A DNA stretch of 36,013 nt. Source: a virus. The DNA is taken from the IMG/VR virus record IMGVR_UViG_3300042695_000873, positions 1 through 36,013 of that record, one strand, 5' to 3'. The translations under genes and the position numbers were made by a program. Below are positions 1-36,013 of the stretch, piece by piece. Under the pieces are notes generated by a model. That model saw only the letters and a list, made by a program, of their open reading frames with translations, searched no databases and was not told where the DNA came from. Within the stretch, counting starts at the first letter, position 1. Every line of letters begins with the position of its first letter.

Positions 1-132
1 AGCAAGAACGAGAAGGTACTGAACAAGAAGCCACTCACCGAACTGTGCAAGCTGGTGTCCGAGCAGTTCCCCGAAGTCAACATTGTTGAGTCCAGGGATT
101 TCTCTGGGCGCTGTGCGAGGTGGGAGCGATGA
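1..132 (+). CDS. Unknown protein, C-terminal 43 residues only
   Basis: An open frame enters from the left edge and stops with TGA at 130-132. The visible 43 residues are charged, with a stretch KPLTELCKLVSEQFPEVN, and end in CARWER. The next gene starts inside the stop codon (ATGA), as in the rest of this operon, which supports this being a real gene end. No family is recognisable from so short a tail. Confidence 0.6.
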   Translation, partial: SKNEKVLNKKPLTELCKLVSEQFPEVNIVESRDFSGRCARWER

Positions 133-599
133 ACAGCCGCGCCAAGGGAGCCAGAGGGGAGCGCATGGCGGCTGCCGCCTGGGCAGAGGCTATCGGACTG
201 GACCCCTCAACCTGTCGCAGAGGCCAGCAATTTGCGGGCGGAACGGATTCCCCGGATGTGGTCCAGCCCATCACGACCATTCACCTAGAGGTAAAGAACA
301 CGGAGCGGGGCAACCCCTACGTGTGGATGGAGCAGGCCGTCCGTGACGGCAAGGGGAAGGTGCCCGTCGTCCTGCATAAACGCAACGGCGAGGAGTGGCT
401 GGCGCTGGTGAGGCTGTCCGATGTCCGACGTTTTGCGGAAGAAATTCATTCGGCGGTTTCGGACGTGGGCCAGCCGGCGGTTCCCGCTGCAGTTCCCGGT
501 GCGGATTTACCTAAAGCCTGCGGCCAAGATGGACGGTGCCCTCGGCTACTTCGATATGGACGACGATTTGGAAAAGGCGACGATCTGGATCAGGGATGA
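129..599 (+). CDS. Putative PDDEXK-type nuclease / Holliday junction resolvase-like protein
   Basis: The first ~100 residues fit small phage nucleases of the resolvase type. An N-terminal basic RAKGARGER helix is followed by CRRGQQFAGG, then D-rich TDSPDV and an EVK motif (about residues 57-59), the classic spaced acidic/lysine core of PDDEXK nucleases. A later segment VPVVLHKRNGEEWLALVRLSD closes the fold. Such enzymes cut branched DNA during recombination and packaging. ATG at 129 is chosen because it overlaps the previous stop; an in-frame GTG lies at 120. The last ~60 residues are Ala/Pro/Arg-rich, look unlike a fold, and share 179 bases with the next gene in another frame, so the functional protein may be only the first ~100 residues. 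The function is inferred from motifs only. Confidence 0.65.
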   Translation: MNSRAKGARGERMAAAAWAEAIGLDPSTCRRGQQFAGGTDSPDVVQPITTIHLEVKNTERGNPYVWMEQAVRDGKGKVPVVLHKRNGEEWLALVRLSDVRRFAEEIHSAVSDVGQPAVPAAVPGADLPKACGQDGRCPRLLRYGRRFGKGDDLDQG

Positions 600-765
600 C
601 TTAAACCAATACCTAATGCTGGACACCCTCTGTGAGGAGTGGGCTCACGGCCGGGTGGTCTGGCTCAATGACGAGGAGGAGGACAGCGATGATCCGTGGC
701 ATCACCCCAGTTTCTGGTCTGAATATGGACGCATCCAAAAGGCCAGCCGAACCGTCGAATGGTGA
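421..765 (+). CDS. Phage protein with degenerate HExxH-like (SprT-like) motif
   Basis: This 114-residue protein has an acidic C-terminal half containing LDTLCEEWAHGRVVWLND and, further on, HHPSFWSEYGRI. Phage relatives that I recall carry HEWAH followed by a second histidine and a trailing W..EY.RI segment, like a small zinc metallopeptidase or SprT-like fold. Here the first histidine is replaced by glutamate (EEWAH), so zinc catalysis is doubtful. A GGTGAGG ribosome site lies about 7 bases before ATG 421. The first 179 bases lie inside the 3' part of the preceding gene in the +1 frame. The reading frame is credible because its composition is protein-like while the upstream gene's tail is not. 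Confidence 0.65.
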   Translation: MSDVLRKKFIRRFRTWASRRFPLQFPVRIYLKPAAKMDGALGYFDMDDDLEKATIWIRDDLNQYLMLDTLCEEWAHGRVVWLNDEEEDSDDPWHHPSFWSEYGRIQKASRTVEW

Positions 766-1066
766 CCCGTACAAGCCAATCTGCGAGATGCTCCACGCCC
801 TCCTGACCCGGAAGCGGGGGTATTACGGGTGCCGGGAAAACCCCCTGTCTAACGCCCTGGGGGTGGCGGAACAGGGGATAGAACCGTGGGTCTATCAGGT
901 CGCCAGGATCGGGGAAAAGTGCCGCCGGCTCACCGGCCCGCTGGGACATTCATCTATTAGGGAAACACTGGCCGACATCGCCGGCCATGCCATCGTCGCC
1001 ATGGCGGTATTGGACTATGCCTATTCGCAAGATCAGGGGGGACAGGATGAATCTGAAGGTTCTTAA
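689..1066 (+). CDS. Nmad1/DUF1599-like phage protein
   Basis: The protein has 125 residues. The core reads NGDPYKPICEMLHALLTRKR, then YYGCRENPL, WVYQVARIGEKCRRLTG and IRETLADIAGHAIVAMAVLD. A central Y-G...N segment and a late D-AG-AI-A hydrophobic helix match the general pattern of the helical nucleotide-modification-associated domain 1 (DUF1599) proteins common in phages, whose biochemical role is not settled. The start at 689 is chosen for the strong GAGGAGGA ribosome site 7 bases upstream; it overlaps the previous gene by 77 bases. The family match is from memory and moderate. Confidence 0.6.
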   Translation: MIRGITPVSGLNMDASKRPAEPSNGDPYKPICEMLHALLTRKRGYYGCRENPLSNALGVAEQGIEPWVYQVARIGEKCRRLTGPLGHSSIRETLADIAGHAIVAMAVLDYAYSQDQGGQDESEGS

Positions 1067-1409
1067 GTGGTTGCTTGCGCACCAGTCGCAGCTGCTCCAG
1101 ATTGTTGACATCGCCAAGGGGTACTCCAAGGACCTGCCGTACATCCAGCAGTGGGAGATCGCGGACAAGATCGCCCGCATCGTGATCCCGATCCTGGAAG
1201 CGGAGGCCACGCAGCCCAAGGTCCTGTCGTACGACGACATCTACGACTACTTCACTGACGATACGACCGTCACTCCGTCTCGCGAGGTGCAGATTCTCCA
1301 GTGTGGATCAGAGGTCCAGGCCCTGGCCATCGACTGGAAGCTGGTGGCTGAGACGATAGTCCCGCTGGTGGTCGCCATCCTGCGAGCCCTGCTCCGGGAG
1401 GAGGAGTGA
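1047..1409 (+). CDS. Hypothetical phage protein with hydrophobic C-terminal helix
   Basis: This 120-residue protein is not recognised. It is helical and mixed-charge, with an acidic tyrosine-rich middle (YDDIYDYFTDD) and a C-terminal hydrophobic helix (ETIVPLVVAILRALL) ending in EEE. That helix could be membrane-associated or a packing helix. ATG 1047 follows a GGGGGGACAGG purine stretch and overlaps the previous gene by 20 bases. The stop overlaps the GTG start of the subtilase gene (GTGA), so the two are probably translationally coupled. Confidence 0.6.
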   Translation: MNLKVLKWLLAHQSQLLQIVDIAKGYSKDLPYIQQWEIADKIARIVIPILEAEATQPKVLSYDDIYDYFTDDTTVTPSREVQILQCGSEVQALAIDWKLVAETIVPLVVAILRALLREEE

Positions 1410-2344
1410 GCTACGTCCACCTCCCACCGTACCGTGTGACCGCCCATCCGCTCGCCGCTCAAAGCGAGGGAGTGGACTGGGGTGTGTCATCGTACGGAGT
1501 CCCTGCCCTCTGGAAGAAGAGCCAGGGCGAGGGGGTGGTGGTGGCAGTTGTGGATTCCGGTGTCGCCCCGCACTACGCCCTGAAGGATGTGGTGGTGGAC
1601 TACCGGAACTTCACCAGCGACTCGGACATCTACGACACGCTTGGTCATGGGACACACTGTGCCGGCGTCATCGGCGCCGCGACGGGCAACGCCAAGGGGA
1701 TCGCGCCCAAGTGCAAGATTCACTCATTGAAGGTGCTGGGTCACTCCGGCATGGGCAGCAACGACTCAGTGGCGGAGGCCGTCCGCTATGCCACGGAGAT
1801 CGGAGTGGACATCATCTCCATGTCCCTTGGTTCCTCCCGGCCAGACGATCACCTGCACACCGCGATTAAGGAAGCCTACGAGCAGGGCATCGTCGTCGTC
1901 TGTGCGGCGGGGAATGACGGTGGTGCGGTGAACTATCCCGCCGCCTTCCGTGAAACCATCGGTGTCGGTGCGGTTGATAAGAGCGGGCAGGCATGCGAGT
2001 TCTCCTCCCGTGGGAAGGAGATCGTCGTCGCCGCCCCGGGTTCCGACATCACCAGCACTTGGCTGCAGAATGGGTACGCCACGATCAGTGGCACCAGCAT
2101 GGCAGCGCCGTTCGTAGCCGGTGTCCTTGCGTTGTACATCTCGTCGGCCAAACAGGAAGGCGAGAAGGTAGATCACAAGCATGTGATCGATGCCCTGTCG
2201 AAGACGTGCAAGGACGCCGGCGCCGATGGACACGACGATGTCTACGGCTGGGGGCTTGTCGATCCCCACAAGCTCATGCATTACGAGATCAAAGCCACCC
2301 CTAGTGGCATCACGATCTACATACCGGGAGCGAAAATTCTGTGA
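1406..2344 (+). CDS. Subtilisin-like serine protease (peptidase S8), intracellular-subtilisin type
   Basis: A 312-residue subtilase. The catalytic triad is visible: Asp50 in VVVAVVDSGV, His81 in GHGTHCAG, and Ser231 in GTSMAAPF. The oxyanion Asn170 lies in CAAGN. There is no signal peptide and no long propeptide. The N-terminus VHLPPYRV resembles the short LIPY-containing pro-region that caps Bacillus intracellular subtilisins, and the body (IISMSLG, VVVCAAGN, YPAA, GVGAV) follows that subfamily closely. It should therefore cut proteins in the cytoplasm after removal of the N-terminal segment; the targets are unknown. The GTG start overlaps the previous stop. It heads a cluster of overlapping genes leading to a papain-like protease. 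Confidence 0.93.
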   Translation: MSYVHLPPYRVTAHPLAAQSEGVDWGVSSYGVPALWKKSQGEGVVVAVVDSGVAPHYALKDVVVDYRNFTSDSDIYDTLGHGTHCAGVIGAATGNAKGIAPKCKIHSLKVLGHSGMGSNDSVAEAVRYATEIGVDIISMSLGSSRPDDHLHTAIKEAYEQGIVVVCAAGNDGGAVNYPAAFRETIGVGAVDKSGQACEFSSRGKEIVVAAPGSDITSTWLQNGYATISGTSMAAPFVAGVLALYISSAKQEGEKVDHKHVIDALSKTCKDAGADGHDDVYGWGLVDPHKLMHYEIKATPSGITIYIPGAKIL

Positions 2345-2559
2345 CCACTGTTCAAATCATCTCGGTCGCCCTCCTCGTAGCCGTGGCTGTCTGGGCCTAC
2401 CTCCCATCAGTGCTGAGTGGGATTCAGTTCCCGGCCTCCAAGCCCCAGGTGCTGAAGGACATCGAATCGGTGGTGAAGATTCGCACCCACTCCAGGACGC
2501 AGGAGGTGGTGACAGCATGCAACCAACTGCTGGCCGTGTTACTGCAGGTGAAGCAGTGA
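2341..2559 (+). CDS. Small membrane-anchored protein
   Basis: This 72-residue protein starts at GTG 2341 inside the subtilase stop (GTGA). Residues about 5-27 (IISVALLVAVAVWAYLPSVL) form one transmembrane or signal-anchor segment, followed by a soluble, mildly basic helical tail. No family is recognised. Its position between two protease genes suggests a partner role, but that is inference. It also ends in a GTGA overlap with the next gene. Confidence 0.65.
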   Translation: MTTVQIISVALLVAVAVWAYLPSVLSGIQFPASKPQVLKDIESVVKIRTHSRTQEVVTACNQLLAVLLQVKQ

Positions 2560-2957
2560 AGAACATCCTGCTCACCGCAGCCGCCTTGTTCTGTGTGTAT
2601 AGTTTCATGTTCCCGCCTGCGGCGAGGCCGACTGGTCCCGTCGCAGCTGCCCTCGCGGACGCCTCCTCCGCCGACAGGGCAAAAGTCGCCGGGCTTTACC
2701 GGGCCTTGGCCGACGTAGTAAAGCGCGATGGTGGCCAGAAGATCACCACCACAGTGATCTGGCGTCAGGTTTACCGTGACGCTCTGGTGCTTGCCGCAGG
2801 CGGGACCGATCTACCCGGTAAGTACAAGGGCCTGGACACCGCAGTCGAAGAGGTGCTGGCCAAGTACTACTCACTGGACTCCGCTCCGCTCACCGAAGAG
2901 TTGTCGAAGAAGATTGCGGACGCCTGCCTGGAAGTAGCGAGGCAGAGCGGTGGCTGA
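2556..2957 (+). CDS. Signal-anchored or secreted hypothetical protein
   Basis: This 133-residue protein starts at GTG 2556, overlapping the previous stop. The N-terminus KNILLTAAALFCVYSFMFPP is a short positively charged and hydrophobic signal-like segment. The remainder is soluble and helical (VAGLYRALADVVKRDGG, later LTEELSKKIADACLEVAR). It probably faces the periplasm or is membrane-tethered. It overlaps the cysteine-protease gene by 8 bases. No family is recognised. Confidence 0.65.
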   Translation: MKNILLTAAALFCVYSFMFPPAARPTGPVAAALADASSADRAKVAGLYRALADVVKRDGGQKITTTVIWRQVYRDALVLAAGGTDLPGKYKGLDTAVEEVLAKYYSLDSAPLTEELSKKIADACLEVARQSGG

Positions 2958-3900
2958 CTTCGATAACCCTGTCTCCATTCTCCGTGCATACGAGGACGGG
3001 CTCACCGGCTACGTGCCGAACGAGCGCGAGAAGCATGAGTTCATGGAGACTCAGAAGTATCAGTACTTCCGCGAGCCCAACATCCGCGGGTCAGGCATCG
3101 GCAAGCGGGCCCTGCTCTGGCAGTACGCGAAGAAGCTGGACAGTTCCTGCTTTACAGAAGCCCAGACCACAGGGGACTGCGTCTCCCACGGTAGCCGGAA
3201 CGCACGGGATGTGACGCGCGCCGTCGAAATCCTAGTGAAGCACGAGCCGGAAGACTGGTTTAAGAAGGGGGCGACCGAGCCCACGTACGGGGCGCGTGGC
3301 CATGGTGGACAGGGGATGTCGCCGGCCAAGGCTTCCCGGTTTGAGCGGGACGTGGGCTTCCTGGCTCGCACTGACTACGGGATAGTCAATCTCACCAAGT
3401 ACAACAGTGCCATCGGCGCCAAGTGGGGATCGTCGGGTGTCCCACAAGATGTGCAGGACCTCTGCAAGAAGAACCGTGTGGGTGTAATCACCCTGGTCCG
3501 CACGCAGGATGAACTGCTGGACGCCATCGTCAACGGATACGCCGCTCACTCAGGACAGAGCGCATCCTGGTCAGCCGACTCCGACAAGCGTGGCATCCAT
3601 TACCGCACACCTCGCGGGTGGAATCACGACATGGCTATCGTGGGAGTAGATGACTCCAAAGAAATCTTCCCCTTCCGTGTCTGGATGATTGCCAATAGCT
3701 GGGGCGGGTGGAACCAACAGCCGAAGGCATGGCCCAAAGAGTACGGTGAGTGGGTGCCCGGCATGATCCTCACGTCGGCAGAAGACTTTGATGTCTGCGT
3801 CTCGTCGGGTGACTGTTGGATTTACGGTTCAATCGACGGCTACCCCCCGCAGCGGCTCCCAGATTACGGCACCATAGGGCTACTGAAACATGGTGACTAG
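2950..3900 (+). CDS. Papain-fold (C1-like) cysteine protease
   Basis: This 316-residue protein has the signatures of a C1/papain-type fold. Residues 72-77 (QTTGDC) hold the oxyanion Gln72 and nucleophile Cys77, within GDCVSHGSRNA. GWNHDMAIVGVDD carries the catalytic His226, and IANSWGGW carries the Asn249 of the classic NSWG motif. The spacing resembles divergent phage C1 peptidases rather than eukaryotic cathepsins. There is no signal peptide, so it is probably cytoplasmic or virion-borne. It starts with GTG 2950, overlapping the preceding gene. Together with the subtilase, it makes a two-protease cluster. Substrate is unknown. Confidence 0.85.
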   Translation: MADFDNPVSILRAYEDGLTGYVPNEREKHEFMETQKYQYFREPNIRGSGIGKRALLWQYAKKLDSSCFTEAQTTGDCVSHGSRNARDVTRAVEILVKHEPEDWFKKGATEPTYGARGHGGQGMSPAKASRFERDVGFLARTDYGIVNLTKYNSAIGAKWGSSGVPQDVQDLCKKNRVGVITLVRTQDELLDAIVNGYAAHSGQSASWSADSDKRGIHYRTPRGWNHDMAIVGVDDSKEIFPFRVWMIANSWGGWNQQPKAWPKEYGEWVPGMILTSAEDFDVCVSSGDCWIYGSIDGYPPQRLPDYGTIGLLKHGD

Positions 3901-4135
3901 CCTACTCCTCCTGTTCGCGCCGGTCGATTACACCGCAGCCGTGGCGGTGCGGGCGGCGTACGTGATCAACACCCAGGCCGAGACAGTGGTGAAGAAGTGC
4001 TGCGGCCTGTGCCGGAACGGCGTGATCACCCACGGCGACGGACACCAGACCCCCTGCCCCTGCCCTCCCGATTGCAAGTGTAAGACCAAGGCCGCATGCA
4101 AGGACGGGACGTGCCCAGCGAAGCCAGCAAGGTAG
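3890..4135 (+). CDS. Cysteine-rich small protein, putative signal peptide
   Basis: This 81-residue protein opens with a hydrophobic stretch (TSLLLLFAPVDYTAAVAV) compatible with a signal peptide. The second half is cysteine-rich: KCCGLCRNG, then a GDGH segment, then CPCPPDCKCKTK and a final C. Eight or more closely spaced cysteines suggest metal binding or disulfides. ATG 3890 overlaps the protease gene by 11 bases. No enzyme family is recognised. Its stop lies in the first of two short direct repeats continued in the next gene. Confidence 0.65.
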   Translation: MVTSLLLLFAPVDYTAAVAVRAAYVINTQAETVVKKCCGLCRNGVITHGDGHQTPCPCPPDCKCKTKAACKDGTCPAKPAR

Positions 4136-4497
4136 CTGCGGAATACTTCAGTCGCATGCTGGGAGAAGTGGTGACAAGTGCCATGCCAACAGAAGCCAGC
4201 AAAGTCGCAGCCGAATGCGTACGCCGCACCCGTGCCAACAGGATCAGCAGCCATGCCAGGAAGGTCGCGCTCATCGCCATCATGCTGTCGCCAGATGGGG
4301 AGGTGGATGCCCCGGCATTCCGCAAGCAGATACGGGAAGAGTACGCCCGACGCTACGAGTGCGGGTCCGTGTTCTTAGTGATTGTACTTCCGATACTTAT
4401 TAACTTGATCTCAGCCTGGATCATCCGATGGTTAAACAACCGCAGCCACGGTTTGAATTTACGACGACTGAGGACGGAGGCGTTCGACGCACTGTGA
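4096..4497 (+). CDS. Small membrane protein with internal EASKVAAE repeat
   Basis: This 133-residue protein contains two copies of EASKVAAE (around residues 9-16 and 33-40), encoded by a repeated 11-base word (gaagccagcaa) at 4120 and 4192, 72 bases apart. A single transmembrane helix lies near residues 95-115 (VFLVIVLPILINLISAW) with a basic tail. Start ATG 4096 overlaps the previous gene by 40 bases; a later in-frame start is possible and would leave the repeat partly outside. The middle (LSPDGEVDAPAFRKQIREEY) is soluble. Function is unknown. Confidence 0.55.
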   Translation: MQGRDVPSEASKVAAEYFSRMLGEVVTSAMPTEASKVAAECVRRTRANRISSHARKVALIAIMLSPDGEVDAPAFRKQIREEYARRYECGSVFLVIVLPILINLISAWIIRWLNNRSHGLNLRRLRTEAFDAL

Positions 4498-4667
4498 TCC
4501 GCCTCGCCTGCACGTACGACGGGCATACCCATGTCTACGAATATCCCCCCGATGAAGCCGAAGATGCAGCCCAGATGGTGGCGCTGCATGTCCATGAGGG
4601 CCAGCTACATCCTGCCGCCGGCAGCATATTGTGTCGCATGATTTTTGCGGGGATGCGCGATGAGTGA
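4428..4667 (+). CDS. Hypothetical protein
   Basis: This 79-residue protein is predicted to be beta-rich at first (RFEFTTTEDGGVRRTVIRLACTYDG), then helical and His-containing. No motif or family is recognised. It overlaps its upstream neighbour by 70 bases and its downstream neighbour by 8, consistent with the compact operon. Confidence rests on the frame's protein-like composition and operon continuity. Confidence 0.5.
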   Translation: MVKQPQPRFEFTTTEDGGVRRTVIRLACTYDGHTHVYEYPPDEAEDAAQMVALHVHEGQLHPAAGSILCRMIFAGMRDE

Positions 4668-4887
4668 GTCAGCTGAACTGTGGATGATCGGTATCTCCGT
4701 GGCTGCGGCAGTGGTGCCGTGGGCCATGTCGATCCATGCCAAGGTCGCGGTGATCGCGAAGAGCGTGGAAGAGTTGCCCGATCTGGTGCGAGAGCTACGC
4801 GAAACTCTGGAGGAGCATGAGGTGAGACTGGATAAGCATGACCAAGAAATTGCGGCTATCAAAGTACAGACAAGGTCTGGTTACTGA
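4660..4887 (+). CDS. Membrane-anchored coiled-coil protein
   Basis: This 75-residue protein has an N-terminal transmembrane segment (IGISVAAAVVPWAMSIHAK) followed by a heptad-rich, charged coiled coil (VEELPDLVRELRETLEEHE ...). The architecture resembles small phage accessory proteins near lysis genes such as XhlA-type proteins, but that is only a shape resemblance. ATG 4660 has GGGG upstream and overlaps the previous gene. A holin-accessory or membrane-tether role is possible. Confidence 0.55.
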   Translation: MSESAELWMIGISVAAAVVPWAMSIHAKVAVIAKSVEELPDLVRELRETLEEHEVRLDKHDQEIAAIKVQTRSGY

Positions 4888-5458
4888 ATACCAGCCGCTC
4901 GTCCAGATACTCGGCCGGTACTTCCTGCAGAACCGCCCGCACTGGCAGCGGTCTGTCTACCTTGCAGACTTGGAGGGTGAGGGATACCTCGCCCTGTGCA
5001 AGGCTGCCCGGACTTACGATAAGAGCCGGCTGCCCTACCCCAAGGCGTACTTCGCCAGGGCTATTCTCAACTCCATGCTGAAGCACATCAAACGTGCGAC
5101 CCGCCAGCCTGGGCTGACCAAGATCAGTCTGCAGGAGGCGGCCGATCTGATGCCGGAGTTCGACCAGCTAGATCACCTGCGGATTGCCATCGAAGACCTG
5201 CCCGTCGAAGACAGGGAGATCGCCACCGACAGGTTCATGGGTGGCTCTACCCTGCGGACGCTGTCAGAGGACCATGAGATACCGCTGCGGGTGGCGTCTC
5301 TTCGGGCTGCGCGCCTAGCCAAGACGCTTGCGGAACAGCTGGATATCCGGCTCTCGCCGCGCGGCACAGGCTACGCACATCGGGCGGGTGATACCAACCC
5401 GAAGAAGTCTTTTTCGTCGCCGGCTTCCGCACGCCCTCGCGGCAAAGGCAGAGGGTGA
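4838..5458 (+). CDS. Sigma-70 family RNA polymerase sigma factor
   Basis: A 206-residue sigma-like protein. Region 2 is visible at about residues 24-88 (YLADLEGEGYLALCKAARTYD, then PYPKAYFARAILNSMLKHIKR), the core-binding and -10 recognition helices. Region 4 follows at about 118-170 (LPVEDREIATDRFMGG, then LSEDHEIPLRVASLRAARLAK), a helix-turn-helix for -35 contact. It would redirect host RNA polymerase to phage promoters. The C-terminal ~35 residues are low-complexity and basic. Its 3' 212 bases overlap the convergent recombinase gene on the opposite strand. It ends the plus-strand operon. Confidence 0.85.
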   Translation: MTKKLRLSKYRQGLVTEYQPLVQILGRYFLQNRPHWQRSVYLADLEGEGYLALCKAARTYDKSRLPYPKAYFARAILNSMLKHIKRATRQPGLTKISLQEAADLMPEFDQLDHLRIAIEDLPVEDREIATDRFMGGSTLRTLSEDHEIPLRVASLRAARLAKTLAEQLDIRLSPRGTGYAHRAGDTNPKKSFSSPASARPRGKGRG

Positions 5459-6023
5459 TCGCATTCCAAGACATGCCCCGGTCCCGCATGTCTACTACCC
5501 GGTTGCCTAGTACACGCTCGCGTTCGCACGGCACCCACTCCTTATCTCCCCGCACCCAGCCAAAGGGACGGGTGCCAGCGTAGGGCTTGCCGTTCCGCTT
5601 CAGGTAGCCGAAGGCATCGGATACCCGCCGGCCGATCCGCTTGCGTTCGTACTGTGCCCAGCTTGCGAACTGGCAGAACATCATCTCCCCCTCGTCCGTG
5701 GCCGTGTCGATAGGGAAGTCCAGGATGGAGAGCTTCACCCCGTACTGTCTCCAGGTGGCCAGGGTGCCGGCCGCATCGGCGGTGTTACGCCAGCCACGGT
5801 CTAGCTTGGTGACGAGGACGAGGTCCCCCTTCTCCAGCAAATCCCACATGACTTTCCCCTGGGGTCGGTCACGCAGTGGCACCTTGCCAGAGACATCCTC
5901 GTCCAGAAAGATGCGGTCAATCTTCCGGCCATGCTTCTCGGCATGGGCCTCCAGTTCCTGCCGCTGGTTGTCCAGACTGATCGACTGATCGTCCGTCGAT
6001 ACCCGGCAGTACCCGTAGATCAT
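5247..6023 (-). CDS. Serine site-specific recombinase (resolvase/invertase family)
   Basis: This 258-residue protein has the N-terminal resolvase domain: YGYCRVSTDDQ with nucleophile Ser9, ISLDNQRQEL, LVTKLDRGWRNT carrying active-site arginines, and QFASWAQYERKRI leading to the long helix. The C-terminal part (GMSWNAITLCLC, SGWYHPPDVRSLCRA) is a short DNA-binding tail. It cuts and rejoins DNA through a phosphoserine link, for integration, inversion or resolution. ATG 6023 is chosen for GGGAGGT 3 bases upstream. It is the last gene of the minus-strand operon. It overlaps the sigma gene by 212 bases in antisense. No attachment site was identified nearby. Confidence 0.9.
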   Translation of the reverse strand: MIYGYCRVSTDDQSISLDNQRQELEAHAEKHGRKIDRIFLDEDVSGKVPLRDRPQGKVMWDLLEKGDLVLVTKLDRGWRNTADAAGTLATWRQYGVKLSILDFPIDTATDEGEMMFCQFASWAQYERKRIGRRVSDAFGYLKRNGKPYAGTRPFGWVRGDKEWVPCERERVLGNRVVDMRDRGMSWNAITLCLCREGVRKPATKKTSSGWYHPPDVRSLCRAARAGYPAVPQASWLGAQPEETPPAAVSHGPLTASAG

Positions 6024-6024
6024 G

Positions 6025-6102
6025 CTACCTCCCGGATGCAAAGAGAATCACGGCGACCACGATCACACTGCCCACCACAAAGTCTGCCAATGGCGACATC
6101 AT
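6025..6102 (-). CDS. 25-residue single-helix membrane peptide
   Basis: A tiny frame starts at ATG 6102 (second ATG at 6099) with GGAGGT four bases before, overlapping the previous gene's stop. The peptide is MMSPLADF followed by VVGSVIVVAVILFASGR, one transmembrane helix. It ends two bases before the recombinase start, and the recombinase ribosome site is inside its last codons. The strong ribosome site and tight coupling support translation, although this size is uncertain. Confidence 0.5.
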   Translation of the reverse strand: MMSPLADFVVGSVIVVAVILFASGR

Positions 6103-6209
6103 TTAACCTCCATAAGTATACGCAAACAAATGTCTTTTAACTGGCCCGCAATCAACATCAGGATGCACGTCGCAATGACATGCATGACCTGTAGTACCTC
6201 CCTGTACAT
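6099..6209 (-). CDS. 36-residue putative membrane peptide
   Basis: A small frame starts at ATG 6209, with AAGGAGGA about 4 bases upstream, and ends at 6099. The peptide has a hydrophobic centre (VMHVIATCILMLIAG) and a short charged tail. The stop overlaps the next small gene's ATG (ATGATG). It has no known family. It may be one of a pair of membrane peptides placed directly before the recombinase gene. Confidence 0.5.
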   Translation of the reverse strand: MYREVLQVMHVIATCILMLIAGQLKDICLRILMEVK

Positions 6210-6219
6210 CGGCTCCTCC

Positions 6220-6576
6220 TTATTCCACCGTGAACGTCATGTCGCACGGCAACTCTTGGACGAAACGCAGCTGGCCAACAACTCGCTGGCTGCCGTCCGT
6301 CCATAGCGTGGCTCTGGAATCCGTGTCCGTTTCGTCGTAGATGTCGGGGCAGTAGTCCCGCCATGCACCAGACGCGATGAACTTGCCGGTCAGGATCGGG
6401 CCGGCAAGATCATAGAACTGAAGCCATGCGAGCCGCACCTCATGGGAGGTGCCGTTGCGGGTGGCATAGTCCATGTCGGCCAGGGCCCCGGCGAGAGAGC
6501 GAGCGTTCTTAATCTGATCGGCATACTCCGCAAAGAACTCGCTATCAAAGGCGCGGTCACGCACGCTATCTGTCAT
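6220..6576 (-). CDS. Hypothetical phage protein
   Basis: This 118-residue acidic protein is helical at the N-terminus (FFAEYADQIKNARSLAGALADMDY) with a beta-like C-terminal half (VVGQLRFVQELPCDMTFTVE). It starts at ATG 6576 inside the previous stop (ATGA). It is the largest protein in the left part of the minus-strand operon. No family is recognised. Confidence 0.65.
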   Translation of the reverse strand: MTDSVRDRAFDSEFFAEYADQIKNARSLAGALADMDYATRNGTSHEVRLAWLQFYDLAGPILTGKFIASGAWRDYCPDIYDETDTDSRATLWTDGSQRVVGQLRFVQELPCDMTFTVE

Positions 6577-6803
6577 CGATCCTCCAAGGTATTCGCATCG
6601 GTCCTGAACTGACGGACGTACTCACGCAGTAACGCCCCTGTAGCAAACAGATTCTTCGGCTTCCTCGCAGACTGGATGGCAGTCTCCTCGTCCCGCTTGT
6701 CGGCCACCTCAGCCGCCACCTCTAAGGCATCGGCCAGGAATACCAGGGTGTCCGCATCGAACGAGTACACGCCCGGCTGCTTCGGCGCTGCGGCATCCGA
6801 CAT
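6573..6803 (-). CDS. Hypothetical small helical protein
   Basis: This 76-residue protein is mostly helical (FLADALEVAAEVADKRDEETA, then LREYVRQFRTDANTLED) and acidic. It starts at ATG 6803, overlapping the previous stop by one base, with GGAGGA upstream. No known motif is visible. It belongs to the small-gene train. Confidence 0.65.
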   Translation of the reverse strand: MSDAAAPKQPGVYSFDADTLVFLADALEVAAEVADKRDEETAIQSARKPKNLFATGALLREYVRQFRTDANTLEDR

Positions 6804-7024
6804 CAGTAGTCCTCCTCAACTAGGGTGTCATAGAACTTCTTCAACGCCTTCTGCATGAACGCGGCAGGATCGCAACCATCCTGATCGCACAGGTGCAGGA
6901 TGCTAACCACCAAATCCTGCATGACGTAGCCCTGGTCCGCATCGATATCACGGCCGGTGTCACGGGCGAACTGCTCGCACGCACGCAGGCCACGCTTCGC
7001 AATCGTCTTGTCTCCGGTAAGCAT
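6803..7024 (-). CDS. Hypothetical small helical protein
   Basis: This 73-residue protein contains KRGLRACEQFARDTGRDID and MQDLVVSILHLCDQDGCDP, both helical, and an acidic C-terminus. ATG 7024 is preferred over GTG 7027 because the GGGGGAA ribosome site is then at a usable distance and the TGATG junction matches the neighbours. No family is recognised. Confidence 0.65.
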   Translation of the reverse strand: MLTGDKTIAKRGLRACEQFARDTGRDIDADQGYVMQDLVVSILHLCDQDGCDPAAFMQKALKKFYDTLVEEDY

Positions 7025-7260
7025 CACTTCCCCCTGTACTGGTTGACCAAAGCCTGGACGGACTGCACGTCTACAGATCGTGCATCAAAATCCGGCAGGC
7101 CCTTCACCCCACGCTGACGGTATTCCTTCAGCCGTTTGCACACGGCCTGATGGGTTACCCCCAACTCCGCAGCCACATCGGTAATCGTACCGTCCGCATG
7201 CTTCATCACTGCGGCAATGAACTTCTCGGCCGATGTCTTCGGCGCTCGCTTCTTAGCCAT
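7024..7260 (-). CDS. Small helix-turn-helix DNA-binding protein
   Basis: A 78-residue protein with a clear HTH: FIAAVMKHADGTITDVAAELGVTHQAVCKRLKEYRQRG at about residues 12-50, with the turn at ELGVTHQ and recognition helix QAVCKRLKEY. The N-terminus is basic (MAKKRAPK). It probably binds DNA as a repressor or activator of phage genes. ATG 7260 has GGAGGTGAG five bases upstream. The C-terminal helix could dimerise. Targets could include the repeats at 12816-12984, which is inference only. Confidence 0.75.
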   Translation of the reverse strand: MAKKRAPKTSAEKFIAAVMKHADGTITDVAAELGVTHQAVCKRLKEYRQRGVKGLPDFDARSVDVQSVQALVNQYRGK

Positions 7261-7496
7261 CACTCACCTCCTGTCTCTAGCATGTGCGCAACCAGCCGCG
7301 TGCAGTCCCTCTGCAAGTCGGCGTCAAACGGATGCCCCCTGTTGGGCCCGGCAAACCAAGACTTCCATTGCCCAGTCGGCTCCTTAATCTCTATCCAAGT
7401 AACCCCCAGCTCTTTGGCGGCGCGCTCGCGTGCCATGCGGGCCCGCAAAGGCAATCGACTGTCTCCAGCGTGGACTCCGAACAGGAACTCAGCCAT
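7260..7496 (-). CDS. Hypothetical small protein
   Basis: This 78-residue protein has an arginine-rich helical segment (RLPLRARMARERAAKELGV) and a Trp-rich stretch (GQWKSWFAGPN). No family is recognised. It starts at ATG 7496 in a TGATG junction and ends one base into the next start. It may bind nucleic acid given its basic N-terminal half, but this is only composition. Confidence 0.6.
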   Translation of the reverse strand: MAEFLFGVHAGDSRLPLRARMARERAAKELGVTWIEIKEPTGQWKSWFAGPNRGHPFDADLQRDCTRLVAHMLETGGE

Positions 7497-7705
7497 CACA
7501 TCACCTCCGGGTTTCTATCACACCAGGACTGATACACATCCTCATCATCAGGCAACCATTGTACAACCTCGCCGCCCATTTCCAACGCGCCTCCGGTGTA
7601 GATCACGATCTGCCCCTCATCGTCCTCGCATATCCGGCAGTTGGGAAACATCTCCCGCACGATGCGGGCAAACTGTTTGCTGGTCCCATCAAACTCAGGG
7701 ATCAT
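7496..7705 (-). CDS. Hypothetical small acidic protein
   Basis: This 69-residue protein contains FARIVREMFPNCRICEDDEGQIVIYTG and an acidic C-terminus (LPDDEDVYQSWCDRN). It looks like a small alpha/beta fold. It starts at ATG 7705 with GGAGGAAGC upstream. It lies directly downstream of the strong hairpin plus T-run at 7715-7751, so its expression may depend on read-through of that site. Confidence 0.6.
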   Translation of the reverse strand: MIPEFDGTSKQFARIVREMFPNCRICEDDEGQIVIYTGGALEMGGEVVQWLPDDEDVYQSWCDRNPEVM

Positions 7706-7839
7706 GCTTCCTCCAAAAGAAAAAGCCTGATCTCCTGGTAGAGATCAGGCTCCAGTCGTCGGGCCAAAGACTCCGCCAGCACAAGCAGGCGGATCGCCTT
7801 GTCCACTGTCTCGTCAGTCCAATGATCGCTCCTTGCCAT
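7702..7839 (-). CDS. 45-residue putative protein containing a terminator-like hairpin
   Basis: The frame begins at ATG 7839 (or 7842), with GGAGGT 5 bases upstream, and ends at 7702 overlapping the next gene's ATG. The peptide is helical and acidic (TVDKAIRLLVLAESLARRLEP, ending FLLEEA). An 11-bp hairpin followed by a T-run lies within its last third. It also overlaps the 3' end of the upstream gene by 26 bases. The ribosome site argues for translation, and the hairpin argues for a regulated or leader-type frame. Confidence 0.5.
   Translation of the reverse strand: MARSDHWTDETVDKAIRLLVLAESLARRLEPDLYQEIRLFLLEEA
7715..7751 (-). terminator. Intrinsic terminator or attenuator inside the small-gene operon
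   Basis: On the minus strand a perfect 11-bp stem (7741-7751 with 7724-7734) encloses a 6-base loop and is followed by TTTTTCTTTT-type sequence (7724-7715). This is a textbook rho-independent terminator, yet it sits inside a translated frame with active-looking ribosome sites on both sides. Confidence 0.75.
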
Positions 7840-8113
7840 CATCTACCTCCGTGGTGATACCTTCGGCCTTGGCTATGGCTGCTAACGCACTGTCAATCAA
7901 ATCCCCCGTGCCGCCGTTCTCAATCACCCGGGCAACGAGGTGCCGAAGCGCCTCCAGCAACTCAGGGGCAGCGGCGATGAGGGGAATGTTGTCCCGCTGG
8001 TTGCGAGTGTAGACCGGGTAGCAAATCAGATCGCCGCCGTTCTCAGCGTACACCTCGTACAGTTCATCCTCTTCCGGCTCGCGAACGATCCACGGTCCAG
8101 GTGTATGTGCCAT
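7814..8113 (-). CDS. Small phage protein of the AAPELLEAL family
   Basis: This 99-residue protein carries MAHTPGPW at the N-terminus and IPLIAAAPELLEALRHLV in the middle. Both are hallmarks of a very widespread small phage protein of unknown function, usually found in early operons. An acidic strand-like segment (PEEDELYEVYAENGG) lies between. ATG 8113 is preferred, in a TGATG junction with a GGGAGAGAG purine site upstream. It overlaps the next small frame by 26 bases. Confidence 0.75.
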   Translation of the reverse strand: MAHTPGPWIVREPEEDELYEVYAENGGDLICYPVYTRNQRDNIPLIAAAPELLEALRHLVARVIENGGTGDLIDSALAAIAKAEGITTEVDDGKERSLD

Positions 8114-8349
8114 CACTCTCTCCCTTCTGCCATGTTCACAGCCATGTCGAACTCCTGCCACCGCTCATACGTCTCCGGATATCCAGCGTCAACGAGCAGG
8201 CGGATGGCATGCTTCAGTTGGTACAGCAACTCAGGGGAGGCGGCGAACAGATTGGCCAGACGTTTGCTGGCCACATAGTCTGCGGCAATCGCATCGCCCT
8301 GGTGAATCTCGCAGTGGTCGCCCTTGTCGATCACGGTCAGGTCAGTCAT
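8113..8349 (-). CDS. Small phage protein related to the AAPELLEAL family
   Basis: This 78-residue protein contains LANLFAASPELLYQLKHAIRLLVDAG, a clear variant of the AAPELLEALxxL motif in its downstream neighbour. This suggests an old tandem duplication. The N-terminal half is beta-like (TVIDKGDHCEIHQGDAIAADY). It starts at ATG 8349 in a TGATG junction. Function is unknown. Confidence 0.7.
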   Translation of the reverse strand: MTDLTVIDKGDHCEIHQGDAIAADYVASKRLANLFAASPELLYQLKHAIRLLVDAGYPETYERWQEFDMAVNMAEGRE

Positions 8350-8591
8350 CACTCATCCTCCTCTTCGTCCATCCATTGCAGCCCGACGAGAACCTTAACG
8401 ACAGGCTCCCCGGCAAACCGTTCGCGCTGAAACCCGAACACCCGCACGGCAGGGGCGTGGTCGTTGGGGATATACCCACGCTCCCACTCCACGCCGATGG
8501 GCGTCATGTCATCCAGTCCCTCTAGCAGGAACCGCAGAGAGCCGACCGTCATGCCGGCCCGCTGGGTCTGCGGAATGTTAGGCGCATCCAT
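8349..8591 (-). CDS. Hypothetical phage protein, acidic tail
   Basis: This 80-residue protein has a helical part (MTVGSLRFLLEGLDDMTPIGV), which recalls small phage proteins that begin with a T-V-G-x-L-x-x-x-L motif, then strands and the acidic end MDEEEDE. It starts at ATG 8591 in a TGATG junction. No function is known. The acidic DEEEDE tail recurs in its neighbours at 8591 and 10040. Confidence 0.65.
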   Translation of the reverse strand: MDAPNIPQTQRAGMTVGSLRFLLEGLDDMTPIGVEWERGYIPNDHAPAVRVFGFQRERFAGEPVVKVLVGLQWMDEEEDE

Positions 8592-8773
8592 CACTCATCC
8601 TCCTCGTCTGTAAATCGGTACGTTGCCACCTCGGTGATGGCATACACGCACGTATCCCTCTTCCCCTCGGCGCACTCGCCCTCGGCAAACGCAGTGGCAT
8701 CTTCCTTAGTGGAGTAGTAGCCAACGACATTGTCGTACTCATCAACCACGATGAAGTTATGGGGCCATGCCAT
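8591..8773 (-). CDS. Hypothetical small phage protein, acidic tail
   Basis: This 60-residue protein has strands and a helix: NFIVVDEYDNVVGYYSTKEDATAFAEGECA, then CVYAITEVATYRFTDEEDE. The pattern 'visible residue change, then ATAFAE' resembles small phage proteins with a one-helix alpha/beta fold. ATG 8773 overlaps the previous stop. Function is unknown. Confidence 0.65.
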   Translation of the reverse strand: MAWPHNFIVVDEYDNVVGYYSTKEDATAFAEGECAEGKRDTCVYAITEVATYRFTDEEDE

Positions 8774-8958
8774 CACGCAATCTCCAGTAAGTGAAGGATG
8801 TCGGACAGGACGGACTGCACATGTCGTACCTGAACAACATCCGGATCATTGTCCGGTCGGGGAAACTTTTTTAACTTGCGATCCAAGTCATGGAGTCGGC
8901 ATCGCAAAGCATCGCCAAGCTCAAACACCTGCTCGGCGGTGAGGTCCAGCTTAGGCAT
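8773..8958 (-). CDS. Hypothetical small helical protein
   Basis: This 61-residue protein is a helical hairpin: DLTAEQVFELGDALRCRLHDLDRKLKKF, then DVVQVRHVQSVLSDILHLLE. ATG 8958 is chosen for GGAGGTGG 4-5 bases upstream. It has coiled-coil character. No family is recognised. Confidence 0.65.
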   Translation of the reverse strand: MPKLDLTAEQVFELGDALRCRLHDLDRKLKKFPRPDNDPDVVQVRHVQSVLSDILHLLEIA

Positions 8959-9163
8959 TGACCACCTCCAAATGCACATTGCCACGGGTTGAATCCCACT
9001 CACAGTTTACCGGGTCATCGGACTCATCTGCCCGGTGATCCAGTACCAGGGTCCATCGTCCATACAGGTCACGGGCTGAAGCCTCTGCCTCTTCGCGGGT
9101 GGCAAACCGAATGCCATTGCCAGCCCACTCACCGCCCACCTTTACCATCGGTCGGTAACTCAT
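8951..9163 (-). CDS. Hypothetical small phage protein
   Basis: This 70-residue protein has GGEWAGNGIRFATREEAEASARDLYGRW, which matches a recurring small phage fold with a 'GNGIRFATxEEAxxxA' strand-helix element, seen also in archive phage early genes. It ends HLEVVNA. It starts at ATG 9163 overlapping the previous stop (ATGA). Function is unknown; the motif recognition is from memory. Confidence 0.65.
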   Translation of the reverse strand: MSYRPMVKVGGEWAGNGIRFATREEAEASARDLYGRWTLVLDHRADESDDPVNCEWDSTRGNVHLEVVNA

Positions 9164-9363
9164 GCGTCGTACTCCAGGTTCATGTAATTCCGCACCTTCG
9201 CCGCCAGTTCGTCCAAGCACTCGTCGCGAAAATCCAAGTGTGTTCCCAGTTCGTCGCGGCAACTTGCCTTGTGCAGCACCCAGTCCGCGCACTCCATGAG
9301 AGTGATGTAGTCGCACCTGTTGATGCCGCATGCGGCTAGCTCTTGGGCGTAGTCCCTGCTCAT
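9160..9363 (-). CDS. Hypothetical small cysteine-containing protein
   Basis: This 67-residue protein is acidic and helical (MECADWVLHKASCRDELG, then ECLDELAAKVRNYMNLEYDA) with four cysteines. No zinc motif is obvious. It starts at ATG 9363 with GGAG upstream. No family is recognised. Confidence 0.6.
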   Translation of the reverse strand: MSRDYAQELAACGINRCDYITLMECADWVLHKASCRDELGTHLDFRDECLDELAAKVRNYMNLEYDA

Positions 9364-9364
9364 G

Positions 9365-9493
9365 TCAGTTCTCCGTTCGTACTAGGTACACCCGGTGTCC
9401 ATGGAGCGAACGCCAAGTCCGCATCCATTCCTCCGCTTCCCAGCGGTCATCAAAGACCGCAATAACCTTCGTCCGTGTCTTCACTGCCCACAT
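9365..9493 (-). CDS. 42-residue hypothetical protein
   Basis: The frame begins at ATG 9493 with AAGGAGGTG 5 bases upstream, one of the best ribosome sites in the operon. The peptide contains TKVIAVFDDRWEAEEWMRTW and HGHRVYLVRTEN, strand-helix-strand. It ends one base before the next start. The strong ribosome site and sensible fold make it a likely gene despite its size. Confidence 0.65.
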   Translation of the reverse strand: MWAVKTRTKVIAVFDDRWEAEEWMRTWRSLHGHRVYLVRTEN

Positions 9494-9517
9494 AGCACAC
9501 CTCCTTGTGCGTGTCGG

Positions 9518-9715
9518 TCAATCCAAAACGTAGATGTCTCGGTAGCCTTTGATGGTCCCGGTCCCGTCCGACCCAGGCTTCACAACAACGAGCCGCATGA
9601 GTTCTTCGTTCTTGTGCATCAGATACACGTCGCATCCGTCCGCGTATCCGCCAGTCAAAAACTCCCGCAGTTCCTCAACCTTCAAAGCAGTCGGCAACTT
9701 CACTGTGGTTTCCAT
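9518..9715 (-). CDS. Hypothetical small protein
   Basis: This 65-residue protein is alpha/beta: ALKVEELREFLTGGYADGCDVYLMHKNEELMRLVVVKPG. It starts at ATG 9715 with GGAGGAATGCG upstream. It is probably a compact single-domain protein. Its first part overlaps the zinc-ribbon frame at 9675-9833. No family is recognised. Confidence 0.6.
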   Translation of the reverse strand: METTVKLPTALKVEELREFLTGGYADGCDVYLMHKNEELMRLVVVKPGSDGTGTIKGYRDIYVLD

Positions 9716-9833
9716 CGCATTCCTCCGGTGTAAACGTGTACACAATCCCACAATCCCGGCATCTCGCATGACCAAGGTCACCAAGAACACCGGCAAACGA
9801 CACCTCAACGCAGTCACATAGGGGGCATTGCAT
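9675..9833 (-). CDS. 52-residue zinc-ribbon protein
   Basis: A short frame starts at ATG 9833 with AGGAG upstream. It has MQCPLCDC, then CRDCGIVYTF about 22 residues later: a paired CxxC zinc-ribbon. It ends in an acidic tail, overlapping the next gene by 41 bases. The four spaced cysteines make a real zinc-binding protein likely. Confidence 0.65.
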   Translation of the reverse strand: MQCPLCDCVEVSFAGVLGDLGHARCRDCGIVYTFTPEECDGNHSEVADCFEG

Positions 9834-9836
9834 GGG

Positions 9837-10040
9837 TCACTCCTGATGGATGTGAATAAGGTTGTCGATCAGGGAGTCGCACCAGTTCCGCACCTCTTGC
9901 AGTACATCGATGGCGTCGTCTGGTGAGGCGACTGCCCCGCTTTCCTGGAGGGTTTCCAGCAACTCATGCAACAACCGATACTCCGCCTGTCCGACCTCGT
10001 CTGGGTCGGGCAGGATGTAGTCACCGATCCGCAGGGTCAT
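9837..10040 (-). CDS. Hypothetical small acidic protein
   Basis: This 67-residue protein begins MTLRIGDYILPDPDEVGQAEY and continues with helices (LLHELLETLQESG, VLQEVRNWCDSLIDNL). Two ATGs are adjacent (10043 and 10040); 10040 has the better ribosome-site distance from GAGGAGG. No family is recognised. Confidence 0.6.
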   Translation of the reverse strand: MTLRIGDYILPDPDEVGQAEYRLLHELLETLQESGAVASPDDAIDVLQEVRNWCDSLIDNLIHIHQE

Positions 10041-10237
10041 CATTCGTCCTCCTCGTCGGCGGCAGGTAAACACTCTTTGATCGCATCGCTGCCAGCTTCA
10101 ATCATGGCAGCCTGGATGTGGTCCTCGTTGGCATCTAGAAACTCGTTGCATTTCTGGACGCTCCAGTTAGGCCGTAGCTCCTGGATATCCACGGCGCACC
10201 ACGAAATGTCTGCGTATCTCTTGCGTTGCCTAGGCAT
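10040..10237 (-). CDS. Hypothetical phage protein with acidic tail
   Basis: This 65-residue protein starts RQRKRYADISWCAVDIQEL and continues SVQKCNEFLDANEDHIQAAM before an AADEEDE tail. The VDIQELRPNWS...CNEFL...HIQAAM pattern recalls small phage proteins of unknown function. ATG 10237 follows GAGGAGGAGAGCA. It overlaps the preceding gene by 8 bases. Confidence 0.65.
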   Translation of the reverse strand: MPRQRKRYADISWCAVDIQELRPNWSVQKCNEFLDANEDHIQAAMIEAGSDAIKECLPAADEEDE

Positions 10238-10559
10238 TGCTCTCCTCCTCCACGATGGCATCGATGTAGTGCCGGGCAATCTCATCCCAGTTCACAGAAC
10301 TGAGCGCAGCCGTGAGTAAATCCCCGTAGACACCGGGCAACTCTGGCCGGTTCTCCTCTGAGTAATACTGCTTCAGCCAGTCGGAGAACCGAAAGCGTGC
10401 CTCCTCCGCGACTGTAAGCCCCGTGTTGTACGCATCGGTCTGCGAGTGGATGCCACGGGCCACCTCGCGAAAGAAATCCTGGGAGCCCTGCTCGTTATCC
10501 ATCCACAGGTTGACCAGCCACGTTTCGTAGTTAGTCCAGCCGTTGTAGCGTTCGCTCAT
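10230..10559 (-). CDS. DUF7249-like phage protein
   Basis: A 109-residue protein that opens MSERYNGWTNYETWLVNLWM, the signature of a small family common in phages and cyanobacterial mobile DNA (YNGWxNYETWxVxLW). A long helical region and an acidic end (IDAIVEEESNA) follow. Function is unknown. The start overlaps no stop but lies just after a CACCTCC-type complement (GGAGGT) ribosome site. The family name is from memory. Confidence 0.7.
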   Translation of the reverse strand: MSERYNGWTNYETWLVNLWMDNEQGSQDFFREVARGIHSQTDAYNTGLTVAEEARFRFSDWLKQYYSEENRPELPGVYGDLLTAALSSVNWDEIARHYIDAIVEEESNA

Positions 10560-10562
10560 GTG

Positions 10563-10790
10563 TCACCTCCCAAAGATGGGCCCGCTGAAGGCAGCCAGCC
10601 GAAGCTGCACCTCCGCATCGCCCTTGTGCCGTTCAAAGTCTGACCAGCAGTCCGGGTAGCCATGCTTTTCAAACACGGCCTTGGCTTGCTCGCACCGTTC
10701 GACAACCTCTGTCCAGTTGCGTCGTTTCTGCGCCCGCGTGACCGCAGCCTTCAGCGAACGCAGTTTGGAATCCGTCAACGTGTATCCCAT
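10563..10790 (-). CDS. Hypothetical small protein
   Basis: This 75-residue basic helical protein contains KLRSLKAAVTRAQKRRNWTEV and CEQAKAVFEKHGYPDCWSDFERH. ATG 10790 lies one base after the previous gene's stop, with GAGGAG upstream. It may bind nucleic acid on charge grounds only. No family is recognised. Confidence 0.6.
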   Translation of the reverse strand: MGYTLTDSKLRSLKAAVTRAQKRRNWTEVVERCEQAKAVFEKHGYPDCWSDFERHKGDAEVQLRLAAFSGPIFGR

Positions 10791-10791
10791 G

Positions 10792-10968
10792 TCACTCCTC
10801 GTACTTGTAAAAGCCACAGCCATTGCCGTTCACATCAACCAGCCCGCCACAGGACTCGCCGTCCTTCTCGCAGCGGTTGGCAATCTGACGCAGCAGACGC
10901 ACCACCTCATGGGTAGGGTCATCCGCGAATGCGTCATCGTCACACCGAATCTCAACCACGAATCGCAT
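10792..10968 (-). CDS. Hypothetical small protein
   Basis: This 58-residue protein starts MRFVVEIRCDDDAFADDPTHEVVRLLRQIA. It resembles a short alpha/beta phage protein in which 'DNAAFxxDPxxEVxRILRxxAxRI' is a recurring pattern, and its C-terminus GLVDVNGNGCGFYKYEE fits that family. ATG 10968 has GGAGGTGTG upstream. Function is unknown. Confidence 0.7.
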   Translation of the reverse strand: MRFVVEIRCDDDAFADDPTHEVVRLLRQIANRCEKDGESCGGLVDVNGNGCGFYKYEE

Positions 10969-10969
10969 G

Positions 10970-11182
10970 TCACACCTCCGGAAGCAGTGGGATGGTGATG
11001 GAGGCGTGGATATTGCCAGACTGCGGCCGGCTGCTATCCCGCGTGACGAAATAAAGGACCGCCTGCTCGCCCTCCACACGCACATAAGCCTCGCGGCCGT
11101 AGCCATGCGAGGAGCAAAACTTCTGCAACTCTTCCGCCATGCGGGGAGCGTACAGAGACACAGTCTCACCCGGCTTTTTCAT
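10970..11182 (-). CDS. Hypothetical small protein
   Basis: This 70-residue protein has a helical start (SLYAPRMAEELQKFCSSHG) followed by strands (EAYVRVEGEQAVLYFVTRD, ASITIPLLPEV). It starts at ATG 11182. It ends two bases before the next start. No family is recognised. Confidence 0.6.
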   Translation of the reverse strand: MKKPGETVSLYAPRMAEELQKFCSSHGYGREAYVRVEGEQAVLYFVTRDSSRPQSGNIHASITIPLLPEV

Positions 11183-11190
11183 GTCTCACC

Positions 11191-12003
11191 TCACGCCTGA
11201 AGGATGGGCAGGTTGGCAACGGCCGACATAATCGCCTTGCCACCATGCCCGGGGATGTAAACGTCCACCAATTCCAGACCGACTTTCCGCCGGCCTGCCC
11301 CGTCGCACAGATTGCACGTCAGGCAGGACAGCCGATGGCCGGCTTCCTTACTGGCAGGACAGAGCCGTTCGCCCTCTACTGGCTCACCTCCACGCATGGT
11401 GCGGAAGGTACGCCAGCCGAGAGACTTGGCATGCTCGTATGACCAGGGGCCGGTAAGCCCATGGACGGATGCCATGAGAAACTGCTTGTAGCCCGCATAC
11501 TGCACGTTTGACCACTGGTGAGTATAACCCGTCCAACCGGACGAAATACTGGCCAGATGGCGGAGCAGCCACAGCGGAATCAGCACCGGCTCGCCATAGG
11601 TGCCGAAACGCACCTTGCGACCCTGGATGTACTGATCATGCAGAGCAGGGACATAGTCCACGTAACGGCCACGTTTGAACGCACCGTAGACCATGGCAGG
11701 CCCCTGCCCGACATTCACATAGCAGGCCCGAAAGTTCTTCTTCTTCCTAGACCTGCGTTTCTGCGTAGCAACTAGGCCACGCATGGGGCAATCGTTGCAG
11801 ATACCAACGTCACCCCCGGTACGCACCGCCTGAACCGGATGCACATGTGACCTAATGATGTAGGTCTGGAGCATCGTGCCCGTCTTGCTATTAGAAGACT
11901 TCCCCAGTGGCATGATCACCACATAGGGGCTGCCATCAAAAGCAGACGTACCCCGGTGCAGAATGACACCGAGCGGCTTGGCGGTGCGTGATCGTTTGAC
12001 CAT
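11191..12003 (-). CDS. Cysteine-motif phage protein (DUF7227-like)
   Basis: At 270 residues this is the largest protein in the minus-strand operon. It contains GICNDCPMRGLV and ACYVNVGQGPAMVYGAFKRG, then CPASKEAGHRLSCLTCNLCDG, with paired cysteines that could hold a metal or iron-sulfur site. The C-P..G ... CYVNVGQ arrangement is common in phage and plasmid proteins of unknown function. ATG 12003 has GGAGGT 4 bases upstream. About 300 bases without a gene separate it from the next gene upstream; that gap holds a large inverted repeat. The family name is from memory. Confidence 0.7.
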   Translation of the reverse strand: MVKRSRTAKPLGVILHRGTSAFDGSPYVVIMPLGKSSNSKTGTMLQTYIIRSHVHPVQAVRTGGDVGICNDCPMRGLVATQKRRSRKKKNFRACYVNVGQGPAMVYGAFKRGRYVDYVPALHDQYIQGRKVRFGTYGEPVLIPLWLLRHLASISSGWTGYTHQWSNVQYAGYKQFLMASVHGLTGPWSYEHAKSLGWRTFRTMRGGEPVEGERLCPASKEAGHRLSCLTCNLCDGAGRRKVGLELVDVYIPGHGGKAIMSAVANLPILQA

Positions 12004-12035
12004 ACGCACCTCCGTGAATGGCTACCGAACGGCAG

Positions 12036-12167
12036 CCGAATAGCACCCTCTGAGCGAACGGTGGGATTGCAGGCCACCGATGCCTAGCTAGCTTCGGGCG
12101 GTGGCGGCTCTCCCCGCGTTGACTACGCACCCCGTCGAATGCGTTTTGCCCAGAGGGGGCTATTCGG
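12036..12167. other. Imperfect inverted repeat with nested hairpins, candidate RNA structure
   Basis: Two 17-base arms (12036-12052 and 12151-12167) are inverted copies with one mismatch (ccgaatagcaccctctg and cagagggggctattcgg). Inside, gccaccg 12073-12079 pairs with cggtggc 12099-12105, and acgca 12125-12129 pairs with tgcgt 12140-12144. Together this gives a three-way-junction shape. The stretch lies in the leader of the 12003 gene and holds no convincing gene. Confidence 0.5.
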
Positions 12168-12319
12168 ACACCGTAGAAACGGCACCTGATCCCAGGCAGG
12201 CAGGCATTCAGGGACTTTAGTGCGGACGCGATGCCGCGACCCCTGCCCACCTGCCCAGGATCGGATGCCGGGACAGGGGTCACTGCTCCCCTGCCCGGCG
12301 GCCCGATTGCGAAACAGAA
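12168..12319. other. Gene-free stretch with alternative G/C-rich stems
   Basis: No convincing gene is seen. Gacccctg (12238-12245) pairs with caggggtc (12274-12281). The second arm can alternatively pair with the downstream cccctg (about 12297), so two mutually exclusive hairpins are possible. Overall C/G-rich composition makes chance pairing easy. Confidence 0.3.
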
Positions 12320-12514
12320 TCACGGACCATCCCAAAGACGGCCCTCATCCCTGTCCGCACACTCATCACACTGATAGCCCCTGCGTACATCAGCAGGGGT
12401 CAGTCTGTCCGGCTGCCTACACGTCGGGCAGGGGTGAATCCTGGGATTCCCCTTAGTAGCCCGCCGCAAAGCAGACCCGGGGCGTGCGAACTGAGAGCGA
12501 TTTTCATCGTCCAT
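12320..12514 (-). CDS. Small zinc-ribbon protein
   Basis: This 64-residue protein has a basic Arg/Lys N-terminus (SQFARPGSALRRATKGNPRI), then HPCPTCRQPDRLTPADVRRGYQCDECADR: two CxxC pairs 20 residues apart, a zinc ribbon. ATG 12514 follows AGGAG at about 8 bases. It may bind DNA, RNA or a protein partner. Upstream in the leader are two small hairpins. Confidence 0.7.
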   Translation of the reverse strand: MDDENRSQFARPGSALRRATKGNPRIHPCPTCRQPDRLTPADVRRGYQCDECADRDEGRLWDGP

Positions 12515-12556
12515 TGTTCGTACTCCTGGCCTCATCAGTACCCGCATCACGGGTAG

Positions 12557-12574
12557 ACCGGACTAGCGTCCGGT
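12557..12574. other. Perfect 7-bp hairpin between two small genes
   Basis: Accggac and gtccggt flank a 4-base loop (tagc). A second 5-bp hairpin, cccgc/gcggg-type, lies just left of it. There is no T-run on the minus strand, so it is not a typical terminator. It could stabilise or regulate the mRNA between the genes at 12584 and 12514. Confidence 0.35.
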
Positions 12575-12583
12575 TTCGGCCTA

Positions 12584-12739
12584 TCACATGCGTTGCCATG
12601 GGGCCCGCGTGGTCGGAAGGTCCACGCAGAGCCCGAACGCAATCGCATCCCAGATATCACGAATGCCGCCGTAGTCCCCTGGATACTTAAGGGTGGCTAG
12701 GGCTGCGGAGTAACGGCAGCGAAACCAGTTGTAGTCCAT
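12584..12739 (-). CDS. 51-residue protein, first gene of the minus-strand operon
   Basis: The protein has 51 residues and starts at ATG 12739 with AAGGAGGTGCG upstream. It contains DYNWFRCRYSAALATLKYPG and IRDIWDAIAFGLCVDLP, helical and aromatic. No family is recognised. As the first gene after the divergent control region it should be made earliest and most strongly. Confidence 0.6.
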   Translation of the reverse strand: MDYNWFRCRYSAALATLKYPGDYGGIRDIWDAIAFGLCVDLPTTRAPWQRM

Positions 12740-12815
12740 CGCACCTCCTTTGGCTGCCCGCATGCGCAGGAAGCAACACGCTTCCCCTTTCGCATTCGGT
12801 CGTATCGTCGTCGTC

Positions 12816-12837
12816 ATATATGGCGGGAGCGTACCAC
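12816..12837 (+). repeat. Direct repeat copy 1 in the divergent control region
   Basis: A 22-base word ending ggcgggagcgtaccac occurs here and again exactly at 12963-12984, in the same orientation, 147 bases apart. Copy 1 overlaps the likely start region of the minus-strand operon. Exact conservation in non-coding DNA suggests protein-binding sites. Confidence 0.75.
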
Positions 12838-12859
12838 CGTCCGGAAAAATTCCGGACGG
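12837..12859. promoter_or_regulatory. Perfect palindrome with 10-bp arms
   Basis: Ccgtccggaa (12837-12846) and ttccggacgg (12850-12859) are exact inverted copies around an aaa centre. This is the size and symmetry of a dimer-bound operator, and it could also form a hairpin. It touches the end of repeat copy 1. Confidence 0.65.
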
Positions 12860-12916
12860 GATACGCTGGCCGGATGACAAGGCAGCGACACAAGATTACA
12901 ACGTCATTTCACAAAC

Positions 12917-12935
12917 CGCGGGAACGACTCCCGCG
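12917..12935. promoter_or_regulatory. Inverted repeat, 7-bp arms
   Basis: Cgcggga and tcccgcg flank a 5-base spacer. It lies midway between the two direct-repeat copies. It is a possible operator or hairpin of the divergent control region. Confidence 0.4.
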
Positions 12936-12962
12936 ATTGATAAGACGTTGAAAAAGAACGCT

Positions 12963-12984
12963 ATATATGGCGGGAGCGTACCAC
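12963..12984 (+). repeat. Direct repeat copy 2 in the divergent control region
   Basis: Exact second copy of the 22-base repeat, ending 28 bases upstream of the -35 box of the plus-strand promoter. That distance suits an activator or repressor binding site. Confidence 0.75.
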
Positions 12985-13012
12985 GGCCCAAAAATTTTTT
13001 CTGTAGTGGGGC

Positions 13013-13042
13013 TTGACAGTAAGACGATGACTATACTATGAT
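13013..13042 (+). promoter_or_regulatory. Sigma-70 promoter for the 13093 gene
   Basis: TTGACA at 13013-13018 is the perfect -35 consensus. TATGAT at 13037-13042 gives an 18-base spacer; an overlapping TATACT starts at 13032. Transcription would start near 13050, where a leader hairpin begins. Confidence 0.75.
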
Positions 13043-13049
13043 TCAATCG

Positions 13050-13069
13050 TCACGGGCGGTAACCCGTGA
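13050..13069 (+). promoter_or_regulatory. Leader stem-loop
   Basis: Tcacggg and cccgtga form a 7-bp stem around a cggtaa loop. It lies at the predicted transcription start, just before the AAAAGGAG ribosome site. It may stabilise the mRNA or serve as an operator. Confidence 0.5.
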
Positions 13070-13092
13070 AACACTTCAAAAGGAGTAGAACC

Positions 13093-13959
13093 ATGAACAG
13101 CAAAGTGAAGAAAGCAGAAGCCCGCCGCCAAAAGTTGGCCAACGTCACCCATAGGCTTTTCGGGAAGATGGTGACAGCCCCGGCTACGGGAACCGTCTTC
13201 AATCCCCGCCACTACCTAGCAGACCCGGGCAGGTTCAAAGACTGCCTATATTGGTGGCGGTATAAAGCCCAACGGGCGGGAGTGGGTGACGGCCTTCCCG
13301 CCATGCTGCGAGAGTCAGCACTGGATCAAGCGGCCCAAGATACGCTCCAAGTGTTTCTAGATCGCGACTACAAGGAAGCGGGGATAACGGAAGACGAGCC
13401 CGCCCGGGCGGTAATGGGTGCTGCCGCTTTCATGCGACAGGCTTTCTACAGGCTTCCCAGTGAAGGGGATAACCCGCGATCCCGTGACCGCCGGTTATGG
13501 CACCCCTACAATCGGGCGGTGAACGCCGGGACACCTAATCCCGCCGCGATTGTCGCCGCTACCTTCAATGCAACGGAAGACAGGACCGCTCTAATGGGCG
13601 ACTGTGACGATATGCCCGGTGAACCGGTCAACGTCCCCGGTGGCCCCGGCGGGCGGGGACTGACGGACGGGAAGATGGCACCTACGGAGCGTATCGTGGC
13701 GGAGCGTATCGTTGACGGGGAAACGCTTGTGGACATTGAGACAGGCTGGAAGATGGTCCGCAAGCGGGGACGGGCGAAGACGTACCGGGCTTGCGTTGTG
13801 ACGGACGGGAAGCCCGCCCCGCGGAATCGGCACAAGCCCGCCGCGAAGCCCGCCGCCGCTCGCCAACGGGAAAGCGGGGAGCGTTGCATGATCCCGGTCT
13901 ACGCTCCTGACGTTGAAGCGTACCGGGCCGCTCTGGCAGAGTACTACGGGGGAAGGTAG
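13093..13959 (+). CDS. Hypothetical basic protein in its own transcription unit
   Basis: This 288-residue protein is not recognised. It starts at ATG 13093 with AAAAGGAG 8 bases upstream. The N-terminus is very basic (NSKVKKAEARRQKLANVTHR); the middle is rich in Arg, Ala and aromatic residues (LYWWRYKAQRAG); then come Gly/Pro-rich linker PGGPGGRG and a Lys/Arg/Pro/Ala tail. ERIVAERIVDG near residue 200 is encoded by a 13-base tandem repeat (13685-13697, 13700-13712). The GC-rich codon use differs from its neighbours. It has its own promoter and terminator, like a phage moron gene. A nucleic-acid-binding role is possible from charge only. Confidence 0.75.
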   Translation: MNSKVKKAEARRQKLANVTHRLFGKMVTAPATGTVFNPRHYLADPGRFKDCLYWWRYKAQRAGVGDGLPAMLRESALDQAAQDTLQVFLDRDYKEAGITEDEPARAVMGAAAFMRQAFYRLPSEGDNPRSRDRRLWHPYNRAVNAGTPNPAAIVAATFNATEDRTALMGDCDDMPGEPVNVPGGPGGRGLTDGKMAPTERIVAERIVDGETLVDIETGWKMVRKRGRAKTYRACVVTDGKPAPRNRHKPAAKPAAARQRESGERCMIPVYAPDVEAYRAALAEYYGGR

Positions 13960-13967
13960 TGTACAGA

Positions 13968-14004
13968 AAGCCCCTATCCCCGCGGGGGGGGTAGGGGCTT
14001 TTTT
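13968..14004 (+). terminator. Rho-independent terminator after the 13093 gene
   Basis: A GC-rich stem (agcccctatcccc with ggggtaggggct, one T-G wobble) spans 13969-13999 and is followed by six T residues (13999-14004). It lies just after the stop codon. Confidence 0.9.
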
Positions 14005-14433
14005 CATGCGCAGCGGGGGTAGTGTACGGGGGTATAGGCTAGGGGATATGCAACGGGATTGCAACAATGGGAGGGGAGGGAGGCGATGCATCCAAAGCCG
14101 GAGCCGATGACAGATTTCATTCAAAAGCGTGACGGAAAACGGTCGCTTTGACGGGGTAAGCCTGCCCACCACTCTAAACCCTTGCAGCGTATAGGCTTGC
14201 GACATGGCCGAAAGGCTAGGCGTCACACGAAACAGACCCCCCAGCCCCCCCCAAAGCGTCAGCGTATTCATGTCATATCCACCCCTGGATTTTTTCACCC
14301 CCTCTATCCCCAGGCTTTTTCCAGCCTTCGGCCCCCAGCTGTCGCTGCGTGTCGCAGGGCCTCTGGCGTGCGTTTTAAGCCCCGTTTGCTTCCCGTGTCG
14401 CCGTTGACACTTGTCCAGTAAGGAGCCCCCCAG
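14005..14433. other. Gene-poor stretch before the virion module
   Basis: Apart from a 21-codon frame at 14086, no convincing gene is seen. C-runs and G-runs are frequent. A TTGACA lies at 14404-14409, but no good -10 box is found at the right distance. The late promoter may follow a phage sigma consensus that I cannot recognise. Confidence 0.35.
14086..14151 (+). CDS. 21-residue possible peptide
   Basis: ATG 14086 follows GGGAGGGAGG at a good distance and opens a frame encoding HPKPEPMTDFIQKRDGKRSL before a stop at 14149-14151. It is basic. The strong purine stretch may be accidental. Low certainty. Confidence 0.3.
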   Translation: MHPKPEPMTDFIQKRDGKRSL

Positions 14434-14937
14434 GTGAGCTGTGCGTGCTGTGCGAATCGATGTTGCTGGTGGTCGCAGCCTTTTACCGGCTCGGCGCTGT
14501 TCCGCAACTGCTCAACCTCGCTGACCGAGGCGCAATGTGCAACCTACAGCGGCTCGGTGTGGACGCCAGGGGCTAACTGCAGTTCCGGGTGTCCAGCGCC
14601 ATCCTGCGTCAACCAGAGTTTTTCCGTCGTGTACCCGGTCACCGTCTACAGGACCGGCGGCCTGCCGGTCCCTGGCAACTGCACGCCGACCGTGGACAGC
14701 TTCATCTTGGACCAGTACGACTTTACGACAGTGTACGGCGGCTACAGCGCGACGTATTCGTCGGTGGAAGCGCAGGCGAAGGACTACTGCGGAAAGTGTG
14801 TGTTTAGCGGCAACAACGCCATAACCGGCGGCGGGACTGCCCAAATCTTCATATCTGGTTTTTCGCTCTCAGCAAACCCCCCGTTCCGGAACACGCCCCC
14901 ATGGTGCAACAACCCCATGTGTAACCCACTCCCATGA
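14434..14937 (+). CDS. Cysteine-rich hypothetical virion-module protein
   Basis: This 167-residue protein starts with GTG 14434 (AAGGAG 13 bases upstream). Cysteines are abundant: SCACCANRCCWW at the start, CSTS, CAT, NCSSGCPAPSC, later DYCGKC, and PPWCNNPMCNP at the end. Ser/Thr/Tyr/Gly-rich strands lie between. It could be a disulfide- or metal-stabilised beta protein of the virion or of a secreted factor. There is no clear signal peptide. It overlaps the next start (ATGA). No family is recognised. Confidence 0.65.
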   Translation: MSCACCANRCCWWSQPFTGSALFRNCSTSLTEAQCATYSGSVWTPGANCSSGCPAPSCVNQSFSVVYPVTVYRTGGLPVPGNCTPTVDSFILDQYDFTTVYGGYSATYSSVEAQAKDYCGKCVFSGNNAITGGGTAQIFISGFSLSANPPFRNTPPWCNNPMCNPLP

Positions 14938-15371
14938 TCACCTGTCAGAAGATGTACTTGGAGGCCCGATGCCAGGAGCGTGGCTACTCCTTGGAGGAGG
15001 TCATGCCCTGCGTCGTCTCCCAGGAAGGCGAGGAGTGGACCATCGATGTCGATCATCCCGCCTACCCCAGGACACCGCGACCGGGCTTTGAGCCGAAGCC
15101 AGAAGAGCCATTGCCCGAAACAAAAGGCCCCGGCACGGAGATGAAGAAGCTCCTTGCCAAGATCGGGATCACCAGTTCCCCGGATTGCCAGTGCAACGCC
15201 AGGGCACGGTACATGGATGAGCAGGGTCCTGAGTGGTGTGAGCAAAACGTGGCCGAGATTCTCGGCTGGCTGAGAGAAGAGGCTGAGAAGCGGAAACTCC
15301 CCTTTGTGGATTTCGCCGGCCGGCTCTTGGTGAAAAAGGCGATAGCCAACGCCCGCAAGAACGGACAGTGA
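14934..15371 (+). CDS. Hypothetical phage protein with CxC ... C motif
   Basis: This 145-residue protein contains PGTEMKKLLAKIGITSSPDC, then QCNARARYMDEQGPEWCEQN. The G...L...G(I)...C.C..RA..MD..G..WC..N signature recurs in many uncultured phages and suggests a small metal- or disulfide-linked domain. The N-terminal 60 residues are acidic and proline-rich (PRPGFEPKPEEPLPE). ATG 14934 overlaps the previous stop. Function is unknown. Confidence 0.7.
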   Translation: MITCQKMYLEARCQERGYSLEEVMPCVVSQEGEEWTIDVDHPAYPRTPRPGFEPKPEEPLPETKGPGTEMKKLLAKIGITSSPDCQCNARARYMDEQGPEWCEQNVAEILGWLREEAEKRKLPFVDFAGRLLVKKAIANARKNGQ

Positions 15372-15390
15372 TCTCTTAGGGAGATCATCC

Positions 15391-15861
15391 ATGGCTGACC
15401 TGTTTGGTGAGTGGGAACTGGCACAAGCGCAGGGCTTGGAAGGCAATCTTGGAGATGGGGTGAACCTGGGCGGGCTCCCCAAGAAACTTCCCCGCAACAA
15501 GAACATCAACGCCGGGCAGCAGATTCAGCAGGCTGAACAAGAGCGTCAGCAGGCCCGGCGACAAGGCGGATTCGCAACAGGAAACCCTATGTACAACGTA
15601 AACGCAGTCGCCGGCATGGCTGGCGCGATGGGCGCCCAGCAGGGCAATGCCCTCCAGAACATGATCTCCCAGACCACCGATGCGTGGCGGGACGAGCATG
15701 ATTCCCGCGTCTCTCAGAACCGGGAGGCCCGTCGCATGCAGCATGAGAAGGACATTGAGCAGATGCGGATCGAAGCCATGCTGAAGCGTCTGGAGATGGA
15801 GCGTCAGCAATTCCAAGGCCCGCAACCCCGCGTCTCCGGAGAAGGCTTCGCCATCTACTGA
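15391..15861 (+). CDS. Hypothetical Gln-rich coiled-coil protein
   Basis: This 156-residue protein is Gln/Arg/Met-rich. It has a region NAGQQIQQAEQERQQARRQG, a Gly/Ala/Met segment (VAGMAGAMGAQQGNALQNM) and a long coiled coil (RRMQHEKDIEQMRIEAMLKR). It is probably a virion-associated protein. ATG 15391 follows GGGAG. It ends in a TGATG junction with a tiny frame. Confidence 0.65.
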   Translation: MADLFGEWELAQAQGLEGNLGDGVNLGGLPKKLPRNKNINAGQQIQQAEQERQQARRQGGFATGNPMYNVNAVAGMAGAMGAQQGNALQNMISQTTDAWRDEHDSRVSQNREARRMQHEKDIEQMRIEAMLKRLEMERQQFQGPQPRVSGEGFAIY

Positions 15862-15902
15862 TGTTTGACTTCCTCTTTGAAGACGACTGGGACGTGGACT
15901 GA
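15861..15902 (+). CDS. 13-residue micro-frame linking two genes
   Basis: An ATG at 15861 shares a base with the previous stop (TGATG) and a TGA at 15900-15902 shares a base with the next ATG (TGATG). The peptide is MFDFLFEDDWDVD, acidic and aromatic. It could be a coupling bridge that carries ribosomes to the ADP-ribosyltransferase gene. No ribosome site is needed if translation is reinitiated. Confidence 0.4.
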   Translation: MFDFLFEDDWDVD

Positions 15903-16840
15903 TGGCCAACCCGCTTGGCGCAATGGACGATGCGGGCAGGCTCATCGCAAGGCTAGCGGACTCTGCTCCGATGGCGACCTATAGCTTCATGCGGTCGCCG
16001 GGCAAGAGTTTCGACATGTACCACGGCAGTCCGCACGACTTCGCCAAGTTCGACTGGGCGAAACTTGGGAGCGGCGAGGGCCACGCTGCGTACGGGCTCG
16101 GCTTTTATGGCGCGCAGAACCCAGGGATTGCCCTGCGGCCAAGCGGCTACGCCAATCGCCTTTCAGTCCGGGACGTTGGCGACCGCGTTATAAACGAATC
16201 GGCCGGCGAGGCGATGGACTTCCAGACATGGGAAGACTTGCGTCCGCAGCTGTACGAGTCTGCCGTCCGCGACCCAAAGCAGCAGGAATTCCTGGATGCT
16301 CTCAGCAATGATGACTGGCTGGGGTACGACGACCTGCGGCAAGTGTTGTACGACCTCCGCAGAAGCCCGCTCGGGAACTGGGACCCGAGCGACCGCCTAA
16401 AAACCGCGCATGCCAACCTTGGATACAACTACAAACTGCGAGTGCATGCCGACCCAGACCGTCTCTTGGACTGGGACACCGGGCTGTATCTGCAGCACCC
16501 AACTGTCATCGACGCCCTGGCTCCGGAGTTGCGGAAGCGTGGCCTGCGAATGCGCACTGGATCGGACGACGACATTGGGCTAAAGGGCTCCACGATCTAC
16601 AAAGAGGCTGCCGAGGCGCTGGGCGGTCGGAATCGTGTTGGGCTTTCTGCCGCATCCGCCATGCTCCGGGACGCTGGCGTCCCAGGGATTAAGTACTGGG
16701 ACGGCAACTCCAGGCGTGCTGGCGAAGGCGCCCGCAACTACGTCATCTTCGATGACTCGCCTATTGAAGTTTTGAAGAAATGGTCCGCTGTGCCGCCGGT
16801 TGCCGCGGGCGCCCTATCCGGCCTTAATGAGGAACGCTGA
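15902..16840 (+). CDS. Polyvalent-protein-type ADP-ribosyltransferase (ART) domain protein
   Basis: The protein has 312 residues. Residues about 40-76 (YHGSPHDFAKFDWAKLG, then GHAAYGLGFYGAQNPGIA) match the first two ART motifs: histidine after Y in YHGSPHDF, and the G-x-YG-G-Y segment. The C-terminal part (LLDWD, GSTIYKEAAEALGG, DAGVPGIKYWDGNSRR, ARNYVIFDDSPIEVL) is the conserved end of ART-PolyVal domains found in phage polyvalent and MuF proteins. Such enzymes move ADP-ribose from NAD+ to a target protein, and are often carried in the virion and ejected into the host. Here the domain is nearly stand-alone. The target is unknown. It is coupled on both sides by TGATG junctions. Confidence 0.8.
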   Translation: MANPLGAMDDAGRLIARLADSAPMATYSFMRSPGKSFDMYHGSPHDFAKFDWAKLGSGEGHAAYGLGFYGAQNPGIALRPSGYANRLSVRDVGDRVINESAGEAMDFQTWEDLRPQLYESAVRDPKQQEFLDALSNDDWLGYDDLRQVLYDLRRSPLGNWDPSDRLKTAHANLGYNYKLRVHADPDRLLDWDTGLYLQHPTVIDALAPELRKRGLRMRTGSDDDIGLKGSTIYKEAAEALGGRNRVGLSAASAMLRDAGVPGIKYWDGNSRRAGEGARNYVIFDDSPIEVLKKWSAVPPVAAGALSGLNEER

Positions 16841-17937
16841 TGGCTGACTCTTGGTACGAGTATCTCCAAGGTTCCCCAGAGCAGAGGCTTGCGGACCTGG
16901 AGGAGAGTCGGAAGAAGTACGACTCCATGCGGGCCGATCCGCGATTTGCTCGTCTCCCACCCAAGTACAAGATGGCGGCTGCCTCTGGCTCGCTCTATCC
17001 GACACGCAACACCGAAGCGTTCGATGACATGGGCAGTGCGGCCACGTACGCCCTGGAGGTTGGCACCCGTCCGCGAGACACGGCGATCCGCGCCGTCCAA
17101 GAACTTGCTTCTGGCGATCCCGTCCAAGCCGCTGGCCTTGCAGTCTCTGCCATCCCCTCCGCAGTGATCCCCGGCTTGGCGGCTGGTACTGCGGACTCTG
17201 AGGACGACTGGCGGAAGCACGGGAATCCGGTGGTGTCCACCGTACTGGACATCGCGACTGATCCACTGAACTACGTGGGTGTTGGTCTGCTTGGCAGAGC
17301 AGCCAAGGCCGCGACAAAGGCCGACGATGTTGCCGATGCGATCCGTGGGTTGCGTTACTCTGCGGACCTTTCCGATCTCCCCGCGTGGGTAGTCGATGAC
17401 GTAGCCGCCGGCCTCCCCCGGGTGTCTCCGGAAACCTCCATGGAAGCCATGCTCCAAGCACGGCGGATGGTGGAGCGCACAAATCCCGGACTCTCGGAAG
17501 GGACTCAGGTCGGCTATCGCAATGGCCAAATGCGGGCCCCGATGCTCCCGCATGAATGGGACGCCGCAGAGGCTGAACGATTCGGTGACGGTTTCTACTG
17601 GACCAGCCGCAAGATGCCTGACGGTCGTCGTCGTCCGATGCAGATGCAAGAGAGCCCCATCAAACCCTACCCGTTTGATGCAGACGAAGCCCGCCTCACT
17701 CAAAGGCAACTGACAGCCCAGGCCCTCCTAGACAAAGGCCGACAAAACCCAGACATCCTAGCCAAGCTGCCGCCTGTCTTCCGCCTCCCAGTCTCGGACG
17801 ACCTGATCATCCGCTTGGCCGCAGAAGCCCAGAACCCACTCATCCCCATAGCCCAAGGTGCAGCCATCGGTGCCGGTGCCACACTTGGCGGTGGTCTGGC
17901 CTACGGTCTGGCATACCCGGATGAGGAGGTTCGTTAA
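16840..17937 (+). CDS. Hypothetical virion-associated (internal/polyvalent-type) protein
   Basis: This 365-residue protein starts at ATG 16840, inside the ART gene's stop. Recognisable parts are LEVGTRPRDTAIRAVQELAS, SVLDIATDPLNYVGVGLLGRA-like text (residues around 130-155), and a hydrophobic, glycine-rich end (GAAIGAGATLGGGLAYGLAY). The 'DIATDPLNYVGVG' segment is typical of phage internal proteins ejected with the DNA. The C-terminal hydrophobic stretch could insert in a membrane. It is probably the partner of the ART protein in the virion. No enzyme motif was found. Confidence 0.65.
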   Translation: MADSWYEYLQGSPEQRLADLEESRKKYDSMRADPRFARLPPKYKMAAASGSLYPTRNTEAFDDMGSAATYALEVGTRPRDTAIRAVQELASGDPVQAAGLAVSAIPSAVIPGLAAGTADSEDDWRKHGNPVVSTVLDIATDPLNYVGVGLLGRAAKAATKADDVADAIRGLRYSADLSDLPAWVVDDVAAGLPRVSPETSMEAMLQARRMVERTNPGLSEGTQVGYRNGQMRAPMLPHEWDAAEAERFGDGFYWTSRKMPDGRRRPMQMQESPIKPYPFDADEARLTQRQLTAQALLDKGRQNPDILAKLPPVFRLPVSDDLIIRLAAEAQNPLIPIAQGAAIGAGATLGGGLAYGLAYPDEEVR

Positions 17938-18191
17938 TGGACACCGAAGGCGACAAGATTCGCAACCTCATCCCAAACCGCCCCGTGCGTACTCCGAATC
18001 ATCCAGAGAAGTCGCACATGGTCCTGGCTAAGTCAGGCGACCAAGAGAAGCTCATCCGCTTCGGGCAGCAGGGAGTGGAAGGATCACCGGATGGATCGAA
18101 GCGAAACGAGGCGTTTAAGGCTCGTCACGCGGAGAACATCGCCAAGGGAAAGATGTCGGCGGCCTATTGGGCCGACCGCGTTAAGTGGTGA
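17937..18191 (+). CDS. Conserved small phage protein (KLIRFGQQGV...)
   Basis: This 84-residue protein holds EKLIRFGQQGVEGSPDGSKR, NEAFKARHAENIAKGKMSAA and YWADRVKW, a block strikingly conserved in phages of many environments. It is basic and probably a structural or DNA-associated virion component, but its function has not been shown. It starts at ATG 17937 in a TAATG junction. Confidence 0.85.
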   Translation: MDTEGDKIRNLIPNRPVRTPNHPEKSHMVLAKSGDQEKLIRFGQQGVEGSPDGSKRNEAFKARHAENIAKGKMSAAYWADRVKW

Positions 18192-18251
18192 TCACCGTAA
18201 ATCGGTAACAAGGGGCATTGGTTCTGTGGAGGAAGCCCACGGGATCAGCCA

Positions 18252-18956
18252 ATGCTCTGCGAGCTAAGAGTCCGCTGCCGGAAGTGCTGCAAAGACTACT
18301 CGCTGTCGGACATGCCCAAGGACGCGGGCGGTCGTTTTGGCGTGACGCCACGATGCAGCGGCTGCCGAGCCAAGCGAATTCGTGACGCGCGGGTGCGCGT
18401 GCGTGCCATGAAGTTGCCGACACCGCCAGAGAAGCGGTGCGGCAGATGCCTCGTGACCAAGCCGAAAGAAGAGTTTTACGCGGACTCCTGCAAAAAAGAC
18501 GGCCTCTTCGGCCATTGCAAATCATGCGACCGGGAGCGCCGCCGCAATTGGAAGCCCAGGGTGGCCGCTGTCGCATTGGCGATACCGTGTAAAAAAGTCT
18601 GCCCGGAGTGTCTTTTAGAGCTGCCATCGGCCGCGTTTTCGGTGGACGCCAGACGCAAAGACGGCCTGAGTCGCCATTGCCGGACGTGCGCGTCGGTTCG
18701 CCGCGCCGCCAGTCAGTACTCGCTGTCAGTTGCAGAGGCGCGTGCGCTTCGCAGCAGCACGGCCTGCGAGTGCTGCCGGAAGCCCATTTCAGGACGAGAG
18801 GTGTGCATCGACCACTGCCACGGCACTGGGGCGGTGCGTGGAGCCCTGTGCGGTATGTGCAACCTCATGCTGGGGTACGCCAACGACAACGCTGAGATAC
18901 TGCGGGCTGGAGTTGAGTATCTGGAACGCAAGATGCTGGAAAAGGGCGCTGGCTAA
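18252..18956 (+). CDS. Endonuclease VII-like nuclease with zinc ribbons (homing-type)
   Basis: The protein has 234 residues. The C-terminal domain (172-226) is a T4 endonuclease VII-like (His-Me finger) domain: CECC (172-175), VCIDHCHGTGAVRGALC with DH at 187-188, and CGMCN (200-204), then a helical tail. Upstream are three CxxC...CxxC modules (Cys 9/12 with 35/38, 63/66 with 89/92, 117/120 with 143/146), typical of zinc-binding DNA-recognition parts of homing endonucleases. It is a freestanding gene in a gap of the virion module. A usable ribosome site is weak (GGAGGA 18 bases upstream). It probably cuts DNA at allelic sites lacking it. Confidence 0.8.
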   Translation: MLCELRVRCRKCCKDYSLSDMPKDAGGRFGVTPRCSGCRAKRIRDARVRVRAMKLPTPPEKRCGRCLVTKPKEEFYADSCKKDGLFGHCKSCDRERRRNWKPRVAAVALAIPCKKVCPECLLELPSAAFSVDARRKDGLSRHCRTCASVRRAASQYSLSVAEARALRSSTACECCRKPISGREVCIDHCHGTGAVRGALCGMCNLMLGYANDNAEILRAGVEYLERKMLEKGAG

Positions 18957-19029
18957 AAAAACGGTTTGCGTTTTGCTCCTGATGGACAGTAGTTCACCTA
19001 GAGGCCCCCCATAAGCCCCAAGGTGAAAT

Positions 19030-20046
19030 ATGTCCGAAGAAGTAATCCAGAACGACGTACAGACCGAAGCCCCCGTCTCGGCTCCCGTTGACACCGCTGC
19101 GCCGCAGTCTGCTCCCGCGCAGGACTTCTCGTCTCCCTACGAAGCCTTCAAACACCTCCCCGAATTCCAAGGGCAGGACGATCTCGCGATTGCCCAGAAC
19201 CTCTACCGTGCCTTCAACGGCTACGGCGAGACACAGCGGCAGCTGCAGCAGTACCAGCAGGTCGTCCCCTACGCCCAGGAGTACCTGAAGAACCAGCGTG
19301 ACTTTGAGGCGTGGAGGAAGTCCCAGGCCGAAGCGGCCCAGCCCAAGCCCCAGGCCGCACCCAAGTGGTGGTCGCCCCCCGAAGTAAAGGATACGTGGAA
19401 GAGTTACATCGTCCGCGATCTCCAGACTGGCAAGGAAATCATTTCTCCGGACGCCCCGTACGAGGCGCAAGCCGCCCTGCGGGAATACCAGACCTATACC
19501 GCCGACTTCGCGCGGAAGCTGGTGACCGATCCGGAAAATACACTGAAGCCCTTCGTTGAGCAGGTCGCCATCCAGAAGGCGCAGGAGATGGTGCAGCAGC
19601 ACCTGAACCAATACCAGTCCCAGAACTATGTCAGCGACCTGGAACGGCAGAATGCCGACTGGCTGTATGACCAGCAGGGGAACATCTCCCGTGAGGGTCA
19701 GGCCATCCAGGGCTACATCGCCCAGGCGTCCGAGATTGGCATCCAAGACCCCAAGGCCCGCTGGCAGTACGCCACCGGCATGCTGCAGCGGGACCTTCTG
19801 AACCTGCGCTACCAGCAGATGCAGGCACATGCGGCGCAGGGTCCGGCCGGGGTGCCAGCGCCCGTACCAGCGGCTCCGCCGCAACCGGCCGACCCAGTGG
19901 CCGAATCGAACATGCAATTCCTTCGGGAGCGTGCAACCCGCGTCCCCAATCGAAGTGCAGGAACCACAGAGCCTCGCGCACCGCGTGCGAGGATGAGCTT
20001 TGAAGAACGGCTGAAAAGCCAACTCGTAAGTGATGGAGTTATTTAA
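19030..20046 (+). CDS. Capsid scaffold protein
   Basis: The protein has 338 residues. The N-terminus is disordered and Pro/Ala-rich. A conserved-looking PYEAFKHLPEFQGQDD precedes long Gln- and Tyr-rich helices (RQLQQYQQVVPYAQEYLKNQ), and the C-terminus is basic. Composition and position immediately before the capsid gene (TAATG coupling) are those of a phage scaffold, which guides capsid assembly and leaves later. AAGGTGA lies ahead of ATG 19030. Not an enzyme. Confidence 0.8.
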   Translation: MSEEVIQNDVQTEAPVSAPVDTAAPQSAPAQDFSSPYEAFKHLPEFQGQDDLAIAQNLYRAFNGYGETQRQLQQYQQVVPYAQEYLKNQRDFEAWRKSQAEAAQPKPQAAPKWWSPPEVKDTWKSYIVRDLQTGKEIISPDAPYEAQAALREYQTYTADFARKLVTDPENTLKPFVEQVAIQKAQEMVQQHLNQYQSQNYVSDLERQNADWLYDQQGNISREGQAIQGYIAQASEIGIQDPKARWQYATGMLQRDLLNLRYQQMQAHAAQGPAGVPAPVPAAPPQPADPVAESNMQFLRERATRVPNRSAGTTEPRAPRARMSFEERLKSQLVSDGVI

Positions 20047-21155
20047 TGGCCAGTAGCACTGACTGGGCTCGTTCCATTGCGACGACGATTGTCAACCATC
20101 TTCGTGAGGAAGAGGTTGCTTCGCTTCGCAAGTTTAAAGTGTTCGCTGCGTTGGAAGGCAGTGGAAACATCCGCACCAACATGTCGGGTCGTGGTTTCGA
20201 CTGGGAAATCCAGTACAGAAATCATACTCCGTCTGGGAACAACGGCGAAACGCCCCGGTCGTTTGCTCGCCAGAATCTCTGGAAGAACGCCGAGCTGGAG
20301 TATCGTGGCGCTCAGGTGACCGACGCGATCTACAAGAAGGAAATGTTGGAAAACCGTAGCGCCTCTGCTCTCGTCAATGTTGCTGGTAAGATGGCTTCTC
20401 GTCTTCTCACCAGCATGGAGCAGTACCTCGCCAAGGAGTGGGTGGTTGACGGCTACGCGGCCGGCAACGAGCTTCGCTTCCACGGCCTGGAGTCGTTCCT
20501 GGGCTACAACGGCACGATCAACAAGGACACTGGCGCCACTCGTACCGCCAACGCGGCCGATCCGTTTGCGGCTCCGTCCGACACCTACGCCGGTCTTTCG
20601 ACCGTCCTGGGTGCCTACGGTGGCTCGCAGAAGACGGGCGTGTGGCCCAACGGTGAAGCCGATCCTGAGTATGACTTTTACTCGCCCATTATCTGTAACT
20701 ACACCTCGTCCTACTTCGGTGGCACGTCGTGGAGTGCGAATTGCACGAAGGCTCTGCGTGAAGCTCTTCACCAGACTCGTCGCAACGATACGAAGCAGGA
20801 TCAGGTGGACATGTGCCTGATGGACCGTCGCCTGTATATCGACATGCTCAACAAGCTGGACGAGAAGGAGCGGGTGGTGGTGAGCCGCACGAACGGCCTC
20901 CGCAGCTACGGCTTCACGGATGTGTTTGAGTTCGACGGTGTCGAATGCTCCAGCGAGAATTCGATTCCGGCCGGTGTTGCGTATGGTTTGGCCATCGGCA
21001 ACATGGAACTCCTGTGCATGGAAGGACAGCTCTACAACAGCGAGGGTCCTTTCTACGACGAAATCACGCAGCAATATCGCTACGTTGTTTCAACGTTGGG
21101 CAACCTTAAGTTTAAGAGCCCGCGTAACTTCTTCAAACTCGCCGCCGTGGCCTAA
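20046..21155 (+). CDS. Major capsid protein
   Basis: The protein has 369 residues. It starts MASSTDWARSIATTIVNHLR, with a recurring order of E-x-E...L.K......G...W..ryr, then SGNNGETPRSFAR, YRGAQVTDAIYKKEML, and a C-terminal DEITQQYRYVVSTLGNLKFK. It directly follows a scaffold-type gene and precedes a decoration-type gene. The coding strand uses more T-ending codons (gct, cgt, ctt) than its neighbours, consistent with a very highly expressed structural protein. Fold is inferred as HK97-type from context. Confidence 0.85.
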   Translation: MASSTDWARSIATTIVNHLREEEVASLRKFKVFAALEGSGNIRTNMSGRGFDWEIQYRNHTPSGNNGETPRSFARQNLWKNAELEYRGAQVTDAIYKKEMLENRSASALVNVAGKMASRLLTSMEQYLAKEWVVDGYAAGNELRFHGLESFLGYNGTINKDTGATRTANAADPFAAPSDTYAGLSTVLGAYGGSQKTGVWPNGEADPEYDFYSPIICNYTSSYFGGTSWSANCTKALREALHQTRRNDTKQDQVDMCLMDRRLYIDMLNKLDEKERVVVSRTNGLRSYGFTDVFEFDGVECSSENSIPAGVAYGLAIGNMELLCMEGQLYNSEGPFYDEITQQYRYVVSTLGNLKFKSPRNFFKLAAVA

Positions 21156-21178
21156 TCCAAAGAAAGAGGTGCGTTGAC

Positions 21179-21769
21179 ATGAGTCTTCTGATCGATCCGC
21201 CGTTCGCTCTCGGCCAGACCCTTGGGGTCACTTCGGCCAGCGACGGCAAGAACTGGGTGGGGGTTATTAAGCAGTTCCCGGACGTGAATCCCATCACGGG
21301 CGTGGTCCGCAGCAACCGGGTGAAGACCTGCGTGGCTGTCCGGAACACCTCCGCCGGGGTGATCCTGCCGAAGCGCGTGGTGTCGTTTGACACCACCACG
21401 GCTGGCCTTGCCGTCTTCTCGGAGACGAAGGGCTACTCGTCGGTGACGAACGAAGAGCGGGTGGGCGTGGTGGACGAGTACCTCCCGGCGACGGGCGTTG
21501 CTGTCAACGACGTGTACTGGGTGACGGTTGAGGGTCCGACCGAAGTGGCGGTTGCTCTCAGCGGTACGGATGTGGCTGTTGGCGACCGTCTGGCTGCGAT
21601 CACCGCTGCCACGTCGGGTGCGACCACTGCCGGCCGTGTCACCAAGAGCGGCGTGGGTGCGGCGACGACTGGTGCTGGGGATGCCAGCCTGGGCGTCATC
21701 GGTCGTGCGTGCAGCACGGGCGCGACGACCGGCACTGCGGTCCTGGCTGTCGTGAAGACCCGTTACTAA
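21179..21769 (+). CDS. Capsid decoration / head-stabilising protein (DUF2190-like)
   Basis: This 196-residue protein is Thr/Val/Gly/Ala-rich and nearly all beta. Phrases such as GVVDEYLPATGVAVNDVYWVT and DVAVGDRLAAITAATSGATT resemble capsid decoration proteins, where VGD-L-A and a G-G-S-T-rich strand pattern occur. It lies right after the capsid gene, with AGAGGT upstream. It would coat the head surface. A strong terminator follows at 21795. Confidence 0.7.
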   Translation: MSLLIDPPFALGQTLGVTSASDGKNWVGVIKQFPDVNPITGVVRSNRVKTCVAVRNTSAGVILPKRVVSFDTTTAGLAVFSETKGYSSVTNEERVGVVDEYLPATGVAVNDVYWVTVEGPTEVAVALSGTDVAVGDRLAAITAATSGATTAGRVTKSGVGAATTGAGDASLGVIGRACSTGATTGTAVLAVVKTRY

Positions 21770-21794
21770 TCTGCCCTACGGGGCTTATCGGGGG

Positions 21795-21828
21795 AGCGGC
21801 TGGCTGGGCAACTGGCCAGCCGCTTTTC
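21795..21828 (+). terminator. Rho-independent terminator after the capsid-decoration genes
   Basis: Agcggctggc (21795-21804) and gccagccgct (21815-21824) form a perfect 10-bp stem with a 10-base loop. It is followed by a short T-run (21824-21828, with ttttc). It closes the capsid transcription block and probably gives the capsid genes the highest message level. Confidence 0.8.
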
Positions 21829-21845
21829 TCGTATAGGGACCAATC

Positions 21846-21998
21846 GTGGATCAACCGGCCATCCAGAACCTGGACTTCCTGCGTGAACTGATCGCGGCCA
21901 TCCGCGACAGCGAGTACGCCGACATGGCGAAGCTCCGCATGCTCCAAGGATCGGGCATGGGTACTGACGCACTGACAACCAAAAGCGGAGACGAGTGA
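21846..21998 (+). CDS. 50-residue hypothetical protein
   Basis: A GTG-started frame from 21846 to 21998 encodes QPAIQNLDFLRELIAAIRDS and EYADMAKLRMLQGSGM. It is helical and acidic. The stop shares bases with the next gene's ATG (TGATG). AGGGA lies 9 bases upstream. It is likely a real small gene, since it couples to a virion gene. Confidence 0.55.
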   Translation: MDQPAIQNLDFLRELIAAIRDSEYADMAKLRMLQGSGMGTDALTTKSGDE

Positions 21999-23092
21999 TG
22001 TTTGGCGGCACTGGTTTTGGCGATACGAACAACTTCATCCCCACGGCCCCCGGGACTGCCCGGCATCGACAAGAACGCGGGTTGACAAGAACTGGCATGC
22101 CTGCTTGGGGCGGATCGCAAGGCGGTGCGATGGTAACTTTTGGCGGCGCAGCCAACGACCCACGCTGGCGTGAGAACGGTGGACACTGGGGTTACAGGAC
22201 GCACGAAGCGGCGCCCGGAGCAGGCGGCGGCTCCAACATGTCCGCGTACAGCCCGCAATCCTTCGGTATGCCGCAGGCTGGCCATGAGCGCACAGGAAGT
22301 CAGCGCCGAGCCGACCGCTCGGCCGCTGCCATGCGACTGACCGGCGGCTCACGGCAGGCCGCCCCGATGGAAGCCTATAGTCCGCAGCAAGGTTCTCCGC
22401 AGGCCGCCCCGGCATTCACCCCAGGCCGAGCCCAGTCCATGCAGGCGCCGTCGCAAGGCACGCCATATACCCCGCCGGCACCGCAACGAGGTGGCCCGCC
22501 GCAGCACAGGGATTTTGAAAAAGGCCCAGGATTTGGCTTTCAGGTAATCACTGAGTGGGTCAATCCGCAGACCGGCGAAAGATTTACGGCTCCGGACGGC
22601 ACTTACCAGCCACGCCCTGGTTCCGGCTGGGTGGAGGACCGCGGCGGAGCAGGGGGTCGGGGTGCCGAAGCGCCGCAGCAGCAAGCCCCTCGCCCATCCA
22701 ACAGCGCCTTCGCTGATGCGTGGAACTTCTCCATGGAGGGGAACGCCTCTCGCATGGCGCCGGCTCGTACGTTCGGCGGTGGCGGTGCTGGAAACATGGC
22801 CTACATGCCGGACAACGCCCGGCCCGCTCCGTTCACGTCCTATGCCATTGGCCCTGATGGACGGCAGGTCAGTCAGCAGCAGTCATTGAACAGCCGCGAT
22901 GCACTTATCTCGGCTCTGATCCAAGACAACGCGCAGCACGCCGGTCGCTCTGGCGTCTACCAAGGACGAGGTAACCCTCCTCCGGAGTTCATGGCGCCGC
23001 CTCCGCCCCCCAACATCCCGGCTCTGTGGGGGCAGGCGCAGAACGCAGTCAGCAACGGCTGGGTGAGCCCCGCGGCAGGATTATGGGGTTGA
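21998..23092 (+). CDS. Gly/Pro/Gln-rich disordered virion-module protein
   Basis: This 364-residue protein is low complexity: SQGGAMVTFGGAANDPRW, then repeated A-Y-S-P-Q elements (AYSPQSFGMPQ, AYSPQQGSPQAAPAF), PPQHRDFEKGPGF, and a Pro-rich end (PPPPPNIPALWGQ). Only one short structured patch is evident (FQVITEWVNPQTGERFTAPD). It is probably intrinsically disordered and part of the virion. The start is ATG 21998 in a TGATG junction. No enzyme motif is seen. Confidence 0.6.
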   Translation: MFGGTGFGDTNNFIPTAPGTARHRQERGLTRTGMPAWGGSQGGAMVTFGGAANDPRWRENGGHWGYRTHEAAPGAGGGSNMSAYSPQSFGMPQAGHERTGSQRRADRSAAAMRLTGGSRQAAPMEAYSPQQGSPQAAPAFTPGRAQSMQAPSQGTPYTPPAPQRGGPPQHRDFEKGPGFGFQVITEWVNPQTGERFTAPDGTYQPRPGSGWVEDRGGAGGRGAEAPQQQAPRPSNSAFADAWNFSMEGNASRMAPARTFGGGGAGNMAYMPDNARPAPFTSYAIGPDGRQVSQQQSLNSRDALISALIQDNAQHAGRSGVYQGRGNPPPEFMAPPPPPNIPALWGQAQNAVSNGWVSPAAGLWG

Positions 23093-23140
23093 TCGGCTAT
23101 CTGTAACTTCGTACACTAACGCCTCCCCCCGAGGTGCCCC

Positions 23141-23785
23141 ATGGCGTACCGCGATCCCGAAAAGCAGCGCGAATGGAAACGCGCCGACTACGCTCGCAAT
23201 CGCGAGCGATATTGCGCAGAAAAGCGCAGCCGATACGCCGCCGATCCGCAACGGTCGCTGGAGGCGAACAGGCGGTGCCGAAATCGCAATCTAGAATTGT
23301 ACCGGGAGCGCGATAGGAGGCAGGGGAGGAAGTACTACGCCGCCAACAGGGCGGCCGTCTTAGCGCGCACCTCTGCCAACGAAAAGCGACGATACGCCAG
23401 CGACTGGGCGTACGCGGAGGCTCGCAGAATGCGGTGCAGGCTGCGCAGCGCATTTGTCAGGGCGCAGGCAGGAAAGCCTTGCAAGACATTGGAGTTGATA
23501 GGCTGCTCTGCTCAAGAGTTGTGCTTGCATATAGAGCGGCAGTTTGCTGGCGGTATGGGGTGGCACAACCGGTCGGAGTGGCACGTAGATCACATTCACC
23601 CGCTATGTGCGGTTGATATTGCCGATCCGCTTCTGGCGCGGGCTGTGTGCAATTGGAGGAACCTGCGCCCGGCCTGGAGGCACGACAATCTGCGGAAGAA
23701 CGGAGCGGTATCCGAAGAATCTCGCCAGCTGTTTGAGTCAATCGTTGAGTCTCTTTCCACACCCCCGGGAGCCTGGGCAGCGTGA
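23141..23785 (+). CDS. HNH endonuclease, probably homing
   Basis: This 214-residue protein is basic and Arg/Tyr-rich in its N-terminal half (EKQREWKRADYARNRERY). The HNH core is EWHVDHIHPLCAVD with DH at 150-151, a central CNWRNLRPAW (Asn174), and HDNLRKNG with Asn183 and Lys186. It is like many freestanding phage HNH genes. GAGGTG lies before ATG 23141. It sits between a virion gene and the glycosyltransferase gene. It probably cleaves DNA lacking the gene. Confidence 0.8.
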   Translation: MAYRDPEKQREWKRADYARNRERYCAEKRSRYAADPQRSLEANRRCRNRNLELYRERDRRQGRKYYAANRAAVLARTSANEKRRYASDWAYAEARRMRCRLRSAFVRAQAGKPCKTLELIGCSAQELCLHIERQFAGGMGWHNRSEWHVDHIHPLCAVDIADPLLARAVCNWRNLRPAWRHDNLRKNGAVSEESRQLFESIVESLSTPPGAWAA

Positions 23786-24654
23786 ATCAGAAATTTAATG
23801 TGGGCTTGTGTACTTTTAGCTACGGCGGGAATGGCGGCATCGCCAGCGAACATCCTGACGTGAGGGAATGGATGACCCCCCTTGTCTCGGAACTGTCCCG
23901 GGACGCTCGCGTTGAGAATATCCGTATCTGGAACCTAGCCGATACGCCCATCACCATGACTCGCAATCGCTGCGTCCTCATGGCGCGTGAGTTTGGCGTG
24001 GATGTGCTGGTGATGGTGGATTCGGATATGAAGCCCGACCTTCTGGTGGGGCAGGACCCGGACGCCAAGCCGTTCTTCCAGACCTCGTTCGACTTCCTGG
24101 TGGACCACTACCACAAGGGCCCTTGTGTGATCGGGGCTCCGTACTGTGGCCCTCCCCCGGCGGAGTGCGTGTACGTCTTTGAGTGGCGGAACATGCAGTC
24201 CAACAACGCCAATCCGGACTTCCAGTTGAAGATGTACGAGCGGTCGCAGTCCGTGAAGATGTCGGGCATCCAGGAGTGCGCTGCTCTGCCCACGGGCCTG
24301 ATCATGTACGACATGCGGGTCTTTGATCTGACCGAGCCCAAGACCGAAGCCGACAAGCCTTGGTTTTATTACGAGTGGTCCGACAAGTATGCGGCCGACA
24401 AGGCTTCGACGGAAGACGTGACGATGACCCGCGACCTCTCGCTCGTCGGTACGCAGAAGCTGGGCTACAACCCGGTCTTCTGCAACTGGGATGCCTGGGC
24501 GGGCCACTGGAAGCCGAAGTGTGTCGGCAAGCCGCAGTTCATCGAAGCCAAGGCGGTCAGCGAGAAACTGAAGGAATCGTGGGCCGCCGGCTACGATCCG
24601 ACCGTGAAGCTCGTAGACCTGAAGCCGAAGTTTTCCGTGAAAGTGAATGGCTGA
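23782..24654 (+). CDS. Putative GT-A type glycosyltransferase
   Basis: This 290-residue protein has DTPITMTRNRCVLMAREFGV, then VDVLVMVDSDMKPD, with the DxD motif at 80-82 that binds the nucleotide sugar and metal in GT-A enzymes. A GAPYCGPPPAECVYVF loop and a later ECAALPTGLIMYDMRVFD fit the phage family of such enzymes. It may modify capsid or fibre proteins, or the host surface. The start is GTG 23782, overlapping the HNH gene's end by 4 bases, so the HNH gene may have been inserted before it. It is coupled to the terminase-side gene by an 8-base overlap. Confidence 0.75.
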   Translation: MNQKFNVGLCTFSYGGNGGIASEHPDVREWMTPLVSELSRDARVENIRIWNLADTPITMTRNRCVLMAREFGVDVLVMVDSDMKPDLLVGQDPDAKPFFQTSFDFLVDHYHKGPCVIGAPYCGPPPAECVYVFEWRNMQSNNANPDFQLKMYERSQSVKMSGIQECAALPTGLIMYDMRVFDLTEPKTEADKPWFYYEWSDKYAADKASTEDVTMTRDLSLVGTQKLGYNPVFCNWDAWAGHWKPKCVGKPQFIEAKAVSEKLKESWAAGYDPTVKLVDLKPKFSVKVNG

Positions 24655-25336
24655 GTATCGGGCCTGTGTGAAATGTGGGGTCAGCTACGCCCTCACTCCA
24701 GAGTACTTCCACAAGTCCAAGGACGGCTTCCACGCCCGCTGTCGGAAGTGTCGCAACAAGCAGGTCAAAGCCGACCGTCTGACCAAGAGTCAGAAGAAGC
24801 TCGTTGAGATTGAGAAGGGTGCGGTCGATCTCTTCATCGCCGCCTCCCGGGTCGGGGGTACGAACATCCCGCATTCCAGCGAATTGCTGGAGTGCATGAT
24901 GAAGTACTTCGGCGGCGTGGAGGGTTTCTCGCGGGCGTTTATGAAGCAGTTCTTCGACGCCCCCGCGGGTGGAGCCTTCCGTACCAAACAGTTGGATTCC
25001 CTCCTGCGGTTGATCGTGAACAACACCGCGATGGGCGGTGCGAAGAAGCCGCTGGAGTTGATGACCGAAGAGGAGCTAGAGGCGCAGTATCGGCGGGACG
25101 TTCTCGCCGCCGCCCTAGCGATCAAAGTGAATGGCAAGCAAGCAAGGATAGAGAGCAATGGGGACGTGCGAGAGTTGCCGGTGGTGGCTGCGGGAACTGC
25201 CGAGGTCGATCCAGGGGTCGTGCATGAGGTTCCCGCCACAGGTGCATCCGACCGAAGTGATGGGGGTGTTTCCGAAGACGAACTCCCTGTGGACGTGCGG
25301 GGAGTGGCACCCTCAGTCGATGAGGCAGGTGAATGA
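24647..25336 (+). CDS. Zinc-ribbon protein upstream of terminase, possible small-terminase role
   Basis: The protein has 229 residues. The N-terminus RACVKCGVSYALTPEYFHKS and CRKCRNKQVKADRL form a zinc ribbon; a helical middle (LLECMMKYFGGVEGFSRAFM and KQLDSLLRLIVNNTAMGG) follows. Its position just before the large terminase suggests a small-terminase-like DNA-recognition protein, but that is inferred from order only. The C-terminal ~60 residues are Val/Asp/Gly-rich and lie over the next gene in another frame, so they may be dispensable. ATG 24647 overlaps the upstream gene. Confidence 0.65.
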   Translation: MAEYRACVKCGVSYALTPEYFHKSKDGFHARCRKCRNKQVKADRLTKSQKKLVEIEKGAVDLFIAASRVGGTNIPHSSELLECMMKYFGGVEGFSRAFMKQFFDAPAGGAFRTKQLDSLLRLIVNNTAMGGAKKPLELMTEEELEAQYRRDVLAAALAIKVNGKQARIESNGDVRELPVVAAGTAEVDPGVVHEVPATGASDRSDGGVSEDELPVDVRGVAPSVDEAGE

Positions 25337-25364
25337 AAAAGCATCCGAAGATAGAGCTGCCTGA
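25158..25364 (+). CDS. Small CxxCRWW ... C ... CGEW zinc-binding phage protein
   Basis: A 68-residue frame, starting at ATG 25158 with AAGGA 10 bases upstream. It contains GTCESCRWW, then GSCMRFPPQVHP and FPKTNSLWTCGEW. This CxxC(R)WW...CxxxPP...F(P)...WxCGEW order is a familiar small phage and bacterial protein with four metal-binding cysteines. It overlaps the previous gene by 179 bases and the terminase start by 32 bases. The frame is far more protein-like than the tail of the overlapping gene. Confidence 0.75.
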   Translation: MGTCESCRWWLRELPRSIQGSCMRFPPQVHPTEVMGVFPKTNSLWTCGEWHPQSMRQVNEKASEDRAA

Positions 25365-27009
25365 CCCGCCCAAGACGGCTGGTCCTGAAGTCTCTCAGCA
25401 CGCCCTCCAGCAGATGCGGGAGGTGCAGGCCGAGCTTGCATCTCGCCGCCTGGAGTCGTTGCGGCTCTATCGCCCCATGCCCCATCAGGAAGAGTTCCAC
25501 AAGTGCATGGCGAGTGAGCGGATCGTGCTGGGTGGTAACCGAGGTGGTAAGTCTCTGGCTGTGGCGGTGGAGGCGGCTCGCGCTGTGACGGGCCAAGACC
25601 CCTACGGCAAGTATCCAGAGAAGGACGGCAACCTCGCCATCGTCGGCCGCAACTGGCCCCACATCGGGCTTGTCATCTATCCGATCCTCTTCAAAGCCGG
25701 GGCGTTCCGAATCATCCGCGATGAAGAGACGGGAGAGTGGCGCTCCATGCGCAAGGGGGACGACAAGTCTAAAAGCAAACCAGCCCCGCCATTAATCCCG
25801 CCACGGCTCATCAAAGACATGAGCTGGGTGCTGAAGAACGCCGGCTATCTCAACAAAGTCGAACTGACCAACGGCTGGAACATCTGGTGCTTCTCTTCTG
25901 AAGGCGAGCCTCCGCAGGGCTATCAGGCAGATTTTATTTGGCTGGACGAGGACCTTAACAACGAGCGTTGGGTGGGGGAGTGCCAAGCCCGACTGGCGGA
26001 TCGCAAAGGCCGCTTTGTGTGGGCAGCCATGCCGCACTCCAAGAATGACGCGCTCATTGGGCTGTGCGAACGTGCCGACAAGGCGATTGAGAACGGCGAA
26101 GAGAATCCGATCATCCGCAAGTTCACGTTCAGGTTTTTAGATAACGACTTCATTGATGACGAGGAAAAGCGAAAGAACATTGAGCGGTGGAGCGCGCTTG
26201 GCCAAGAAGAATTGAAGATGCGTGCCGAGGGTGAGTTCACCACCGAATCCACCCTCATGTACCCGACGTTTAACCAGTCGGTCCACATTCTCCCGAGATC
26301 AGAACTGCCGGCCGGTCTGGTGCCTCCCGACTGGACCCGCTACGTGGCCATCGATCCCGGCCATGCCGTTATGGCGTGCGTCTTCGGTGCCGTGCCCCCA
26401 GATGAGAAGTTCCTGCTCATCTACGACGAGCTATATATCCGGCAATGCAACAGCCTGATCTTTGGCGAGCGCTTCTGGGAGAAGGCCCAGGACCAGCATT
26501 TCTACAACTTCATCATGGACATGCACGGAGGCATGCTGCGTGACCTGGGGTCCGGCCGGCTGCCCCATGAGTTGTATTCGGAGGAGTTGAAGAAGCGGAA
26601 CTGCCGCTCCCAGATATCCGGCTTTGGGTTCATGCCTGGGTCCGATGACATCCCGGCCCGCACGGCGATGGTCCGTCAGATGCTGCACATCCGTGGCGAC
26701 GGGACGACCAAGCTCAAAATCCTGGAAGGCTCCTGCCCCAACCTTCTTAGGGAACTGAGGCGCTATCGAAAAAAGACGACCACCGTCAACGGGCAGGTCT
26801 ACGTGACCGATGAGCCGCAGACCCGCGGCGAGGTCCACGCCTGTCAATCCTTGGAATACCTCTGTGCCTACGAGCCCAAGTACCACGCCCCGCCCAAGAC
26901 CTATGGTCCCGAGCCGTGGTGGGTGAAGTACCTGTCTGAGAAGAAACGCCGCCAGCGGGAGTCCGAAGACCCTGCTTTGTATCTAGCCCCGAAAGGATTT
27001 GGAAAATGA
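25333..27009 (+). CDS. terL: Terminase large subunit (packaging ATPase/nuclease)
   Basis: The protein has 558 residues. Walker A is GGNRGGKS at 67-74; Walker B is DFIWLDED with Asp205-Glu206. The nuclease domain shows YVAIDPGH (Asp341) and NFIMDMHGG (Asp396), acidic residues of the RNase H-like fold. It pumps DNA into the capsid and cuts the concatemer at the portal. It starts at ATG 25333 with GGCAGGTGA upstream. The start overlaps both preceding frames. The downstream gene overlaps by 4 bases. Confidence 0.95.
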   Translation: MKKHPKIELPDPPKTAGPEVSQHALQQMREVQAELASRRLESLRLYRPMPHQEEFHKCMASERIVLGGNRGGKSLAVAVEAARAVTGQDPYGKYPEKDGNLAIVGRNWPHIGLVIYPILFKAGAFRIIRDEETGEWRSMRKGDDKSKSKPAPPLIPPRLIKDMSWVLKNAGYLNKVELTNGWNIWCFSSEGEPPQGYQADFIWLDEDLNNERWVGECQARLADRKGRFVWAAMPHSKNDALIGLCERADKAIENGEENPIIRKFTFRFLDNDFIDDEEKRKNIERWSALGQEELKMRAEGEFTTESTLMYPTFNQSVHILPRSELPAGLVPPDWTRYVAIDPGHAVMACVFGAVPPDEKFLLIYDELYIRQCNSLIFGERFWEKAQDQHFYNFIMDMHGGMLRDLGSGRLPHELYSEELKKRNCRSQISGFGFMPGSDDIPARTAMVRQMLHIRGDGTTKLKILEGSCPNLLRELRRYRKKTTTVNGQVYVTDEPQTRGEVHACQSLEYLCAYEPKYHAPPKTYGPEPWWVKYLSEKKRRQRESEDPALYLAPKGFGK

Positions 27010-27323
27010 CCGACTTTGCTATGCCGAAGGCTGACCTGGGTGACTTTGTCCAGTACTACCGCCATGAAGGTGCCGAGCCCAACGTGGGCATCGTGACCTC
27101 CGTCTCGTCCCGCACGCTCACGCTCTGGGTCATCGCCCCGGGCTACGGTGGCGTGGAGCGTCCGAGCGTCCATCACGTCACCGATCCCGGGGTGGCGGAG
27201 TTCCCAGCCTGGAAGGAATACGGCTTCTGGGACGTGCGCAAAGGCAAGGATGCGATTCTCTCGGAAAAGGTGGCCTTGCTGGAGAAGAAGCTGGCTGACC
27301 TGGAGGGGAAAAAGGCCCGCTAG
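27006..27323 (+). CDS. Conserved small phage protein between terminase and portal
   Basis: This 105-residue protein has GDFVQYYRHEGAEPNVGIVTSVSSRTLTLWVIAPG, a small beta-barrel-like segment, and GFWDVRKG before a C-terminal helix (LLEKKLADLEGK). The DLGDxVxYY...G..P..GIV pattern is common in phages with this gene order. Probably a virion or packaging accessory. It starts in the terminase stop (ATGA). Confidence 0.75.
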   Translation: MTDFAMPKADLGDFVQYYRHEGAEPNVGIVTSVSSRTLTLWVIAPGYGGVERPSVHHVTDPGVAEFPAWKEYGFWDVRKGKDAILSEKVALLEKKLADLEGKKAR

Positions 27324-27349
27324 GACACTGATCCCATAGGAGAACCTAG

Positions 27350-29365
27350 ATGGCCGACGAGAATCCCCTGCGCCCCATAGTCGCCACTTGGCTGAAGAAG
27401 ATCGAACTGGCCAAGAAGCACAAGAAGCCATTTGCCGATGATGCGGCCGAGGCTCTTGGCTTCTATGACAGCGATCCTGACACCATGTGGAAGGACTCCA
27501 CCGCGCGTGGGGACAAGGGCTACAACAAGGGGATCGATGCCCCGCCGATCCGGTTGTGTATCAACCGTGTCTGGGAGGCCGTGCGTCTGTTTGCGTCGGT
27601 GATCCATCACCGTAACCCGCAGCGGACGGTCAGCCCGAAGGAGTACCCCATCGTCGGCCCGGCTCTCCTGGGCATTTTCCCGCAGCAGCCGGTTCCCCAG
27701 ATGGGTCCAGAGGGTCCCGTGATGGGCCCTGACGGCCAGCCGGTGATGATGCCGGACCCCGGGATGCAGATGTACGAGCAGGGTCTTCAGCAGCAGCAGA
27801 TGATGTGGGAGCGCCGCAAGGTGATCGCACAGCTGCTGGAAGGCTACCTGAACTACACCCCCAACGAGCTGAACCTCAAAGGCCACTCTCGCAAGGTGGT
27901 GGAAGAGGCGTTCATTAAGGGTGCCGGTGTCTGGTGGCACGAACTCTACTCGCCTTCGGGATCGCAGGTGAAGTTCGCTGGGTCATTCTTTGACTCCATC
28001 GACAACATCGTCTGGGACCCGGATGCCGATGAGTTTGAAGACATCCGCTGGGCCGCCCGCAAGCGGACGCAGCCCATCGATGAAGTAGCAGCGAAGTTCG
28101 GCCTGTCTCGCGAGGACCTGAAGGGGCACATCGAATCCTACGCCTCCCGCACCGAGGAAGGTGAGCGTGGCTACGAAACCAAGCGCAAGAACGGCAAGAC
28201 GAACGACCTCATCTGCTACTGGGAGATTTACTCCAAGACCGGCTTCGGGGATCGCCTGAAGGACGCCGACAAGGACCTTCAGGGTAAGTTTGATTCGTTA
28301 GGCCAGAACTGTTACATCGTCGTCGCAGAGGGCGTGGAGTTCCCATTGAACATCCCCCCTGCCCTGCTCCAGGAAGAGGCCGGCGAGAACGGGGTGCCTC
28401 AGAACTTCTTCATGGCTGCCCAGTGGCCAATTCCCTTCTGGGCGGAACCCAACGGCTGGCCCTTCACGCTCCTGGCGTGGCACGGCAAACCCGGCTACTC
28501 CTGGCCGATCTCGCTAATCCGCCCTGGTATTTCGGAATTGCGGTTTATCAACTGGGCGATGTCGTTCCTCGCCACCAGGATCGCCACGTCCTCGCAGACG
28601 CTGATCGGTGTCGCCAAGGCGGCTGACCCAGACCTGAAGGCCAAGATTCTGGAGAAGTCTGAGAAGGGATTCAACATCGTTGAAATCTCGGAGGCGGTGG
28701 GCAGATCGGTTAGCGACGTGATCTCGGTGTTCCAGACTCCTGGCGTGACCCAGGACATGTACCAGATCATCAGCGAGGTCACCGCACTCTTCGACCGCCG
28801 CGTGGGGCTTACTGAACTTTTGTATGGTATGACCCGGAACCAGTTCCGGTCAGCTGCAGAAGCCCAGGTGAAGGCCGAGCAGATTTCAGTGAGGCCGGAC
28901 GACTATGCAAATATTCTGGAAGACGCTCTCTCAGAGGTCGCTCGCAAGGAAGCCCTCCTCGCCCGGTGGTTGATCTATCCGCAGGACGTGGAACCGCTCT
29001 TGGGACCGATGGCTGCGCAGGCGTGGGGCATGCACGTCCAGGGTGAGAACCCAGACGCGATTGTCCGCGAGTACTCCTACCGCGTCGAAGCCGGGTCGGC
29101 TCGTAAACCGAATCTCGCGACGAAGACGGAGAACCTCAACAACTTCCTGCAGGTGGCCATGCCGGTGGCGCAGGGTCTTCTCCAGGCTGGCCAGCCCGAT
29201 CTGTTCAATAGCCTGATGACGGCCTGGGGTCAGGTGAACCAGTTCGACGTGTCGTCGTACCTCGTTCCACCACCGCCTCCTCCGCCCCCCGGTCCTCCGC
29301 CCGGTGAACAGCCGCCGCCCGGTGGGCCGCCACCGCAGGGGCAGCCCCCTCCCCAAGGACAATAG
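27350..29365 (+). CDS. Portal protein
   Basis: The protein has 671 residues. The family is supported by position after the terminase, length, and segments such as YNKGIDAPPIRLCINRVWEAVRLFAS, WDPDADEFEDIRWAARKRTQ, LRFINWAMSFLATRIATSS and DRRVGLTELLYGMTRNQFRSAAEAQVKAEQ. It forms the dodecameric channel for DNA. The end is a Pro/Gly-rich disordered tail (PPPPPPPPGPPPGEQ) of about 35 residues, possibly a flexible interaction arm. The ribosome site is AGGAGA before ATG 27350. Confidence 0.85.
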   Translation: MADENPLRPIVATWLKKIELAKKHKKPFADDAAEALGFYDSDPDTMWKDSTARGDKGYNKGIDAPPIRLCINRVWEAVRLFASVIHHRNPQRTVSPKEYPIVGPALLGIFPQQPVPQMGPEGPVMGPDGQPVMMPDPGMQMYEQGLQQQQMMWERRKVIAQLLEGYLNYTPNELNLKGHSRKVVEEAFIKGAGVWWHELYSPSGSQVKFAGSFFDSIDNIVWDPDADEFEDIRWAARKRTQPIDEVAAKFGLSREDLKGHIESYASRTEEGERGYETKRKNGKTNDLICYWEIYSKTGFGDRLKDADKDLQGKFDSLGQNCYIVVAEGVEFPLNIPPALLQEEAGENGVPQNFFMAAQWPIPFWAEPNGWPFTLLAWHGKPGYSWPISLIRPGISELRFINWAMSFLATRIATSSQTLIGVAKAADPDLKAKILEKSEKGFNIVEISEAVGRSVSDVISVFQTPGVTQDMYQIISEVTALFDRRVGLTELLYGMTRNQFRSAAEAQVKAEQISVRPDDYANILEDALSEVARKEALLARWLIYPQDVEPLLGPMAAQAWGMHVQGENPDAIVREYSYRVEAGSARKPNLATKTENLNNFLQVAMPVAQGLLQAGQPDLFNSLMTAWGQVNQFDVSSYLVPPPPPPPPGPPPGEQPPPGGPPPQGQPPPQGQ

Positions 29366-29371
29366 CCCAGT

Positions 29372-29899
29372 ATGGATATCCCCGTCGAAGTCCAGCGAGC
29401 CGGCCGAGAGGCGATTGAGACGTACAGGCGTGCCCTGCCCTACGGGGAGCGCTGGGCCACGATGTGCGCTCTCCAAGTCGCCCCGGGCACCAAGGGCTCA
29501 GACCGGGCGTTCATGGAAGGCCGCATGAACAACCAGCAGTTGGATGACATGCCCGTGCAGTCCGCGAAGTGGATGGTCAAAGAAGCCAAGGAAGCCGGGA
29601 TCAATATCTCCGGCAAGTACTACTGCGGCGGGCTTGCGGACAAGCGTGGCTGGAAAGACCCCGAAGCCTGGGTGTCATCGAACGACGACATCATGCGCGT
29701 GGCCAAGAGCCGCCGGATGGCTGTGGCCGGCACGGTCAATTACGACCCGGGCCCGGCTGCCCCGCAGCGCAAACTGATCAACGAGAAGATCGTTAAGCGA
29801 GAGGTCGCCAAGGAGCTTCGGAAGAACCCGGGCGCCAAGGCGGCGGATGTGCGGGAGCGCATCCTGGAGAAGCACACTTACAGAGCGAAAGGTCGATAA
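29372..29899 (+). CDS. Conserved phage protein downstream of portal
   Basis: This 175-residue protein is basic. It has ERWATMCALQVAPGTKGSDR, then VKEAKEAGINISGKYYCGGL, DPEAWVSSNDDIMRVAKSRR and a helical basic C-terminus. The phrases GTKGSDRAF and KYY.GGLAD...DPxAWV are familiar from the same position in other phages. A virion or ejection role is probable but unproved. ATG 29372 follows the portal stop by 6 bases. Confidence 0.75.
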   Translation: MDIPVEVQRAGREAIETYRRALPYGERWATMCALQVAPGTKGSDRAFMEGRMNNQQLDDMPVQSAKWMVKEAKEAGINISGKYYCGGLADKRGWKDPEAWVSSNDDIMRVAKSRRMAVAGTVNYDPGPAAPQRKLINEKIVKREVAKELRKNPGAKAADVRERILEKHTYRAKGR

Positions 29900-30225
29900 T
29901 GAGTCAGATTGAACGGTTTTTCTATGGTGCCACGGTCGTTGCCGCGTCGTCGGCTGCGGCTACCACGCCGCGTATTCCGTACGGCCGTTACTCCGGCGGC
30001 GGCGTCATCATCGGCAACACTAACGGCGCCACGCAAATCCGCTGGCATGCATCGGCTGGCCCAGAGGACGTGCCAGTTCAGGTGTTCTCCGATGGCGCTG
30101 CCGTGACTACGGCGGTGGTTGTTGGTGCCCACCCGATTCCGGAGGCGTGCTTCGGCTTTGGGTACGTCGCGCCGGTCATCGTCGGTGCGGCCAGCTGCAA
30201 TCTCTCTGTGCTGGTGAAGGGATGA
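29899..30225 (+). CDS. Small virion-type beta protein
   Basis: This 108-residue protein is Ala/Val/Gly/Thr-rich, nearly all beta, with GRYSGGGVIIGNTNGATQIRW and AVVVGAHPIPEACFGFGYV. Composition suggests a virion surface or head-to-tail component. It starts in the TAATG junction with the previous gene. No family is recognised. Confidence 0.6.
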   Translation: MSQIERFFYGATVVAASSAAATTPRIPYGRYSGGGVIIGNTNGATQIRWHASAGPEDVPVQVFSDGAAVTTAVVVGAHPIPEACFGFGYVAPVIVGAASCNLSVLVKG

Positions 30226-30353
30226 CCAGCAGCATCACGCTTGCTCCCCGCAAGAAGCCACAGCCGGTGGTGCGGGTGGTGTACACGCTCAAAGCCGCTA
30301 ACGGCAATTTCCTGATCACTAAGGACGCCAAGAACATCACGGTGAAGTACTAA
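30222..30353 (+). CDS. 43-residue hypothetical protein
   Basis: A short frame starts at ATG 30222 inside the previous stop and ends in a TAATG overlap with the fibre gene. It is basic and beta-like (LAPRKKPQPVVRVVYTLKAA, ITKDAKNITVKY). The tight coupling on both sides supports it as a real gene. Confidence 0.6.
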   Translation: MTSSITLAPRKKPQPVVRVVYTLKAANGNFLITKDAKNITVKY

Positions 30354-31168
30354 TGCCAGACACATTCATCTCCCAGCTTCCGCTCTCCTCCGCTGCCGCT
30401 GATGCGGTTGTGGCCGCCGACAGCGGTGACGGCACCGTGACGAACAAGGTCACGCTGGCTTCTATCGCTGCGCTTGGCGGCGGGGCCCCTGCTAGCCATG
30501 CAGCGACTCACGGCTCGGCCGGCACTGATCCCATTACGCCCGCAGCGATTGGGGCGGTGGCAACCAATGACGCTCGGCTTACTAATGCCCGCGCCCCTAC
30601 TGGTCATGCCAGTTCGCACGGGTCTGCAGGAACCGATCCCATCACCCCGGCGGCCATCGGTGCTGCGCTGGCCAGCCATCAGCACACCCTGAGTGCCGTC
30701 ACCGATGCGGGGACCGCTGCCTCGCGCAACGTGCCGGCGGTGGGCAACGCCTCTTCTACGGAGGTGGTCTTGGGCTCGGACGGTCGGCTCATTGACAGCC
30801 GCGTGCCGACGACCCACGCCACCTCGCACCGCAGCACGGGTGCCGATGCGATTACTCCCGTAGTCCTCACTCCATCGCTGGCGAGCAGCCAGAACGACTG
30901 GTCCCCCGGCGTGGCGGATGTGATCTACATCACGGCGAGCGGAGCGTTGAACATCACCGGCCTTGCGGCCAGTGCGGTGGATGGGTTCTGTGTTCTCCTG
31001 GTCAACGTGAGCGCTGCGGCCAACATCACGCTGGCCCATGAGTCCACCTCCAGCACGGCGGCCAATCGCTTCCGCTCTGCATACGGGGCGAACTATGTCC
31101 TGTATGCAGACGGCGGGTCAGCCACGCTGGTGTATCACGCCGCGTCGTCTCGCTGGAGAATCCTGTGA
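30353..31168 (+). CDS. Tail fibre / adhesion protein with fibre repeats
   Basis: This 271-residue protein has three copies of a trimeric-fibre-type repeat. Two near-exact ones read THGSAGTDPITPAAIGA and SHGSAGTDPITPAAIGA, and a degenerate third reads THATSHRSTGADAITPVVL. The C-terminus is a beta-rich domain (GALNITGLAASAVDGFCVLL, then ANYVLYADGGSATLVYHA). Such repeats form long fibrous shafts. It belongs to the host-binding end of the virion. It begins in a TAATG junction and ends in a GTGA overlap with the LamG gene. Confidence 0.8.
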   Translation: MPDTFISQLPLSSAAADAVVAADSGDGTVTNKVTLASIAALGGGAPASHAATHGSAGTDPITPAAIGAVATNDARLTNARAPTGHASSHGSAGTDPITPAAIGAALASHQHTLSAVTDAGTAASRNVPAVGNASSTEVVLGSDGRLIDSRVPTTHATSHRSTGADAITPVVLTPSLASSQNDWSPGVADVIYITASGALNITGLAASAVDGFCVLLVNVSAAANITLAHESTSSTAANRFRSAYGANYVLYADGGSATLVYHAASSRWRIL

Positions 31169-31701
31169 TCCCTCGCCGGTCGTTCGATCCACGCTCTATT
31201 GGCGGGCTAGTGCTGTGGCTGGACGACTCCCAGACGGCCCGGGAGTGGTCTGCCAAGTTCGGCTCATCGGCGGTGCAGACGGCGACGAACAACCAGCCGA
31301 CTGTCTCGTCTATCGGGACTCGTCCGGCCCTGTCATTCGACGGGATCAACGACACGCTGTCGCTCCCGGTCACGACTCTCTCAACGTGGCATGCGTTTGC
31401 TGTAGTGAATCCGGCTACTTCCACCACCCAGACGGTGATCCATCTGGCATCCTCCGGGACGCAGTCGTTCACCCTGTCATCGTCGGCCTCTGGGATGGCG
31501 GTGATCTCAGCTTCCGGCAATCCGTCCACGTCGGCGGCGTTCTATGGGGTTGATGGAAGAATCGGTGCCGGCTGGTCCGGTGGCTCGCTGAAGAACTTCT
31601 ACAAGGGACTGATCGGTGAGGTGCTGGTCTACGACGCCACTCTAAGCAGTCCGCAGGCGACGGCGATCACCCGTTATCTCTCTGCGAAATGGGGCCTGTA
31701 A
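31165..31701 (+). CDS. LamG-like (concanavalin-fold) fibre-module protein, copy 1
   Basis: The protein has 178 residues. SFDPRSIGGLVLWLDDSQTA, then RPALSFDGINDTLSLP, and LIGEVLVYDATLSSPQATAI are LamG/concanavalin-like jelly-roll signatures found in phage fibres that bind sugars. The GTG start overlaps the previous stop. It resembles the gene at 34012 (see findings). It probably binds host-surface glycans. Confidence 0.8.
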   Translation: MIPRRSFDPRSIGGLVLWLDDSQTAREWSAKFGSSAVQTATNNQPTVSSIGTRPALSFDGINDTLSLPVTTLSTWHAFAVVNPATSTTQTVIHLASSGTQSFTLSSSASGMAVISASGNPSTSAAFYGVDGRIGAGWSGGSLKNFYKGLIGEVLVYDATLSSPQATAITRYLSAKWGL

Positions 31702-33221
31702 TGCAGCGCTATTACATTACCGCAGAAGCCACGTACGAAGCCCTCCGGCAGTCGCTGAACGTCCAGCTGGGCTATCCCACCGGCACGGCTAAGTCCATCT
31801 TCCAGACCGCCCTCCAGGCTCCCCGGGACGGATTCCGACGAGTCCTCCTCGCCGTCGATACCGACCTCCCCCAGTACACCGCCATCCTCGCCGCCATCAC
31901 GCCTCTCATTGAGGCGGATGCCATGGAGGAGATTGACGAGGCAACGTACGTAGCGGCCGTGAACAGTGCCGCATCTGGCGGAGGGGCTAGCACCTGGAGC
32001 GAGCTGACCGGCACGCCGACCACGCTGGCGGGGTATGGGATCACTGATGCAGCTACTCAACATCATACGCATAGTGCATCTGCGATCACCGACTTCGCAA
32101 GTGCCGTCGCCGCTGCCTCGCCAGAAGAGGTGGTCGAATACCTCACGACCGCGAACTTCCCCGCCACGGGCAATGCCTCGTTGCTCTATATCGCGACCGA
32201 CGCGGGCCGCGCCTACCGCTGGGTCGGTTCGCAGTACGCCGAGATCGGCCCTGCGGTGGCGTTCCTGCCGGTTCATAGCCATGCGGCCAGTGACATTACG
32301 AGCGGGGTGCTTGCCACGGCGAGGCTCGGCAGCGGCACTGCTGACGCGACCACCTACCTGCGCGGCGATTCCACGTTTGCCCCTGCGGTAACGAACGTCA
32401 ACGGCAAGACCGGCGCGGTGCTGCCGGGAACGGTGTTTGAGTTTACTCGCACGTCTGGGCCAGCCGGTGCGACTCTCGCTGGTAGCGCTTGGACATGGAC
32501 GCCGCCATCCAATTGCACGCTGCTTGAGTTTTTGTTTATTGGTGCTGGCGGTGGTGGCGGCTCTGGCCGTCGCGGGGCGGCTGGCTCGGCACGATTCGGC
32601 GGTGGCGCTGGGTCTGGCGGAAATGTGACGTATACGACAATTCCGCGCTCTCTCATTACGACAGCACTTACTATTTTCCTGCCCGCTGGCGGCGCAGGTG
32701 GCGCTGCTCAAACAGCCGATGACTCAAACGGCAACGCTGGCACTAGTGCGCAAACCGGCACGATAAATGCGTCCGGTGTCAACATGGTCATCGCGCTTGG
32801 TGGCGTTGGCGGCAGTGCTGGCACTACCACTACTGGCACTGGGGCAACGTCTGGCGGTAACAATAACCGCACCTATGCCGGTGGTGCCGGTGGGAGTTCT
32901 TCGATCACGGCAAATGCCTCCAGTGGCGGCGGGGCTGGCGGAATTTCACCGTTTGGCGGTGGTGGCGGTGGCGGCATTAGCGCGGCAAATGTCGCCTACA
33001 ACGGCGGAAATGCTTTCAGTTACGGCGGAGCCTTTTACTACGTTGCTGGTGTCACCGGTTCCACGGGTGGCGCTGCTTCAACGACTGCCGAAGGCGGAAC
33101 CGGAGCGGATGGTCGCACGTTTGGGTACGGTGGCTCTGGGGGCGGCGCGTCTACCAACGGTTTCAACAGCGGCGCAGGCGGCAACGGTGGCGATGCTTTC
33201 CTCCGAATCACGATTTGGTGA
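31701..33221 (+). CDS. Tail fibre with glycine-rich adhesin domain
   Basis: The protein has 506 residues. Residues 1-86 are an N-terminal alpha/beta domain (MQRYYITAEATYEALRQSLN) that is repeated at 34806. Then come a fibre connector (WSELTGTPTTLAGYGITDAA, THSASAITDFASAVAAASPE, GDSTFAPA), and from about residue 280 a Gly/Ala-rich domain with many GGGG runs (GAGGGGGSGRRG, GGAGGSSSITANASSGGGAGG). Poly-Gly loops of this kind build the variable receptor-binding tip of some phage fibres. It starts at ATG 31701 in a TAATG junction. Confidence 0.85.
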   Translation: MQRYYITAEATYEALRQSLNVQLGYPTGTAKSIFQTALQAPRDGFRRVLLAVDTDLPQYTAILAAITPLIEADAMEEIDEATYVAAVNSAASGGGASTWSELTGTPTTLAGYGITDAATQHHTHSASAITDFASAVAAASPEEVVEYLTTANFPATGNASLLYIATDAGRAYRWVGSQYAEIGPAVAFLPVHSHAASDITSGVLATARLGSGTADATTYLRGDSTFAPAVTNVNGKTGAVLPGTVFEFTRTSGPAGATLAGSAWTWTPPSNCTLLEFLFIGAGGGGGSGRRGAAGSARFGGGAGSGGNVTYTTIPRSLITTALTIFLPAGGAGGAAQTADDSNGNAGTSAQTGTINASGVNMVIALGGVGGSAGTTTTGTGATSGGNNNRTYAGGAGGSSSITANASSGGGAGGISPFGGGGGGGISAANVAYNGGNAFSYGGAFYYVAGVTGSTGGAASTTAEGGTGADGRTFGYGGSGGGASTNGFNSGAGGNGGDAFLRITIW

Positions 33222-33224
33222 ACT

Positions 33225-33548
33225 ATGGCACTTGCGATCCTCAACGCTGACGGCTATGTGGTCACGTTTGTCCGCGACGACGTTCCAGAAGGCTGGACTC
33301 CACCAGAGGGCTGCACCGCAGTTCCCGACGATCAACTTCCCGCAGGCTGGCAGATGGAGCCAGAGTGGCACGATCTCGCGGACGTTCGCCGCGAGCGAAA
33401 CGAGCGACTCTCTGCGAGCGATTGGACGCAGGCAGCGGACGCGCCCGTTGATCGCACCGCATGGGCCGCCTACCGCCAATCGCTCCGCGACCTCCCCAGC
33501 GTCTATAGCGGCGAAGGCCCGATCCCTTGGCCGCAGGAGCCAGCCTAA
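33225..33548 (+). CDS. Tail fibre assembly chaperone (Tfa-like)
   Basis: This 107-residue protein has the order seen in phage tail fibre or assembly chaperones: an N-terminal beta segment (YVVTFVRDDVPEGWTPPEG), then RRERNERLSASDWTQAAD, APVDRTAWAAYRQSLRDLPS and a final WPQEP. The R.ER..RL...DWT...D.P......W..YRQ.LRD.P motif is distinctive. It would help trimerise the adjacent fibre. It starts 3 bases after the fibre stop. Confidence 0.85.
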   Translation: MALAILNADGYVVTFVRDDVPEGWTPPEGCTAVPDDQLPAGWQMEPEWHDLADVRRERNERLSASDWTQAADAPVDRTAWAAYRQSLRDLPSVYSGEGPIPWPQEPA

Positions 33549-34012
33549 TGCCCTTCTCGTTCCCATCCTCACCGACCGTAGGCGACCAATCCACGCAGAA
33601 CGGGCGCGTCTATTCGTGGACGGGTTCGGCGTGGGAAATCGTGCCGATCCCGACGAGCGTGGATGCGGGGAATCTCACCGGCACCGTCGCCCTCGCCCGC
33701 CTCCCCGTCGTGCTTGAGCAGACCGCCACGGTTGGCAACAGCGGCACCTCCACGACGCTGGCCCTGACCACCGGCAGCGTCCAGACGGTGACGCTCAACG
33801 GAAACTGCACGTTCACGATGCCCAGCCCGACCGCTGGGGCTTCGATCACGCTGATCTTGACGCAGGGCGGGACGTTCACGGCGACGTTTACTTCCGTCCT
33901 GTGGGCGGGAGGCACCGCGCCCACGATCACGGCGACGAGCAACAAGCGGGACATTCTCGTCTTCGTCTCGGACGGCACGAACTGGTTTGGCACGGCCTCG
34001 CAGAATCACTAA
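33548..34012 (+). CDS. Beta-rich fibre-type virion protein
   Basis: This 154-residue Thr/Gly/Val-rich protein has VGDQSTQNGRVYSWTGSAWE at the start, a typical fibre-head motif (GxxxxxNGRxYxWTGSAWE). Beta strands (ATVGNSGTSTTLALTTGSVQ and ITLILTQGGTFTATFTSVLW) and DGTNWFGTASQ at the end suggest a jelly-roll or knob. It lies between the two fibre modules. ATG 33548 overlaps the previous stop (TAATG). Confidence 0.75.
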   Translation: MPFSFPSSPTVGDQSTQNGRVYSWTGSAWEIVPIPTSVDAGNLTGTVALARLPVVLEQTATVGNSGTSTTLALTTGSVQTVTLNGNCTFTMPSPTAGASITLILTQGGTFTATFTSVLWAGGTAPTITATSNKRDILVFVSDGTNWFGTASQNH

Positions 34013-34809
34013 TGCTTGCAGGCAAGATCGGCTACTTCCGGCAGGCTTTCGACCCGCGAAGCATCGCAAATCTGGCGCTATGGCTGGACGCTTCCGCCAC
34101 GGGCGGTTTTACGTCTACCAGCGGGCAGGTCACGCAGTGGACGGACCTCAGCGGAAACGCCCGCCACTTCACGCAAACGACGGCGAACAACAGGCCGACG
34201 CTATTTACCAGTGCCAGCGATGCCCAGACGACGACGCCCGCAACGATTGGCGGCAAGCAGGCTTTTTTCTTTGACGGCGTGAACGACAGGCTAGCTGGGA
34301 ACGTGGCTGCCAGGAATATCGGTCGCAACGTCGGCGGCGTGTCGTTGTTTGCCGTGGTGCAACTCACCTCCGCAGCGGCAAGCGAGCGTTTCGTTTACGC
34401 CGCCCTGACGCCGCAAAGCAACTACCGGCACGGACTGCTGTTCAACACCGGCCTAACGATTTTTCGATTGCTCGGCCAGCGATTAGACGCCGACTCGGCT
34501 GTGACGCGATCGTCTGCAAGCGGCTTTTTTTCTACCGGCCCGATATATGTCATATCGGCATTGTGGAACAACACGGCGGCAACGTCGCTTGCGATGCTCA
34601 ACGGAACGACCGTCATCGCCAGCGGCGCGCACGGTACTGCCGGGTCTACGAGCGACACGGCAGCGAGCCAAGTAAATATCGGCTTCACCGGGTTCGGTGG
34701 CTTTTGGGCTGGGCTGATCGGGTCGGTTCTGATTTACGACCGCGCGCTGAGCGATGCGGAACGTGCCACCGTCCGGTCGGGGCTGGCCGCGCAATGGGGG
34801 GCATCGTGA
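34012..34809 (+). CDS. LamG-like fibre-module protein, copy 2
   Basis: The protein has 265 residues. It starts at ATG 34012 (TAATG). AFDPRSIANLALWLDASATG is close to the start of copy 1. Later QAFFFDGVNDRLAGNV and LIGSVLIYDRALSDAERATV match the same LamG-like jelly roll. The protein is longer than copy 1, with an inserted beta region. It probably binds a host-surface sugar. It overlaps the next gene by 4 bases (GTGA). Confidence 0.8.
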   Translation: MLAGKIGYFRQAFDPRSIANLALWLDASATGGFTSTSGQVTQWTDLSGNARHFTQTTANNRPTLFTSASDAQTTTPATIGGKQAFFFDGVNDRLAGNVAARNIGRNVGGVSLFAVVQLTSAAASERFVYAALTPQSNYRHGLLFNTGLTIFRLLGQRLDADSAVTRSSASGFFSTGPIYVISALWNNTAATSLAMLNGTTVIASGAHGTAGSTSDTAASQVNIGFTGFGGFWAGLIGSVLIYDRALSDAERATVRSGLAAQWGAS

Positions 34810-35066
34810 ACCGATATTTTCGTATCGCTTCTAGCGAACAATACGAGGCTATGCGGCTGATGCTTGACGCAGCCTGGGGGCATGAGCCGCCGACAACCTG
34901 CGTCGATCCAGCGGAGTCAGCTCCCCGCGATGCGGAGGGGCGAATCCTTCTGGCCGTGCGGCCGGAGTTCTTGGCGTTCGATGCGGTGGCCGCGATGCTG
35001 CCGCAGTTGCTCGCCAGCGGCGTCGTGGAAGAAATCAACGAGTCGCAATACCTGCCGGTGGGCTGA
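34806..35066 (+). CDS. Stand-alone copy of the fibre N-terminal domain
   Basis: This 86-residue protein starts with GTG 34806. NRYFRIASSEQYEAMRLMLD and APRDAEGRILLAVRPEF, then VVEEINESQYLP, match the first 86 residues of the 31701 fibre in order (RY..A...YEA.R, APRD..GR.LLAV, EEI.E..Y). The shaft and Gly-rich tip are absent. It could be a trimerisation or anchoring module, or a leftover of duplication. Confidence 0.75.
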   Translation: MNRYFRIASSEQYEAMRLMLDAAWGHEPPTTCVDPAESAPRDAEGRILLAVRPEFLAFDAVAAMLPQLLASGVVEEINESQYLPVG

Positions 35067-35097
35067 GTTGCCGTCTTCCCACAAAAGAGAGTCGCGT

Positions 35098-35113
35098 TTC
35101 GCGAAAGGCGAAA
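35098..35113 (+). repeat. 16-base direct repeat, copy 1
   Basis: The word ttcgcgaaaggcgaaa occurs here and again at 35364-35379, 266 bases apart. Copy 2 ends directly before the ATG of the 35380 gene. Copy 1 is in the same leader, 40 bases after the last fibre gene stop. Confidence 0.65.
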
Positions 35114-35298
35114 GTGCGTAGGGTCGCCGGAACTGCGTAGTAAACTGCGCTCTTCACCTTAGAGACGGCTATACCCGTTTGGGTATGCGCTATCGCACCA
35201 GAAGACGGCCAAGGTAGTTACGAACAAGTACCGAGCATTTGTCGCCAAAACGTATCAAAAACGACACGTTTTCCGTATGAGTTCGGATACAATCTGGG

Positions 35299-35356
35299 CG
35301 ATCCCGGCGGACAGCGACCGGACAGATAAACCGGTTTTGCGACCCCGCCGGGATCG
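35299..35356. other. Nested stem-loop, candidate RNA element
   Basis: Cgatcccggcgg (35299-35310) pairs exactly with ccgccgggatcg (35345-35356), a 12-bp stem. Inside, accgg (35317-35321) can pair with ccggt (35331-35335). No T-run follows, so it is not a plain terminator. It sits in the leader of the 35380 gene. Confidence 0.55.
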
Positions 35357-35363
35357 TTCGCAA

Positions 35364-35379
35364 TTCGCGAAAGGCGAAA
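35364..35379 (+). repeat. 16-base direct repeat, copy 2, at the gene start
   Basis: Exact copy of the 35098-35113 word, ending one base before ATG 35380. Its aaggcgaaa part may act as the weak ribosome site of the gene. Confidence 0.65.
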
Positions 35380-35598
35380 ATGGCACACGCTCTCCTGAAG
35401 TTCGACCTCGCTGACCCCGACGACGAGCGGGAGCATCGCTACGCCCTCGCGGGGCGCGAGGCTCTGATCGCACTAGAGGCGATTGAGCAGCACCTTCGCG
35501 GGAGGTTGAAGCACGGCGACCCCAGCGACCTAGAACGAATCGGCCTGAAAGAAATACAGGCCATGATTCCTTACGAGTTGACGAGCCTGTTGCAGTAG
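35380..35598 (+). CDS. Hypothetical small acidic helical protein
   Basis: This 72-residue protein begins AHALLKFDLADPDDEREHRY, then YALAGREALIALEAIEQHLR, and ends with helices. The pattern 'KFDLxDPDDExEH.xALxGxxAxxALxxIxxxLR' recurs in phage proteins, often next to lysis or small accessory genes. It is the first gene after the structured leader. Function is unknown. Confidence 0.65.
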   Translation: MAHALLKFDLADPDDEREHRYALAGREALIALEAIEQHLRGRLKHGDPSDLERIGLKEIQAMIPYELTSLLQ

Positions 35599-35624
35599 CA
35601 CTACACGCCGCAGAGAGGGACGCG

Positions 35625-35879
35625 ATGAGTGACGTACCGGAACTAGATCGACTGCTAGAGGAGCATGAGACGTTCCGCAGGAACGTAGGCTGGATGCGGC
35701 GAGAGCATCAGCACTACTTGGGGTTTGTCTGCATGGTTTCTGCGGTCGGCATCGCTGTTCTCTATGGCTGTTTCGGTTTCGCTGCCGTTGCGTTGTTTCC
35801 GCTCGTCTGGCGGCTGGCTGAGTACGTTGTGCCAAGGCCAGTTCGACGCGACCCGTTTCGGCGGTACATGGTGAAGTGA
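35625..35879 (+). CDS. Small protein with two transmembrane segments, possible holin
   Basis: This 84-residue protein has an acidic helical N-terminus, then two closely spaced hydrophobic helices (YLGFVCMVSAVGIAVLYGCF and FAAVALFPLVWRLAEYVV) and a basic C-terminus. Its size, hairpin topology and charged tail fit a class II holin, but no endolysin is in view. GAGAGGGA lies upstream of ATG 35625. A membrane-integrity function is a guess. Confidence 0.55.
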   Translation: MSDVPELDRLLEEHETFRRNVGWMRREHQHYLGFVCMVSAVGIAVLYGCFGFAAVALFPLVWRLAEYVVPRPVRRDPFRRYMVK

Positions 35880-35902
35880 CGCTACTGAAATCAGAGAGGG
35901 AC

Positions 35903-36013
35903 ATGAGCATTGCAGTTGGATTGGCGTGGGCTGAAGAGGCGCGGCGGCAGGCGGCGGCAGAAATAGAACTGCTGCGGCTCACCGACGAGGAGAGAGAAGC
36001 AATCGAAAAGGCC
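35903..36013 (+). CDS. Hypothetical protein, N-terminal 37 residues, cut by window end
   Basis: ATG 35903, with GAGAGGG upstream, opens a frame running off the right edge. The first residues (SIAVGLAWAEEARRQAAAEI and ELLRLTDEEREAIEKA) are strongly helical and acidic. Too little is visible to name it. Similar spacing to its left neighbours suggests the same operon. Confidence 0.55.
   Translation, partial: MSIAVGLAWAEEARRQAAAEIELLRLTDEEREAIEKA

Follow-up and report, generated by a model that had tools for sequence, protein, structure and literature searches.

What does the region between the two opposed transcription units of an uncultured phage control, and which protein reads the repeated sites that lie in it? 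The phage, here called W (IMG/VR record IMGVR_UViG_3300042695_000873), was analysed over a stretch of 36,013 bases, which we term the window. This stretch is probably a fragment, the larger relatives of this phage type being about 60 kb in size. It encodes a P22-type portal, a large terminase, a serine recombinase and a phage sigma-like gene. Our comparison with related phages makes it rather probable that the region is a divergent control switch, in which A, the protein whose gene opens the rightward (structural) block, would serve as a phage-specific DNA-binding regulator of the repeated operators.

Paired sites in the divergent region

We found a 22-nt direct repeat, ATATATGGCGGGAGCGTACCAC, at two sites that lie 147 bp apart and are termed O1 and O2. 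The elements from O1 to gene A are:

12816-12837, plus strand: O1, first copy of the 22-nt site, exact repeat, at an equivalent position in relatives
12837-12859, no strand: palindrome CCGTCCGGAA-AAA-TTCCGGACGG with 10-bp arms, right of O1, read from the sequence
12917-12935, minus strand: hairpin CGCGGGA-ACGAC-TCCCGCG, 27 nt leftward of O2
12963-12984, plus strand: O2, second copy of the 22-nt site, exact repeat, at an equivalent position in relatives
13013-13042, plus strand: PA, sigma70-type promoter of gene A (TTGACA-18-TATGAT)
13050-13069, plus strand: leader hairpin TCACGGG-cggtaa-CCCGTGA at the predicted PA transcript start (z -2.3)
13093-13959, plus strand: gene A, 288 aa, proposed regulator; its family is hypervariable and varies together with the operator

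A chance origin of the repeats was rejected, with shuffle controls far below the observed value: the self-comparison score of the pair is 22, and the maximum in 60 dinucleotide shuffles is 11.5. A sequence-only reading of the region had described two exact repeats, a perfect palindrome and a 7-bp inverted repeat, with the second repeat just upstream of a near-consensus promoter, and this description holds in all parts. Short inverted repeats lie at 12917-12935 and 13050-13069, and 28 bp separate the end of O2 from the -35 hexamer of PA, whose elements (TTGACA at 13013-13018, 18 nt, TATGAT at 13037-13042) give 11/12 matches. A search for further copies, which the same reading had proposed, returned no other place within 3 mismatches in the 36,013-base window (0.00 expected, 100 shuffles).

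For the comparison, loci that contain the conserved GP88-like gene (11191-12009 in W) were placed in a common frame, and the sequence ahead of the first rightward gene was examined. The best direct-repeat pair beats every shuffle in 29 of 33 phages, mostly at the same two places, and in about 30 relatives the two copies lie roughly 310 and 145 bp ahead of the rightward start codon, with an O2-O1 distance that ranges from 54 to 214 bp across phages. No clear repeat pair was seen in L110 and L093. An inverted third copy, O3, lies in or near the A leader of L085, L092, L094, L095, L097, L098, L099 and L100, and is absent from W and some others. The repeat sequence varies by phage, from TATATGGCGGGAGCGTACCA in W and L085 to TATAGGCCGCTCGCC in L088, L114 and L177, ATTACTACTGCGTTACC in L099 and TATATGCACACTT in L174. 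Absence of the repeat from relatives with the same layout had been named as a result that would speak against paired operators; the same sequence is indeed missing in most of them, but an equivalent pair of another sequence is present. The earlier proposal of paired operators in a divergent control region is well supported, by pairs that recur across relatives and co-vary with one protein. In 12 records of 36-62 kb the sites, at 2-3 copies per phage, are confined to this one intergenic region, and a phage-wide regulon was rejected on these grounds.

A good sigma70-type PA is present in W and in many relatives. On the leftward side, the minus-strand ATATAT end of O1 is the only TATA-like -10 candidate for a promoter, PL, which is a weak promoter match with a poor -35. 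Leftward hairpins after the O copies exceed chance (combined p 3e-6 for O1, and 2.5e-12 over 25 phages for O2), and the stretch from O2 to O1 shows strong folding, with a mean z of -3.6 on the leftward strand in 24 phages versus -0.6 for an ORF control. Taken together, the TATA-like -10 within O1, the poor -35, the leftward hairpins and the structured DNA suggest that O1 overlaps a regulator-dependent PL. The O2-O1 stretch could encode a structured leader or a small RNA; in W, the minus strand of 12856-12955, between the two sites, folds far better than its shuffles (z -4.7). For the palindrome at 12837-12859, bidirectional-terminator-like or UP-like functions are candidate roles, and an A/T-containing hairpin occupies its position in many relatives.

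The structured DNA also fits a reading in which the repeats act as RNA, as leader elements in both directions that are bound by A or pair with each other, and in several relatives O3 in the A leader has the same sense as the reverse-complemented O1 and O2 in the leftward direction. We regard such a function as quite improbable, however, since W and others have no O3, O2 would require a leftward start on its right, and the distance between O2 and O1 is in some phages too short for a common RNA.

Co-variation of the operators with protein A

By profile comparison, the first rightward proteins across these phages form one family: clades of A that are barely joined by BLAST share a core, with hhalign E-values of 1e-16 to 1e-3 for most clade pairs, weaker values for a few, and 0.03 or worse for unrelated controls. 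The repeat sequence follows the A clade (W/L083/L085/L101; L088/L114/L177/L100; L092/L097/L098; L087/L096), and pairs of phages with related A proteins tend toward similar repeats, while pairs with unrelated A proteins are at background. Within an A clade, the repeat is kept and the DNA between the copies is often unrecognisable. Between W and L085, for example, A matches at 45% over 230 aa and the repeat at 22 of 22 bases, with spacers at background, and the repeat is likewise kept between unrecognisable spacers in L088/L177 and L088/L114.

Relatedness of the phage backbone does not explain this pattern, because L084 shares 97% identity with W in the GP88-like protein, yet carries an unrelated A and an unrelated repeat, and L101, at 76% in the same protein, nevertheless has a related A and a related repeat. 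In a Mantel comparison, the rank correlation between A and the repeat was 0.21 (4/2000), which is significant but modest, and the spacers correlated as well (0.27); as A and its operators are adjacent, co-inheritance explains part of the correlation. A prediction for a phage outside the earlier set was passed: this phage, from a metagenome-assembled genome (MAG), combines an L174-like A with an L174-like repeat pair, TATATGCACAC.

A natural chimera may indicate where in the protein the specificity resides. L088 carries a class X operator and an A whose core is closest to class X and whose tail is closest to L174 (81%); its residues 61-113 are closest to the TATAGGCCGC class, whose operator L088 carries. 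Four residues, F70, L88, F94 and R103 (L088 numbering), are common to the 4 phages with the TATAGGCCGC operator and absent from the other 9 short A proteins. Over these 13 sequences, the four residues and the L088 core are suggestive of where specificity may lie.

Joint diversification would also be expected of an initiator and its iterons, and the region does contain hairpins and A/T tracts. A role of the repeats as replication-origin iterons or as a partition site, with A as initiator or partition protein, is nonetheless most improbable: the copies number only 2-4, are spaced 54-214 bp apart and are tied to promoters and leaders, and no replication-protein signature was found in A.

The candidate binding protein and a possible mode of control

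The sequence-only reading had put forward the helix-turn-helix (HTH) protein at 7024-7263 as the binder of the repeats. This protein does contain a real HTH domain (HTH_23, 1.5e-6), but its distribution is wrong for this role. Its gene was not found in the 18-kb locus of L085, although the operator of L085 is exactly that of W, and the protein is present in L084 (91%) and L114 (65%), both with unrelated operators. On this distribution, the HTH protein is disfavoured as the binder. A host factor, for its part, would not predict a repeat that tracks A, and we therefore consider a binder other than A, be it another phage protein or a host factor, very unlikely.

From the sequence comparison, we infer that A itself binds the O sites. 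A has no sequence family match in Pfam, PHROG or PDB and no DNA-binding domain recognisable by sequence. AlphaFold models show a confident helical core, and the structure search gave no confident fold for A among the matches listed, where a missing family excludes nothing. The best second-look matches of two separate models include many chains of sigma region 2, with Z-values of about 3-6 (up to 6.2 and 4.6) that are below the meaningful level of the tool and Foldseek E-values above 1. The core of A thus weakly resembles sigma region 2 in its models, with scores too low for a claim of membership.

This weak fold resemblance recalls ECF and phage sigma factors with autoregulated promoters, and A could accordingly be imagined as a private sigma-like factor, for which each O site, read leftward, would be a dedicated promoter made up of a T-tract, a clade-specific element, a TATA-like -10 and a leader hairpin. 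The system would then be a sigma/promoter pair instead of a repressor/operator pair. The retrieved region-2 chains, the hairpins leftward of the O copies and the poor -35 of PL fit such an arrangement. It is unlikely, however: the fold scores are low, Pfam sigma domains gave no match in 29 members of the A family, A has no hhalign link to the sigma factor of the window itself, the sites occupy one locus with no matching promoter set elsewhere, and the distance from T-tract to TATA varies. Also unlikely is a joint reading, in which A would represent a new kind of promoter-specificity factor: its core would be sigma-region-2-like, and it would act at one private divergent switch and not at promoters across the genome, with factor and promoter co-diversifying like an immunity system and a self-cleaving hammerhead ribozyme in the leftward transcript.

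In the favoured reading, with A as DNA-binding regulator, O1 would cover the core of PL and O2 would lie just upstream of PA, the promoter of A itself; many relatives would have the inverted O3 in the A leader as a third operator, so that O2 and O3 flank PA. By occupying O1 and O2 (and O3), A could set the balance between leftward and rightward transcription as well as its own level, and A and operator would diversify together, which, as in phage immunity groups, would leave every lineage with a specificity of its own. CII-type activators act at promoters with a poor -35. As to the sign of regulation, we lean slightly toward activation of the -35-poor PL combined with control of PA.

In its mode of action, the switch most likely resembles a phage immunity region or an early/late control region, and we claim no named repressor family for it. 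A switch of the lysis/lysogeny type, which the sequence-only reading had considered, is not supported: the window does encode a serine recombinase, but none of the close relatives turned up as a clear prophage, and only a distant one (36% in the portal) lies within a longer planctomycete contig. In lambdoid phages, the immunity region comprises cI and cro with OL and OR, that is, divergent promoters, multiple operators and an adjacent fast-diverging regulator. The region in W resembles it in all three respects, with A as the candidate regulator, and differs in that no CI, Cro or CII homolog is present, the operators are not clear dyads, and a single variable gene takes the place of the two opposed regulators. 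The immunity repressors and stoperators of Cluster A mycobacteriophages are similar in that asymmetric sites diversify together with a phage-encoded protein (PMC6550527, PMC9283540). Cluster A repressors, however, belong to the HTH proteins, have known structures and use more than 20 sites of 13 bp spread over the genome (PMC6550527, PMC9283540), in contrast to the 2-4 sites at one locus and the protein without recognisable HTH described here. The many genome-spread sites that mark stoperators were not found in the 12 records. Multiple sites in a divergent promoter region beside a candidate regulator gene, as in an immunity module, were found, and at the level of sequence co-variation the operator diversifies together with A.

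If A and its operators are such a pair, these uncultured, probably planctomycete phages would offer dozens of natural specificities that are readable from sequence. Given that the A family is without known relatives, they may provide a natural experiment that maps protein residues to DNA specificity (for example F70/L88/F94/R103 of L088 versus the TATAGGCCGC class). Should the switch set superinfection exclusion, it would predict incompatibility groups among phages that have never been grown.

The leftward transcript, the relatives and the host

The leftward transcript contains the following elements:

12742-12786, minus strand: conserved leader of the leftward transcript, kept in nearly all relatives, just left of O1
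12769-12785, minus strand: leader hairpin GGAAGC-GTGTT-GCTTCC, GTAACGTATTAC-type
12754-12765, minus strand: leader element GCATGCGGGCAG
12743-12750, minus strand: leader Shine-Dalgarno AAGGAGGT
12584-12739, minus strand: first leftward ORF, 51 aa, exchangeable cassette gene
12524-12581, minus strand: type II hammerhead ribozyme in the leftward transcript, RF02276, 33 bits (gathering 37)

A cassette slot lies behind a fixed leader, since the leader is kept across relatives and the first leftward ORF is exchanged. The hammerhead has an intact CUGAUGA/GAAAC/GUC core and three helices, and is predicted to cleave after the GUC of ...GTCCGGTC, immediately before TACCCG. Seven relatives have versions of it with compensatory changes, close to the switch and on its corresponding side (L189:18442, L214:16330, L228:922, L163:2516, L172:2285, L097:1509, L113:9381). 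In an alignment of 8 phages, 99% of cells are paired and 6 of 15 pairs show compensatory changes. No hammerhead was found in L083, which is without the first cassette gene. Phage genomes with hammerheads were already known in general (PMC7761336).

Literature searches returned no published description of these phages, and nucleotide and protein searches of cultured phages gave no match to the window DNA (bases 1-25000), the portal or A; the GP88-like neighbour was the sole query with cultured-phage matches, all of them distant. Portal relatives at 79-80% are found in a Pirellulaceae MAG, one MAG containing contigs of the phage type of W, and a distant portal relative (36%) sits inside a longer planctomycete contig from a second genome of that phylum. 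A planctomycete host is thus probable, on the weak basis of binning. The A family was not found in G386, a distant planctomycete relative. One contig, L181 (IMGVR_UViG_3300049595_001870, 117,778 bases), has two portal genes 55.7 kb apart; it is probably a concatemer of two phage genomes, and was for this reason left out as separate evidence. In the window, the serine recombinase gene (5247-6041, minus strand) and the sigma-like gene (4838-5458, plus strand) overlap at their 3' ends, and the two are jointly kept in many relatives.
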